Origin: Bacteroidales bacterium
GTDB lineage: Bacteria > Bacteroidota > Bacteroidia > Bacteroidales > UBA932
Assembly (NCBI GenBank): GCA_017453565.1
Contig: JAFTEQ010000063.1
Span: 1-46,948, forward strand
Direction: 5' to 3'
DNA length: 46,948 bases
Shown here: piece by piece, positions 1-46,948 of the stretch
Layout of the letters: each line of letters starts with the position of its first letter
Position numbering within the stretch: the first letter of the stretch is position 1
Notes under the pieces: generated by a model
Databases searched by the model: none
What the model was told of the DNA's origin: nothing
What the model saw: only the letters and a program-made list of their open reading frames with translations
Position numbers and translations under genes: made by a program

Positions 1-181
1 ATGAAACGAAAACCGACAAAAATTGCGTTTTATGTCTACTTTCGAGAATTGATTTTCTCAAAAATTAGTATTTTTGTCTAACATTTATCCAAAATCATCA
101 TTTTTAACAATTTTTAGTGTCTACTTTTAGGTAGCAGTACATAAACAACACATCCAAATTCTTTAACCAAACACATTCGCT
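1..181. other. AT-rich leader region upstream of the first gene
   Basis: This stretch is far richer in A and T than the rest of the window and has no credible coding frame. It holds a direct repeat, TGTCTACTTT, at 33-42 and again at 118-127 (85 bp apart). A sequence matching the Bacteroidetes -7 box (TATTTTTG, 69-76) has a possible TTG -33 element at 49-51, but the 17-bp spacer is a little short. It probably contains the promoter of the gene starting at 182. The role of the repeats is unknown. Confidence 0.35.
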
Positions 182-622
182 ATGAGCAAGGGTCTATCTT
201 TTATTCTTGGTATTGTCACAGGTGTATTGCTTACTCTTGGCTTCTTTGTTATCAAAAACTATACGGCTAAGCAGGACGGAGTGAATGGCGAAACGACAGA
301 AAAGCAGGCACAACTACCCGACGGCGTGACCATGTTGAACGAACCCATTCCGTTCACGGAGGCCAAGAACTTCAAAATTCTTCAGGTGGTATTTGAAGAT
401 GCCGCTTTAGCACAGTCAGAGAAGAGATTAGAATACACAAACTTAACTCATTATACTGATCCAGTAGTCTTGATTCTTGCCGACCAGAAGAATTCTTTCT
501 ACGACGACCAGATTATCAAAACGCCTGTGGACTGCGAAGTAATGCAGGTCGGCACTTACAATTACCAAACCCAGATGGGCTGGAAAACAGTCCCCATCGT
601 CCGATTTGTTAAGGCGCGATAA
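182..622 (+). CDS. hypothetical membrane-anchored protein
   Basis: I do not recognise this 146-residue protein. Residues 5-25 form one hydrophobic helix (ILGIVTGVLLTLGFFVI) after a short polar start, so it is probably a signal anchor with the rest of the protein outside the cytoplasm. The remainder is hydrophilic with mixed charge, has no lipobox and only one cysteine (VDCEV), and ends in a basic tail. The start ATG follows an AT-rich leader without a clear Shine-Dalgarno sequence, as is common in Bacteroidetes. It stands alone: the next gene is on the other strand after a 234-bp GC-rich spacer. Its base composition is clearly more AT-rich than its neighbours, which could mean different ancestry or relaxed constraint. 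Confidence 0.7.
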   Translation: MSKGLSFILGIVTGVLLTLGFFVIKNYTAKQDGVNGETTEKQAQLPDGVTMLNEPIPFTEAKNFKILQVVFEDAALAQSEKRLEYTNLTHYTDPVVLILADQKNSFYDDQIIKTPVDCEVMQVGTYNYQTQMGWKTVPIVRFVKAR

Positions 623-639
623 AACCTGAAGTATTAAGA

Positions 640-850
640 TACGACGAAACTCGATGAAGCCTTTGTCTGCCTTCGGCCAGTTCCGGCCACGGCAAGTAGT
701 AGCCCGCGGCGGGTGCGGTGCCCTGCGGGCGGCGTAGCCACCCGCGGCTCGTCAGCGGGAGGGACCCGCAAGCGCAGCGCAGTGGGAGGGATAGCGCCGA
801 AGGCGCGTACCGCCGGCAGGGCACTGCACCGCCGCAGGGCTCAGCGAACG
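640..850. repeat. GC-rich spacer full of short inverted repeats
   Basis: This non-coding spacer lies between the tail-to-tail genes ending at 622 and 857. It is very GC-rich and packed with small palindromes: GGCC-N6-GGCC at 675-688, CCCGC-G-GCGGG at 703-713, and GCGCC-GAA-GGCGC at 794-806. Related short words (CCCTGCGGGCGG, CCGCCGGCAGGGC, CCGCCGCAGGGC) recur in it. No long open frame looks real. It resembles dispersed intergenic repeats of the REP/BIME kind, or a structured 3' end shared by both genes. I cannot tell from one copy whether it is repeated in the genome. Confidence 0.35.
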
Positions 851-856
851 AATGAC

Positions 857-1540
857 TTAGCGGACGTAAACCTGATAGTCGTCAGGAGTGAGGAGTTCGT
901 CGGCGTACCAATGGCCGCGGAGGGCGAAGACGGGTTTGGCGTCGGGTGAAGGCAGCCAGGGCGCGATGGGGAAAGAACAGTAGCCCGTCTGGTAATCGTA
1001 TTTACCCAGGGTTTCAGGCGTGGGCAGGTCGCCCAGGGCATTGTGCTGAAGGTCGAAGTAAAGGGTGTCGGCCGTGCTGTGGTCGGCGTCGTAGACCAGG
1101 TTGATCACGTGCTGCATATTGCTGCCGGAACGCCTGTGGATGCCCAGGCCCACATTGAGATAACCACCACCAATCCAGCCTTTTACGAACAACACAGGGT
1201 CGTCGGCGGCAGCGCCCTCGGGCGTGATGGTGGACGGGGTTACGATATCTTTCACGAGCACATAGTCGAAGTCGAGCAGACGCACTTCATAGGCGTTGTC
1301 GGAACGGTTCGAAGAGCGGAGCACGTCGCACAGGATGAGATAACGCCCGTCCAGGGTGAGATCGAGATCGGAAATCTGCTCCACCACCTGGAAATCCTTA
1401 CCCCCGTCGGTACGGAACGAACCGCCGCTGAGCTGCGCCATAGTGAGCTCGCGGAACAGGAGATCATCCTTCTTCGAACAGGCACAGAGCAGCGCCGCGA
1501 ACAGGCAGAAAAAGATGATGCGTGAGCAGAATGTTCTCAT
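857..1540 (-). CDS. NigD-like lipoprotein
   Basis: This 227-residue exported lipoprotein begins with a basic, hydrophobic signal ending in the lipobox LLCAC (Cys about 20), followed by SKKDD. The mature part is rich in beta-strand pattern. Its layout is like the NigD-like lipoproteins common in Bacteroidales: lipobox, a small N-terminal barrel-like segment, then a C-terminal beta-sandwich with a repeated '...YDxDHSTADTLYFDL...' type pattern. Their function is unknown; the first was named from a bacteriocin-related locus. It lies downstream of rpoN on the same strand but is separated from it by a likely terminator, so it is probably transcribed alone. The family call is by pattern only and is moderate; the lipoprotein call is firm. 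Confidence 0.6.
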   Translation of the reverse strand: MRTFCSRIIFFCLFAALLCACSKKDDLLFRELTMAQLSGGSFRTDGGKDFQVVEQISDLDLTLDGRYLILCDVLRSSNRSDNAYEVRLLDFDYVLVKDIVTPSTITPEGAAADDPVLFVKGWIGGGYLNVGLGIHRRSGSNMQHVINLVYDADHSTADTLYFDLQHNALGDLPTPETLGKYDYQTGYCSFPIAPWLPSPDAKPVFALRGHWYADELLTPDDYQVYVR

Positions 1541-1572
1541 TCACTTGATGTTTATTCCGCTCAATAGATGCG

Positions 1573-1600
1573 AAAAAAAAGGGACGCGTTGCATCGTCCC
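1573..1600 (-). terminator. intrinsic terminator after rpoN
   Basis: Read on the minus strand, GGGACG and CGTCCC form a 6-bp stem with an 8-nt loop, followed directly by eight T residues (the A-run at 1573-1580). It lies 22 bp past the rpoN stop and should end the LEA14-like/SPOR/rpoN transcript before the NigD-like gene. Confidence 0.75.
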
Positions 1601-1621
1601 GGCGGTCAGCTCGATATGTGA

Positions 1622-3025
1622 TCAGAGCTGTTTGCGCCAGCGGGCCAGGGGGATGCCCAGCTGCCCGCGATACTTGGCGATGGTACGCCGGGCCACCTTG
1701 TAGCCCCGTTTTTCCATTTCCTCTACCAACTGCTCGTCGGTAAGAGGTTTTTTCTTGTCCTCGGCGTCTACGCACTCCTGCAGGGCCCGCTTGAGCTCAC
1801 GGGTGGAAACCTCCTCCCCTTCCTTGTTCTCCATACCCTCGGAAAAGAAATACTTGAGCGGGAAAATGCCGAAATGCGTCTCGATATATTTGCTGTTCAC
1901 TACACGCGAGATGGTGGAGATGTCGAAGCCGGTCTTCTCGGCAATGTCCTTCAGGACCATGGGCCGCAGGTGACTCTCGTCGCCGTCTTCAAAGTAGCTG
2001 TACTGATAATCGAGGATGGCCTGCATGGTCTTCTGGAGGGTGTTCTGACGCTGACGCAGGGCCTCCACGAACCACTTGGCCGAGTCGAGCTTCTGCCGCA
2101 CGAAGGTGGCCGCCTCCTTCTGGGCCCGCTCCGAAGCGCCCTTGGCGTCGAGCAGCATCTGGGCGTAACGCTTGTTCACCCGGAGTTCGGGGACGGAGAA
2201 ACGCGGCATCGAGAAACTGAGCCGGCCGTCCTGCTCCTCCAGGACGAAATCGGGCACGATCTGCTGCGCCTGGTCATCGTAGGAATCGTCCACCTGCCCG
2301 CCGGGAGCGGGATTGAGCCGCACGATCTGCGCCATGGCGTCCTTGAGCTCCTGCTCGCTCAGCCCCAGACGCGCGGTGATCTTGGAAAAATGCCGGTTGG
2401 AAAACTCCTCGAACTGCTCCTCCAGGATGCGCTCGGCGTTGCATACGGCCGGCGTCTGCTTACGGGCACGGAGTTGCAGGAGCAGGCACTCGCGCAGGTC
2501 GCGGGCACCCACGCCCGCCGGCTCGAACTCCTGGATGAGGGTGAGCATCTCCTCCACCTCGGACTCGGTCGCCTCCAGGCCCTCGCGGAAGGCAAGGTCG
2601 TCGGTGAGCGAACCGATGTCGCGCCGCAGGTAGCCGTCGGCATCGAGACTGCCGATGATGAAACGGCCGATGCGCTCCCGCCGGGCGTCGAGGTTGCGGA
2701 ACCCCAGCTGGTCGGTGAGACTCTGGTTGAAACTCTCCTTCACGCTGAAAGTCTCCCGCTCGGGACGGGGGTCTTTGCCCCAGTTCGACACGCGGGTGCG
2801 GTAGGCGGGGATGTAATCGTCCTCGCCCAGCTCGTCGATGGAAATGTCCTTGCTCTCCTCGTCGGAGGCGACGGGGGTGTCGTCGAGCACGGGATTCTCC
2901 TCCAGTTCGGTGCGGATGCGCTGCTCCAGTTCCTGCACCGGCAGCTCAATGAGCTTGATGGTCTGGATCTGAAGCGGCGAAAGACGCTGGGTCTGCCGGA
3001 GTTCGAGTCCCTGCTTCTGCATCAC
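1622..3025 (-). CDS. rpoN: RNA polymerase sigma-54 factor
   Basis: This 467-residue sigma-54 factor directs RNA polymerase to -24/-12 promoters, where opening needs an AAA+ activator. The three expected regions are present: a glutamine- and leucine-rich region I (about 1-50, with QTQRLSPLQIQTIKLIELP), an acidic linker, the core-binding domain (about 90-280), and the C-terminal DNA-binding part. That part has a helix-turn-helix (DISTISRVVNSKYIETHFGI) and the RpoN box ARRTIAKYR near 445-455. Length is normal for the family. The start codon touches the stop codon of the SPOR gene upstream, suggesting translational coupling. No sigma-54 activator is encoded in this window. Confidence 0.97.
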   Translation of the reverse strand: MMQKQGLELRQTQRLSPLQIQTIKLIELPVQELEQRIRTELEENPVLDDTPVASDEESKDISIDELGEDDYIPAYRTRVSNWGKDPRPERETFSVKESFNQSLTDQLGFRNLDARRERIGRFIIGSLDADGYLRRDIGSLTDDLAFREGLEATESEVEEMLTLIQEFEPAGVGARDLRECLLLQLRARKQTPAVCNAERILEEQFEEFSNRHFSKITARLGLSEQELKDAMAQIVRLNPAPGGQVDDSYDDQAQQIVPDFVLEEQDGRLSFSMPRFSVPELRVNKRYAQMLLDAKGASERAQKEAATFVRQKLDSAKWFVEALRQRQNTLQKTMQAILDYQYSYFEDGDESHLRPMVLKDIAEKTGFDISTISRVVNSKYIETHFGIFPLKYFFSEGMENKEGEEVSTRELKRALQECVDAEDKKKPLTDEQLVEEMEKRGYKVARRTIAKYRGQLGIPLARWRKQL

Positions 3026-3583
3026 TCAGGGCTTTATGGCGTGCAGCACGCGCAAGGTGTCTACCCGGAAGCCCGATTCCTTGCCGATGGCGGGATAGTG
3101 GAAACGCTCCCGCACGATGAAGGCCGTGGGAAACTCGGCCTTGATGGGGCCCAGGGCCTCGAGGGCCTCGGACTTGCTGCGGTAGTCGCCCACCGTCACC
3201 TTGAAATAGGGATTGGCGAAACTGCGGTAGGCCGCCACGCCGGGATGATGCACCTTGAAACGGTAGAGGGCGGCCTCGGAATCACCCCGGGCCGTCTGGT
3301 TGTTGTTGAAGAAGATGCGGATGCGGTAGCCCTGCATCTGGCCGCGGGCGTTGGACTCGATGCGGTCCGACAAGGCGCTGCGCAGGGCGGCCGGCTGCGA
3401 GACGTTCACGCCGTCGGGCAGGACGGCGAAGATGGAACGGCCCGAGAGGAGGGAATCCACGGCCGAAAGGGGCGTGAATACGAGCGAATCGGCCCATTCA
3501 TAGCCCTCCGGGGGCTGCTGGGCGCCCAGCCGGGGCAGGCCGGCGGCGATGAGGACGAGCAGTATGGCAGCAAGGCGCTTCAT
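3026..3583 (-). CDS. secreted SPOR-domain-like protein
   Basis: This 185-residue protein has an N-terminal signal peptide (MKRLAAILLVLIAAGLPRLGAQ) and a C-terminal half that reads like a SPOR domain. The pattern is GYRIRIFFNNNQTAR, then a helix, then FKVTVGDYRSKSEALEAL and a last strand TAFIVRERFHYP (about 100-170). SPOR domains bind denuded glycan strands of peptidoglycan, often at division sites. In Bacteroidetes small exported SPOR proteins are common and mostly uncharacterised. It overlaps the upstream lipoprotein gene by 4 bp and abuts rpoN, so the three are probably one transcript. The SPOR call rests on pattern only. Confidence 0.75.
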   Translation of the reverse strand: MKRLAAILLVLIAAGLPRLGAQQPPEGYEWADSLVFTPLSAVDSLLSGRSIFAVLPDGVNVSQPAALRSALSDRIESNARGQMQGYRIRIFFNNNQTARGDSEAALYRFKVHHPGVAAYRSFANPYFKVTVGDYRSKSEALEALGPIKAEFPTAFIVRERFHYPAIGKESGFRVDTLRVLHAIKP

Positions 3584-4050
3584 AGATTCTTCATGAATTT
3601 AGACAACGGTATGGCGTTGTATTCAAGATTCTTGCCAACTCCAGCGGCGAGGCTGGCACGGGCCGAAACATCTACCTTGTACTCGTCGGGATTGAAGCTG
3701 CGCAGCAACACCGCCATCTGCAGGAGGGTCACCCCGTCGGAGAGCGTGCCGTGCACCGGAACCTGGTAGACCTTGTCGGTGTGGCCCTGCACCGGCACGT
3801 CTTCCACGGTTAAGAGGAAGAGGGCCGTGGTGTCGCGCCGCACCGTGCCGCGGATGTTGCGCAGGGTGAACTCCGGAGCGGGGTTGTGCACGCCCAGGGC
3901 CACCACCGCATCGAACGAGCGCAAGCCCGTAGGCACCACGGATGCGAGATCGAACGAGGTGACGCTCACCTCCTTGAACTTGTTGCGGCAGCCGGGCGCC
4001 GCCAGCAGCACAAGGGCGAACAGCAGTATGATTCCGGTCTTTCTTCCCAT
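3580..4050 (-). CDS. LEA14/WHy-type lipoprotein
   Basis: This 156-residue lipoprotein has a signal peptide ending in LLAAPGC (Cys about 21). The mature part matches the pattern of LEA14/WHy domains, a small beta-sandwich. It has a strand '...FDAVVALGVHNPAPEFTLRNIRGTVRRD' with the family's central 'NP' turn, then a second strand pair '...VPVHGTLSDG'. Such domains occur in periplasmic or outer-membrane lipoproteins of unknown function. It is the first gene of a minus-strand set with the SPOR protein and rpoN, and starts 13 bp downstream of a strong -7 box shared divergently with miaB. The stop overlaps the next start by 4 bp. Confidence 0.7.
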   Translation of the reverse strand: MGRKTGIILLFALVLLAAPGCRNKFKEVSVTSFDLASVVPTGLRSFDAVVALGVHNPAPEFTLRNIRGTVRRDTTALFLLTVEDVPVQGHTDKVYQVPVHGTLSDGVTLLQMAVLLRSFNPDEYKVDVSARASLAAGVGKNLEYNAIPLSKFMKNL

Positions 4051-4063
4051 AACGCGTACAATG

Positions 4064-4090
4064 CAAAGATACGAATTTTATCTATCTTTG
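4064..4090. promoter_or_regulatory. back-to-back promoters of the lipoprotein/rpoN set and miaB
   Basis: Two perfect TAnnTTTG boxes face away from each other: CAAAGATA (4064-4071, read TATCTTTG on the minus strand) and TATCTTTG (4083-4090, plus strand), 11 bp apart. With their flanking G/C they form an inverted repeat, GCAAAGATA...TATCTTTGC. The miaB ATG is 8 nt past its box, so that mRNA is likely leaderless or nearly so. The lipoprotein ATG is 13 nt past its box. No clear -33 elements were found. Confidence 0.7.
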
Positions 4091-4098
4091 CGTCCGAG

Positions 4099-5403
4099 AT
4101 GAAAAAGCTTTACATTGAGACCTACGGCTGCCAGATGAACGTGAACGACACGGAAGTGGTGTTCTCCATCCTCGCCGGCGCCGGATACGAACGCACCGAA
4201 GACATGCATGAGGCCGACGTGATCATGGCCAACACCTGCTCGGTGCGCGACGGAGCCGAGCAGCGCATCCTGGGCCGCATCGAGCAGTTCCACGCCTGCC
4301 GGAAGGACCGTCCCGGCCTGGTGGTGGGGATCCTGGGCTGTATGGCCGAGCGCCTGAAAGACCGTCTGCTCGACAGCGGGAAGGTGGACGTGGTGGCGGG
4401 CCCCGACGCCTACCGGAACCTGCCGGCGCTGCTCGCCGCCGTGTCGGAGGGGCATCCGCAGATGGACGTGGAACTCTCGCGCGAGGAGACCTACGGCGAC
4501 ATCCGCCCGCTCCGTATTGACAAGAACGGGGTCTCGGCCTTCATCTCCATTATGCGCGGCTGCAACAACGTGTGCTCCTACTGTGTAGTCCCCTACACCC
4601 GGGGCGCCGAGCGGAGCCGCGACCACCGCAGCATCGTGCGCGAGGCCTGCGAATGTCTGGAAATGGGCTATAAGGAAGTGACCCTGCTGGGACAGAACGT
4701 GGATTCCTACCGCGACGGCGAGGTCTCCTTCGCCGATCTGCTGGACATGGTGGCCGCCCTCGACCCGGCCCTGCGCGTACGCTTCTCGACCTCCCATCCG
4801 AAAGACATCTCCGACCGGCTCATCGCCGTGATGGCCGCCCGGCCCAACATCTGCCGGCACATCCATCTGCCCGTCCAGTCGGGCTCCGACCGCCTGCTGG
4901 AGAAGATGCGGCGCGGCTACACGCGAGAATGGTACCTCGGCCGGGTGCGGGCCATCCGCTCCGCCATGCCCGACTGCGCCATCACCACCGATGTGATTGC
5001 GGGTTTCTGCTCCGAGACCGAGGAGGACCACCGGCTCACGCTTTCGCTCTTCGAGGAGGTGGGCTTCGACGCCGCCTTCATGTTCCAGTATTCGGAGCGG
5101 CCCGGCACGCTGGCGGCGCGCCGCTACCCCGACGACGTCCCCCCGGAAGTCAAGAACCGCCGCCTGGAAGAGATCATCGCCCTGCAGAACCGCCTGAGCC
5201 TCGAGAGCAACCGGCGCGATGTGGGCAAACGCTTCGAGGTGCTGGTGGAAGGCCCGTCCAAAAAGGGTTCCGGACAGCTCTGCGGCCGCAACGCCCAGAA
5301 CAAGATGTGCGTCTGGGACGATTCCGTCCACCGCCCGGGCGAGTACGTGACGGTGCAGGTGACGGACTGCAGCCTCGCCACCCTCTTCTGCGAACTGGTT
5401 TAA
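4099..5403 (+). CDS. miaB: tRNA-2-methylthio-N6-dimethylallyladenosine synthase
   Basis: MiaB is a radical-SAM methylthiotransferase that adds a methylthio group to i6A37 in tRNAs reading UNN codons. The 434-residue protein has the UPF0004 domain with three cluster-binding cysteines (ETYGCQMN, NTCSVR, GILGCMAE). A radical-SAM CxxxCxxC motif follows (GCNNVCSYC, near residue 155-163), and then a C-terminal TRAM domain that ends the protein. I chose the ATG at 4099 rather than upstream in-frame codons because it starts the conserved KLYIETYGCQMN segment and sits just after a strong -7 box; the upstream frame runs antisense through the divergent lipoprotein gene. Its stop codon touches the stop of the convergent carboxyltransferase gene with no gap. 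Confidence 0.97.
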   Translation: MKKLYIETYGCQMNVNDTEVVFSILAGAGYERTEDMHEADVIMANTCSVRDGAEQRILGRIEQFHACRKDRPGLVVGILGCMAERLKDRLLDSGKVDVVAGPDAYRNLPALLAAVSEGHPQMDVELSREETYGDIRPLRIDKNGVSAFISIMRGCNNVCSYCVVPYTRGAERSRDHRSIVREACECLEMGYKEVTLLGQNVDSYRDGEVSFADLLDMVAALDPALRVRFSTSHPKDISDRLIAVMAARPNICRHIHLPVQSGSDRLLEKMRRGYTREWYLGRVRAIRSAMPDCAITTDVIAGFCSETEEDHRLTLSLFEEVGFDAAFMFQYSERPGTLAARRYPDDVPPEVKNRRLEEIIALQNRLSLESNRRDVGKRFEVLVEGPSKKGSGQLCGRNAQNKMCVWDDSVHRPGEYVTVQVTDCSLATLFCELV

Positions 5404-7185
5404 CTATTGGATAAAGGCCACGATCTGGCCTTTCACCACCGCGGCGCCCTGTTTCGCGGTGACGGCCACGATGCGTCCGTCAATGGCGGGAAGGATCTCC
5501 TCCCGCCCGTAGTAGGCGTCCACATAGCCCATGGCCGCACCGGCCCGCACCGGCGTTCCCGTGACGGGCGCCGAGGAGGCGTCGTCCACGTCGTACTCCC
5601 AGCGGAGGATCCCCCGCACGGGGGCCTGCACCGGCACGGCGTGGGGATAACGGGCGGCCACTTCTTCCACGCTGAACGCGGGCATTTCCACCACGGGACG
5701 CGTCACCGTGATGGGGGCGCCGGCCTTCGCGCGCAGCTCCTCCAGCTCCTTGTTGAAGCGTTCCTTGGCAACGCCGGAGCGGTAGTCGCGGTACTGGCGT
5801 TCGTGCATGGCGAGTTCGAAGAGTTCCTCGTCGTCTTGGCCGCAGTCCCAGCCCTCTTCTTTCATCATGGCGCGGAAACGGGGCAGTTCGTCTGGGTATT
5901 CGTCCTGCGGGTCGCCCTCGTAGAATTCGTAGCCTTTTTCCTTGGCGAGGGCCACGATCTCGGGGGCGAGGGGCCCGGGCAGACGGCCCATCCGGCCCAG
6001 GATCATCCCCCAGGTATCCTTGTCGATGGTGGAGAAACGCTCCTTTCCGCCCGCCAGGGCGAGCAGGTTCATGAGGGCCGTGTTCTTCACGTACTGGCTG
6101 AACGGGGTCACGAGGGGCGGATAGCCCAGGCGCGGCCACACGTACTCCACTTCGCGGAAGAGCTGTACCATAAGGCTGTCGAGGCTGCTCTCGGGCTTGC
6201 CGTTCGCCCGTTCGGAGGCGTTGATGGCGGCCTGGAAGCCCTTCAGGTCGGCCATCATGGAGCCCATCATGCCGCCGGGCAGGCCGCAGCCCACCAGCAG
6301 CGAACTCATACGCGCGTTGGCCGGGTTGATCCAGTAGCCCAGGAAATCGTCGATGAACTCCTGGGTGAGGCGGCGCACCTCCATGTAGGCGTCCATATTC
6401 AGGTCCTTGACCAGGAAGCCGTCGGCACGGAGCATCTCCCGCACGGTGATCACGTCGGGGTGGACCTTACCCCAGCTGAGGGGTTCCACCGCCACGTCGA
6501 GGTAGTCGGCGCCGGCACGGGCCACTTCCAGCATGGACGCGGGCGAGAATCCCGGTCCGCAATGGCCGTGGTACTGCACCTTCACCTGCGGATGGCGGCG
6601 CTTGATGCCGGCCGTGAGCTCCGCCAGGGCCGTGGGCCGGCCCACGCCGGCCATATCCTTGAGGCATATCTCGTCGGCACCCCAGTCTACCAGCTGGTCC
6701 ACCACGCCCAGGTAGTGCTCCACCGTATGCACCGGGGAGTGCGTGACGGAAAGGGCGGCCTGGGAGATCATCCCCGCCTTCCTGGCGTACTCCACACTGA
6801 GGCGCAGGTTCCGCGGGTCATTCAGGCCGCAGAAACTGCGGGCGATGTCGGTGCCCTGGGCCTTCTTCACGCGAAACATGAGCTCACGCACGTCGGCGGG
6901 CACGGGATTCATCCGCAGCGCGTTCAAGCCGCGCTCGAGCATATGGGTCTGCAGGCCTGCCTTGCGCAGGGGGGCCGTCCAGCGGCGCACCGCCACGTTG
7001 GGGTTCTCGCCGAACAGCAGGTTCACCTGTTCGAAGGCCCCGCCGTTGGTCTCCACGCGGTCGAAACAGCCCATCGACACAATGGCCGGAGCCACCCGCT
7101 CCAGCTGGTCGACCCGCGGCACATATTTACCGGAAGACTGCCACATGTCCCTGTATACCAGGGAAAACTTGATCTCTTTGGCCAT
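5404..7185 (-). CDS. carboxyltransferase (pyruvate carboxylase B / oxaloacetate decarboxylase alpha type)
   Basis: This 593-residue protein has the TIM-barrel carboxyltransferase domain (about 5-270: FSLVYRDMWQ start, metal-site motif YHGHCGPGF, catalytic-lysine segment ICLKDMAGVG). A PYC/OADA linker domain follows, then a C-terminal biotinyl-like domain (about 510-593). Family members move CO2 between biotin and pyruvate/oxaloacetate. The biotinyl-like domain lacks the usual MKM acceptor: the expected turn reads GYVDAYYGREEI, without lysine. It may therefore work with a separate biotin carrier. I rejected upstream starts because that extension runs antisense through tRNA-His; the ATG at 7185 follows a -7 box at 7204-7211. 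No biotin carboxylase or membrane decarboxylase subunit is nearby, so the exact reaction is open. Confidence 0.88.
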   Translation of the reverse strand: MAKEIKFSLVYRDMWQSSGKYVPRVDQLERVAPAIVSMGCFDRVETNGGAFEQVNLLFGENPNVAVRRWTAPLRKAGLQTHMLERGLNALRMNPVPADVRELMFRVKKAQGTDIARSFCGLNDPRNLRLSVEYARKAGMISQAALSVTHSPVHTVEHYLGVVDQLVDWGADEICLKDMAGVGRPTALAELTAGIKRRHPQVKVQYHGHCGPGFSPASMLEVARAGADYLDVAVEPLSWGKVHPDVITVREMLRADGFLVKDLNMDAYMEVRRLTQEFIDDFLGYWINPANARMSSLLVGCGLPGGMMGSMMADLKGFQAAINASERANGKPESSLDSLMVQLFREVEYVWPRLGYPPLVTPFSQYVKNTALMNLLALAGGKERFSTIDKDTWGMILGRMGRLPGPLAPEIVALAKEKGYEFYEGDPQDEYPDELPRFRAMMKEEGWDCGQDDEELFELAMHERQYRDYRSGVAKERFNKELEELRAKAGAPITVTRPVVEMPAFSVEEVAARYPHAVPVQAPVRGILRWEYDVDDASSAPVTGTPVRAGAAMGYVDAYYGREEILPAIDGRIVAVTAKQGAAVVKGQIVAFIQ

Positions 7186-7203
7186 AATCAACTTTTGTCT
7201 CCA

Positions 7204-7211
7204 CAAAGATA
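7204..7211 (-). promoter_or_regulatory. -7 box of the carboxyltransferase gene
   Basis: On the minus strand this reads TATCTTTG, a perfect TAnnTTTG box, 18 nt before the chosen ATG at 7185. A -33 element is not evident. It lies back to back with the tRNA-His promoter. Confidence 0.6.
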
Positions 7212-7222
7212 GCGTTTTTCCG

Positions 7223-7253
7223 TTTGCGTGCTTAAAATATTTTATTACCTTTG
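7223..7253 (+). promoter_or_regulatory. promoter of tRNA-His
   Basis: A TTTG -33 element (7223-7226) and TACCTTTG -7 box (7246-7253) are separated by 19 bp, which is the Bacteroidetes primary-sigma consensus. The mature tRNA begins 11 nt past the box. Confidence 0.75.
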
Positions 7254-7264
7254 CAGTCCCATAC

Positions 7265-7341
7265 GGTGCGATTAGTTCAGTTGGTAGAGCACCAGATTGT
7301 GGTTCTGGTTGTCGTGGGTTCGAGCCCCACATCGCACCCCA
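7265..7341 (+). tRNA. tRNA-His (anticodon GUG)
   Basis: A full cloverleaf can be drawn. The acceptor stem GTGCGAT (7266-7272) pairs with ATCGCAC (7331-7337). The anticodon stem is CCAGA/TCTGG with loop TTGTGGT and anticodon GTG at 7299-7301. The T arm is GTGGG/CCCAC with TTCGAGC. The extra G at 7265 faces C at 7338, the G-1:C73 identity pair typical of histidine tRNA. CCA is encoded at 7339-7341. The gene stands alone with its own promoter and terminator. Confidence 0.97.
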
Positions 7342-7342
7342 G

Positions 7343-7368
7343 GAGCGGCCCTCACGGGTCGCTCTTTT
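7343..7368 (+). terminator. intrinsic terminator of tRNA-His
   Basis: GAGCGGCCC and GGGTCGCTC form a 9-bp stem (one G-T pair) with a TCAC loop, followed by TTTT. It starts one base past the encoded CCA. On the other strand there is no T-run, so it probably serves the tRNA only and not the convergent kinase gene. Confidence 0.8.
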
Positions 7369-7374
7369 CGTCTG

Positions 7375-8211
7375 TTATGGGGCGTGATAACGTTCCAGTC
7401 CGTCGATGGGTGCGGGCACGAAGGCGTGGATGCGGATGCCGTATTCGGTGAAGATGCGCTGCACGATGCTGCGGCAGGCCCAGCCAAAGCCGCCCACAAC
7501 GCCAACCGGCCAGGTCTCCAGGTCGTAGGCGCGCAGCGACTTTTCCACGAAGGCGCGGAAATGCCCGTCCACCAGGCCGCGGACGTATTCCGAGGTGTCA
7601 TAGTGCTCCAGGATGAAGGGCGCGAGCGAACCCAGGTAACGCGCGGGGGCGTCGCTCCGGTAGACCTTCTCCACAATGCCGGCGTACGAGCCGTCGAAAC
7701 GGGCCGTGAATTCGGCGGCCAGGTCGGCGGGCACGCGGTATTTGATCCAGTCGGCCAGGAAGAGCCGGCCCAGCACGGAGGCGCTGCCGTCGTCGCCCAG
7801 GATGAATCCGCCTGAAAAGACCTTCTGGCTCACCGAAGCGCCGTCATAGAAGCAGGTGTTGGAACCCGTTCCCAGGATGGCCACAATGCCGCTTTCGCGG
7901 CCGAAGGCCCCCCGGGCGGCGCCCATGAGGTCGTTCTGTATGTCCAGTTCGGCGCCGGGGACCAGACCCTGCAGGAAGGCGGAGAGCTCGCCCCGGATGT
8001 CGGGCGTCACAACCCCGGCGGTATAGAGATAGAGCCCCTCGACGGGCTCAGCCGACAGGGAACGGCACTGCCTCACCCCCTCTTCCAACAGCTTGCAGAC
8101 CGCCGGAAGGGGCATGGAAGACACGTTGGTGCCCGACAGGAAGAAACGCTCTCCCCCGCCCAGGATGCGCCATTCGCTCTTGGTGGCGCCGCTCTCGATC
8201 AGGATCCTCAT
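7375..8211 (-). CDS. murK: MurK-like N-acetylmuramic acid / N-acetylglucosamine kinase
   Basis: This 278-residue sugar kinase belongs to the BadF/BadG (GlcNAc kinase-like) group of the actin-fold ATPases. It has the N-terminal phosphate loop (MRILIESGATKSEW), the adenosine-side motif LGTGSNTCFYDG, an acidic DIQNDLMGA segment, and GGFILGDDGSASVLGR before the C-terminal helices. In Tannerella forsythia a kinase of this type phosphorylates MurNAc and sits with murQ and a transporter in the murTKQ operon. The same three partners appear here, which favours MurNAc over GlcNAc as substrate. The ATG at 8211 overlaps the stop of the transporter remnant (ATGA), so it was once translationally coupled to it; longer upstream starts would run antiparallel to that frame. 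Confidence 0.82.
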   Translation of the reverse strand: MRILIESGATKSEWRILGGGERFFLSGTNVSSMPLPAVCKLLEEGVRQCRSLSAEPVEGLYLYTAGVVTPDIRGELSAFLQGLVPGAELDIQNDLMGAARGAFGRESGIVAILGTGSNTCFYDGASVSQKVFSGGFILGDDGSASVLGRLFLADWIKYRVPADLAAEFTARFDGSYAGIVEKVYRSDAPARYLGSLAPFILEHYDTSEYVRGLVDGHFRAFVEKSLRAYDLETWPVGVVGGFGWACRSIVQRIFTEYGIRIHAFVPAPIDGLERYHAP

Positions 8212-8426
8212 GGCTCGAAAACAAGGACGCAGCTGCTGCAGGCCAAAATGTTGAAGCAGGTGGAGATGAGGCCCATCGTGGCGTCGCTCGCACCCAGGAA
8301 GTCCTGGATGTGCGGGAGCACGGTATTGAAGACCTGGCGGTCGCCCTGGTTCAGGAAATAGGCCACCCAGAGGAGCAGCACCACCTCCCATTTGTAGAAT
8401 TTCCGGGACGTGTCGGGTTTCATCAT
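8208..8426 (-). pseudogene. remnant of a transporter gene (MFS type) between murQ and murK
   Basis: This 72-codon frame starts like a major-facilitator protein: a short basic N-terminus, a first membrane helix (WEVVLLLWVAYFLNQGD), a loop with 'RQVFNTVLPHI', and the start of helix 2 (MGLISTCFNI). It then ends after CSSCVLVFEP. Such carriers are normally about 400 residues. The frame stays open into a stop that overlaps the kinase ATG, and its start overlaps the murQ stop by 4 bp, so both operon joints are intact. This suggests an internal in-frame deletion of most of the gene. The suspected joint holds GCAGCTGCTGCAG (8229-8241), a short repeat that could have mediated it. Misassembly is the main alternative. 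Confidence 0.7.
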
Positions 8427-9226
8427 GCTTGTTCAGACTTATAGGCTTCGACCGCGGCCCGCACGGAACCGTGTTCCAGCAGCAAGGCCCTGGCCCGGTC
8501 ATAGTCGGTCATCCCGGTTTTCTCCAGGATCATCCGGGCTCCCCGGTCGACGAGTTTTTTGTTGGTCAGCTGCATGTCCACCATCTTGTTGCCCTGGACG
8601 TGGCCGCCCAGGATCATCACCGAGGTGGAAATCATATTGAGGATGAGTTTGGCCGCCGTACCCGATTTCATACGGGTGCTGCCGGTCACGAATTCCGGCC
8701 CCACGAGGGCCACCACGGGGCATTCGCAGGCCTGGGCGAGGGCTCCTTCCGCGTTGCAGCTGATGCATCCGGTGAGCAGCCCCAGTTCGCGCGCCTTCCG
8801 CACGGCACCCACCACATAGGGGGCGTTGCCGCTGGCGGAGATGCCGATCAGCGTGTCCGCGGGCGTGGGATGGAAGGCCAGAAGGTCGTCGATCCCCTGC
8901 TGCGGGTCGTCCTCAGCGCCCTCCACCGCATTGCGGAAGGCCGTGTCGCCCCCGGCGATGATGCCGATGAAGCGGCCTTCCACGCCGTAGGTGGGCGGAA
9001 TCTCGGAAGCGTCCACCACGCCGAGCCGCCCGCTGGTGCCGGCGCCCATGTAGAAAATGCGTCCGCCCCGGGCGACGATGCCTTCCACCAGCCTTTCTAT
9101 GGCCGGGATGGCGGCTTCGACCGCCAGCGGGACGGACTGGTCCTCCTGGTTGATGCCGGTGAGGATCTCCCGCACCGACATCGACTCAAGATGGGAAAAA
9201 TGCGAATCCTGCTCGGTGCTGACCAT
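8423..9226 (-). CDS. murQ: N-acetylmuramic acid 6-phosphate etherase
   Basis: MurQ cleaves the lactyl ether of MurNAc-6-phosphate, giving GlcNAc-6-phosphate and D-lactate, a cytoplasmic step in cell-wall recycling. The 267-residue protein has one SIS domain with the family motifs IFYMGAGTSGRLGVVDASE (the sugar-phosphate loop and the catalytic Glu), IGISASGNAPYV, and GPEFVTGSTRMKSGTAAK. The C-terminal helices carry 'NKMVDMQLTNKKLVDR'. It is somewhat shorter than the roughly 300-residue enterobacterial enzyme. Its start shares one base with the stop of the membrane protein gene upstream, and its stop overlaps the transporter remnant by 4 bp. The gene set fits uptake and use of MurNAc, with a kinase rather than a PTS providing the phosphate. 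Confidence 0.95.
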   Translation of the reverse strand: MVSTEQDSHFSHLESMSVREILTGINQEDQSVPLAVEAAIPAIERLVEGIVARGGRIFYMGAGTSGRLGVVDASEIPPTYGVEGRFIGIIAGGDTAFRNAVEGAEDDPQQGIDDLLAFHPTPADTLIGISASGNAPYVVGAVRKARELGLLTGCISCNAEGALAQACECPVVALVGPEFVTGSTRMKSGTAAKLILNMISTSVMILGGHVQGNKMVDMQLTNKKLVDRGARMILEKTGMTDYDRARALLLEHGSVRAAVEAYKSEQA

Positions 9227-9867
9227 TATTCCTCAGCAGCGGGAGCCGGCTGCGCAGGAGCGGCGCCCAGGATGTCATCGACCTTGGCGGAGAAATGCCG
9301 GTAGAGCACGGCCTCCACGGCCACGGCGAAGGAGCAGCCCACCAGGCCGGCGAGGATGCTGAAGAGCACGCCCACCTTGGGGATGAGCGCCAGCAGCACG
9401 CAGACAATGCCGATGAGCAGGGTGACCAGGATCTCGATGAGGAAGATGGTCCACTTCTCTCCGTAGGTGGCCTTGTAGCTCAGGGACAGGGCCTCGAGCG
9501 GCAGCACCTTCTTTTCAATGAGCAGGTAGATGGCGTAGCCCCAGGCGATGCCGAGCACGAAGCCAGGCACAATCATGAAGCAGAAGGCCACGGACACGCC
9601 GATGCCCAGGAAGGCCAGCAGGAGGAAAAAGTCGCCGATCTGCGTGAAATTGTCTTTGTCGAAGATGGCGAGCGGGTTTATGGCCTCGCCCTTGGTCATG
9701 TCGATGATGAGGCGGTACATCCCCACAGTGGTACCTACGTTCAGGTAGGGAATCCAGATGGTGATCAGATAGAGGATGAGCGCCAGGATGAGCGGGAAAA
9801 GGTTCTTGATGCCGAGCTCGAAGGCCTCGGACAGGGTCGGAACAAGTTCCAGTTTCTTGTTTGCCAT
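9226..9867 (-). CDS. polytopic membrane protein of unknown function
   Basis: I do not recognise this 213-residue protein. It has about four to five membrane helices: around 22-45 (LFPLILALILYLITIWIPYL), 82-112 (FFLLLAFLGIGVSVAFCFMIVPGFVLGI), and two in 140-185 (FLIEILVTLLIGIVCVLLALIP and LFSILAGLVGCSFAVAVEAVLY). The polar C-terminal tail ends in alanine/proline (APAQPAPAAEE). The ATG at 9867 (MANKKLELVP) is preferred to one 8 codons upstream because a -7 box lies at 9889-9896, and the upstream ATG would overlap it. It is the first gene of the murQ-murK operon and could be an accessory of sugar or muropeptide handling, but that is only context. Confidence 0.75.
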   Translation of the reverse strand: MANKKLELVPTLSEAFELGIKNLFPLILALILYLITIWIPYLNVGTTVGMYRLIIDMTKGEAINPLAIFDKDNFTQIGDFFLLLAFLGIGVSVAFCFMIVPGFVLGIAWGYAIYLLIEKKVLPLEALSLSYKATYGEKWTIFLIEILVTLLIGIVCVLLALIPKVGVLFSILAGLVGCSFAVAVEAVLYRHFSAKVDDILGAAPAQPAPAAEE

Positions 9868-9888
9868 AGGTAAAAAGGTTTTAATACG

Positions 9889-9919
9889 CAAATATACCTT
9901 TTTGTGACGGGAAAAACAA
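9889..9919 (-). promoter_or_regulatory. promoter of the membrane protein-murQ-murK operon
   Basis: On the minus strand there is TATATTTG (9889-9896), a perfect -7 box, with TTG (9917-9919) as -33 element and a 20-bp spacer. The ATG at 9867 is 21 nt downstream. Confidence 0.65.
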
Positions 9920-9934
9920 GGTTGCGGCCCAGAT

Positions 9935-10882
9935 TCAGAAATCGGTCCCGTCGGTCAGCTGCAGCGAATCCCAGTCGCGCACCTCGATCCGTATACCCTG
10001 GTCAAAAAGGACGAGGGGCGTGTCGGGGTCGTCGCTGCCGGGCCGGGTGATGGCCAGCTCGGCAATCTCGTAGCTCTTGCCCGCCTGCAGGGGCGGAAGC
10101 GTGACGGAATAGTAGAGCGTGTGGCCGCCCAGGCTCATCTCCACCACCAGGCGTGAATCGTAGGCGGAGCCGTCGTGCGGGAAGGCGTAAAAACGGTGCG
10201 CGGTGCCGTACAGTTCCTGCCCCGGCGTGAGCGTAAGGCCGATCTCGTCACTCGCGAGCGGATGGGTGGCCGAGTCGTGCCAGCGCCCCAGCAGCCAGCC
10301 GCCGGGTTCTCCCCCGCTCAGCACCGTGGGGATGTTGATGAGGTACACGGCACGGAGTACGGGCGGGACGGGCGCGCGGGCGGCGTCGTAATAGCCCAGG
10401 TCGAAGCGGATGCGCCCCAGCACCACACGGGCCACCTCGCGCCGCATGGGCACCGAAACCGAGCTGAGCAGGGGCAGCTGGGCCGTCGCGGCGCCCGAAA
10501 AGGGCAGGGCACTGTCGCTGAAGTTGAGCGAGAGCGTGCGAAAGGCCTCATCGCCCTCGCGGGCGAAAGGGCGCTCGAAGGCGTCTTCTTCATTCAGGAA
10601 GGCGTGGATGTGCTTCTCGCCCGAAGTGCAGGACAAGGTGACCGACCGGACCCCGTGCACCGTCTGCACGGCATCGAGCAGGCCGGTGGCGGCGTCGTAG
10701 GCCACCACCGTGAGGCTGCCTTCCGTCAGCGTTTCCCCGCCCGTAAGGCGCGAAAGCGGCGGCAGCGCGACGGTGAGCGGATAACGCCGGCCGGGCACGT
10801 CCGCCCGGGGCAGGGGTTCGGACCGCCCGCAGGCAAGGAGCGCTTCCAGGGAAAGCACGCATAGGGAAAAGAAGTGTCTCAT
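9935..10882 (-). CDS. fimbrillin-like lipoprotein
   Basis: This 315-residue lipoprotein has a signal peptide and lipobox (LLACG, Cys about 18). The mature protein is all-beta in pattern and resembles Bacteroidales fimbrillins (FimA/Mfa1-like subunits and tip or anchor proteins). Features are 'LTEGSLTVVAYDAATGLLDAV', 'HIHAFLN', a mid-protein 'LLSSVSVPMRREVARVVLGRIRFDLG' like the N-terminal domain's conserved 'PM...v.R..akv' strand, and a C-terminal strand that ends in 'IRIEVRDWD...DGTDF', similar to the closing 'V.dW....' strand of fimbrillins. No other fimbrial gene is next to it, so it may be an accessory or orphan subunit. It lies 16 bp downstream of radC on the same strand and has no obvious promoter of its own. 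Confidence 0.65.
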   Translation of the reverse strand: MRHFFSLCVLSLEALLACGRSEPLPRADVPGRRYPLTVALPPLSRLTGGETLTEGSLTVVAYDAATGLLDAVQTVHGVRSVTLSCTSGEKHIHAFLNEEDAFERPFAREGDEAFRTLSLNFSDSALPFSGAATAQLPLLSSVSVPMRREVARVVLGRIRFDLGYYDAARAPVPPVLRAVYLINIPTVLSGGEPGGWLLGRWHDSATHPLASDEIGLTLTPGQELYGTAHRFYAFPHDGSAYDSRLVVEMSLGGHTLYYSVTLPPLQAGKSYEIAELAITRPGSDDPDTPLVLFDQGIRIEVRDWDSLQLTDGTDF

Positions 10883-10898
10883 AGTTCAGTTGGAAGGA

Positions 10899-11585
10899 TT
10901 AACGGAAAAACACGCGCTCGTCGCGGAAACTGTAGAAGGAGTCGTCGCTCACCACCACATGGTCGAGCAGCACGATATCGAAGGCCGACGCGGCCTTGCG
11001 CAGGGCCTGCGTCACCGCCACGTCTTCCTTGCTCGGCTCGGGATTGGAGGCGGGATGGTTGTGCACCAGGATGAGGGCGGTGGCCCCCTGCTCCAGGGCC
11101 CGGCGCAGGATCGGGCGGCAGTCTACCGTGGTGGCGGTGAGGCCGCCTTCGGAGATGCGCTCCCGCCCCGTCACCAGGCGCGCGTGGTTCAGGAACAGCA
11201 CCCAGCATTCCTCGCACTGCCGGCCTTTCAGGACGGGCAGCATCTGTTCGTAGACCGAGCGGGCCGAGAGCACGGGCTGGCCGGCCGGGGCAGACGCCTC
11301 CGCCATGAGGCGACGGCCCAGTTCGAAGGCGGCCCGCACACTGGCCGACTTGTCTTTCTTGATGCCCGGAAGACGGCAGAGGGCCTCGGCCGAGAGGGTC
11401 GAAAGGCGCGTGAGCGAACCCCCGGCGGCCGACAGGAGCCGCTGCGCCAGGTCGAGCACGCTCTCGCTCCGGGTGCCGCTGCGCAGCAGGATGGCCAGCA
11501 GCTCGCCGTTGCTCAGGGCGGGCGCACCCCGTTCCCAGAGTTTCTCGCGGGGCCGTTCCCCGCCGGGCAGTTCACGCATCTTCAT
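10899..11585 (-). CDS. radC: RadC-family JAB/MPN-domain protein
   Basis: This 228-residue protein has an N-terminal helix-hairpin-helix region (about 1-95, SNGELLAILLRSGT...LCRLPGIKK) followed by the RadC JAB/MPN domain. That domain has the metal-binding JAMM motif HNHPASNPEPSKED and an upstream Glu in the usual place. RadC was named for DNA repair, but its biochemical role remains unclear. The ATG at 11585 starts 'MKMRELPGGERPREKL', which matches where family members begin. A second in-frame ATG at 11579 is possible and fits better the very short distance (5 nt) from a likely -7 box at 11591-11598. It is divergent from the trpB leader and followed by a fimbrillin-like gene. Confidence 0.93.
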   Translation of the reverse strand: MKMRELPGGERPREKLWERGAPALSNGELLAILLRSGTRSESVLDLAQRLLSAAGGSLTRLSTLSAEALCRLPGIKKDKSASVRAAFELGRRLMAEASAPAGQPVLSARSVYEQMLPVLKGRQCEECWVLFLNHARLVTGRERISEGGLTATTVDCRPILRRALEQGATALILVHNHPASNPEPSKEDVAVTQALRKAASAFDIVLLDHVVVSDDSFYSFRDERVFFR

Positions 11586-11590
11586 GGGCG

Positions 11591-11622
11591 CAAAACTAGG
11601 CGCGGCAAACAGAAAAATCCAA
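11591..11622 (-). promoter_or_regulatory. probable promoter of radC
   Basis: On the minus strand there is TAGTTTTG (11591-11598), matching TAnnTTTG, and TTG (11620-11622) with a 21-bp spacer. The box lies only 5 nt from the first ATG, so the transcript would be leaderless or start translation at the second ATG (11579). Confidence 0.5.
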
Positions 11623-11649
11623 CAAATAAATGCGACACGCAAAAGTTTT

Positions 11650-11681
11650 TTTGTTTTTTTCTGATCTTTTCCATAGGTTTG
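11650..11681 (+). promoter_or_regulatory. promoter of the trp leader and trpB
   Basis: TTTG (11650-11653) and TAGGTTTG (11674-11681, perfect TAnnTTTG) are 20 bp apart. The leader-peptide ATG is 8 nt past the box, so the leader is translated from almost the 5' end of the RNA. Confidence 0.75.
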
Positions 11682-11689
11682 CAAACGGA

Positions 11690-11743
11690 ATGAGAAAAAG
11701 TAGCAGCATTTTCTGGTGGCGCGCTTGCAGTCAAAAACTGTAA
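11690..11743 (+). CDS. trpL: tryptophan leader peptide
   Basis: This 17-codon frame encodes MRKSSSIFWWRACSQKL, with two adjacent Trp codons at 11714-11719. It ends in TAA at 11741-11743. The stop lies inside the upstream strand of the antiterminator (11738-11747). A ribosome waiting at the Trp codons leaves that strand free. One that reaches the stop covers it and allows the terminator at 11775-11804 to form. This is the logic of ribosome-mediated trp attenuation and fits the Bacteroid-trp RNA class known from Bacteroidetes. The peptide itself probably has no function beyond being translated. Confidence 0.88.
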   Translation: MRKSSSIFWWRACSQKL

Positions 11744-11804
11744 GTCGCACTGCCGTATACTGCACTTTAACCCTGGCACGCCGACTTACGGCGCGCCTTT
11801 TTTT
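11738..11804 (+). terminator. trp attenuator: antiterminator and terminator upstream of trpB
   Basis: Two exclusive structures can form. The terminator is GGCACGCCG (11775-11783) with CGGCGCGCC (11789-11797), nine positions with one A-C mismatch and an ACTTA loop, followed by seven T residues (11798-11804). The antiterminator pairs CTGTAAGTCG (11738-11747) with CGACTTACGG (11782-11791), ten pairs with one G-T, and would destroy the terminator stem. A small hairpin CAGT/ACTG (11728-11740) in the end of the leader frame may act as a pause site. The trpB ATG is 29 nt past the T-run. Confidence 0.88.
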
Positions 11805-11833
11805 ATGCCAACGATCAACAAAACCATAGTAGT

Positions 11834-13198
11834 ATGAGACAGAAAAAGTACCTGCTTCCGGAATCGGAGATTCCAACGCACTATTTCAACATCCAGGCGG
11901 TGATGCCCAACAAGCCCCTCCCCTTCCTGCACCCTGCCACGAGGCAGCCGCTCAAGGCCGAGGACCTCTACCCCATTTTCTGCAAGGCCTGCGCCGACCA
12001 GGAACTCAATCAGACCGACGTCTGGATCCCCATCCCCGAAGCGGTGCGCGAGCAGTACGCGGCCTATCGCTGTACGCCCCTGGTGCGCGCCTATGAACTG
12101 GAGGCGGCGCTGGGAACCCCGGCCCACATCTACTTCAAGAACGAGTCGGTGAGCCCGGCGGGCAGCCACAAACTCAATTCCGCCATTGCCCAGGCCTATT
12201 ATGCCAAGGAGCAGGGCGTCACCAACCTCACTACCGAAACGGGCGCCGGACAGTGGGGCGGCGCACTGAGTTACGCCACCAAGAAGTTCGGCATCGACTG
12301 CGCCGTCTACATGGTGAAAGTGAGCTACGAGCAGAAGCCCTACCGGCGCAGCATCATGCAGACCTTCGGCGCCGCCATCACCCCCTCGCCTTCCATGTCG
12401 ACCCGTGCGGGCAAGGACATCCTCACCCGCAATCCCAACGACCGCGGTTCGCTGGGCTGCGCCATCTCGGAAGCCATCGAGCTGGCCGTCAGCACGCCCA
12501 ACTGCAAGTACGCCCTGGGCTCGGTGCTCAACCACGTGTGCCTGCACCAGACCGTCATCGGGCTGGAAGCCGAGAAACAGATGGCCCTCACGGGCGAGTA
12601 CCCCGACATCGTGATCGCCTGCTTCGGCGGCGGCTCCAACTTCTCGGGCCTCGCCTTCCCCTTCATGCGGCACAAGATCGAGGAAGGGAAGAAGACGCGT
12701 TTCATTGCGGCGGAACCCTGTTCCTGCCCCAAACTCACGAAAGGCGTCTTCGAATACGATTTCGGTGACGAAGCCGGCATGACCCCGCTCCTGCCCATGT
12801 TCACCCTGGGGCACAGTTTCAAACCGGCTTCCATCCACGCCGGCGGCTTGCGCTACCACGGAGCGGGCGTGATCCTCTCGCAGCTGATGAAGGACGGATA
12901 CATGGAAGCCGTCGACATCGAGCAGCTCGAGTCGTTCCAGGCCGGGGTGCTGTTTGCCCGGACCGAAGGCATCATCCCCGCACCCGAATCGTGCCACGCC
13001 ATTGCCGCAACCATCCGCGAAGCGCTCAAGTGCAAGGAGAGCGGAGAGCAGAAGACCATCCTCTTCAACCTCTCGGGACACGGATTCGTGGACATGGCTG
13101 CCTACGACCAGTATTTCTCAGGTGAGATGCAGAATTACAGCGTCTCCGACAAAGAGCTGGCCGGCTTCATCAAGAGCGCAGACGAACTTAACCGCTGA
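11834..13198 (+). CDS. trpB: tryptophan synthase beta chain, class II (TrpB2-like)
   Basis: This 454-residue PLP enzyme joins indole and L-serine to make L-tryptophan. It belongs to the longer TrpB2 group, with an N-terminal extension (ESEIPTHYFNIQAVMP) absent from the classical beta subunit. Seen in the sequence: the PLP lysine in SPAGSHKLNSA, the catalytic Glu in TTETGAGQWGGALS, the phosphate-binding FGGGSNFSG, and the C-terminal ILFNLSGHGFVD. TrpB2 enzymes often act without TrpA, using free indole. No trpA or other trp gene is nearby; the next gene is convergent after 7 bp, so trpB is transcribed alone. It is preceded by a full Trp attenuator, so expression should rise when charged tRNA-Trp is scarce. 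The start follows an AT-rich leader without a clear Shine-Dalgarno sequence. Confidence 0.95.
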   Translation: MRQKKYLLPESEIPTHYFNIQAVMPNKPLPFLHPATRQPLKAEDLYPIFCKACADQELNQTDVWIPIPEAVREQYAAYRCTPLVRAYELEAALGTPAHIYFKNESVSPAGSHKLNSAIAQAYYAKEQGVTNLTTETGAGQWGGALSYATKKFGIDCAVYMVKVSYEQKPYRRSIMQTFGAAITPSPSMSTRAGKDILTRNPNDRGSLGCAISEAIELAVSTPNCKYALGSVLNHVCLHQTVIGLEAEKQMALTGEYPDIVIACFGGGSNFSGLAFPFMRHKIEEGKKTRFIAAEPCSCPKLTKGVFEYDFGDEAGMTPLLPMFTLGHSFKPASIHAGGLRYHGAGVILSQLMKDGYMEAVDIEQLESFQAGVLFARTEGIIPAPESCHAIAATIREALKCKESGEQKTILFNLSGHGFVDMAAYDQYFSGEMQNYSVSDKELAGFIKSADELNR

Positions 13199-13205
13199 GG
13201 GCGCA

Positions 13206-15194
13206 CTATCTGACTTCAAAGATACAGCCGCAGTTGGCCTCCAGCTGAAGCACTCCGTTGAGGATCCTTGCACCCCAGACCTGCCCCACTTTACCGTGGA
13301 CGCTTATGGGACACGCTACGTTTTCTTCAAGGCAATTGATTCCCACGACGAGGGTCGTCCCGTCCGGCTGAGGGTGTTCAGTGAATGTGACGCCAGGGTT
13401 ATCCCGCATAACCCTGCGTACCACCCTGCTCTCGGCTGCCGCCCGTTCGTAGATCCTGTACAGCGGATTGCGTACCTCCCAGGTGAAAATGCCCGCCTGG
13501 TCAACGGCACCATATTCCACGGGAGCATTGACCGCAATGGCCTTGCCTTTTCCGAAAGTGTTCAGCGTTACCATTGGATTGCCGGTTTTATCCTTTGCCA
13601 GCACCTTGGCCGTGGTGGGGCGCCAGAGCGACACGGCACTGTCCCTTGTTTTCAAAGTCTCGGCAGGCCTGTCCTCAAAGGCGAATTCGGACACCCGGGC
13701 TTCACGGTAATTCGCCTCGATCCGCACGCCAAACACATCTTCGAACTCACTCAGTCCGGCCATACCGCCGCCACGGGTATAAAGCAGGGTCGCTCCGTTT
13801 TCAGCGATGCGTTTCTTGAGTTCTGTCCACATGGACATGGGGAAGACGTTCCACCCCTCGGAAGAGGGAAGGATGTAGAAGCTGGCATCGGGAAGCGGAT
13901 GTGCCGCGCCGGTAAACGCAATATCGAAGCCGGCCTGGCGGGCAAGGCAAAGCGCGGCAATGGGCATGGGCCAGGCGTCTTTTGTTTCGGGCAGGATGAC
14001 ATAGGCATCAATCTGCCGGGGTGGGAGTTTGGAAAAAGGCAGGCTGCGACGGAACTCGTTGAAGCGTTTCATTGCCTCCAGTTCCGGCAGCGGCTTATGA
14101 TCCCTGGTGGTCATGCCCAATTCCCGCTCCATCATATTCCAGCTGTAGGGCGGAAAATCCAAATGACTTTGGTCGTAGGCACACCAGTACAGATGTCCTG
14201 ACAGTCCGTCGGCCCAACTCTGGAAATACTGCATGGTGAGCATCTTGGCCGCGCGCTCGTGGGACATGATGTTGGGGCCCATGCTACCACATTCTTCGCC
14301 AAAAGCAGGTTTACCTGCAATCCCTTCATACATAAGGCACTGTGCAGAAACGTGATTGGCATTCCTGAGGCCGTTGCCCGGTTCCCGGTTTGCCTCCGGC
14401 CTGAATCCGGGATAAGGATGCGGGGTGAGGATATCAAGCAGTTCACCCTGGGTCTGCAGGTTCCATTTGTCCCACACCCCCGTGGACTGTCCGTGCATTC
14501 CGGATATGACCGGCCGGCCGGGATCCTCCAGGCGGATGGCGGACGAAATGGAATACAGCCACTGCCAGGCCTGATGGGGGTTCTCCACACCGCCCATACA
14601 GTTGCATTCATTGCCAAGGTCCCAGGCGGCGATGGCAGGGTGGTCCTTGAGTTCTCGTACAAAGCGGCGTACGAAGCGCACCTCCCACATTATGGCCTCG
14701 GAATTGCTGATGACATTGACTCTCTGCAGAGGTTCAGGGACAAAAAGCCTCGAACTCATCCAACCTGTGATGATTGAGGGAATGACCTTTACCCCATACT
14801 TTGAGCAACAGTCACAAAGGAAACGGAAACGGCCGATCATCTCCATGTCCACTCCGTCGGGGTCGGTCAAGGGGCCGCCATTCATTCCGTATTCCATGAA
14901 ACTGCCACGGATTCCGTAGAACATAGTGATGGGCTGGAACAGGTCCCAACGCGGAAAGCAGCGGATTACCTGCACGCCGTTCTGTGCAAGCGTACGGATA
15001 TCCAGATCGATGCTTTGGGGATTCCACCTGTTCCACATTTCCGTGGCGCTTTCACTGCCCCAGTAGTTGACCCCGGTGAAGAAGCTACCCTTTTCAAAGA
15101 GTGCATCCGGCATAGGATCTTTCTGGCTTTTGGCCGGTGCCGAGAAAGAGATTGCCAGAGCAAAAAAGAGGAGGAGATGTTTGTAACTGTTCAT
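13206..15194 (-). CDS. secreted GH5-like glycoside hydrolase
   Basis: This 662-residue exported enzyme has a signal peptide (about 1-23, ending PAKSQ) and a TIM-barrel glycoside hydrolase domain of clan A type, nearest to GH5-like families (about 30-400). The likely acid/base is Glu196 in WDLGNECNCMGG, and the nucleophile is Glu300 or Glu301 in AFGEECGSMG. 'TPHPYPGF' has the usual aromatic/His lining between them. A second domain (about 430-560, starting IDAYVILPETKDAWPM) looks like the glutamine-amidotransferase-fold domain seen after the barrel in beta-galactosidase-type enzymes. A beta domain ends the protein. The substrate is unclear: a beta-mannoside or beta-galactoside is plausible. I chose the ATG at 15194 because it starts the signal peptide. 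No SusC/D pair is adjacent. Confidence 0.8.
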   Translation of the reverse strand: MNSYKHLLLFFALAISFSAPAKSQKDPMPDALFEKGSFFTGVNYWGSESATEMWNRWNPQSIDLDIRTLAQNGVQVIRCFPRWDLFQPITMFYGIRGSFMEYGMNGGPLTDPDGVDMEMIGRFRFLCDCCSKYGVKVIPSIITGWMSSRLFVPEPLQRVNVISNSEAIMWEVRFVRRFVRELKDHPAIAAWDLGNECNCMGGVENPHQAWQWLYSISSAIRLEDPGRPVISGMHGQSTGVWDKWNLQTQGELLDILTPHPYPGFRPEANREPGNGLRNANHVSAQCLMYEGIAGKPAFGEECGSMGPNIMSHERAAKMLTMQYFQSWADGLSGHLYWCAYDQSHLDFPPYSWNMMERELGMTTRDHKPLPELEAMKRFNEFRRSLPFSKLPPRQIDAYVILPETKDAWPMPIAALCLARQAGFDIAFTGAAHPLPDASFYILPSSEGWNVFPMSMWTELKKRIAENGATLLYTRGGGMAGLSEFEDVFGVRIEANYREARVSEFAFEDRPAETLKTRDSAVSLWRPTTAKVLAKDKTGNPMVTLNTFGKGKAIAVNAPVEYGAVDQAGIFTWEVRNPLYRIYERAAAESRVVRRVMRDNPGVTFTEHPQPDGTTLVVGINCLEENVACPISVHGKVGQVWGARILNGVLQLEANCGCIFEVR

Positions 15195-15211
15195 TTTAAC
15201 CGATTTTTTGT

Positions 15212-15219
15212 CAAATATA
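15212..15219 (-). promoter_or_regulatory. -7 box of the glycoside hydrolase gene
   Basis: Minus-strand TATATTTG, a perfect TAnnTTTG match, 17 nt before the ATG at 15194. No convincing -33 element was seen. Confidence 0.5.
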
Positions 15220-15310
15220 ACCATTCTTTCCGACTTGGTGACCATCACCGACGCCATCAGTTTTTGTGGAAAAATTTGTAAGCAAGTGGAAGAAAATGGA
15301 AAATTATTTC

Positions 15311-15318
15311 TATCTTTG
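15311..15318 (+). promoter_or_regulatory. -7 box of the dcw operon
   Basis: TATCTTTG lies 21 nt upstream of the mraZ ATG. A clear -33 element at the expected distance is missing. It is the only recognisable promoter box ahead of a 20-kb run of closely packed genes. MraZ binds DNA repeats in front of its own operon in other bacteria, but I could not pick out such repeats here with confidence. Confidence 0.6.
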
Positions 15319-15339
15319 TGCCAATTGCGTATAAGAATT

Positions 15340-15792
15340 ATGGTCACGTTTATCGGCGAATATACCTCCAGGGTTGACGACAAGGGAAGGCTGGTCTTTC
15401 CCGCGGCGTTCAAGGGGGTATTGCCGCCGGGAAGCGATATGAGGTTCGTCATCAAGAAAAACCTTTTTGAGCCTTGCCTGGAGATGTACACCTACGAGGA
15501 GTGGGAGCGCAAATCGGGCGAGGTCCTGGGAGCCCTCGACATCAACTTCAACCGTAAGCACGCACTATTCTGGAGAGAATACATGCGCGACTGCGACATC
15601 GTGGAGCCCGATCCCAAACTCGGGCGCATTTCCATCTCGCGCAAACTTCTCGACGCGATCGGTGTCAACAAAGAAGTGGTTTTCTCCGGCAATGGTTTCA
15701 GAATCGAGCTCTGGGCTAAGGAGAATCACGAGTCTTCCCGGGTATCCGACAACGAAATCATTGCCATAGCGGAAAGCCTCTCGAAGCGATAG
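15340..15792 (+). CDS. mraZ: transcriptional regulator MraZ
   Basis: MraZ is an AbrB-fold DNA-binding protein that forms rings and controls the dcw operon it heads. The 150-residue protein has two tandem SpoVT/AbrB-like halves. The first starts FIGEYTSRVDDKGRLVFPAAFK (the DxKGR signature); the second carries 'EPDPKLGRISISRKLLDAIGVNKEVVFSGNGFRIELWA'. The ATG at 15340 is chosen because it begins the conserved FIGEY segment and follows a -7 box at 15311-15318; upstream in-frame codons would lie in the promoter. It is 13 bp from rsmH. Length and position at the head of the cluster are normal. Confidence 0.96.
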   Translation: MVTFIGEYTSRVDDKGRLVFPAAFKGVLPPGSDMRFVIKKNLFEPCLEMYTYEEWERKSGEVLGALDINFNRKHALFWREYMRDCDIVEPDPKLGRISISRKLLDAIGVNKEVVFSGNGFRIELWAKENHESSRVSDNEIIAIAESLSKR

Positions 15793-15805
15793 GGAGGGGT
15801 CGCTC

Positions 15806-16723
15806 ATGTCGGAGTACCACAATCCCGTACTACTCAGAGAAAGCGTCGACGCGCTCATGGGCAGCGTCTCCGGCTGTTATGCCGACGCCACGTTCGGCGG
15901 CGGCGGGCACAGCGCGGAGATCCTGCGCCGTCTGGGTCCCGACGGACGCCTGCTGGCCTTCGACCGCGACGCGGACGCGTTGCAAAACGCCCTCGACGAT
16001 CCGCGTTTCACACTCATACACAACAATTTCAGATTTATACATAATTACGTCCTCCTGCACGCGCCGGAGGGCCTCGACGGAATCATCGCCGACCTTGGCG
16101 TGTCCTCTCACCAGTTCGATACGGCTGAGCGGGGGTTCTCCTTCCGCTTCAGCGCGCCGCTGGATATGCGAATGAACGGGCAGGGCGACACAACTGCGGC
16201 TGACATTGTCAATTCTTATACGCAAGAAGGATTGGAACGGATCCTCCGCCTCTACGGCGAGTTGGACAACGCCCGTGTCCTGGCACAGCTCATCGCTGCC
16301 GCCGCGGCACAGCGCCCCATCCGCACGACGGACGACCTCGACAATGCCATCTCAGCAGCCCTGCCGTCTTTCGCAGCGCACAAGACACTCGCCAAGGTCT
16401 ATCAGGCCCTCCGCATCGAGGTAAACCAGGAGATGCGTGCGCTGGAGAAGTTCCTCCAGGGCGCCGTCCGCTCACTCAAACCGGGCGGGCGCCTGGTGGT
16501 GATCACCTACCATTCGCTCGAAGACCGGATGGTGAAGAACTTCATCCGGAGCGGAAAGTTGGACGGTGAGGAGGAGCGCGACCTCTACGGACGATCGACG
16601 GCTCCGCTGGAGGCGGAAATCCGCAAACCGGTCCTCCCCTCCGAGGAGGAGATCGCCGGAAACACCCGCGCCCGCAGCGCCAAGATGCGCGTGGCAAGGC
16701 GCAGACAAAACGAAGTGAGATGA
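15806..16723 (+). CDS. rsmH: 16S rRNA (cytosine-1402-N4) methyltransferase
   Basis: RsmH (MraW) methylates N4 of C1402 in 16S rRNA, in the P site of the small subunit. The 305-residue protein opens with the family signature YHNPVLLRESVDAL. It has the SAM-binding loop YADATFGGGGHSAEIL, the acidic FDRDADAL, the motif IIADLGVSSHQFDTAERGFSF, and near the C-terminus ITYHSLEDRMVKNFI followed by KPVLPSEEE. The inserted helical domain lies between about 105 and 205. Its stop overlaps the start of ftsL by 4 bp (ATGA). Confidence 0.97.
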   Translation: MSEYHNPVLLRESVDALMGSVSGCYADATFGGGGHSAEILRRLGPDGRLLAFDRDADALQNALDDPRFTLIHNNFRFIHNYVLLHAPEGLDGIIADLGVSSHQFDTAERGFSFRFSAPLDMRMNGQGDTTAADIVNSYTQEGLERILRLYGELDNARVLAQLIAAAAAQRPIRTTDDLDNAISAALPSFAAHKTLAKVYQALRIEVNQEMRALEKFLQGAVRSLKPGGRLVVITYHSLEDRMVKNFIRSGKLDGEEERDLYGRSTAPLEAEIRKPVLPSEEEIAGNTRARSAKMRVARRRQNEVR

Positions 16724-17082
16724 AAGAGGAAGCACGCAGGAAATGGAAGCTGGCCGATGCCGGCACCCTCATCAAGAACAGCCTTTCGGCCATCCTGAAA
16801 GGCGAGTTCCTCATGCGTCTGGGCGCCGACCGCTACTTCCTGCACATTGCCTACACCTTCCTGCTGCTGGGCCTCGTCATCTTCTTCAGCCTCCAGATCG
16901 AGGCGACGCTGGGCAAGATGGAGCAGAACAACGCCCGGCTGCACGAGATGGAACTCCTCTATCAGGAGAAAACCTTCGAGGTAGCCACGCTGAGCCGCCG
17001 CTCCACGGTGGAAAAGACATTGGAATCCCTGGGTTCATCCGTCCGCGAGGCGGAAAAGCCCGCAACGACCCTTGGCCGATGA
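16720..17082 (+). CDS. ftsL: FtsL-like cell division protein
   Basis: This 120-residue protein has the FtsL layout: a basic cytoplasmic N-terminus (about 1-40), one membrane helix (about 42-62, HIAYTFLLLGLVIFFSL), then a periplasmic coiled coil (about 63-105, LGKMEQNNARLHEMELLYQEKTFEVATLS). FtsL joins FtsQ and the septal synthase FtsWI to the divisome. Sequence similarity within the family is low, so the call rests mainly on topology and on its place between rsmH and ftsI, which is conserved across bacteria. It overlaps both neighbours by 4 bp. In Bacteroidetes these proteins have a longer cytoplasmic part than the E. coli one, as here. Confidence 0.85.
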   Translation: MKEEARRKWKLADAGTLIKNSLSAILKGEFLMRLGADRYFLHIAYTFLLLGLVIFFSLQIEATLGKMEQNNARLHEMELLYQEKTFEVATLSRRSTVEKTLESLGSSVREAEKPATTLGR

Positions 17083-19187
17083 ACGGACAGAACGACATAA
17101 GGGACACGGAGAAGAAGAGGGACCGCATAGGGAACGTCCTCTACTACGTCTATGTCCTGCTGCTTCTGGCGGCGGTGGCGATCTTCGTGAAGATCGTCGG
17201 CATCCAGCTGTTCTACCGTCCGGCTTCCAAGATTGAAGCCGCGCTGCGGCCGCAGAGCGTCGTACGTGTGCTCGAACCCGTGCGCGGCAACATCCTCGAC
17301 AGCAAGGGACGCCTGCTCGCCATGTCGTACCCCGTCTACGACATCCACATGGACTGCACCGTGCAGAAAGTCCATTTCAGCAAGATGCCGCGGGAAAAGG
17401 GCTCCAGGCTGGAAAGCGAATGGCTCGAGAAGGCGCGCGCCCTCTCCGACGGCCTCGCCGAGATCCTGCCTGCGAAGAGCGCCCAGGCCTATTTCGAGGC
17501 CATCCGCGCGGGCCGCACGAACGGGAGCAAATACCTCCTGCTGGCCCGGGGCGTAGACCACAAGACCCTGCTCCGCATCCAGGGGCTCCCCCTCTTCCGT
17601 GAGGGGCGCAACAAGGGCGGACTCATCACCGAACAGCGCAACGTGCGCCGCTATCCCTACGGAGCGCTGGCGCGCCGCACCATAGGATTCGTGCGCGACA
17701 ACAGCGCCACCGGCGTGCGCAACACGCACATCGGCCTGGAGGGACGCTTCGACTACTTCCTCCACGGCAAGGACGGCCGGGAATGCCTGCGCCAGACCGA
17801 CTACGGCCGGGTCCGCGACTTCGACAGCAGCTACGTGCGCGCCGTGGACGGGAAAGACCTGGTGAGCACCCTCGACATCGACCTCCAGGACGTGGCCGAC
17901 AAGGCCCTGCGCGATCAGATCATGGGCGAGGACGACCTGGAAGGGGCCTGCCTCGTGCTCATGGAAGTGAAGACCGGCGCCATCAGGGCCATGGTGAATC
18001 TCTTCCGCGACCCCGACCGGGAGAACGCCTTCGAGGAAATCACCAACCTGGCGGTGGGCCGCAAGGGCGAACCCGGATCGGTCTTCAAGACCGTGACCCT
18101 GATGACCGTGCTCTCCGACGGTGTCATCCATTCGCTCGAGGAGACCATCCCCACCCGGCACGGGCACGTGGCGGGCACGCAGATCGACGACCAGCACATC
18201 CGCGACTACGAGCGCGAGAAGAAGCGCAGCGAGATCAGCATCATCGACGGATTCAAGATGTCGTCGAACTACGTCTTCGCCACCCTGGCCATCGACAACT
18301 ACGGCGAGAGCGAGGCGAAGACCATGCAGTTCATCGAAAAAATCTACTCCTACAAACTCGGGGAGACCTTCGACTTCGACCTGGACGGCCTGGCCGCGCC
18401 CACCATCCCCACGCCCAAGTCGCGCTACTGGATCAAGGGCGACCTGGGTTCCATGGGTTTCGGCTACAACACCGAGGAGACGCCCCTGCACATCCTCACC
18501 TTCTATAACGCCATAGCCAACAAGGGCCGGATGATGAAGCCCTACCTGGTGGAGCGTATCGGCCGCGACGAGAACCGGGGCCCCTCGGTGCTCAACGCAT
18601 CGGTCTGCTCGCCGGCGGTGGCCGACACCCTCACCCGCGCCCTCAAGGCCGTGACGGAAGAGGGTACGGCGCGCGTGCTCAAGAACGCCGCCTGCGCGGT
18701 GGCCGGCAAGACGGGCACCTCGTTCGGCACCTTCGAGAACGGGGCCTACAAGGACGCCTACGGCAGGCGCAAGTATCAGGGCACCTTCGCGGGCTTCTTC
18801 CCCGCCGACAGTCCCCGCTACAGCATCATCTGCACGGTTTATTCCAAACCTACCGGCCACAGTTACCAGGGTGGCGGCATTCCCGCCCGCGCCGTGAAGA
18901 CCGTGGTGAACCATATCTGCAACACCGATCCGGAGTGGTACGGCAGCCTGGAACGCAGCGGGGAACTGCCTCTCATGAAGACCAGCGTCGAACCCGCCGC
19001 AGCGGACGACAGTCCCAGCACCGTGGTGCCTGCCCTCAGCGGCCTGGGGCTCAAGGACGCTCTCTACCTCGCCGGACGGGCCGGCCTGGAATGCCAGTAC
19101 TCGGGCAGCGGGCATGTCCGCAGCCAACAGCCCCGGGCGGGAGAAACCGTTAAGAAAGGAAGCATACTCAAGTTGGAACTGAAATGA
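17079..19187 (+). CDS. ftsI: septal peptidoglycan transpeptidase with PASTA domain
   Basis: This is the class B penicillin-binding protein that cross-links septal peptidoglycan with FtsW. The 702-residue protein has one N-terminal membrane helix (about 21-42), a pedestal domain (about 60-270, with VLEPVRGNILDSKGRLLA), and the transpeptidase. The serine motif is S334-V-F-K337, the second S395-S396-N397 and the third K544-T545-G546. A single PASTA domain ends the protein (about 645-702, VPALSGLGLKDALYLAGRAGL). A C-terminal PASTA domain is common in the Bacteroidetes enzyme and absent from that of E. coli. The ATG at 17079 overlaps the ftsL stop; longer readings in this frame would run through ftsL. 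It overlaps murE by 4 bp. Confidence 0.96.
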   Translation: MNGQNDIRDTEKKRDRIGNVLYYVYVLLLLAAVAIFVKIVGIQLFYRPASKIEAALRPQSVVRVLEPVRGNILDSKGRLLAMSYPVYDIHMDCTVQKVHFSKMPREKGSRLESEWLEKARALSDGLAEILPAKSAQAYFEAIRAGRTNGSKYLLLARGVDHKTLLRIQGLPLFREGRNKGGLITEQRNVRRYPYGALARRTIGFVRDNSATGVRNTHIGLEGRFDYFLHGKDGRECLRQTDYGRVRDFDSSYVRAVDGKDLVSTLDIDLQDVADKALRDQIMGEDDLEGACLVLMEVKTGAIRAMVNLFRDPDRENAFEEITNLAVGRKGEPGSVFKTVTLMTVLSDGVIHSLEETIPTRHGHVAGTQIDDQHIRDYEREKKRSEISIIDGFKMSSNYVFATLAIDNYGESEAKTMQFIEKIYSYKLGETFDFDLDGLAAPTIPTPKSRYWIKGDLGSMGFGYNTEETPLHILTFYNAIANKGRMMKPYLVERIGRDENRGPSVLNASVCSPAVADTLTRALKAVTEEGTARVLKNAACAVAGKTGTSFGTFENGAYKDAYGRRKYQGTFAGFFPADSPRYSIICTVYSKPTGHSYQGGGIPARAVKTVVNHICNTDPEWYGSLERSGELPLMKTSVEPAAADDSPSTVVPALSGLGLKDALYLAGRAGLECQYSGSGHVRSQQPRAGETVKKGSILKLELK

Positions 19188-20593
19188 AACTCCAGACGCT
19201 CATAAAGGATACGGGCGCCGTCCTGCTGCAGGGCCGGCCCGATATGGACATCACCGCCATCTGCTGCGATTCCCGCAAGGCGGTTCCGGGCGCGCTGTTC
19301 CTGGCCATGAAGGGCTGCGCCGACGACGGACACGCCTACATCGAGGATGCGCTCCGGCGCGGCGCCGTGGCCGTGGCCGAGACCGACCGGCGGGGGCTCG
19401 CCCTCTGCGCCGACCGCTTCTACGGCCATCCTTCGGGCGAACTGGAACTGGTGGGCATCACCGGCACCAACGGGAAAACCACCACGGTGACCCTGCTCTA
19501 CCAGCTCTTCCGCTCACTCGGCTACGAGTGCGGACTGCTGTCGACCATCGCCAACTACGTGGGCACCAAGCGCTACGAGACGGCCAACACCACCGTAGAC
19601 CCCGTGACCCTCAACGCCCTGCTGCGCGAGATGGTGCAGGCCGGCTGCCAGTATTGCTTCATGGAGGTGAGTTCGATCGGGGTGGACCAGGAACGGATTA
19701 CCGGCCTGGAGTTCCGGGCGGGCATCTTCTCCAACCTCACGCACGACCACCTCGACTACCACAAGACCTTTGCCGAATACCTCCGTTGCAAGAAGCGTTT
19801 CTTCGACGAGCTGGGTCCCGACGCCGTGGCCCTCGTGAACGCCGACGACCGCAACGCCTCCGTGATGGTGCAGAACACCCGCGCCCGCGTGGTCACCTAC
19901 TCCTGCCGGACGGCGGCCGACCACAGCTGCCGCGTGCTCGACGAGAGTTTCGAGGGCATGCAGCTCAAACTCGACGGGACCGAGGTCTGGTCGCGCCTGG
20001 TGGGACGGCACAACGCCAGCAACCTGCTGGCCATCTACGCCACCGCCCTGGAACTGGGTACGCCAAAGGACGAGGTCCTGCTGGCCCTGAGCCGGCTGGA
20101 AGCCGCGCCCGGACGGCTGGAGAACCTGCGCGGACCGCGTGACCTCTCGATCATCATCGACTATGCGCACACGCCCGACGCCCTCCAGAACGTGCTCCAG
20201 ACCCTGCGTGAAGTGGCGCCGGAACGCACGCTCATTTGCCTCTTCGGCTGCGGCGGCGACCGCGACCGCAGCAAACGGCCCGAAATGGCGGCCGTGGCCG
20301 AAAAGGGCGCCGACCGCATTGTGGTCACCTCCGACAACTGCCGCACCGAGAAGCCCGAGGCCATCATCGAGGAGATCAAGACCGGCTTCAGTCCCAAGGG
20401 CCTGGCGCGCATCCTGTGCATCACCGACCGGAGGGAAGCCATCCGCACGGCCATCCTCACCGCCCCGGCCTCGTCTACCATCCTGCTGGCGGGCAAGGGA
20501 CACGAAAACTATCAGATCATAGGAACGGAACACCTGCCTTTCGACGAGAAGCAGATTGTCCGTGACTGTTTCAAACAGATTGAAGAATTGTAA
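19184..20593 (+). CDS. murE: UDP-MurNAc-tripeptide synthetase
   Basis: MurE adds the third amino acid, most likely meso-diaminopimelate, to UDP-MurNAc-L-Ala-D-Glu in the cytoplasm. The 469-residue protein has the three Mur-ligase domains, with the ATP loop ITGTNGKTTTVTLL, the central 'SNLTHDHLDYHKTF', and the C-terminal domain with LFGCGGDRDRSKRPEM. The substrate loop is D384-N385-C386-R387. Meso-DAP enzymes usually have DNPR, with the Arg holding the side carboxylate of DAP. Here Arg is kept but Pro is replaced by Cys. It overlaps ftsI by 4 bp and is 6 bp from mraY. Confidence 0.96.
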   Translation: MKLQTLIKDTGAVLLQGRPDMDITAICCDSRKAVPGALFLAMKGCADDGHAYIEDALRRGAVAVAETDRRGLALCADRFYGHPSGELELVGITGTNGKTTTVTLLYQLFRSLGYECGLLSTIANYVGTKRYETANTTVDPVTLNALLREMVQAGCQYCFMEVSSIGVDQERITGLEFRAGIFSNLTHDHLDYHKTFAEYLRCKKRFFDELGPDAVALVNADDRNASVMVQNTRARVVTYSCRTAADHSCRVLDESFEGMQLKLDGTEVWSRLVGRHNASNLLAIYATALELGTPKDEVLLALSRLEAAPGRLENLRGPRDLSIIIDYAHTPDALQNVLQTLREVAPERTLICLFGCGGDRDRSKRPEMAAVAEKGADRIVVTSDNCRTEKPEAIIEEIKTGFSPKGLARILCITDRREAIRTAILTAPASSTILLAGKGHENYQIIGTEHLPFDEKQIVRDCFKQIEEL

Positions 20594-20599
20594 GACACC

Positions 20600-21868
20600 A
20601 TGCTATACCACCTGTTCAACCTCCTCAAGGACTATGACATCCCCGGCCAGGGCCTGATGCATTATCTCTCGTTCCGTGCCCTGCTCGCCGCCGTGTTCAG
20701 CATGCTCATCGCCTTCTTTGCCGGCGGGCGCATCATCCGCATGCTTCAGCGCCGGCAGATCGGCGAGACCATCCGCGACCTGGGTCTGGAGGGGCAGCTG
20801 CAGAAAAAGGGAACGCCCACCATGGGCGGGATCATCATCATCCTGGCCATCACGGTGAGCGTCCTGCTGGTGTGCGACCTGGGCAACATCTACGTGCAGC
20901 TCATGCTCATCACCACCCTCTGGTGCGGGGCGCTGGGCTTCGCCGACGATTATATAAAGGTATTCAAGCACGACAAGAACGGCCTGAGCGAACGGAAGAA
21001 ACTCATCGGGCAGGTGGGCCTGGGACTGCTGATCGGCCTCGCCGTTTGCTTCAGCGACAAGATCGTGGTGCGCGAGAAGGTGGCCGGCCCCGGCACGAAC
21101 GTGGTGGTGACCGAAAGCCGCGACTCGCTCACCGTAGATTCGGAACGGCGGGTGAGCACCGCCCCCTGGCACGAGGAGGACGTGGTGAAGAGCACCAAGA
21201 CCACCATCCCCTTCGTGAAAAGCCACGAATTCGACTACAAATGGCTCTCACCCCTCAAGGGACGCTGGGGCTGGTACGGTAAATGGGCCATCTACGTGCT
21301 TATGATCGTGCTGGTCATCACGGCCTGCTCCAACGGCACCAACCTCACCGACGGGATGGACGGCCTGGCGGCCGGGACCTCGGCCATCGTGGGGGTCGTG
21401 ATCGGGGTGCTGGCCTACCTGGGCGGCAACCTCCTCAACTCCGACTACCTGAACATCATGTACATCCCCGGCTCGGGCGAAGTGGCCATCTTCATGGCCG
21501 CGTTCGCGGGCGCCCTCATCGGCTTCCTGTGGTACAACGCTTTCCCGGCGCAGGTGTTCATGGGCGACACGGGCAGCCTCACCATCGGCGGCATCATCGG
21601 CGTGAGCGCCATCCTCATCCGCAAGGAGCTGCTGCTCCCCATCCTCTGCGGCATTTTCGTGGTGGAAAGCGCGTCGGTAATCATCCAGCGGAGCTGGTTC
21701 CGCTATACCAAGAAGAAATACGGAGAAGGCCGCAGGGTGTTCCTGATGGCCCCCATCCACCATCATTATCAGAAGAAAGGCGAACCGGAAGCGCGCATCG
21801 TGACCCGGTTCTGGATTTTGGGCGTCATCCTGGCCCTGGGCACGCTGGCGCTGTTGAAGATCAGATAG
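20600..21868 (+). CDS. mraY: phospho-MurNAc-pentapeptide translocase
   Basis: MraY transfers phospho-MurNAc-pentapeptide to undecaprenyl phosphate, making lipid I at the inner face of the membrane. The 422-residue protein has about ten membrane helices and the family signatures KKGTPTMGGIIII, LGFADDYIKVFKHDKNGLS (the catalytic Asp pair), NLTDGMDGLAAGTS and the C-terminal MAPIHHHYQKKG. It is about 60 residues longer than the E. coli enzyme because of a hydrophilic insert (about 155-215, rich in charged residues between membrane helices), a normal feature of the Bacteroidetes form. It follows murE by 6 bp. Confidence 0.97.
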   Translation: MLYHLFNLLKDYDIPGQGLMHYLSFRALLAAVFSMLIAFFAGGRIIRMLQRRQIGETIRDLGLEGQLQKKGTPTMGGIIIILAITVSVLLVCDLGNIYVQLMLITTLWCGALGFADDYIKVFKHDKNGLSERKKLIGQVGLGLLIGLAVCFSDKIVVREKVAGPGTNVVVTESRDSLTVDSERRVSTAPWHEEDVVKSTKTTIPFVKSHEFDYKWLSPLKGRWGWYGKWAIYVLMIVLVITACSNGTNLTDGMDGLAAGTSAIVGVVIGVLAYLGGNLLNSDYLNIMYIPGSGEVAIFMAAFAGALIGFLWYNAFPAQVFMGDTGSLTIGGIIGVSAILIRKELLLPILCGIFVVESASVIIQRSWFRYTKKKYGEGRRVFLMAPIHHHYQKKGEPEARIVTRFWILGVILALGTLALLKIR

Positions 21869-21884
21869 AAAAAGAGTGAACGAT

Positions 21885-23225
21885 ATGAGTAGAATTGTGG
21901 TTCTGGGCGGAGCGGAAAGCGGCGTGGGCGCCGCGGTGCTCGCCAAAGTGAAAGGATTCGACGTCTTCCTGTCGGACAACGGGAAGATCAAGGAAGAGTA
22001 CGCGAAGACCCTGCGCGACTGGGACATCCCCTTCGAGCAGGGCGGACACACCGAGTCGCTCGTGCTCAACGCCGACGAGGTGGTGAAGAGCCCGGGCATC
22101 CCCTCCACGGCCCCGCTGGTGCAAAAACTCACCGGGCAGGGCACGCACATCATCTCCGAGATCGAGTTCGCGGCCCGCTACGACGAGGCCAAGAAGATCT
22201 GCGTCACCGGCTCGAACGGCAAGACGACCACCACCACCCTCATCCACTACCTGCTCACGCAGGCGGGGCTCGACGCGGGGCTGGGCGGCAACATCGGCAA
22301 AAGCTACGCCCTTCAGGTGGCCACCGAGAAGCATGACTATTACGTGCTGGAAATCAGCAGTTTCCAGCTCGACAACTGCTATGAGTTCCGGCCCGACATC
22401 GCCATCATCACCAACATCACGCCCGACCATCTCGACCGCTATGGCTACAACATGGAGAACTACGTGAAGGCCAAGTTCCGCATCACGCAGAACCTCCGCC
22501 GGGAAGACTGCTTCATCTTCGACTCCGACGACGCCATCACCATCGAGCACCTCGACAAGATCGTGCTCCAGGCCAAGATGCTCCCCTTCACGCAGGAGCG
22601 CGAAGTGAGCCAGGGCGCCTTCCTGCGCGACGACAAGATGGTGCTGCGCTACGAAGAGAACGAGAGCGAAGTCTACCTCAGGGACCTCGCCCTGAACGGA
22701 CGGCACAACATCTACAATTCCATGGCGGCAGCCCTTGCGGCCAAGGCCTCGGGTATCTCCGACCAGGTCATCCGCGAGAGCCTGAGGAGTTTCACGCCCA
22801 TCGAACACCGGCTCGAACCGGTGCTCAGCATCAAGGACGTGCTCTATATCAACGATTCCAAGGCCACCAACGTGGATTCGGCCTGGTACGCCCTGGAATG
22901 CCAGAAGCGGCCCGTGGTCTGGATCGCCGGCGGCACCGACAAGGGCAACGACTACAGCGTCCTGCTCCCGCTGGTGCGCGACAAGGTGAAGGCCCTCGTC
23001 TGCCTGGGTGTGGACAACGCCAAACTGCACGCCTCCTTCGGGCCCGTGCTGGGCGAAGAGCGCATCGTGGACGTGCTTTCCGCCGAAGAGGCGGTGCAGG
23101 CCGCCAGCCGTTTCGCCTCGGAAGGCGACGTGGTGCTGCTGAGTCCCTGCTGCGCCAGCTTCGACCTGTTCAAGAACTACGAAGACCGCGGCGAACAGTT
23201 CAAGGAAGCCGTAAGAAGACTGTAA
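21885..23225 (+). CDS. murD: UDP-MurNAc-L-alanine--D-glutamate ligase
   Basis: MurD adds D-glutamate to UDP-MurNAc-L-Ala. The 446-residue protein has an N-terminal Rossmann domain (IVVLGGAESGVGAAVLA), the ATP loop VTGSNGKTTTTTLI, 'NITPDHLDRYG', and the C-terminal domain with 'INDSKATNVDSAWYAL' and 'LLSPCCASFDLFKNYEDRGEQF'. A GTG three codons upstream (21876) is also open. I prefer the ATG at 21885 because the same short leader, AAAGAG followed by AACGAT and ATG, precedes ftsZ at 29316. It is 16 bp from mraY and 4 bp from ftsW. Confidence 0.96.
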   Translation: MSRIVVLGGAESGVGAAVLAKVKGFDVFLSDNGKIKEEYAKTLRDWDIPFEQGGHTESLVLNADEVVKSPGIPSTAPLVQKLTGQGTHIISEIEFAARYDEAKKICVTGSNGKTTTTTLIHYLLTQAGLDAGLGGNIGKSYALQVATEKHDYYVLEISSFQLDNCYEFRPDIAIITNITPDHLDRYGYNMENYVKAKFRITQNLRREDCFIFDSDDAITIEHLDKIVLQAKMLPFTQEREVSQGAFLRDDKMVLRYEENESEVYLRDLALNGRHNIYNSMAAALAAKASGISDQVIRESLRSFTPIEHRLEPVLSIKDVLYINDSKATNVDSAWYALECQKRPVVWIAGGTDKGNDYSVLLPLVRDKVKALVCLGVDNAKLHASFGPVLGEERIVDVLSAEEAVQAASRFASEGDVVLLSPCCASFDLFKNYEDRGEQFKEAVRRL

Positions 23226-23229
23226 GGAC

Positions 23230-24624
23230 ATGAGCGGGAAGAAACGGAAAATCTGGAATTTCCTCGACGGGCTTGAGGGCGACAAGGTGGTGTGGATCAT
23301 CGCCCTGATGCTCATCATGCTCAGCGTCGTGTGCATCTTCTCGTCCACTTCCCGCCTGCTCGTGGGCAGCCTGACCCGGCTCGACCTGGTGAAGACCCAG
23401 CTGCTCATCGTGCTCTTCGGCCTCGGCATCATCATCCTTTGCTACAACATCAAGAGCATAGGCTTTTTCCGCTACCTGTCCAAATGGGGCTTCCTGATCT
23501 CGCTCTGCCTGCTCGTCCTGCTCGACCTGAAGGTAAACCTGCCCTTCCTCAGGTCGGTCGAGATCAACGGGGCGCGGCGCATCCTCAAGATCGGCCCGCT
23601 GCAGCTGCACGTGTTCGAGGTGGTGAAGGTGGCCATGGTGATGTATTTCTCCTGGGCCGTGGATGCCATCCGCAAAGGGGAGATCCGCTTCCTGGAGGGG
23701 CTCCCCGAAAAGAAGCGCAAGCGCTGGATCGACATCGTCTACATCTACTTCCCCTTCCTGAGCACCCTGCTCCTGGTTCTGCCCGGAAGCAACTCGGCGG
23801 CCATCTTCATTGGGGGCATGATGTTCCTGGTCATCCTGCTGGGCGGGGCCAGGCTGGGCCCGATCTTCATCCTCATGGGCGCCACCGTGGCGCTCGCCCT
23901 CGCCAGCTGGGGCATCTATGAAGTGAGCGACCACAAGTATATGAAACGCCTGGGCACGGGTATCGCGCGCGTCTTCGCCGAGGACGACAAATACGAACGC
24001 CAGGCGCTCGATTCGCCCGTGGGCTCCCTGCCCTACTACGAGGCCATCGACAAGATCCGCCAGCCCGTCAGCGCCAAGATCGCCATCCGCGAGGGCGGCA
24101 TCCTGGGCAAGGGCCCGGGCGGCAGCACGCAGCGCTATGTGGTCCCCGACATCTCGGAAGACTACATGTACAGTTTCATCATCGAGGAATACGGCTGGCC
24201 GGGGGCCCTGCTCGTGCTCATACTCTATGTCTCGCTCCTGGCGCGGGGCGCGGTGATCGTGCGCAACAGCGGCCGCGAACTGTTCCCCAAACTGGCCGTG
24301 GCGGGGCTCACCCTGCTCATCACGGGCCAGGCCTTCCTGCACATGTTCGTGAATGCCGACATCGGTCCCATGACGGGACAGACCCTGCCGCTCATCAGCC
24401 ACGGCAACTCGGCCTTCATCTGCTTCTGCGTGGCTTTCGGCATCATCCTGTCATTCAGCCGTTCCGCCAAGTCGAACATCGCCCGGGAACAGCGTGCAGC
24501 CGAGCCGCTGGTAGACCTGCACGCCCAGGGGGCCGATACGGACGCCCTGCAGGACCTCGACCACTTCGAGAGCGGGCACGAAATGGATCCCATCTTAACG
24601 GAGGAGGAAGACTATGAATTATAA
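23230..24624 (+). CDS. ftsW: septal peptidoglycan glycosyltransferase of the SEDS family
   Basis: FtsW is the membrane glycosyltransferase that polymerises lipid II at the septum with FtsI. The 464-residue protein has about ten membrane helices beginning near residue 20 (VVWIIALMLIMLSVVCIFSS). It has the SEDS motifs 'RRILKIGPLQLHVFEVVKVAMVMYFS', 'GEGGILGKGPGGSTQRYVVPDISEDYMYSFIIEEYGW' split over the large extracellular loop, and 'GQTLPLISHGNSAF' near the end, followed by a hydrophilic cytoplasmic tail. Family members often read 'ISYGGSS' where this one has 'ISHGNSA', a variation also seen among Bacteroidetes proteins. It overlaps murG by 11 bp. Confidence 0.95.
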   Translation: MSGKKRKIWNFLDGLEGDKVVWIIALMLIMLSVVCIFSSTSRLLVGSLTRLDLVKTQLLIVLFGLGIIILCYNIKSIGFFRYLSKWGFLISLCLLVLLDLKVNLPFLRSVEINGARRILKIGPLQLHVFEVVKVAMVMYFSWAVDAIRKGEIRFLEGLPEKKRKRWIDIVYIYFPFLSTLLLVLPGSNSAAIFIGGMMFLVILLGGARLGPIFILMGATVALALASWGIYEVSDHKYMKRLGTGIARVFAEDDKYERQALDSPVGSLPYYEAIDKIRQPVSAKIAIREGGILGKGPGGSTQRYVVPDISEDYMYSFIIEEYGWPGALLVLILYVSLLARGAVIVRNSGRELFPKLAVAGLTLLITGQAFLHMFVNADIGPMTGQTLPLISHGNSAFICFCVAFGIILSFSRSAKSNIAREQRAAEPLVDLHAQGADTDALQDLDHFESGHEMDPILTEEEDYEL

Positions 24625-25738
24625 GCAATTGCGGGTCATCATCAGCGGAGGCGGCACGGGCGGACACATCTTCCCGGCCATCTCCATTGCGAACAAGCTC
24701 AGGGAACTCAACCCCCGGACGGAGATCCTCTTCGTGGGAGCCGAGGGGAAGATGGAGATGGAGAAAGTGCCGGCGGCGGGCTACGAGATCGTGGGCCTGC
24801 CCATCACCGGACTGCAGCGCAAACCCACCCTGCGTAACCTCTGGGGTGACATAAAGGTGCCTTTCAAGTTCCTCGCGAGCCTTCGGAAGGCGGGCCGCAT
24901 TGTGAAGGAATTCCGGCCAGACATCGCCATCGGCGTGGGCGGATATGCCAGCGCCCCCCTGCTCTTTGCCGCTACCCGGCGCCGCATCCCCGCCCTCATC
25001 CAGGAGCAGAACGGCTTTGCCGGCCTCACCAACAAACTGCTCGGGAAGAAGGTGCAGTGCATCTGCGTGGCCTACGAGGGCATGGAACGCTTCTTCCCCG
25101 CCGACCGTATTGTGCTGAGCGGCAACCCCATCCGCTCCGACATCCACCCCTATTCCGAGGCCGGGCGCGCCGAGGCGCGGAAGTTCTACGGCTGCCAGGA
25201 AGGGAAGAAACAGCTGCTCATTCTGGGCGGGAGCCTGGGCAGCGGCACGCTCAACGCCGCCATGCGCGCCTGGATTGAGGCGGGCTGCCCCGGAGGCGAA
25301 GACGTGCAGGTGCTCTGGCAGTGCGGCCGCTACTACAAGGCGGGCATCGACGCCTTCATGCAGGGTCGCCAGGCCGACAACATCCGCTGGACCGATTTCA
25401 TCGCCCGCATGGATTACGCCTATGCGGCCGCCGACGTGGTCATCTCGCGCAGCGGCGCCTCTTCGGTGTCGGAACTCTGCGCCGCCCGCAAGGCGACCGT
25501 ATTCGTCCCCTCGCCCAACGTGGCAGAAGACCATCAGACACACAACGCCATGGCGCTCGTGCGCAAGGACGCGGCTCTGCTGGTGCGCGACGCCGATGCC
25601 CGCAGGGACCTGCTCCCGACGGCCCTCGGCCTGCTGCACGACGAAAAGCGCTGCGCGGCCATGGAAGCGAACATCGGCGCGATGGCCCTGCCCGACGCGG
25701 CGCTGACCATTGCGGAAGAAGTTTACAAACTGGTATGA
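24614..25738 (+). CDS. murG: lipid II synthase (UDP-GlcNAc transferase)
   Basis: MurG adds GlcNAc to lipid I to give lipid II at the inner membrane face. The 374-residue GT28 protein has the glycine-rich N-terminal loop VIISGGGTGGHIFPAI, a second loop 'GVGGYASAPLLFAA', 'IQEQNGFAGLTNKLLGKK', and in the C-terminal domain 'ILGGSLGSGTLNAAM' and the UDP-GlcNAc-binding 'VISRSGASSVSELCAARKATVFVP'. It overlaps ftsW by 11 bp and murC by 4 bp. Confidence 0.97.
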   Translation: MNYKQLRVIISGGGTGGHIFPAISIANKLRELNPRTEILFVGAEGKMEMEKVPAAGYEIVGLPITGLQRKPTLRNLWGDIKVPFKFLASLRKAGRIVKEFRPDIAIGVGGYASAPLLFAATRRRIPALIQEQNGFAGLTNKLLGKKVQCICVAYEGMERFFPADRIVLSGNPIRSDIHPYSEAGRAEARKFYGCQEGKKQLLILGGSLGSGTLNAAMRAWIEAGCPGGEDVQVLWQCGRYYKAGIDAFMQGRQADNIRWTDFIARMDYAYAAADVVISRSGASSVSELCAARKATVFVPSPNVAEDHQTHNAMALVRKDAALLVRDADARRDLLPTALGLLHDEKRCAAMEANIGAMALPDAALTIAEEVYKLV

Positions 25739-27096
25739 GTCAGAACTACACGCATATTTATTTTATCGGTATCGGCGGCATTGGGATGAGCGCCATCGCC
25801 CGCTATTACAAGTTCAAGGGCTGCGCGGTGAGCGGGTACGACCGGACCCCGTCCGAACTCACGGCGGAGCTGGAGCAGGAAGGGATCGGGGTGCACTACG
25901 AAGACGCTCCGGAACGCATCCCCGCCGACACCGAACACACGCTGGTGGTCTACACCCCCGCCATTCCGGAAGAGCTGAACGAACTGCGCACGGTCCGGGA
26001 ACGGGGCTACCGCTGCATCAAGCGTTCGCAGATGCTGGGCGAGATCACCCGGGGGCAGAAATGCCTGGCCGTAGCGGGTACGCACGGAAAGACCACCACT
26101 TCCACGCTCATCGCCCACATCCTCACGGAAAGCGGAAAGGGCTGCTCGGCCTTCCTGGGCGGCATTTCCAAGAACTACGGCACCAACCTGCTGGTGAGCC
26201 GCACCCCCACGGTGGTGGCCGAAGCCGACGAGTTCGACCGCTCCTTCCTGCAGCTGCATCCCGCCATCGCCGTCATTACGGCCATGGACGCCGACCATCT
26301 CGACATTTACGGCACGCTCGAGAACGTGCAGGCGGCCTTCCGCGCCTTCGCGGGGCAGGTCTCCGACACGCTCATCCTCAAATACGGCCTGCCGGTGAGC
26401 GCGCACGACACGCCCGCGCGCATCCATACCTATCATTACAACGACCAGCGGGCCGATTATCATGCGGAGAACCTGCGCATGGACGCCCTGGGCCATTACA
26501 GTTTCGACCTGCACCACCCGGGCGGAGTCCTTGCGGACATCCGCGTGGGCACGCTGGGCTGGGTGAACGTGGAGAACAGCGTGGCGGCCGCTGCGGTCTG
26601 CCTCTGCCACGGGGTGGACGAAGCGGCCATCCGCAAGGCCATCGGCTCCTTCCAGGGGGCCCGGCGCCGGCTCGACGAACACGTGAACCGGCCGGGACTC
26701 ACCTACATAGACGACTACGCCCACCATCCGGCCGAACTCGCCACGGCCCTTTCCTCGCTGCGGGAGATGTTCCCGGGCCGGAAGATCACGGCCGTATTCC
26801 AGCCCCATCTCTACACCCGCACCCGCGACTTCGCCCCCGAATTCGCCCGCGCCCTGAGCGGAGCCGACAAACTCATCCTGCTCGACATCTATCCGGCGCG
26901 CGAGGAGCCCATCCCGGGCGTAGACGCCGGTATCATCTACCGCGACGTGACGGCCCCCGAAAAAGTGCTCCTGAAAAAGGAGGAACTCCTCGACTACCTC
27001 AGCCGCGAAGCGCTCGACGTCCTGGTCACCTTCGGGGCGGGCAACATAGACCGATACGTGGAACCCATCCGTAAAATGCTGGAGAAACGCGCATGA
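25735..27096 (+). CDS. murC: UDP-MurNAc--L-alanine ligase
   Basis: MurC adds the first amino acid, L-alanine, to UDP-MurNAc. The 453-residue protein begins with the Rossmann loop YFIGIGGIGMSAIARYY. It has the ATP loop VAGTHGKTTTSTLIAHI, 'ITAMDADHLDIYG', the motif 'DDYAHHPAEL' at the start of the C-terminal domain, and 'VFQPHLYTRTRDF'. The ATG at 25735 overlaps the murG stop; longer readings in the frame run antiphase through murG and are not real. It overlaps ftsQ by 4 bp. Confidence 0.97.
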   Translation: MSQNYTHIYFIGIGGIGMSAIARYYKFKGCAVSGYDRTPSELTAELEQEGIGVHYEDAPERIPADTEHTLVVYTPAIPEELNELRTVRERGYRCIKRSQMLGEITRGQKCLAVAGTHGKTTTSTLIAHILTESGKGCSAFLGGISKNYGTNLLVSRTPTVVAEADEFDRSFLQLHPAIAVITAMDADHLDIYGTLENVQAAFRAFAGQVSDTLILKYGLPVSAHDTPARIHTYHYNDQRADYHAENLRMDALGHYSFDLHHPGGVLADIRVGTLGWVNVENSVAAAAVCLCHGVDEAAIRKAIGSFQGARRRLDEHVNRPGLTYIDDYAHHPAELATALSSLREMFPGRKITAVFQPHLYTRTRDFAPEFARALSGADKLILLDIYPAREEPIPGVDAGIIYRDVTAPEKVLLKKEELLDYLSREALDVLVTFGAGNIDRYVEPIRKMLEKRA

Positions 27097-27830
27097 AAAG
27101 ACTCGTCCGATACCTCCTCCCCTGCTGCGTGGTCGCCGTGATCGCGCTCCTGCTCGCCTGGGCCTTCAGCGAGGTGCGCAGGAACCGGCAGATGACCACC
27201 TGCACCGGCTTGGATGTCGTTTTCCGCGACGACGCCAGGTTCGTAACGGAGGAGGACGTGCTCGAACTGCTCGCCCGCCACTACGGCATCTACACGGGGC
27301 AGCGCATCGACAGCGTGGACCTGCGCCGCATCGAGCGCCTGCTCGCCACGCGCAGCGCCGTACGGAAAGGCGAGGCCTGGACTACCGACGACGGCATCCT
27401 GCACGTTTCCATAGAGCAGCGCGAGCCCGTGATGCGCATCCAGACCGATTCGGGCGCGCTCTATGCCGACGACGAAGGCATCCTCTTCCCCATCCGCGGC
27501 AGCGCGGCTCCGCTCGTACCCGTAGTGGACGGTGCGGTGCAGCCTTCCGACCGGGCATGGGTGTCGGGCCTGCTCGGGCTGGTGCGCTTCATGCACCGCA
27601 GCCGCGTCTGGGAAGAGAACATCGCCCAGATCAGCGCCCTCCCCTCGGGCGAACTCGTGCTCATTCCGCGCAGCGGACGGGAACGTTTCCTCTTCGGCCG
27701 GCCCGACGCCGTGCGCGAGAAGTTCGCGCGCATCGAGAAATACTACCGCTACATCCAGCCCGCGCAGGAAGGTGCGGGTTACGGGAGCGTGAACGTCAAA
27801 TACAACGGACAGATCGTTTGCAGAAAATAA
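27093..27830 (+). CDS. ftsQ: cell division protein FtsQ
   Basis: FtsQ is a bitopic protein that links FtsA/FtsZ-side components with FtsL and FtsWI in the periplasm. The 245-residue protein has a short basic N-terminus, one membrane helix (about 6-26, LPCCVVAVIALLLAWAFSEV), and a periplasmic POTRA-like domain (about 38-110, with 'VVFRDDARFVTEEDVLELL' and 'IERLLATRSAVRKGEAW...GILHVSIEQREPVMRI'), followed by the beta domain. The call rests on topology, pattern and its place between murC and ftsA. It is 10 bp from ftsA. Confidence 0.9.
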   Translation: MKRLVRYLLPCCVVAVIALLLAWAFSEVRRNRQMTTCTGLDVVFRDDARFVTEEDVLELLARHYGIYTGQRIDSVDLRRIERLLATRSAVRKGEAWTTDDGILHVSIEQREPVMRIQTDSGALYADDEGILFPIRGSAAPLVPVVDGAVQPSDRAWVSGLLGLVRFMHRSRVWEENIAQISALPSGELVLIPRSGRERFLFGRPDAVREKFARIEKYYRYIQPAQEGAGYGSVNVKYNGQIVCRK

Positions 27831-27840
27831 CAATAATCAT

Positions 27841-29301
27841 ATGGAAGAAAGATACATCGCAACTGTAGACCTGGGCACATCGAAGATTGCCCTTACCGTG
27901 GCCAAGGTTACCGGACAGGACATGCAGATCCTGTTTTACCGGGAGCGTCCTTCGGCCGGCATCCGCTACGGCTCGGTCTTCAACCCTTCGCATGCCAGCG
28001 CCAGCCTGTCGGCACTCGTGGCGGAAGCCGAGTCTGAACTGAGCATCAAGATCATGCAGGCCGTGGTGGGCCTGCCCCGCTTCGGCGTGCAGCAGGAGAC
28101 CGCCAGCGCCGCCGTGGCCCGTCCGTCCGACAGCAGCTGCATCTCGCGCGAAGAGGTGGACAACGTGAAGGAGATGGCCCTCGACTCCTATCCGCTCGAC
28201 AACCCCGACACGGAAATCATCTACGGGGCCGAAGCGCAGTCGTTCTCGACCGAGGACCAGATGAGCTGCAGCGAGGAGGAGATCGTGGGCATCCCCAGCT
28301 CCACCCTGGAGGGCAACTTCAAGGTGTTCGTGGGCCCCAGCCGCCCCGTGAGCAACCTCGACAAGATGCTCAACCTGTCGGGCATCGCCCTGGCCCGCAA
28401 GGTGTTCCTGCCGGGCGCCACGGCCGAAGCCACCCTCTCCCGCGAGGAGAAAGACAACGGCGTGGCCCTCATTGAGATGGGTGCCGGGGTCACGTCCGTA
28501 ACCATCTACCAGCGCGGCATCTTGCGCTACTACGGCGCCATCCCCTTCGGCGGGCAGAGCATCAGCTCCGACATCAAATACGAGTGCGGTTTCAGTGCCC
28601 AGCTGGCCGAGAACGTGAAACTGGCTTTCGGTGCCTGCCGGCCCGACAAGCTGCAGAACATGAGCGACAAGATCCTGCAGATCGAGAACCACGACGACGG
28701 TACCGACCAGCAGCTGCCCGTGAAGTATCTCTCCGAAATCATCCACGCCCGCTGCAGCGAGATCCTGGAAGCCATCCTCTTCCTCATCCAGGAGAGCGGC
28801 TATGCCGACCGCCTGCGCAACGGGGTCGTGCTCACGGGCGGCGGCGCCCTGCTCACCGGCTGCGCCGCGCTGCTCAAGGACCTGTCGGGCTATAACGTGC
28901 GCATCGGCTTCCCCCGTACCCAGCACTTCTCCTGGAGCGGATGCCCGGGCATCGGGGAACCCTCGGCCGTATCGTCGGTAGCCCTGCTCCTGGCGAGCAA
29001 GGACGACGCGCACCTCAACTGCACCACCGCGCCCGAACCGGAAGAGACCGAGGAGGGCCCCGCCTCCGAGACTCCGGAAGCGGACGCCCCGGCGCAGGAG
29101 GGCGGGCAGGAAGCGGCTGAGACGCCTTCCGAGTCCGTAGATCCCGACGGCACCGTGTTCGACCCCAACGCGTTCGGAAAGAAAGAGAAAGTCAAGAAAG
29201 AAAAGAAGCCCCACAAGCAGCTTCCTCCCGTGAACTGGATCAAGGAGAAAGTGAAGGTGATCAGCGGTACGCTCGACGGCTTCTATAAGGAAATGAATTA
29301 G
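27841..29301 (+). CDS. ftsA: cell division protein FtsA
   Basis: FtsA is the actin-like ATPase that ties FtsZ filaments to the membrane. The 486-residue protein has the phosphate-1 loop TVDLGTSKIALTVAKV, the SHS2-type 1C domain (about 85-165), phosphate-2 'VALIEMGAGVTSVTIY', and 'GVVLTGGGALLTG'. A long acidic, low-complexity linker (about 400-440, rich in E, A, P) separates the core from a C-terminal amphipathic helix (INWIKEKVK...FYKEMN like), which should be the membrane-targeting segment. The linker length is typical of Bacteroidetes. It is 14 bp from ftsZ. Confidence 0.96.
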   Translation: MEERYIATVDLGTSKIALTVAKVTGQDMQILFYRERPSAGIRYGSVFNPSHASASLSALVAEAESELSIKIMQAVVGLPRFGVQQETASAAVARPSDSSCISREEVDNVKEMALDSYPLDNPDTEIIYGAEAQSFSTEDQMSCSEEEIVGIPSSTLEGNFKVFVGPSRPVSNLDKMLNLSGIALARKVFLPGATAEATLSREEKDNGVALIEMGAGVTSVTIYQRGILRYYGAIPFGGQSISSDIKYECGFSAQLAENVKLAFGACRPDKLQNMSDKILQIENHDDGTDQQLPVKYLSEIIHARCSEILEAILFLIQESGYADRLRNGVVLTGGGALLTGCAALLKDLSGYNVRIGFPRTQHFSWSGCPGIGEPSAVSSVALLLASKDDAHLNCTTAPEPEETEEGPASETPEADAPAQEGGQEAAETPSESVDPDGTVFDPNAFGKKEKVKKEKKPHKQLPPVNWIKEKVKVISGTLDGFYKEMN

Positions 29302-29315
29302 TAAAGAGAAACGAT

Positions 29316-30569
29316 ATGCCAGACGACATTTTCATCGTAGGTGCGGACTGGGTGGCCTCCGACGCCACCATCAAGGTCCTGGGCGTGGGCGGCGCGGGCT
29401 GCAACGCCGTCAACTATATGTTCAAACAGGGCATCGAGGGCTGCAGCTTCCTGGTGTGCAACACCGACTCCATGCACCTGCAGCGCTGCGAGGTACCCGT
29501 GAAGATCCAGCTCGGCCCCGGCCTGGGCGCCGGCACCAACCCCATCGAAGGCCGCAAGGCCGCGCTCGACAGCCAGGCGGAACTCCAGCGGCACATCATC
29601 GACGGGAAGACGCAGATGCTCTTCATCACCGCCGGTATGGGCGGCGGCACCGGAACGGGCGCCACACCGGTCATCGCCAAGATGGCCAAAGACAGCGGCA
29701 TCCTCACCGTGGGCGTGGTCACCATCCCCTTCCTCAACGAGGGAAAACGGGCCCTGTCGCGCGCCATCGAAGGCATCCACGAACTGGAGAAGAATGTGGA
29801 CAGCCTCATCATCATCAACAACGAGAAACTCTACCAGTACTACGGCAACCTGCTCATCCATGAGGCTTTCCCCAAGGCCGACGAGGTGCTGGCCACCGCC
29901 GTGCGCGGCATCATCGAGATCATCAAGCGTCCGGGCTACATCAACGTGGACTTCAAGGACGTGAAGACCATGATGAAAGACAGCGGCATGGCCCTCATGG
30001 GCTGCGGCGTGGGTCACGGCAAGAACCGCATCGAGGAGGCCGTGAAGGGGGCATTCGAGTCTCCGCTGCTCAACGACTTCGACCTCAAGAGCGCCCGCAA
30101 CGTGATGGTGAACATCACCTACGGCCGCAACGAGCAGGGGCTCATGATGGACCAGATGAAGGAGCTCAACGAACTCATAGACAGCTACACGGGCGGCGCC
30201 AACAATTTCAAGCGGGGCCTGGTCTGGGACGAGGATCCCGAGGTGGGCGACACCCTGCGCATCACCTCCATCGTGACCGGCCTCAAGTTTGCCGACGTGC
30301 TGGGCGAGAGCGCCCGCGATGCCGACAACTACATTGTGATTGACCGCAACTTCGTCTACGACAAGGAAGAACTCGCCCGCGGGGAGGGCATCCCGCTCAC
30401 GGGCGACGCCAGCTCGCACATCGGCTTCAGCAGCAAGGAAAACGAGCGCCTCTTCCACTTCGACGCCGACAAACGGCCGGTGCTGCTGGTCGCAAAGGGC
30501 GCCAACATCGCCGCACTGGAAGAAACGCCCGCCATCCGCAGGGCTCCCAACAAAAACAAGGAACAATGA
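29316..30569 (+). CDS. ftsZ: cell division protein FtsZ
   Basis: FtsZ is the tubulin-like GTPase that forms the Z ring. The 417-residue protein has 'VLGVGGAGCNAVNYM', the tubulin signature AGMGGGTGTGATP, the T7 loop region 'NVDFKDVKTMM', and the C-terminal domain to about 320. The segment after it is moderately long and ends in ETPAIRRAP, a plausible version of the conserved tail peptide that binds FtsA. The start is preceded by the AAAGAG/AACGAT leader also found before murD. Its stop overlaps the gltX start by 4 bp (ATGA), so tRNA synthetase translation may be coupled to ftsZ. Confidence 0.98.
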   Translation: MPDDIFIVGADWVASDATIKVLGVGGAGCNAVNYMFKQGIEGCSFLVCNTDSMHLQRCEVPVKIQLGPGLGAGTNPIEGRKAALDSQAELQRHIIDGKTQMLFITAGMGGGTGTGATPVIAKMAKDSGILTVGVVTIPFLNEGKRALSRAIEGIHELEKNVDSLIIINNEKLYQYYGNLLIHEAFPKADEVLATAVRGIIEIIKRPGYINVDFKDVKTMMKDSGMALMGCGVGHGKNRIEEAVKGAFESPLLNDFDLKSARNVMVNITYGRNEQGLMMDQMKELNELIDSYTGGANNFKRGLVWDEDPEVGDTLRITSIVTGLKFADVLGESARDADNYIVIDRNFVYDKEELARGEGIPLTGDASSHIGFSSKENERLFHFDADKRPVLLVAKGANIAALEETPAIRRAPNKNKEQ

Positions 30570-32122
30570 GAAAAACCCGAGTCCGATTCGCGCCCTCACC
30601 CACCGGTCCGCTCCACATGGGCGGCGTCCGTACGGCGCTCTACAACTACCTCTATGCCCGTCAGCGCGGCGGCGACTTCATTCTCCGCATCGAGGACACC
30701 GACTCCCGCCGTTTCGTTCCGGGGGCCGAGGCCTACATCATAGAGGCGCTTCGCTGGTGCGGCATCCTGCCCAACGAAGGGGTGGACGCCGACGGAAAGG
30801 TGGTGGAGACGCCCTCGCCCGAGCATCCGCACGCGCCCTACCGGCAGTCGCAGCGCCGCGGCATCTACCGCGCCTACGCCGAGCAGCTGGTCCGCGACGG
30901 TTTCGCCTACTACGCCTTCGACAGCTCAGAGGAGCTGGAGCGTGAACGCAGCGCGGCCGAGAGCAGGGGCGAGACCTTCATCTACAACGCCGCGAGCCGG
31001 CAGCGCCTGCGCAACTCGCTCACGCTCAGTGAGGAAGAGACCGCCCGCCTGCTGGAGAGCCAGACCGACTGGACCATCCGCTTCCGCATGCCGGAAGACC
31101 GGGTGGTGAAGATGGACGACCTCATCCGCGGCCACATCGAGGTGCACAGTTCCACGCTCGACGACAAGGTGCTCTGGAAGCGGGCCGACGAACTGCCCAC
31201 CTACCACCTCGCCAACATCGTGGACGACCACCTCATGGAGATCACCGAGGTGATCCGCGGCGAGGAGTGGCTCCCCTCCCTCCCCCTGCATTATCTGCTC
31301 TATGAAGCCTTTGGCTGGCAGGACAGCATGCCGCGTTTCGCCCATCTCTCCCTGCTCCTCAAGCCCGTGGGCAACGGAAAACTCTCCAAACGCGACGGCG
31401 ACAAGATGGGCTTCCCGGTGTTCCCGCTGCAGTGGACGGGGGCCGACGGCGAGCGTTCGCACGGCTACCGCGAGGACGGTTACTTCCCCGAGGCCTTCGT
31501 GAACATGCTGGCCATGCTGGGCTGGAACCCCGGGACGGAACAGGAACTCTTCAGCCTCGAGGAACTGGTTCAGGCCTTCTCCATGGACAAGGTGCAGAAG
31601 GCGGGCGCCAAATTCAATCCCGACAAGGCCAAATGGTACAACAAGGAATACCTGCGTCTCAAGGACGAAAAGGAACTTGCCCGGCTCTTCCTGCCCGTGC
31701 TGGAAGAGAACGGCGTCTGCGGGGCCGACCCGGCCTATGTGGAGCGGGTCGTGGCCCTCATCAAGGAGCGCGCCACCTTCGTGCGCGACTTCTGGGACAT
31801 CGCCTGGTACCTCTTCCGCGATCCCGAGTCCTACGACGAAAAGGATGCGGCCAAGTTCTGGAAAGAGGAGAACCCCGCCCGGGCCCTCGAACTAGCCGCA
31901 CACGTCTGTTCGCTCGCAGGAGACTGGAACAAGGAACGGCTCGAGGCCGAAATGGAAGACTACATCCGCAGCCGCGAATGGCCCATGGGCAAGGTAATGA
32001 ACTGCCTGCGGCTCGCCCTCGCCGGCCGCTCCAGCGGCCTGGGCATCGCCGACATCGCCTCGCTCATCGGGCCTGAGGCGTTCCGGCGGCGGATTCAGAC
32101 GGCAAAAGAAAAACTCGGATAA
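30566..32122 (+). CDS. gltX: glutamyl-tRNA synthetase
   Basis: GltX charges tRNA-Glu (class I synthetase). The 518-residue protein has the HIGH-type motif 'FAPSPTGPLHMGGVRTALYN', 'RIEDTDSRRF', the zinc-less middle part, the KMSKS-type loop 'GNGKLSKRDGDKMGFPVF', and an alpha-helical anticodon-binding C-terminal domain. Length is normal for Bacteroidetes. It lies directly after ftsZ with a 4-bp overlap, and a lipoprotein gene follows after 2 bp. A synthetase fused to the end of the dcw operon is not the usual neighbour and suggests lineage-specific operon growth. Confidence 0.97.
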   Translation: MRKTRVRFAPSPTGPLHMGGVRTALYNYLYARQRGGDFILRIEDTDSRRFVPGAEAYIIEALRWCGILPNEGVDADGKVVETPSPEHPHAPYRQSQRRGIYRAYAEQLVRDGFAYYAFDSSEELERERSAAESRGETFIYNAASRQRLRNSLTLSEEETARLLESQTDWTIRFRMPEDRVVKMDDLIRGHIEVHSSTLDDKVLWKRADELPTYHLANIVDDHLMEITEVIRGEEWLPSLPLHYLLYEAFGWQDSMPRFAHLSLLLKPVGNGKLSKRDGDKMGFPVFPLQWTGADGERSHGYREDGYFPEAFVNMLAMLGWNPGTEQELFSLEELVQAFSMDKVQKAGAKFNPDKAKWYNKEYLRLKDEKELARLFLPVLEENGVCGADPAYVERVVALIKERATFVRDFWDIAWYLFRDPESYDEKDAAKFWKEENPARALELAAHVCSLAGDWNKERLEAEMEDYIRSREWPMGKVMNCLRLALAGRSSGLGIADIASLIGPEAFRRRIQTAKEKLG

Positions 32123-32124
32123 AC

Positions 32125-33171
32125 ATGAAAAAGCTATTCACTCTTTTGGCAGCTCTCTCGCTGCTCTGTGCCTGCGGCGGACGCGACAGCCATCTTCCCG
32201 CCGCAGCCGACTTCGGCGCCTACGACGAGGAGTTCGACAAGGTTTTCACCGAAGTGGCTCTCTCCGGCACCACGGAACTGCACGGCATGATGGTGCTCAA
32301 GGACGGCAAGCGCATCTATCAACGCTGGGACACCGGTTACGGCCCCGAACACCTCAACATCCTCTGGTCGGCCAGCAAGACCTTCACCTCCACGGCCATT
32401 GGTTTCGCCATCCAGGACGGTCTGCTCGGCCTCGACGACAAGGTAATCTCCTTCTTCCCGCCCGAAGACCTGCCGGCCGAACCCTGCGCCGAACTGCAGG
32501 CCCTCACGGTGCGCGACCTGCTCATCATGTCGTCGGGTTTCAGCGAGGATGCACTCCGTCCGGTCCGCGCCCGCACCACCGAGCACCCCGTTCGTGACAT
32601 GCTGGCTACGCCTTTCTTCTTCGAACCGGGTTCGAAATACAAATACAACAGTGGCAACACCTTCCTGCTCAGCGCCATCGTCACCCGGGTAACCGGAAGG
32701 ACCACCGCTGATTATCTGAATGAAAAGCTCTTCCAACCCCTGGGTATCAGGCGCTGGCACTGGGATGAGTCGACCGACGGCTACACCGTAGGCGGCTGGG
32801 GACTCTTCCTCACCACGGAGTCTATGGCCAAAATGGGCCAGTTCTACCTCCAGAAAGGCGTGTGGAACGGGAAGCGTCTGCTCGACGAGGCCTGGTTCGA
32901 CGAAGCCACGCGTCCGCAGATCTACCAGTACGACCGGGCCGGAACCGACGAGGCGACCATCGCCGCAATGGCCGACGACGACTGGCGCCAGGGTTATGGC
33001 TTCCAGCTTTGGGTATGCACGCACAACAGCTACCGCATGGACGGCGCGCACGGGCAGTTCATCATCGTGATGCCCGAAAAGAACGCCGTGGTGGCCATCT
33101 CCTCCCACAGCGGAGATTACAAGCGCAAGCTCCTCAAATCGGTCTGGACCCACATTTACGACAAACTCTGA
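32125..33171 (+). CDS. serine hydrolase lipoprotein (class C beta-lactamase fold)
   Basis: This 348-residue lipoprotein has a signal and lipobox (LLCACGG, Cys about 17). The mature part has the penicillin-recognising serine-hydrolase fold: S82-A-S-K85 (motif 1, WSASKTFTSTAIG), YNSGN (motif 2, the NylB-like Y-N-S-G variant), and a third motif GAHGQF in place of the KTG. These variants are typical of esterases and amide hydrolases of the class C group rather than true beta-lactamases. Position 2 bp after gltX and 6 bp before rpiB suggests it is read through from the dcw operon. A role in cell-wall or ester hydrolysis outside the cytoplasm is possible; the substrate is unknown. Confidence 0.85.
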   Translation: MKKLFTLLAALSLLCACGGRDSHLPAAADFGAYDEEFDKVFTEVALSGTTELHGMMVLKDGKRIYQRWDTGYGPEHLNILWSASKTFTSTAIGFAIQDGLLGLDDKVISFFPPEDLPAEPCAELQALTVRDLLIMSSGFSEDALRPVRARTTEHPVRDMLATPFFFEPGSKYKYNSGNTFLLSAIVTRVTGRTTADYLNEKLFQPLGIRRWHWDESTDGYTVGGWGLFLTTESMAKMGQFYLQKGVWNGKRLLDEAWFDEATRPQIYQYDRAGTDEATIAAMADDDWRQGYGFQLWVCTHNSYRMDGAHGQFIIVMPEKNAVVAISSHSGDYKRKLLKSVWTHIYDKL

Positions 33172-33177
33172 CGCTTT

Positions 33178-33615
33178 ATGATTATTGGTATCTGTTCCGA
33201 TCACGCCGGCGTGGACTACAAGGCCCGGCTCTTCGCATTCCTGAAAAAGAAAGGGTATACGGTTATCGACTACGGTACCGATACGCCTGAAAGCGTAGAC
33301 TACCCCGACTTCGCACACCAGCTGGCCCGTGCCATTGAAAGCGGGCAGGTGGAGACCGGCGTGGCTCTCTGCGGCACCGGGAACGGCATGGCCATCACCC
33401 TCAACCACCATCCGTCCATCCGTGCCGGACTGGCCTGGAACAAGGATATCGGCCGGCTCATAAAGGAGCACAACCACGCCAACGTGCTGGTCCTTCCGGC
33501 CCGTTTCATCTCGTACCGCACGGCGCTGAAGACCCTGAACGCCTGGCTGGAGGCCCGGCCCGAAGGCGGACGGCACGAACGCCGCGTTTCCAAAATCCCC
33601 GTAAGCACACACTAA
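33178..33615 (+). CDS. rpiB: ribose-5-phosphate isomerase B
   Basis: RpiB interconverts ribose 5-phosphate and ribulose 5-phosphate. The 145-residue protein is of normal length for the RpiB/LacA/LacB family. It has the N-terminal GICSDHAGVDYK (Asp and His of the phosphate/substrate site), the catalytic Cys region ALCGTGNGM with the anion-hole GTGNG, and 'HNHANVLVLPARF'. The Cys points to RpiB rather than the allose type. The 6-bp gap from the serine hydrolase gene and the 11-bp gap to the lyase gene suggest a shared transcript. Confidence 0.94.
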   Translation: MIIGICSDHAGVDYKARLFAFLKKKGYTVIDYGTDTPESVDYPDFAHQLARAIESGQVETGVALCGTGNGMAITLNHHPSIRAGLAWNKDIGRLIKEHNHANVLVLPARFISYRTALKTLNAWLEARPEGGRHERRVSKIPVSTH

Positions 33616-33626
33616 TCCAAACCAAT

Positions 33627-35702
33627 ATGTTCCGTTTCCGTTACCTGTCCGCCATAGCTGCGCTCCTGCTTACCTGCTGGGTCCAAGCCGGAGCCCAGAG
33701 CAAGAACGTCCCCAAAATGGGGAAGTACGGCTATCCCATCTATAACGACTACTCCATTCCCAAACCGGACAAACCGCTCAAAATCACCCGCGACGACCTC
33801 AAACTCACCGACCGCTATCTCTCCTGCTATCCGGAAGGTGTAGTTGAAGCCGATGCGGCCGCCATGCGCGTCCTCTACGAGTATTACAAGAACGACCCCG
33901 AGGGTCAGGCTGAATGGAGAGGCCTGCAGGACAAAGCGCTCAAATGCATCCCTACCTGGGATATGGGCAAACTCATCCAGAAGCGCTACGTGTATTCGCT
34001 GGCCAATCTCAAGCCCCTTGGCTGGCTCTACATCTTTACGGGCAACGAGCTCGTGTCGGACTTCATCCGGGGACACCTTGCCAAGGCCGCTTCCCTGCCG
34101 GTCGATTTCTGGATCCATGCGGAACTGCGTCACATGGACCCCAAGAAGCCGCAGGGCTGCATTGAAACCTCCTACCTCAACCAGGCCTTCGGCGTGGCCA
34201 TCCAGGCCGTTCGCCGCAACATGAGCGAAGAGGAACTCAAGACCATAGAGACGGCCTGGCACGAAAAGGGCATGGGCACGGGCATCAACTGGCTCGAGGC
34301 CCATCAGAAGAAGATTGTGGGCAACTTCACCGCGGTAATCGGCAACGGTGTGCTGTATGCCGCCAAGTATTTCAAAGACGACTATGCCTGGAACCTGGCG
34401 CTCAAGCACATCAAGATGTATGTAGACAGCGCCATCCTGCCCGACGGGTCGAACTTCGAAGGCTACGGTTACTATGCCTATCCGGCGGCCCAGCTGCTCA
34501 TTGCCTGCAGCATCCTTTCGCCGGAACAGATTCACAAACTCATGGGAGAGAGCGCGCTCAAAAACGTCATGAAGTGGCGCGTGTCGGGCATGCTCTTCGG
34601 CGAAGGGGTTGCCGGCTATCCCAGCCCCATGCGCATCGTCTACGGAGACAATCCCTGCGCCGGTTCCATGGTGGGCCGGAGCGACGCACCCACCTGGCTG
34701 TCCATCCTGGTCATGAAGGACGGACTCGCCGAATGGATCCGCCAGACTTATTCCCAGAAGGGCTCCTCAAGGGTCATGCTGCTGAAGGCCAAGTATCCCG
34801 GTCTGGACGTGCAGCCCGTGAGCCCGGAGGAAGCGGGCATTCCCCTGCTCACCACCTACCAGAGCGGCGACTGCTTCATGCGCAGCGGCTGGGGCGACGA
34901 TGATGTGGTGGTGGGCCTCAAGGCCATCAACGGCAATCCTGTAGAGAAAGTCTACCCGCACGCCCGTCCCGAGATCAACTCCCTCAACCTGGGCGCCTAC
35001 GGGGAATACCTCATCTGCAACGCAGCTTCAGCCTCCTACCGCAGTCCCATCCGCAAGGAGCACGACATCCGTACCTGGCGCGCCAACGTGGTTACCGTGG
35101 ACGGAAAGGATCAGCTTTTCCCCTACAACTGGTTAAAGAAAAGCGGCTGTTTTGGCTATCCGTCTGCAGAGATCGTGCGCAAGGAGATCCTGCCCGACGG
35201 AGGCATGGTCCTCTCGAACGAAGCGAAGGCCGCCTATGCCACACCCATGAAACAGGCTACGCGCACCGTGCGTTACATTCCGGAAGGACGCTTCTACATT
35301 GTGCGTGACATGCTCGTTCCGGAAGACGGGGAGCAGCATCATTTCGACCACCGCTTCTTCATCTTCAACTACGACTTCAAGACGAAGATCGAGAAAAACA
35401 AGGCCATGCTCACCATCGAACGGCCCAGGGCTACGCTCTACATTGCGGTGAACAGCCCGCAGAACACCTCCTTCGAATACAAGGACGCCTACATCCACGG
35501 CCTGGCCGGCCGCGATTACGATCCGGGCGGAAAGCAGGAAGGCAAACTGGGCAACGCGGTGGGCCTGGTCTGGAGCAGCGACGCCCCCAGTTTCGAGGCT
35601 ACCTCGGTACTCTACCCCACCCATCCGGGTGAAGCGGCGCCCAAGATCAAGTTCGGCAAAGGCTTCGTGAGCGTGAACGGAAAGAAATATCCGCTCGACT
35701 GA
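33627..35702 (+). CDS. secreted heparinase II/III-like polysaccharide lyase
   Basis: This 691-residue exported protein has a signal peptide (about 1-24, ending AGAQS). The first half is helix-rich (about 70-390) and the second half is beta (about 400-690), the alpha/alpha-toroid plus beta-sandwich layout of heparinase II/III-like lyases. The family's junction motif is recognisable: 'MRSGWGDDDVVVGLKAING...HARPEINSLNLGAYGEYL', where an Asp/Glu-Asn-Ser follows a conserved His. 'HHFDHRFFIFNYDF' in the sandwich is another match. Such enzymes cleave uronic-acid polysaccharides by beta-elimination; the substrate is not fixed by the sequence. It converges with the SGNH/GH105 operon and shares its theme. 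It ends the 17-gene run that starts with mraZ. Confidence 0.78.
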   Translation: MFRFRYLSAIAALLLTCWVQAGAQSKNVPKMGKYGYPIYNDYSIPKPDKPLKITRDDLKLTDRYLSCYPEGVVEADAAAMRVLYEYYKNDPEGQAEWRGLQDKALKCIPTWDMGKLIQKRYVYSLANLKPLGWLYIFTGNELVSDFIRGHLAKAASLPVDFWIHAELRHMDPKKPQGCIETSYLNQAFGVAIQAVRRNMSEEELKTIETAWHEKGMGTGINWLEAHQKKIVGNFTAVIGNGVLYAAKYFKDDYAWNLALKHIKMYVDSAILPDGSNFEGYGYYAYPAAQLLIACSILSPEQIHKLMGESALKNVMKWRVSGMLFGEGVAGYPSPMRIVYGDNPCAGSMVGRSDAPTWLSILVMKDGLAEWIRQTYSQKGSSRVMLLKAKYPGLDVQPVSPEEAGIPLLTTYQSGDCFMRSGWGDDDVVVGLKAINGNPVEKVYPHARPEINSLNLGAYGEYLICNAASASYRSPIRKEHDIRTWRANVVTVDGKDQLFPYNWLKKSGCFGYPSAEIVRKEILPDGGMVLSNEAKAAYATPMKQATRTVRYIPEGRFYIVRDMLVPEDGEQHHFDHRFFIFNYDFKTKIEKNKAMLTIERPRATLYIAVNSPQNTSFEYKDAYIHGLAGRDYDPGGKQEGKLGNAVGLVWSSDAPSFEATSVLYPTHPGEAAPKIKFGKGFVSVNGKKYPLD

Positions 35703-35717
35703 TCGGCGCGAGCCACG

Positions 35718-36575
35718 CTAACGCCCCGATTCCTCCGGCCCCAGACCGGTGCCGATGAGGGAAACGTAGCGGAAAGCGTCCATATCGTGCCGGATAATCC
35801 AGTCGATGTAGGTCAGGAACATCCAGGCCGTGTACTCGTAGCCAGCCGGTGAAAGGTGGCCGTAGGCATAGTGGTCCTTGCGCCACTGGCTGCCCTGACG
35901 GTACTGGTCCATGGCATATTTGGCAATGTCCAGCACATAGACATTGGAGAAGGTTTTCGCCATGCCGCGGATGACCTCGTTCATCTCGGCGGCATGCTCC
36001 TTCTCGGAGGGGTTCGTCACCAGGAAGAACTTCGCCTGCGGCTGGATGGACTTGATGCGCTGGATGATGCCGGCGTAGCAGCCCGCAAAGGAAACCGCGT
36101 TCCTGCTGTAGTCGGAGAGGTCCACATCCTTTTCGATGCTGCCCACGTTCCACCCTTCCCATCCCGCCTGGCCGATCCGGCTGCGGTCGTTCACCCCCAG
36201 GGCGATGATGTAGGCCTGGTGGCGCCGGTCTTTGGCGCAGAGCCCGTCCAGACGGTCGAGCGAAGTGTCCCAGAAGTCCTCGATCCAGCCCTTGCTGGTC
36301 TCGCCGCCCCGGGTGTAGTTGGTGCCGCTCACACCCATGAGAGCGCACATCCGCTGTCCCCAGGAGTACTCGTATATGTCGCGGTAGCCTTTCTTCCCGT
36401 CGGGCTTGATGTACTCGGCTTCCCCGCTTGCGAGCGAGTCTCCGATGAAGCCCCAGCTGTGGAAGATGGAACAGTAGCCCGGAGACGGGCTCACGTTCGC
36501 AAGGGGGTTGTCCTGCGCCGCCGCAAAGAAAGGCAGGGCAAGGGCCAGGATGAGCGTACTGACGAACTGTCTCAT
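35718..36575 (-). CDS. secreted SGNH/GDSL hydrolase (likely carbohydrate esterase)
   Basis: This 285-residue exported protein has a signal peptide (about 1-20, PFFAAAQ). It has block I G45-D46-S47 (FHSWGFIGDSLASGEAEY), block II 'GVSGTNYTRGGET' region, block III 'IIALGVNDRSR', and a C-terminal 'YGHLSPAGYEY' with the block V His. These are the SGNH esterase landmarks; the enzymes deacetylate or de-esterify glycans. It lies 3 bp downstream of the SGNH-GH105 fusion gene in the same operon, so the operon offers two esterase domains and one hydrolase. It is convergent with the lyase gene (15-bp gap). Confidence 0.85.
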   Translation of the reverse strand: MRQFVSTLILALALPFFAAAQDNPLANVSPSPGYCSIFHSWGFIGDSLASGEAEYIKPDGKKGYRDIYEYSWGQRMCALMGVSGTNYTRGGETSKGWIEDFWDTSLDRLDGLCAKDRRHQAYIIALGVNDRSRIGQAGWEGWNVGSIEKDVDLSDYSRNAVSFAGCYAGIIQRIKSIQPQAKFFLVTNPSEKEHAAEMNEVIRGMAKTFSNVYVLDIAKYAMDQYRQGSQWRKDHYAYGHLSPAGYEYTAWMFLTYIDWIIRHDMDAFRYVSLIGTGLGPEESGR

Positions 36576-36578
36576 AGT

Positions 36579-38375
36579 TTATTTCATTTGCATTTGAATC
36601 ATTTCCGATGCGGCCAGCAGGAAGGCGCCGGCGCCATAGGCCCGCGTGTCGTCCTTCGACGGATTGACCGGTTTGAGGCCCACGTCCTGCACATAAACGA
36701 GGCGCCCGTCCTTGAGGACATGGGATTTCAGCGCCTTCCATCCCTTCAGGGCCGCCGCGCGGTATTCTTCAGGCAGGATTCCGTGGTTGACACCCCAGGC
36801 GAAGCCGTATACGAAGAAACCGGAGCCACTGTTCTCGGGGGCGTCCCAATGCACGGGATCCAGAAGGCCGGCGTGCCAGGAGCCCGCTTTGTCCTGGCAC
36901 TTCAGCAGCGCCTCGGACATATCTTTGTAGAGCTGCATGTAATAAGCGTGGGAGGGATGCGTTTCGGGCACGCCCGAAAGCATCATGGGCAGGGCGGCGT
37001 ACACCCAGCCGTTTCCCCGACCCCAGAAAGCCGGCAGCCCGTTTTCCTCCTTCCTGGACACAAGCATCAGGTCGCGGTGGTATAGATTGTACTTGCGGTT
37101 GAACAGGGAATCGGTCGTGACCTTGAATTCCGACCAGCAGAAGTCGAGGTAGTCGTCCCGCTTGTCGATCCTTGCCAGCGTCGGATAGACGGGCGGCTCC
37201 ATGAAGAGCGCGTCGCACCAGCCCCAGCGGTCGGGATTATATCTTCCGTCCGGAAGGATGAGGGGATCCTGATTGGGATGCGCCATCACGGACAGCACGC
37301 GGTCGCGGACGCTCTTCATCATGGCCGGGTCCCTGAAATGCTCCGAGAGCATGAGGTAGGTCTGCCCCATACAGAGGTCGTTGGCGTTGTGATTGGTGCG
37401 CACCATGTCCCAGCCGTTGTCGTCACCCACCTTTTTGAGATAGTTCCAGAAGGTCTCATTCCCCGTAACGAACGCCCACTCGGCCAGGCCACGGAAAAAC
37501 GCCGCATTCAACCAGCCCACCGGCCTGTCCTTGGGGTTCAGATGCCCCATCTGCCATTCGGCCACCTTGTCCGCCAGCTTGATGTCGCCTTTCCGCGGAC
37601 GGGCGCCGTTCTTTCCGAGGACCGTCTTTTCGGCCGTCTGCCGCAGGTAGGCCGCGACCTCGGGCGCGAGGCCGCAGTCGGCGGCGTGCGCGGAGAAGGG
37701 TTTGCGGGCCATCATCAGGTAGTTCACGCAGGCCTTCAGATAGGCGCCAGCGAGCGACTGATGTTTGTTGTCGCGGCCCAGCAGGTGGATTTCGGGCCGG
37801 TCGGTATAGACGGTCTGGAACGCCTCTCCGATGGGCGAATAGCCCACCCGGGCCTTCTTCGCCATCTGGCGGCTTCCCTCCAGCAGGTATTTCTCAAGCT
37901 CCTCCTGAGTGCCGAAGCCGCCGGCTTCCTTGCCGCTGTAGCTCCAGGTATGCTCCAGGATAATCTTGCAGTCCGGCGAGGCCGCGGCCACCCGGTCCCT
38001 GAGTTCCAGCAGGTCATCCAGGACCTGCGTCTTGCCGTCACGGGCATAGCGGGCGGGGTTCACGCTCTGGTCCTGCAGGAAGCAGTAATCGTAAGGGCCG
38101 CCTTTCAGGGCCTTCTGCGTTCCCTCCAGCTTCAGGTGCTGGCCAAAGGTCTGGCCGCCCTTGAGGTATTCGCCAATCTGCATCTTCAAGCCTTCCTTCG
38201 CCGCAATCTCACGCAGGAGGTCGTCGGCGTTGTGGTGGAAGGTGAAGGAGTTGCCGATGCAGAGGACCCAGATTTCATCCGGGGCCTTCGGGCCCTGCGG
38301 AAGATTGAATTTCTGGGCAAAGGAGCTTGTTGCGGCCAGAAAGGCCAGGCAGAGCACGATTAAAAGTCGCTTCAT
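36579..38375 (-). CDS. SGNH esterase - GH105 unsaturated uronyl hydrolase fusion
   Basis: This 598-residue exported protein joins two enzymes. After a signal peptide (1-20) comes an SGNH-like domain (about 33-230, DUF4886 type) with G41-N42-S43 (LCIGNSFTFHH) and a D202-x-x-H205 (DNKHQ). Then follows a GH105/GH88-type alpha/alpha barrel (about 265-595). That part has 'MGQTYLML', catalytic Asp388 in RWGWCDALFMEPP, 'FWGRGNGWVYAALPMML', and 'GSGFFVYGFAWGV'. GH105 removes unsaturated uronic acids left by polysaccharide lyases; the esterase half would first take off acyl groups. The two-in-one layout and the convergent lyase gene fit stepwise breakdown of an acetylated, uronate-bearing glycan such as rhamnogalacturonan. 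It starts 3 bp after the kinase gene. Confidence 0.87.
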   Translation of the reverse strand: MKRLLIVLCLAFLAATSSFAQKFNLPQGPKAPDEIWVLCIGNSFTFHHNADDLLREIAAKEGLKMQIGEYLKGGQTFGQHLKLEGTQKALKGGPYDYCFLQDQSVNPARYARDGKTQVLDDLLELRDRVAAASPDCKIILEHTWSYSGKEAGGFGTQEELEKYLLEGSRQMAKKARVGYSPIGEAFQTVYTDRPEIHLLGRDNKHQSLAGAYLKACVNYLMMARKPFSAHAADCGLAPEVAAYLRQTAEKTVLGKNGARPRKGDIKLADKVAEWQMGHLNPKDRPVGWLNAAFFRGLAEWAFVTGNETFWNYLKKVGDDNGWDMVRTNHNANDLCMGQTYLMLSEHFRDPAMMKSVRDRVLSVMAHPNQDPLILPDGRYNPDRWGWCDALFMEPPVYPTLARIDKRDDYLDFCWSEFKVTTDSLFNRKYNLYHRDLMLVSRKEENGLPAFWGRGNGWVYAALPMMLSGVPETHPSHAYYMQLYKDMSEALLKCQDKAGSWHAGLLDPVHWDAPENSGSGFFVYGFAWGVNHGILPEEYRAAALKGWKALKSHVLKDGRLVYVQDVGLKPVNPSKDDTRAYGAGAFLLAASEMIQMQMK

Positions 38376-38378
38376 GAC

Positions 38379-40316
38379 TTAAGCTTGGTTTTCGGGTTTT
38401 TCCGGAAGGACGAACACAAAACGGGCGCCGCCCTTGTCGTAGCTGGTGTCGAGGTACACCCGGCCGCCCATCTTTTCGGCAATTTCGCGGCAGATGCTGA
38501 GGCCCAGCCCCGTGCCCTGCACGAACTCGTTCAGTTTGGTGAAGCGGTCGAAGATGGCTTCGGCCTGCTCAGGCGGCACGCCGGTGCCGGTATCGGTGAC
38601 GGAGTAGGTGATTTCACCGGGATGCTCCGAGAGCGAGCAATTCAGCACAATCTCTCCTTTCGCCGTATGCTTGCAGGCATTGGTGAGCAGGTTGATCAGG
38701 ATCTGCTGCGCCCGCTGGGGATCGGTACGGAACTGGTGCTCCCCTTCGAAATCCTGCTCATAACGCATCTGCACGCCGGGTTGCAGGCGGTGTTCGGCGC
38801 TGCTGATGGCCGCCTTGGCAATGAAACCGCACTCCCCGTCCTCAAAGCTGACGCGATAGTTTCCGGAATCCATCGCGGAGGTATTGAGAATGTCGTCCAG
38901 CAGCATGGTGAGCATCTTGGTGTTGTTCACGATATGACTTGCGAACTCGGCTTTCTCCTCTTCCGGGAAACTGCCGTCGGGCAGGCTCAGAAGCTGGCTG
39001 AAGCCGACGATGGCGTTCAGCGGCGTGCGCACCTCGTGGCTCATGTTTTGTACGAAGCGGGTCTTGGCCGCATTGGCGAGCGTCACCTGCTTGTTGGCTT
39101 CTTCGAGTTTGGCATTGTGCTTCTGCAGCGACTGGATGTGCACCACCAGGAAAATCACGATACCGAGCAGCAAGGCCGTGAATACCAGCATCAGGATGCG
39201 GGAAATCCGCGTCACTTCCTCGCTCTTGTCGTCCAGCTCGGCCTGAAGTGTGGTGTTGCCCATGCGGGCGTTCAGTTCGGAGAGTTTCGACTGGTTCACC
39301 TCGGCAAGACGACCCTCGTTGCGCGCCACCAATTGCTTTTCAATTTCAAAGGCCTCTTCCTTGAAATCGTAATGCTCCGCGATGTTGGCAATGAATTTCA
39401 CCTCCCTGATCCGGTCGATGCTCATAATATCCTTCATATAGGGCGACATGTCGCCCGCAATCATTGAATCGATGATCTTGAACATCAGGGGCGCCGTTTC
39501 GCTGATGGTCTGGAGCGCACCGCTTTTCAGGCAATACTCCTTATGGCGGTTGTACTCCGGAATATTCTTTTCCAGCGCGGTGATCCTGGCAAGATAGTAA
39601 TGACAGCGCAGCGTATCGAGCGTCAGATGGGCCGACTGCGCCGCCTTGGCCACGTTGAGTTTGGCCGAATCGGCGCCTACGGGATAGGTATCCGCCAGAT
39701 CGCAGTACAGGCGGCATACGGACTGGCGCCTGATGATGGGATCGGTAGACCGTTCATACAGGTCGAGGGCCTTCAGAATGTGCTTCTTGGCCGAGATATA
39801 GTCGTTCTGGGCCGTGTAGAGCGACACCAGGTAACGGTGGCCCATCCACTCACCGTACGGCTCCCCGCGCTGGATGGAAAGCTGCTGCATCTCGGTCACG
39901 AGGTCCATGGTGCGCACGGGTTGGTCGTGATTGTAGTAAAAGTTCTGAACCAGTTCGTACGAATAATAGAAGTACTGGGGGTAGCCGAGCCTGTCCGCAA
40001 TGGTCTTGAGTTCTTCCTGCCGGTCCAGTACCAGCCGCTCATCCTGTTCGCTAAGGGGGTGATGGTTGGGGACCTTCCGGGTGGCATCCTTCAGCCGGGT
40101 CACGTAATAGAGGGTCTGGGCCTTGGTGTCCCCCTTGGAGATGGCGGCGTGCAAGAGGTTCGAACTCGCCTCCTCAAAACCGTCCTTGCCGACAAGCCGC
40201 TCGGATTCCATAAACCAGCGGTAACACTCGTCGTCGATCTGGTAGGGGTTGTTCTGCGCGCCTGCAGTCACTGTCCCTGCAAGCAGAATCGCCAGTATTG
40301 AGAGCAATCTTTTCAT
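38379..40316 (-). CDS. TPR-sensor histidine kinase
   Basis: This 645-residue sensor kinase has a signal peptide (1-20), an extracytoplasmic region of TPR-like helical repeats (about 60-350), and one membrane helix (about 370-392, ILMLVFTALLLGIVIFLVVHI). A short coiled coil follows, then the HisKA domain with His427 in VQNMSHEVRTPLNAIVGFS. The HATPase domain has 'NLLTNACKHTAKGE', 'VTDTGTGVPPEQ' and 'GTGLGLSICREIAEKMGG'. There is no receiver or DNA-binding domain, unlike the HTCS regulators of polysaccharide loci, and no response regulator gene is next to it. It heads a minus-strand operon with the two esterase/hydrolase genes (3-bp gaps). Its ATG is only 7 nt past a -7 box, so its mRNA may be leaderless. 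Confidence 0.93.
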   Translation of the reverse strand: MKRLLSILAILLAGTVTAGAQNNPYQIDDECYRWFMESERLVGKDGFEEASSNLLHAAISKGDTKAQTLYYVTRLKDATRKVPNHHPLSEQDERLVLDRQEELKTIADRLGYPQYFYYSYELVQNFYYNHDQPVRTMDLVTEMQQLSIQRGEPYGEWMGHRYLVSLYTAQNDYISAKKHILKALDLYERSTDPIIRRQSVCRLYCDLADTYPVGADSAKLNVAKAAQSAHLTLDTLRCHYYLARITALEKNIPEYNRHKEYCLKSGALQTISETAPLMFKIIDSMIAGDMSPYMKDIMSIDRIREVKFIANIAEHYDFKEEAFEIEKQLVARNEGRLAEVNQSKLSELNARMGNTTLQAELDDKSEEVTRISRILMLVFTALLLGIVIFLVVHIQSLQKHNAKLEEANKQVTLANAAKTRFVQNMSHEVRTPLNAIVGFSQLLSLPDGSFPEEEKAEFASHIVNNTKMLTMLLDDILNTSAMDSGNYRVSFEDGECGFIAKAAISSAEHRLQPGVQMRYEQDFEGEHQFRTDPQRAQQILINLLTNACKHTAKGEIVLNCSLSEHPGEITYSVTDTGTGVPPEQAEAIFDRFTKLNEFVQGTGLGLSICREIAEKMGGRVYLDTSYDKGGARFVFVLPEKPENQA

Positions 40317-40323
40317 AGATTTT

Positions 40324-40353
40324 CAAAGATAGTAAAAACTATTCATATCTTTG
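40324..40353. promoter_or_regulatory. back-to-back promoters of the kinase operon and gltS
   Basis: CAAAGATA (40324-40331, TATCTTTG on the minus strand) and TATCTTTG (40346-40353) face away from each other with 14 bp between, making an inverted repeat. The kinase ATG (40316) is 7 nt from its box; the gltS ATG (40372) is 18 nt from its box. The design matches that at 4064-4090. -33 elements are not evident. Confidence 0.68.
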
Positions 40354-40371
40354 TGTTTCGGAATTGGGCAT

Positions 40372-41598
40372 ATGCTGGAAAAGCTTCTTTCACTGGACGC
40401 GTATGCGAGTGCTGGCGTGGGCGTAGCGGCCCTCGCCCTGGGGATGTTCCTTACCCGGAAGATTTCTTTCCTGAAACGATTCTGCATCCCCGCTCCGGTC
40501 TCCGGAGGCCTGCTGGTTTCGTTGTTCACGCTGCTGCTCTACTCCGTCTTCGGCGTGGAATGCCGTTTCGACAGCATGGTCAAGGACCTCTGCATGATGC
40601 TGTTCTTCACCTCAGTAGGCTTCCAGTCAGACATCAAGGTGCTCCGAAAAGGCGGGAAACCCCTGCTCGTGATGATCGGCCTTGTGGCAGCGCTGATCGT
40701 GGCACAGAACCTCATCTCGGTGGGCATCGCCCGCGGGCTGGGACTCAGTCCGCTCTTCGGCATGGCGGCCGGGTCCATCCCTATGAGCGGCGGGCACGGC
40801 ACGTCCGGAGGATTCTCCCCGCTGCTGGAGGAACAGGGCCTGACGGGTGCCTCCTCCATCACCATGGCGGCGGCAACCTTCGGCCTCGTGGCAGGGTCGC
40901 TGCTGGGCGGCCCGTTGGGCGAGGTGCTCATCCGCCGGAACCGGCTCTCCGAACAGTCCGGCTCCGTCGATGTGATGACCGGACTCGAGACCACCGAGTC
41001 GCGGGCGCAGCGGCCGCTGACGGCAGAAAAAAGCTTCCGGGCCTATCTGCAGGGCGTGTGCGTCCTGGTCCTCGCCATGGCCCTGGGCACCGGTCTCAGC
41101 AGGCTCCTCGCCCTCACCGGCATCACCGTCCCCACCTACTTCGGGGCACTGCTTGCCGCCTGCGTCCTGCGCAACCTCTTCGGTCTGTCGCCCCGCTGGG
41201 AAAAAGAACTGTGCCTGGGCGAAGTGGTTTCCGTGGGTGACATCTGCCTGCAACTCTTCCTGGGCATGGCTATGGCCAGCCTCCGTCTCTGGGAACTCGC
41301 CTCCCTGGCCCTGCCCCTCACCCTTATCCTGCTGGCCCAGGTGGCCTTCATGGCCCTGTACGGCACATTCGTTGCCTTCCCCCTGCTGGGCAGGACCTAC
41401 GACGGCGCCGTCCTTGTGAGCGGCCTCTGCGGCTTCGGCCTGGGCGCCACGCCCAACGCCATGGCCAACATGTCGGCCGTCTGCTACAAGTATCGCTACG
41501 CCGCCGCCCCGTTCATCATCGTCCCCATCATCGGGGCCATGTTTGTAGACATCATCAATACCGGCGTCATCACCCTCTTCCTGAACCTGATCCACTGA
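40372..41598 (+). CDS. gltS: sodium/glutamate symporter
   Basis: GltS takes up glutamate with sodium. The 408-residue membrane protein has two inverted halves of about five helices each, with the family's pore-loop motifs '[17 protein letters not shown]' and, in the second half, '[17 protein letters not shown]'. The N-terminus [21 protein letters not shown] fits family members. An upstream TTG in frame (40351) lies inside the -7 box and is rejected as start. guaA follows after 10 bp; the two may be co-transcribed, though a functional link (glutamate supply versus glutamine use) is only suggestive. Confidence 0.95.
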
Positions 41599-41608
41599 CC
41601 TGAAACCT

Positions 41609-43129
41609 ATGCAGAAGATCATCATCCTCGATTTCGGCTCCCAGACCACGCAGCTCATCGGCCGCAGGGTCAGGGAACTCGGCACGTTCTGCGAAATCCT
41701 TCCCTTCGACCGTTTCCCCCACGGCGATCCCGACGTGATCGGAGTCATCCTGAGCGGCTCCCCGCTCAGCGTCTATGCGCCCGACGCCCTGCTCCCCGAC
41801 CTTTCCGGGGTCTTTGACCGCTATCCGGTCCTGGGTATCTGTTACGGCGCGCAGCTGATCAGCCACATCCACGGCGGGAAGGTGGAGAATTCCGGTTCGC
41901 GGGAATATGGAAGGGCCCTCCTGAGTTTCGTGGACCGCAACTGTGAGCTGTTCGGAGGGATTGCGGCGGGTTCGCAGGTGTGGATGAGCCACGGCGACAG
42001 CATCACGGCGCTCCCGGAAGGCTTCCGCCTCGCCGCTTCCACCGACAGCGTCCGCAACGCCGCCTTCTGGAATCCGGAACGGAGGATCTGGGGCGTGCAG
42101 TTCCATCCCGAAGTGGCGCATACCACCCAGGGCAAGCAGCTTCTGGAGCATTTCGTGGTGGACATCTGCCGCAGCCGACGGGAATGGTCTTCCGACTCCT
42201 TTGTGGAGACGACCGTCCGCGACCTCAGGGCCGAAATTGGGGACGGGAAAGTGATTCTCGGCCTGAGCGGAGGTGTGGACTCCACCGTTGCGGCGGTGCT
42301 GCTCAACAAGGCCGTGGGGAGCAATCTCACCGGCATTTTCGTGAACCACGGACTTCTGCGCAAGCACGAGTTCGAAAACGTGCTCGCCGATTATCACCGG
42401 CTGGGCCTGAATGTGAGAGGGGTCGATGCCTCCTCCATTTTCCTGAACGCCCTGGACGGCGTGGAAGATCCCGAGCAGAAACGCAGGATCATCGGCCGCC
42501 TGTTCGTGGAGGTGTTCGAGGCCGAGGCCGCCAAGATCCCGGGTGTCGGTTTTCTGGCGCAGGGGACCATCTACCCCGACAGGATCGAGAGCCGCAACAT
42601 CACCGGCAAGGTCATCAAGAGCCACCACAACGTGGGCGGCCTGCCGGAGCATCTGAAACTGAAACTCTGCGAGCCCCTCAAGTGGCTCTTCAAAGACGAG
42701 GTCCGCTCTGTCGGCCTCAGCCTGGGCATCCCGGAGCACATGCTGTTCCGCCATCCCTTCCCCGGGCCCGGCCTCGCGGTGCGCATCCTGGGCGCCATCA
42801 CGCCGGAAAAGGTCCGCATCCTGCAGGATGTCGATGACATCTTCATCCGCTCACTCAGAGAGGAAGGGCTGTATGGCGATATCTGGCAGGCCGGAGCCAT
42901 CCTGCTGCCCGTCCGCACCGTGGGCGTCATGGGCGATGAGCGCACCTACGACTACGCCGTCGTCCTGCGCGCCGTCACCAGCAGCGACGCCATGACCGCC
43001 GACTGGGCCTTCCTGCCCGAAGGCTATCTGCGCCGGCTCAGCAACGAGATCATCAACAAGGTCCGCGGCGTCAACCGCGTCTGTTACGACATCTCCTCCA
43101 AACCCCCGTCCACCATCGAATGGGAATAA
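41609..43129 (+). CDS. guaA: GMP synthase (glutamine-hydrolysing)
   Basis: GuaA turns XMP into GMP using glutamine and ATP. The 506-residue protein has the class I glutamine amidotransferase domain (about 1-190; catalytic Cys in [17 protein letters not shown], His in '[11 protein letters not shown]'). The ATP pyrophosphatase domain follows with the PP-loop [15 protein letters not shown], and then the dimerisation domain with '[12 protein letters not shown]' and the C-terminal 'KPPSTIEWE'. Length is normal. It lies 10 bp after gltS and converges with a lipoprotein gene; no clear terminator was seen in the 48-bp gap. Confidence 0.97.
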
Positions 43130-43177
43130 AGCGGAAAGCTTAAGGGCGAAAAGCAGGACGGGCTTACGTCAATCCTC

Positions 43178-43720
43178 CTAAGAGTCCTTCTCTACCATCC
43201 AGGTGCAGGAGTACCAGTTGTTGCCCTCGTCCACTTTACCGGAGGATGTCAGGGTGTAGCCTTCCGCTGCGGAGAACAATTTATCGAAATAAGTTACGTT
43301 AAGGTTTATCTTTTTGATTGTGATGCTACCATTCCCCGACAAGGTGACGTGACTGCCTCCAAATAATCCTCCATTGGATAATCTGATTATAGAAGCGCCA
43401 TTCAGAGTCAGGTTACAATCACTTAGGAAAGTGAACCTCTCTTTGCTTGCAAGAACGCATGTGAAACTCTTGAATGTGATCGCTCCTGCCTGCACAAAGA
43501 AAGAATAACCGGAGGATGACCTACTAATAATGGTTCCGTCAACCTCGATGGTGTACGTTGAGCCACTCTGTATGGGTGTCGGATCAATCTTTGGTCGACT
43601 CCCGGCACCAACCTTCGGAACATCCTCTTCTTCTTCACCTTTCTGACAGGACACAGCCGCCGCTCCGGCCACAACAAAGAACAGTGCGATCAGGAACAGG
43701 AATAGTACTGTCTTCTTCAT
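43178..43720 (-). CDS. hypothetical exported lipoprotein
   Basis: I do not recognise this 180-residue protein. It begins with a hydrophobic signal ending in an AAAVSC sequence, a probable lipobox with Cys about 24, then an acidic run (QKGEEEEDVP). The rest is rich in Ser, Gly, Thr and beta-strand pattern with repeats of the type 'LSGNGSITIKKINLNVTYFD', suggesting a beta-sandwich or beta-helix. A longer reading with 45 more residues exists but begins in AT-rich intergenic DNA that holds the neighbouring operon's promoter. The ATG at 43720 with a clean signal peptide is therefore preferred. It is divergent from the bacterioferritin-like gene and convergent with guaA. A weak -7 box (TATCTTCG, 43728-43735) lies 7 nt upstream. 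Confidence 0.7.
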   Translation of the reverse strand: MKKTVLFLFLIALFFVVAGAAAVSCQKGEEEEDVPKVGAGSRPKIDPTPIQSGSTYTIEVDGTIISRSSSGYSFFVQAGAITFKSFTCVLASKERFTFLSDCNLTLNGASIIRLSNGGLFGGSHVTLSGNGSITIKKINLNVTYFDKLFSAAEGYTLTSSGKVDEGNNWYSCTWMVEKDS

Positions 43721-43794
43721 GACACTGCGAAGATAGTGAAAAACGCGGAGAAACAGCAAGGCCAGATTATCGAAGCTTTTGAAGATTTTATAAA

Positions 43795-43844
43795 ATATCG
43801 CTTGCGATATAAAAATAAAGTTGTATATTTGCATCGTGAACGAT
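43795..43844 (+). promoter_or_regulatory. promoter with two palindromic operators ahead of the peroxide-response operon
   Basis: The promoter is TTG (43802-43804, -33) and TATATTTG (43824-43831, -7), 19 bp apart. Palindrome 1, ATATCGCTTGCGATAT (43795-43810), covers the -33 element. Palindrome 2, ATCGTGAACGAT (43833-43844), sits at the expected transcription start. Both share ATCG-N4-CGAT, and the right half CGATATAAA is identical at 43805-43813 and 43841-43849, exactly 36 bp apart. They are good candidates for binding sites of the OhrR-type repressor encoded third in the operon. Confidence 0.7.
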
Positions 43845-43872
43845 ATAAATAACAACTAAATATTCAAGAATC

Positions 43873-44328
43873 ATGGACTTTAAAAACACTATCCAGATCT
43901 CTCAGATGATCATCAACGAGCTTACCGGCAGCGCTTTCGTACACAAGATGCAGGGGCAACTGTTCAAGAGCCAGGGCTTCACCAAACTTGGCGAGAAGTA
44001 CATTGGCCATTACAACGAAGAGATGGCTTGGGTGGAGAAATACACCGACCGTCTGCTCGACCTCGGAGTCGTTCCCGAAGTAAAAGTTTGCAGCGAGTCC
44101 AAGCTGATTGAAGACCCCAAGGCCTACATCGAGGCGGATCACAAGCTCCAGAAGGAAGGCGTAGAGACGCTCTATAAGGCTATGCCCGCCCTGGCGGGAG
44201 ACCCCACCACCTATGACCTCACCAAGGCTTATCTGCTGGACGAGGAAGAGGACCAGTACTGGGACGAGGAACAGCTGGATCTCATCGAAAAAATCGGTTA
44301 TCAGAACTGGCTCGTAAAGCAGCTGTAA
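43873..44328 (+). CDS. bacterioferritin-like protein with incomplete di-iron site
   Basis: This 151-residue four-helix protein aligns over its full length with bacterioferritin: 'INELTGSAFVHKMQGQLFKSQGFTKL', 'YNEEMAWVEKYTDRLLDLG' and, at the end, 'LDLIEKIGYQNWLVKQL'. By an alignment recalled from the E. coli protein, Glu16, Glu50 and Glu124 match iron ligands Glu18, Glu51 and Glu127. The ligands His54, Glu94 and His130 are replaced by Trp53, Gln93 and Asp127. Met51 lines up with the haem-binding Met52. It may therefore bind haem or act structurally rather than oxidise iron. It is the first gene of an operon with glutathione peroxidase and an OhrR-like regulator. Confidence 0.83.
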   Translation: MDFKNTIQISQMIINELTGSAFVHKMQGQLFKSQGFTKLGEKYIGHYNEEMAWVEKYTDRLLDLGVVPEVKVCSESKLIEDPKAYIEADHKLQKEGVETLYKAMPALAGDPTTYDLTKAYLLDEEEDQYWDEEQLDLIEKIGYQNWLVKQL

Positions 44329-44329
44329 G

Positions 44330-44872
44330 ATGGCAAAGATCTATGACTTCAAGGCTCTTAACAATAAGGGCTTTGAATTTGACTTCGGGCAGCTCGAAGG
44401 CAAGGTTCTCCTGATTGTGAACACTGCGTCCAAGTGCGGTTTCACTCCGCAATATGACGGTCTGGAAGCCCTGTACCAGAAGTACAAGGACAGAGGACTG
44501 GCTATCGTTGGCTTTCCCTGCGACCAGTTTGCCCACCAGGAACCCGGCTCCGACGAGGAGATTGCCGAGTTCTGCCGCATCAACCACGGCGTCACGTTCC
44601 CGCTCATGAAGAAGATTGACGTGAACGGTCCCGATGAGAGCCCGGTCTTTACCTATCTGAAGTCTGTGGCACCAACCGAGGAATACAAGGGACTCAAAGC
44701 CAAGGCCACGCATAAGTTGCTCAAGGGCATCAGTAAGAGCGTCGAGAAAGAAAGCGACATTCTCTGGAACTTCACCAAGTTCCTCGTGAACCGTGACGGC
44801 ACTGTCGTCAAGCGCTTTGCGCCCGTGGCTGAACCCGCCTCCTTTGAGAAGGACATAGAAGAAATGTTATAA
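44330..44872 (+). CDS. glutathione peroxidase family enzyme
   Basis: This 180-residue thioredoxin-fold peroxidase reduces hydrogen peroxide or organic peroxides; in bacteria the reductant is often thioredoxin. The peroxidatic Cys is in NTASKCGFTPQY, the Gln in FPCDQFAHQEPGS (also a possible resolving Cys), and the Trp/Asn motif is ILWNFTKFL. These match the catalytic tetrad. It lacks the selenocysteine of animal enzymes. It follows the bacterioferritin-like gene after 1 bp and shares one base with the start of the MarR/OhrR gene, so the three are one transcript aimed at peroxide stress. Confidence 0.95.
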   Translation: MAKIYDFKALNNKGFEFDFGQLEGKVLLIVNTASKCGFTPQYDGLEALYQKYKDRGLAIVGFPCDQFAHQEPGSDEEIAEFCRINHGVTFPLMKKIDVNGPDESPVFTYLKSVAPTEEYKGLKAKATHKLLKGISKSVEKESDILWNFTKFLVNRDGTVVKRFAPVAEPASFEKDIEEML

Positions 44873-45309
44873 TGGACGATAAGTTCAAACTGGAGAACCA
44901 GCTCTGTTTCAGGCTATATACGGCTTCCAGACTGATTATCCAGGCGTATCATCCGCTGCTGGGAGAATTCGGCCTGACGTATCCGCAGTACCTGGTACTT
45001 CTGGTGCTGTGGGAGAAGGATGCACAGCCGGTGAACGACATCGCCAAGCGCCTGCTGCTGGAAACAAATACTGTAACGCCCCTCCTGAAAAGGATGGAGG
45101 CAGAAGGCATCGTAACCCGTAGCCAGGGCAAAAAGGATGCACGCCAAACCATCGTGAAGCTCACGAAAAAGGGACGTGACCTCCAAAAGAAGCTGACCGA
45201 TGTCCCTGAGACCGTTGGCAATGCCGTCATCTGCGACAGTGTAACGCCGGAAGCTATGCCAGGCCTCTTCGGTATGCTTGACGATATCATCAATCGACTC
45301 AAACAATAA
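44872..45309 (+). CDS. OhrR-like MarR-family peroxide-sensing repressor
   Basis: This 145-residue MarR-family winged-helix protein closely follows OhrR. The reactive Cys12 is in LENQLCFRLYTASR, the two Tyr-bearing stretches LYTASR and AYHPLL follow, and then come 'LTYPQYLVLLVLWE' and the recognition helix 'TVTPLLKRMEAEGIV' with the wing 'KKDARQTIVKL'. OhrR proteins leave DNA when the Cys is oxidised by organic peroxides. A further Cys near 119 could form a disulfide. It is the last gene of the operon, and the promoter upstream holds two palindromes that are likely its operators. The target here is a glutathione peroxidase rather than the usual Ohr. Confidence 0.9.
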   Translation: MDDKFKLENQLCFRLYTASRLIIQAYHPLLGEFGLTYPQYLVLLVLWEKDAQPVNDIAKRLLLETNTVTPLLKRMEAEGIVTRSQGKKDARQTIVKLTKKGRDLQKKLTDVPETVGNAVICDSVTPEAMPGLFGMLDDIINRLKQ

Positions 45310-45330
45310 CAATTTCAATGCGCGATGTCG

Positions 45331-45386
45331 GTAGCTCGGGAGCCGCGGGGGTGTTAGGGGGCGCTAGCCCCCTGTAGTAAAGCTAC
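45331..45386 (+). other. nested hairpin downstream of the OhrR-like gene
   Basis: AGGGGGC-GCTA-GCCCCCT (45356-45373) is a strong 7-bp stem enclosed by an outer GTAGCT/AGCTAC pair (45331-45336 with 45381-45386). There is no T-run, so it is not a typical terminator. It could stabilise or end the OhrR transcript, or be a dispersed repeat. The surrounding 176-bp spacer holds nothing else I can identify apart from a poor -7-like AACTTTG at 45471-45477. Confidence 0.4.
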
Positions 45387-45485
45387 GAAAGAGAGCGGTT
45401 TTGCCTCCTAATGCAAGGATAATCCTAATCCTGGCACTCGTCGTTCTAATTATTTCGGCATTTATTGCGGAACTTTGCATCCGCA

Positions 45486-46948
45486 ATGCTAGCCGCCGTC
45501 ATCATATCTCTTTGTGGGATTATCGCCACTGAAGCGCAGGACACCCTGTTGCGGCCAGCATCCATTACAGCCCTTAAAGATGTTGTTGCGCCGGACAATC
45601 TCGCCTCTCCTATTTCCGTAATCCGGGAAGAGGGTCTTCGGCGAAGAGGCACATATCGTCCTAATATGTTGAGCGGAATCGTTCCCGGACTGCATATTCC
45701 GGCATACGGGGCATCCCTGACATCCACCATTTATCTGCGTGGCCTGGGCTCCAGGATGGAGAATCCCGCGATGGGGCTCTATCTGGACGGTGTTCCGGTC
45801 GTGGACAAGAACGCTTATGATTTTGACTGAGAGGGTATCCGGAGCGCGTCGATGGTCAGGGGCCCCCAGGGAACACTGTATGGCCGCAACGCGATGGGGG
45901 GAGTGCTTTCGCTCCAGTCACTCACGCCATCCGACATGTCTGGAATCGACCTGCATCTGGAATACAGGAGCGCATCGACTCTCCGCGCGGGTGCCGTCCT
46001 CTCTTCCGGGAACCATGTCGTTGCGGCATCCTTCCGGCATGGGGCCGGTTTCTTTCCCAACGAGTACAAGAACCGGAACTGCGACCCTTATGACGGGTTC
46101 AGCGCTCACTGGAGATGGGAACGGCCGTTCACAGACCGGCTTTATCTGGACAATACGCTCTGGGCCAACGTGTCCAGCGAAGGGGGCTTTGCTTACGGTC
46201 CCTGGAAAGGGGGACAGCTTCTGCCGGTTTCGTACAATGACGAAGGAAGCTATCGACGTATCTCCGTCATCGACGGGATCAATGCAAGGTGGTTTGGCGA
46301 CGCTATGATTGCCGATGCCGCCGTCTCCGTCCAGCTGCTGGCCGACGATATGCGGATGGACCAGGACTATACGCCCGATTCCATCTTCACCCTGCAGCAA
46401 AAGCAGCTGAGCGGTGCCGGAACGCTGGAAATCCGGCTTCGACGGAAGGATGGAACCCCTGTTTGGCAACCCCAAACTGGATTATTCTCTTTGTTCAAAC
46501 TCAACCGTACGGCTGCACCCGTGACCTTCAAACAGGACGGCATCCAACGGCTTGTCCTCGACAATGCGAACAGCCACATCCCGGCGGATATCGGTTACCT
46601 GAGCATTCCCGACCCGGAATTCCCCGTGGATTCCGACTTCCTGATCGGGGCTTGGAACGTGGCCCTTTTCCACGAATCCGTCTTTACGCTGGAGAAATGG
46701 ACGATGACGGCCGGACTTCGGCTGGATTATGAAGGAAGCCGGATGGATTATGACTGCCTTGCGAGCCTCCACTATCGTTTTGTCCCGACGATGAAAGCCG
46801 ATAAAGCCTTCTCGGTGCCCTATCGGGGCCGAAGCCATCAGGCGGCTTTCGAGGTTCTTCCCAAACTGTCCGTCCTTTATCGGGCTTCCGACAGACTTTC
46901 GCTCTATTCCACCCTGTCGAAAGGATATCGCGCCGGCGGCTTCAACAC
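45486..46948 (+). pseudogene. TonB-dependent receptor gene with an in-frame stop (3' end outside the window)
   Basis: A signal peptide (MLAAVIISLCGIIATEAQ) is followed by a plug domain with 'SPISVIREEGLRRRG', 'LRGLGSRMENPAMGLYLDGVPVVDK' and then DFD before TGA at 45828-45830. The same frame continues without a break to the end of the window: 'MVRGPQGTLYGRNAMGGV' follows at once, and a barrel region ends at 'SKGYRAGGFN'. This is an outer-membrane receptor of siderophore or vitamin type. The TGA falls where an aromatic or hydrophobic residue is normal, so it is a simple nonsense change or a read error. A TTG start at 45465 would add a basic residue to the signal. There is no frameshift in the 372 codons after the TGA. 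Confidence 0.85.

Follow-up and report, generated by a model that had tools for sequence, protein, structure and literature searches.

A putative tryptophan attenuator, probably kin of the Bacteroid-trp family, in front of a stand-alone trpB2 gene in Bacteroidales

The trpB2 locus and its leader

The DNA segment considered here (the window, i.e., the whole analyzed stretch of 46,948 nt) is contig C40 of a Bacteroidales genome of 1.95 Mb that is 76.5% complete. At positions 11834..13198 of the plus strand it harbors trpB2, which encodes a TrpB-like PLP enzyme of 454 residues. This product scores 693 bits with NF009057 (cut-off 366) and 588 bits with TIGR01415 (cut-off 519), while the score with the TrpB1 model TIGR00263 is 147 bits, below the cut-off of 392. 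With its own models above their curated cut-offs and the TrpB1 model below, it is placed in the TrpB2 family, which bears out the initial annotation of a TrpB2-type gene behind the leader. Among solved structures, the tryptophan synthase beta chains 6hul_B, 4qys_B and 6hte_B come closest to it, and the closest named relatives, found in rumen Bacteroidales MAGs, are at most 93% identical (records of the own genome were possibly excluded from this comparison). The gene upstream of the leader is a divergent radC. A 761-residue frame on the minus strand (13206-15491) is convergent with trpB2; it has no NCBIfam match and a sub-threshold match to Pfam Glyco_hydro_42.

The sequence between radC and trpB2 starts with two promoter elements, read from the sequence on the plus strand, i.e., TTTG of the -33 type (11650..11653) and TAGGTTTG of the -7 type (11674..11681; consensus TAnnTTTG). 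Both fit the Bacteroidota -33/-7 consensus printed in PMC7366714, and transcription presumably starts upstream of the leader. A leader ORF of 17 codons on the same strand (11690..11743, ATG at 11690; peptide MRKSSSIFWWRACSQKL) contains the tandem Trp codons TGGTGG at 11714-11719 and ends in TAA at 11741-11743. The stop codon is located within region 2 (11737..11747), which can pair either with region 1 (11723..11731, with 11737-11745) or with region 3 (11782..11791, with 11738-11747). The latter helix, the antiterminator, has ten pairs, one of which is T-G. Region 3, its 3' strand, resides within the terminator hairpin 3:4 (11775..11797, strands 11775-11783 and 11789-11797, one A-C mismatch), which is followed by seven T residues (11798..11804). 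Because the antiterminator and the terminator have bases in common, they are mutually exclusive.

All elements that the initial annotation had described, i.e., the promoter, the 17-codon leader with two adjacent Trp codons, the stop codon inside the antiterminator strand, the ten-pair antiterminator and the exclusive terminator with its T tract, are found in the sequence. The 1:2 hairpin is an addition and completes the classical 1:2/2:3/3:4 set. The locus has two features of classical trpL-type attenuators, i.e., a short ORF with tandem Trp codons adjoining region 1, and an exclusive antiterminator and terminator plus a U tract. The RNA from 11688 to 11806 has a minimum free energy of -44.8 kcal/mol compared to -30.3 ± 3.5 kcal/mol for shuffled sequences (z = -4.2; 0 of 200 as good), and the minimum-energy fold is that with 1:2 and 3:4, i.e., the terminated form.

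The leader ATG is found 8 nt past the -7 box. Among 75 leaders of the genus with an in-frame ATG, a -7-like motif, loosely defined, is located within 32 nt in 63, of which 42 (42/75) have the box 5-9 nt before the ATG. The strict motif TAnnTTTG is seen at 31 of 76 loci flagged by the detection script, a count that includes one false locus (L155), as compared to 3.8 expected from mononucleotide shuffles. The spacing suggests that the mRNA of the leader peptide is nearly leaderless. In B. thetaiotaomicron 5' UTRs shorter than 10 nt are rare, about 3.7% according to PMC7366714, and the Sinorhizobium meliloti rnTrpL RNA is described in PMC7298713 as likewise beginning near its ATG.

Distribution of the leader and of tryptophan genes in the genus

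A first set of 41 genomes, including the own genome, yielded a TrpB match in 34; in the full set of the genus, trpB2 was identified at E 1e-60 or better in 124 of 151 genomes. The leader survey covered 98 further loci in addition to 23 earlier ones, i.e., 121 loci in 120 genomes, and left out four genomes carrying 3' fragments of trpB2 alone. The survey reached 260 nt upstream of trpB2 at the 23 earlier loci and up to 360 nt at the 98 new ones, but only 81 nt at L200. A WW-type leader with a terminator behind it precedes trpB2 at 76 of the 121 loci, and the remaining 45 have trpB2 without such a leader. Script-flagged leaders were re-read where doubtful, upon which one was dropped and one added, leaving the total at 76; the errors of the script were a false leader (L155), a missed one (L185) and a wrong ORF (L136). 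A convincing antiterminator was absent in four distant cases (L085, L087, L111 and L113). In six genomes (G022, G021, G204, G190, G141 and G189) the TrpB2 match crosses one in-frame stop, which may mean that the match overruns the C-terminus or that the gene is broken.

The trpB2 leaders fall into two main sequence classes and a small third. In class A, to which the window belongs, the antiterminator strands read, for instance, TGTAAGTCG/TGACTTACA, and in class B CCGGTCAG/CTGTCCGG. In the class A alignment (39 sequences) the 1:2 and 3:4 helices are paired in 91.8% of cells, with a covariation of 0.262 compared to 0.159 after shuffling (0 of 500 as high), while for 2:3 pairing extends to 97.4% of cells and covariation is weak (0.090 compared to 0.081; 44 of 500 as high). 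In class B (26 sequences) the corresponding values are 86.2% and 0.289 compared to 0.171 for 1:2 and 3:4, and 83.4% and 0.215 compared to 0.092 for 2:3 (0 of 500 as high in both cases); one inner pair of the class B 2:3 helix is broken in 21 of the 26 sequences. The paired percentages are biased upward, because sequences were assigned to classes by their motifs in regions 2 and 3, and the shuffles ignore ancestry. A slid-column control, which retains ancestry, also favors the true register, but is itself tilted that way because the structure was read off the same sequences. A lack of covariation in related genomes had been named at the outset as an observation that would speak against the attenuator; clear covariation is seen in all helices but 2:3 of class A. 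The fold compared to shuffles, the genus-wide leaders and this covariation together back the tryptophan attenuator proposed in the initial annotation.

Directly upstream of trpB2, 22 of the 45 leaderless loci and 10 of the 76 leader-bearing loci have the end of a gene that was recognized by eye, through a motif, as sdhC-like. The two groups thus appear to have part of the trpB2 neighborhood in common, within which the switch comes and goes. Examples of a leaderless trpB2 behind the sdhC-like gene are L221, L140 and L213, and in several such loci a plain terminator is found in between. At L014 and L016 the leaderless trpB2 follows a frame resembling, by eye, a candidate threonine aldolase.

The own genome has no match to trpA, trpC or trpD, nor to tryptophanase; since it is only 76.5% complete, these absences are weak by themselves. 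In the genus, trpA and trpD are each found in 22 of 151 genomes, with 21 genomes common to both sets, trpC in 11 of the 41 genomes that were searched for it, and tryptophanase in 39 of 151. Of the 62 genomes with a completeness of at least 90% and a contamination of at most 5%, 56 have trpB2 and 9 have trpA, leaving trpA unmatched in 53. The claim of a single gene without trpA is thus upheld, and is widened to trpC and trpD in the own genome and to the genus counts. Judging from this gene content, most members of the genus seem to lack de novo synthesis of Trp but keep TrpB2; because most also lack a tryptophanase match, indole from outside is the likely source of substrate for most of them.

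Leaders were counted at 71 of 102 trpA-minus loci compared to 5 of 19 trpA-plus loci (raw counts; Fisher p = 0.0006). A tie between the leader and loss of trpA is not claimed: of the 8 independent pairs on the TrpB2 tree (101 rows), about 1 to 2 are informative, and these point mostly in the expected direction but are too few to reach significance. Among 50 named genomes, 11 trpA-minus and 5 trpA-plus genomes have the leader, and 11 and 23, respectively, are without it, a count with the same few-pairs flaw; here L085 was script-flagged but scored as none, and some of these genomes duplicate members of the genus set (L054 and L007, as well as L073 and L132, are located on contigs of equal length).

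Relation to Bacteroid-trp and to trp-operon leaders

The initial annotation had assigned the element to the Bacteroid-trp class. The Rfam model RF01692 (cut-off 49 bits) does not match the window copy at E values up to 10, and has no match in the own genome. All nine above-cut-off matches that were seen precede trpB1, and sub-threshold matches before trpB2 were found at L216 (42.8 bits) and L336 (39.2 bits). Among the 16 matches in 50 trpB2-bearing genomes, ten precede trpB1, including all six above the cut-off, one (L336, below the cut-off and identical to part of L119) precedes trpB2, and the other five precede neither gene within the stretch examined. Hoylesella oralis, a genome without a trpA match, has a sub-threshold match of 39.7 bits (L334, G078:C4:1922416-1922540).

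A covariance model built from class A, R1, finds 59 places in 51 of the 151 genomes. Its 39 training rows recur among the matches, and its 40 strong trpB2 matches are these rows plus one duplicate and therefore do not offer independent support. One further strong match precedes a trpB1 start in G197, a 47-residue fragment at a contig end, recognized as trpB1 by TIGR00263 (E 0.0025) and by tblastn matches to other trpB1 genes (E values as low as 6e-11). The 18 weak matches comprise seven before trpB1 in other genomes (in G012 the trpB1 assignment is also by position), three before third-class trpB2 and eight before neither; of seven of these eight that were examined, three lie over tRNA-Phe genes and at four nothing was recognized, and the eighth is located at a contig end.

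The seven trpB1 leaders of the genus that were read carry WWWR (six) or WWR (one) and have the same build as the trpB2 leaders. With E values up to 1, RF01692 matches five of these seven (49.8, 40.1, 38.8, 35.9 and 35.7 bits) and one of 13 trpB2 leaders scanned alongside (L216, with the score given above). In BLAST comparisons, the trpB1 and trpB2 leaders of G154 are 79% identical over 109 nt (E 4e-19), and the trpB1 leader of G197 is 71% identical over 150 nt to the class A trpB2 leader of G161 (E 2e-11); the leader in the window is not among the matches linking the two groups. By these alignments, some related trpB2 leaders are homologs of the leaders found at trp operons of the genus. The Bacteroid-trp assignment is thus borne out only in part: the Trp attenuator in the window is not a member of RF01692, but is probably kin of that family, having moved to another gene.

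On the TrpB2 tree (101 rows), at least 12 changes in leader presence are counted and, for 57 rows, at least 8 shifts between classes A and B. These repeated changes indicate that leaders turn over faster than the gene, hinting that the leader was swapped or re-evolved repeatedly while trpB2 stayed. A more specific history, which we offer tentatively, is that an attenuator of the trp operon was copied to a position before trpB2 and outlived the operon; throughout this large genus of rumen and gut Bacteroidales the de novo pathway would have been mostly lost, and the retained switch would now drive indole scavenging.

Proposed function, alternatives and comparison with known systems

Our preferred reading, held with a probability of roughly 0.8, is that trpB2 stands alone under the control of a tryptophan attenuator operated by the ribosome. 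The classical scheme is deduced from the anatomy of the leader; the behavior of the ribosome, the response to Trp, the substrates and the source of indole are all inferred. When charged tRNA-Trp is scarce, the ribosome would stall at TGGTGG and cover region 1, which would allow 2:3 to pair, block the terminator and let trpB2 be transcribed. When Trp is plentiful, the ribosome would reach the TAA codon and block region 2, upon which 3:4 would form and transcription end about 30 nt before trpB2. Without translation, 1:2 and 3:4 would form, with the same outcome. The enzyme would then use imported indole, together with serine (or O-phosphoserine), to generate Trp, a reaction reported for other TrpB2 enzymes in PMC11917138. 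That this unit serves indole salvage is rather likely, and is consistent with the enzyme class and with the missing pathway.

The attenuator could be real and TrpB2 still not serve salvage, if trpA-F reside in the portion of the genome absent from the assembly and the enzyme takes part in full Trp synthesis, or if it uses another acceptor. The incompleteness of the own genome leaves room for this scenario, and trpA does coexist with a leader-bearing trpB2 at 5 of the 76 leader-bearing loci. However, in addition to the trpA, trpC and trpD genes that find no match in the own genome, 53 of the 62 near-complete genomes of the genus are without a trpA match, the trpA and trpD sets overlap in 21 of 22 genomes each, and a leader with TGG codons before trpB2 argues for Trp as the product. 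We regard this scenario as unlikely.

It is far less probable still that the structure is a plain intrinsic terminator next to a small ORF that arose by chance. Such terminators do occur at several of the leaderless loci in which trpB2 is found just behind the sdhC-like end (22 of 45), but in the window the upstream radC is divergent, so that no terminator is needed on the trpB2 strand. Furthermore, the WW codons, the promoter and three helices occur together, also in relatives, and the covariation contradicts an origin by chance. Finally, by analogy with rnTrpL/peTrpL of S. meliloti, the terminated leader RNA or the peptide might also act in trans. With its ATG 8 nt past the -7 box and a strong terminator at its end, the leader would yield a short RNA starting near the ATG, as described for rnTrpL in PMC7298713; we nevertheless consider this additional role improbable.

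Returning to the attenuator before trpB2, the locus appears to present a real tryptophan attenuator, i.e., a known mechanism in a new place. A Trp-starvation switch at 71 trpB2 loci in genomes without a trpA match offers good regulatory evidence for Trp as the product of TrpB2 in apparent auxotrophs. In this gut-type bacterium trpB2 is the sole gene recognized for making Trp; the switch would probably let the cell build Trp from outside indole only when Trp is short, and it makes the idea of indole salvage directly testable. It also offers an example of a regulatory RNA that moves from one gene to another, and leads one to expect cross-feeding of Trp and indole in rumen and gut communities.

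The element resembles Bacteroid-trp RNA (RF01692, which Table 1 of PMC2864571 lists as cis-regulatory) in its WW/WWW leader, in the hairpin over the Trp codons and in its occurrence in Bacteroidota. It differs in that the above-cut-off matches seen precede trpB1, whereas the window copy, before trpB2, is unmatched. The enterobacterial Trp_leader model (RF00513, cut-off 41 bits) gives weak matches to the window (21.8 bits, the best of the weak Rfam matches there), to L142 (30.0 bits) and to L137 (35.9 bits), all below the cut-off; that leader belongs to another phylum and controls the trp operon. The enterobacterial leader and the element in the window follow the same 1:2/2:3/3:4 logic.

In Corynebacterium diphtheriae, PMC1262725 describes a candidate Trp attenuator ahead of a gene also named trpB2, in trpB2A; there trpA follows in the operon and a second operon, trpB1EDGC, is present, whereas in the window trpB2 stands alone and trpA, trpC and trpD were not found. 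A literature search that covered a minority of subscription papers turned up no description of such an attenuator for a trpB2 standing alone in Bacteroidota. What TrpB2 does next to TrpA, or in its absence, has been open to debate. Work by Hiyama from 2014 reportedly ascribes both biosynthesis and indole salvage to the TrpB2 of Thermococcus kodakarensis, i.e., the enzyme is said to act on free indole, as is predicted for the TrpB2 described here.
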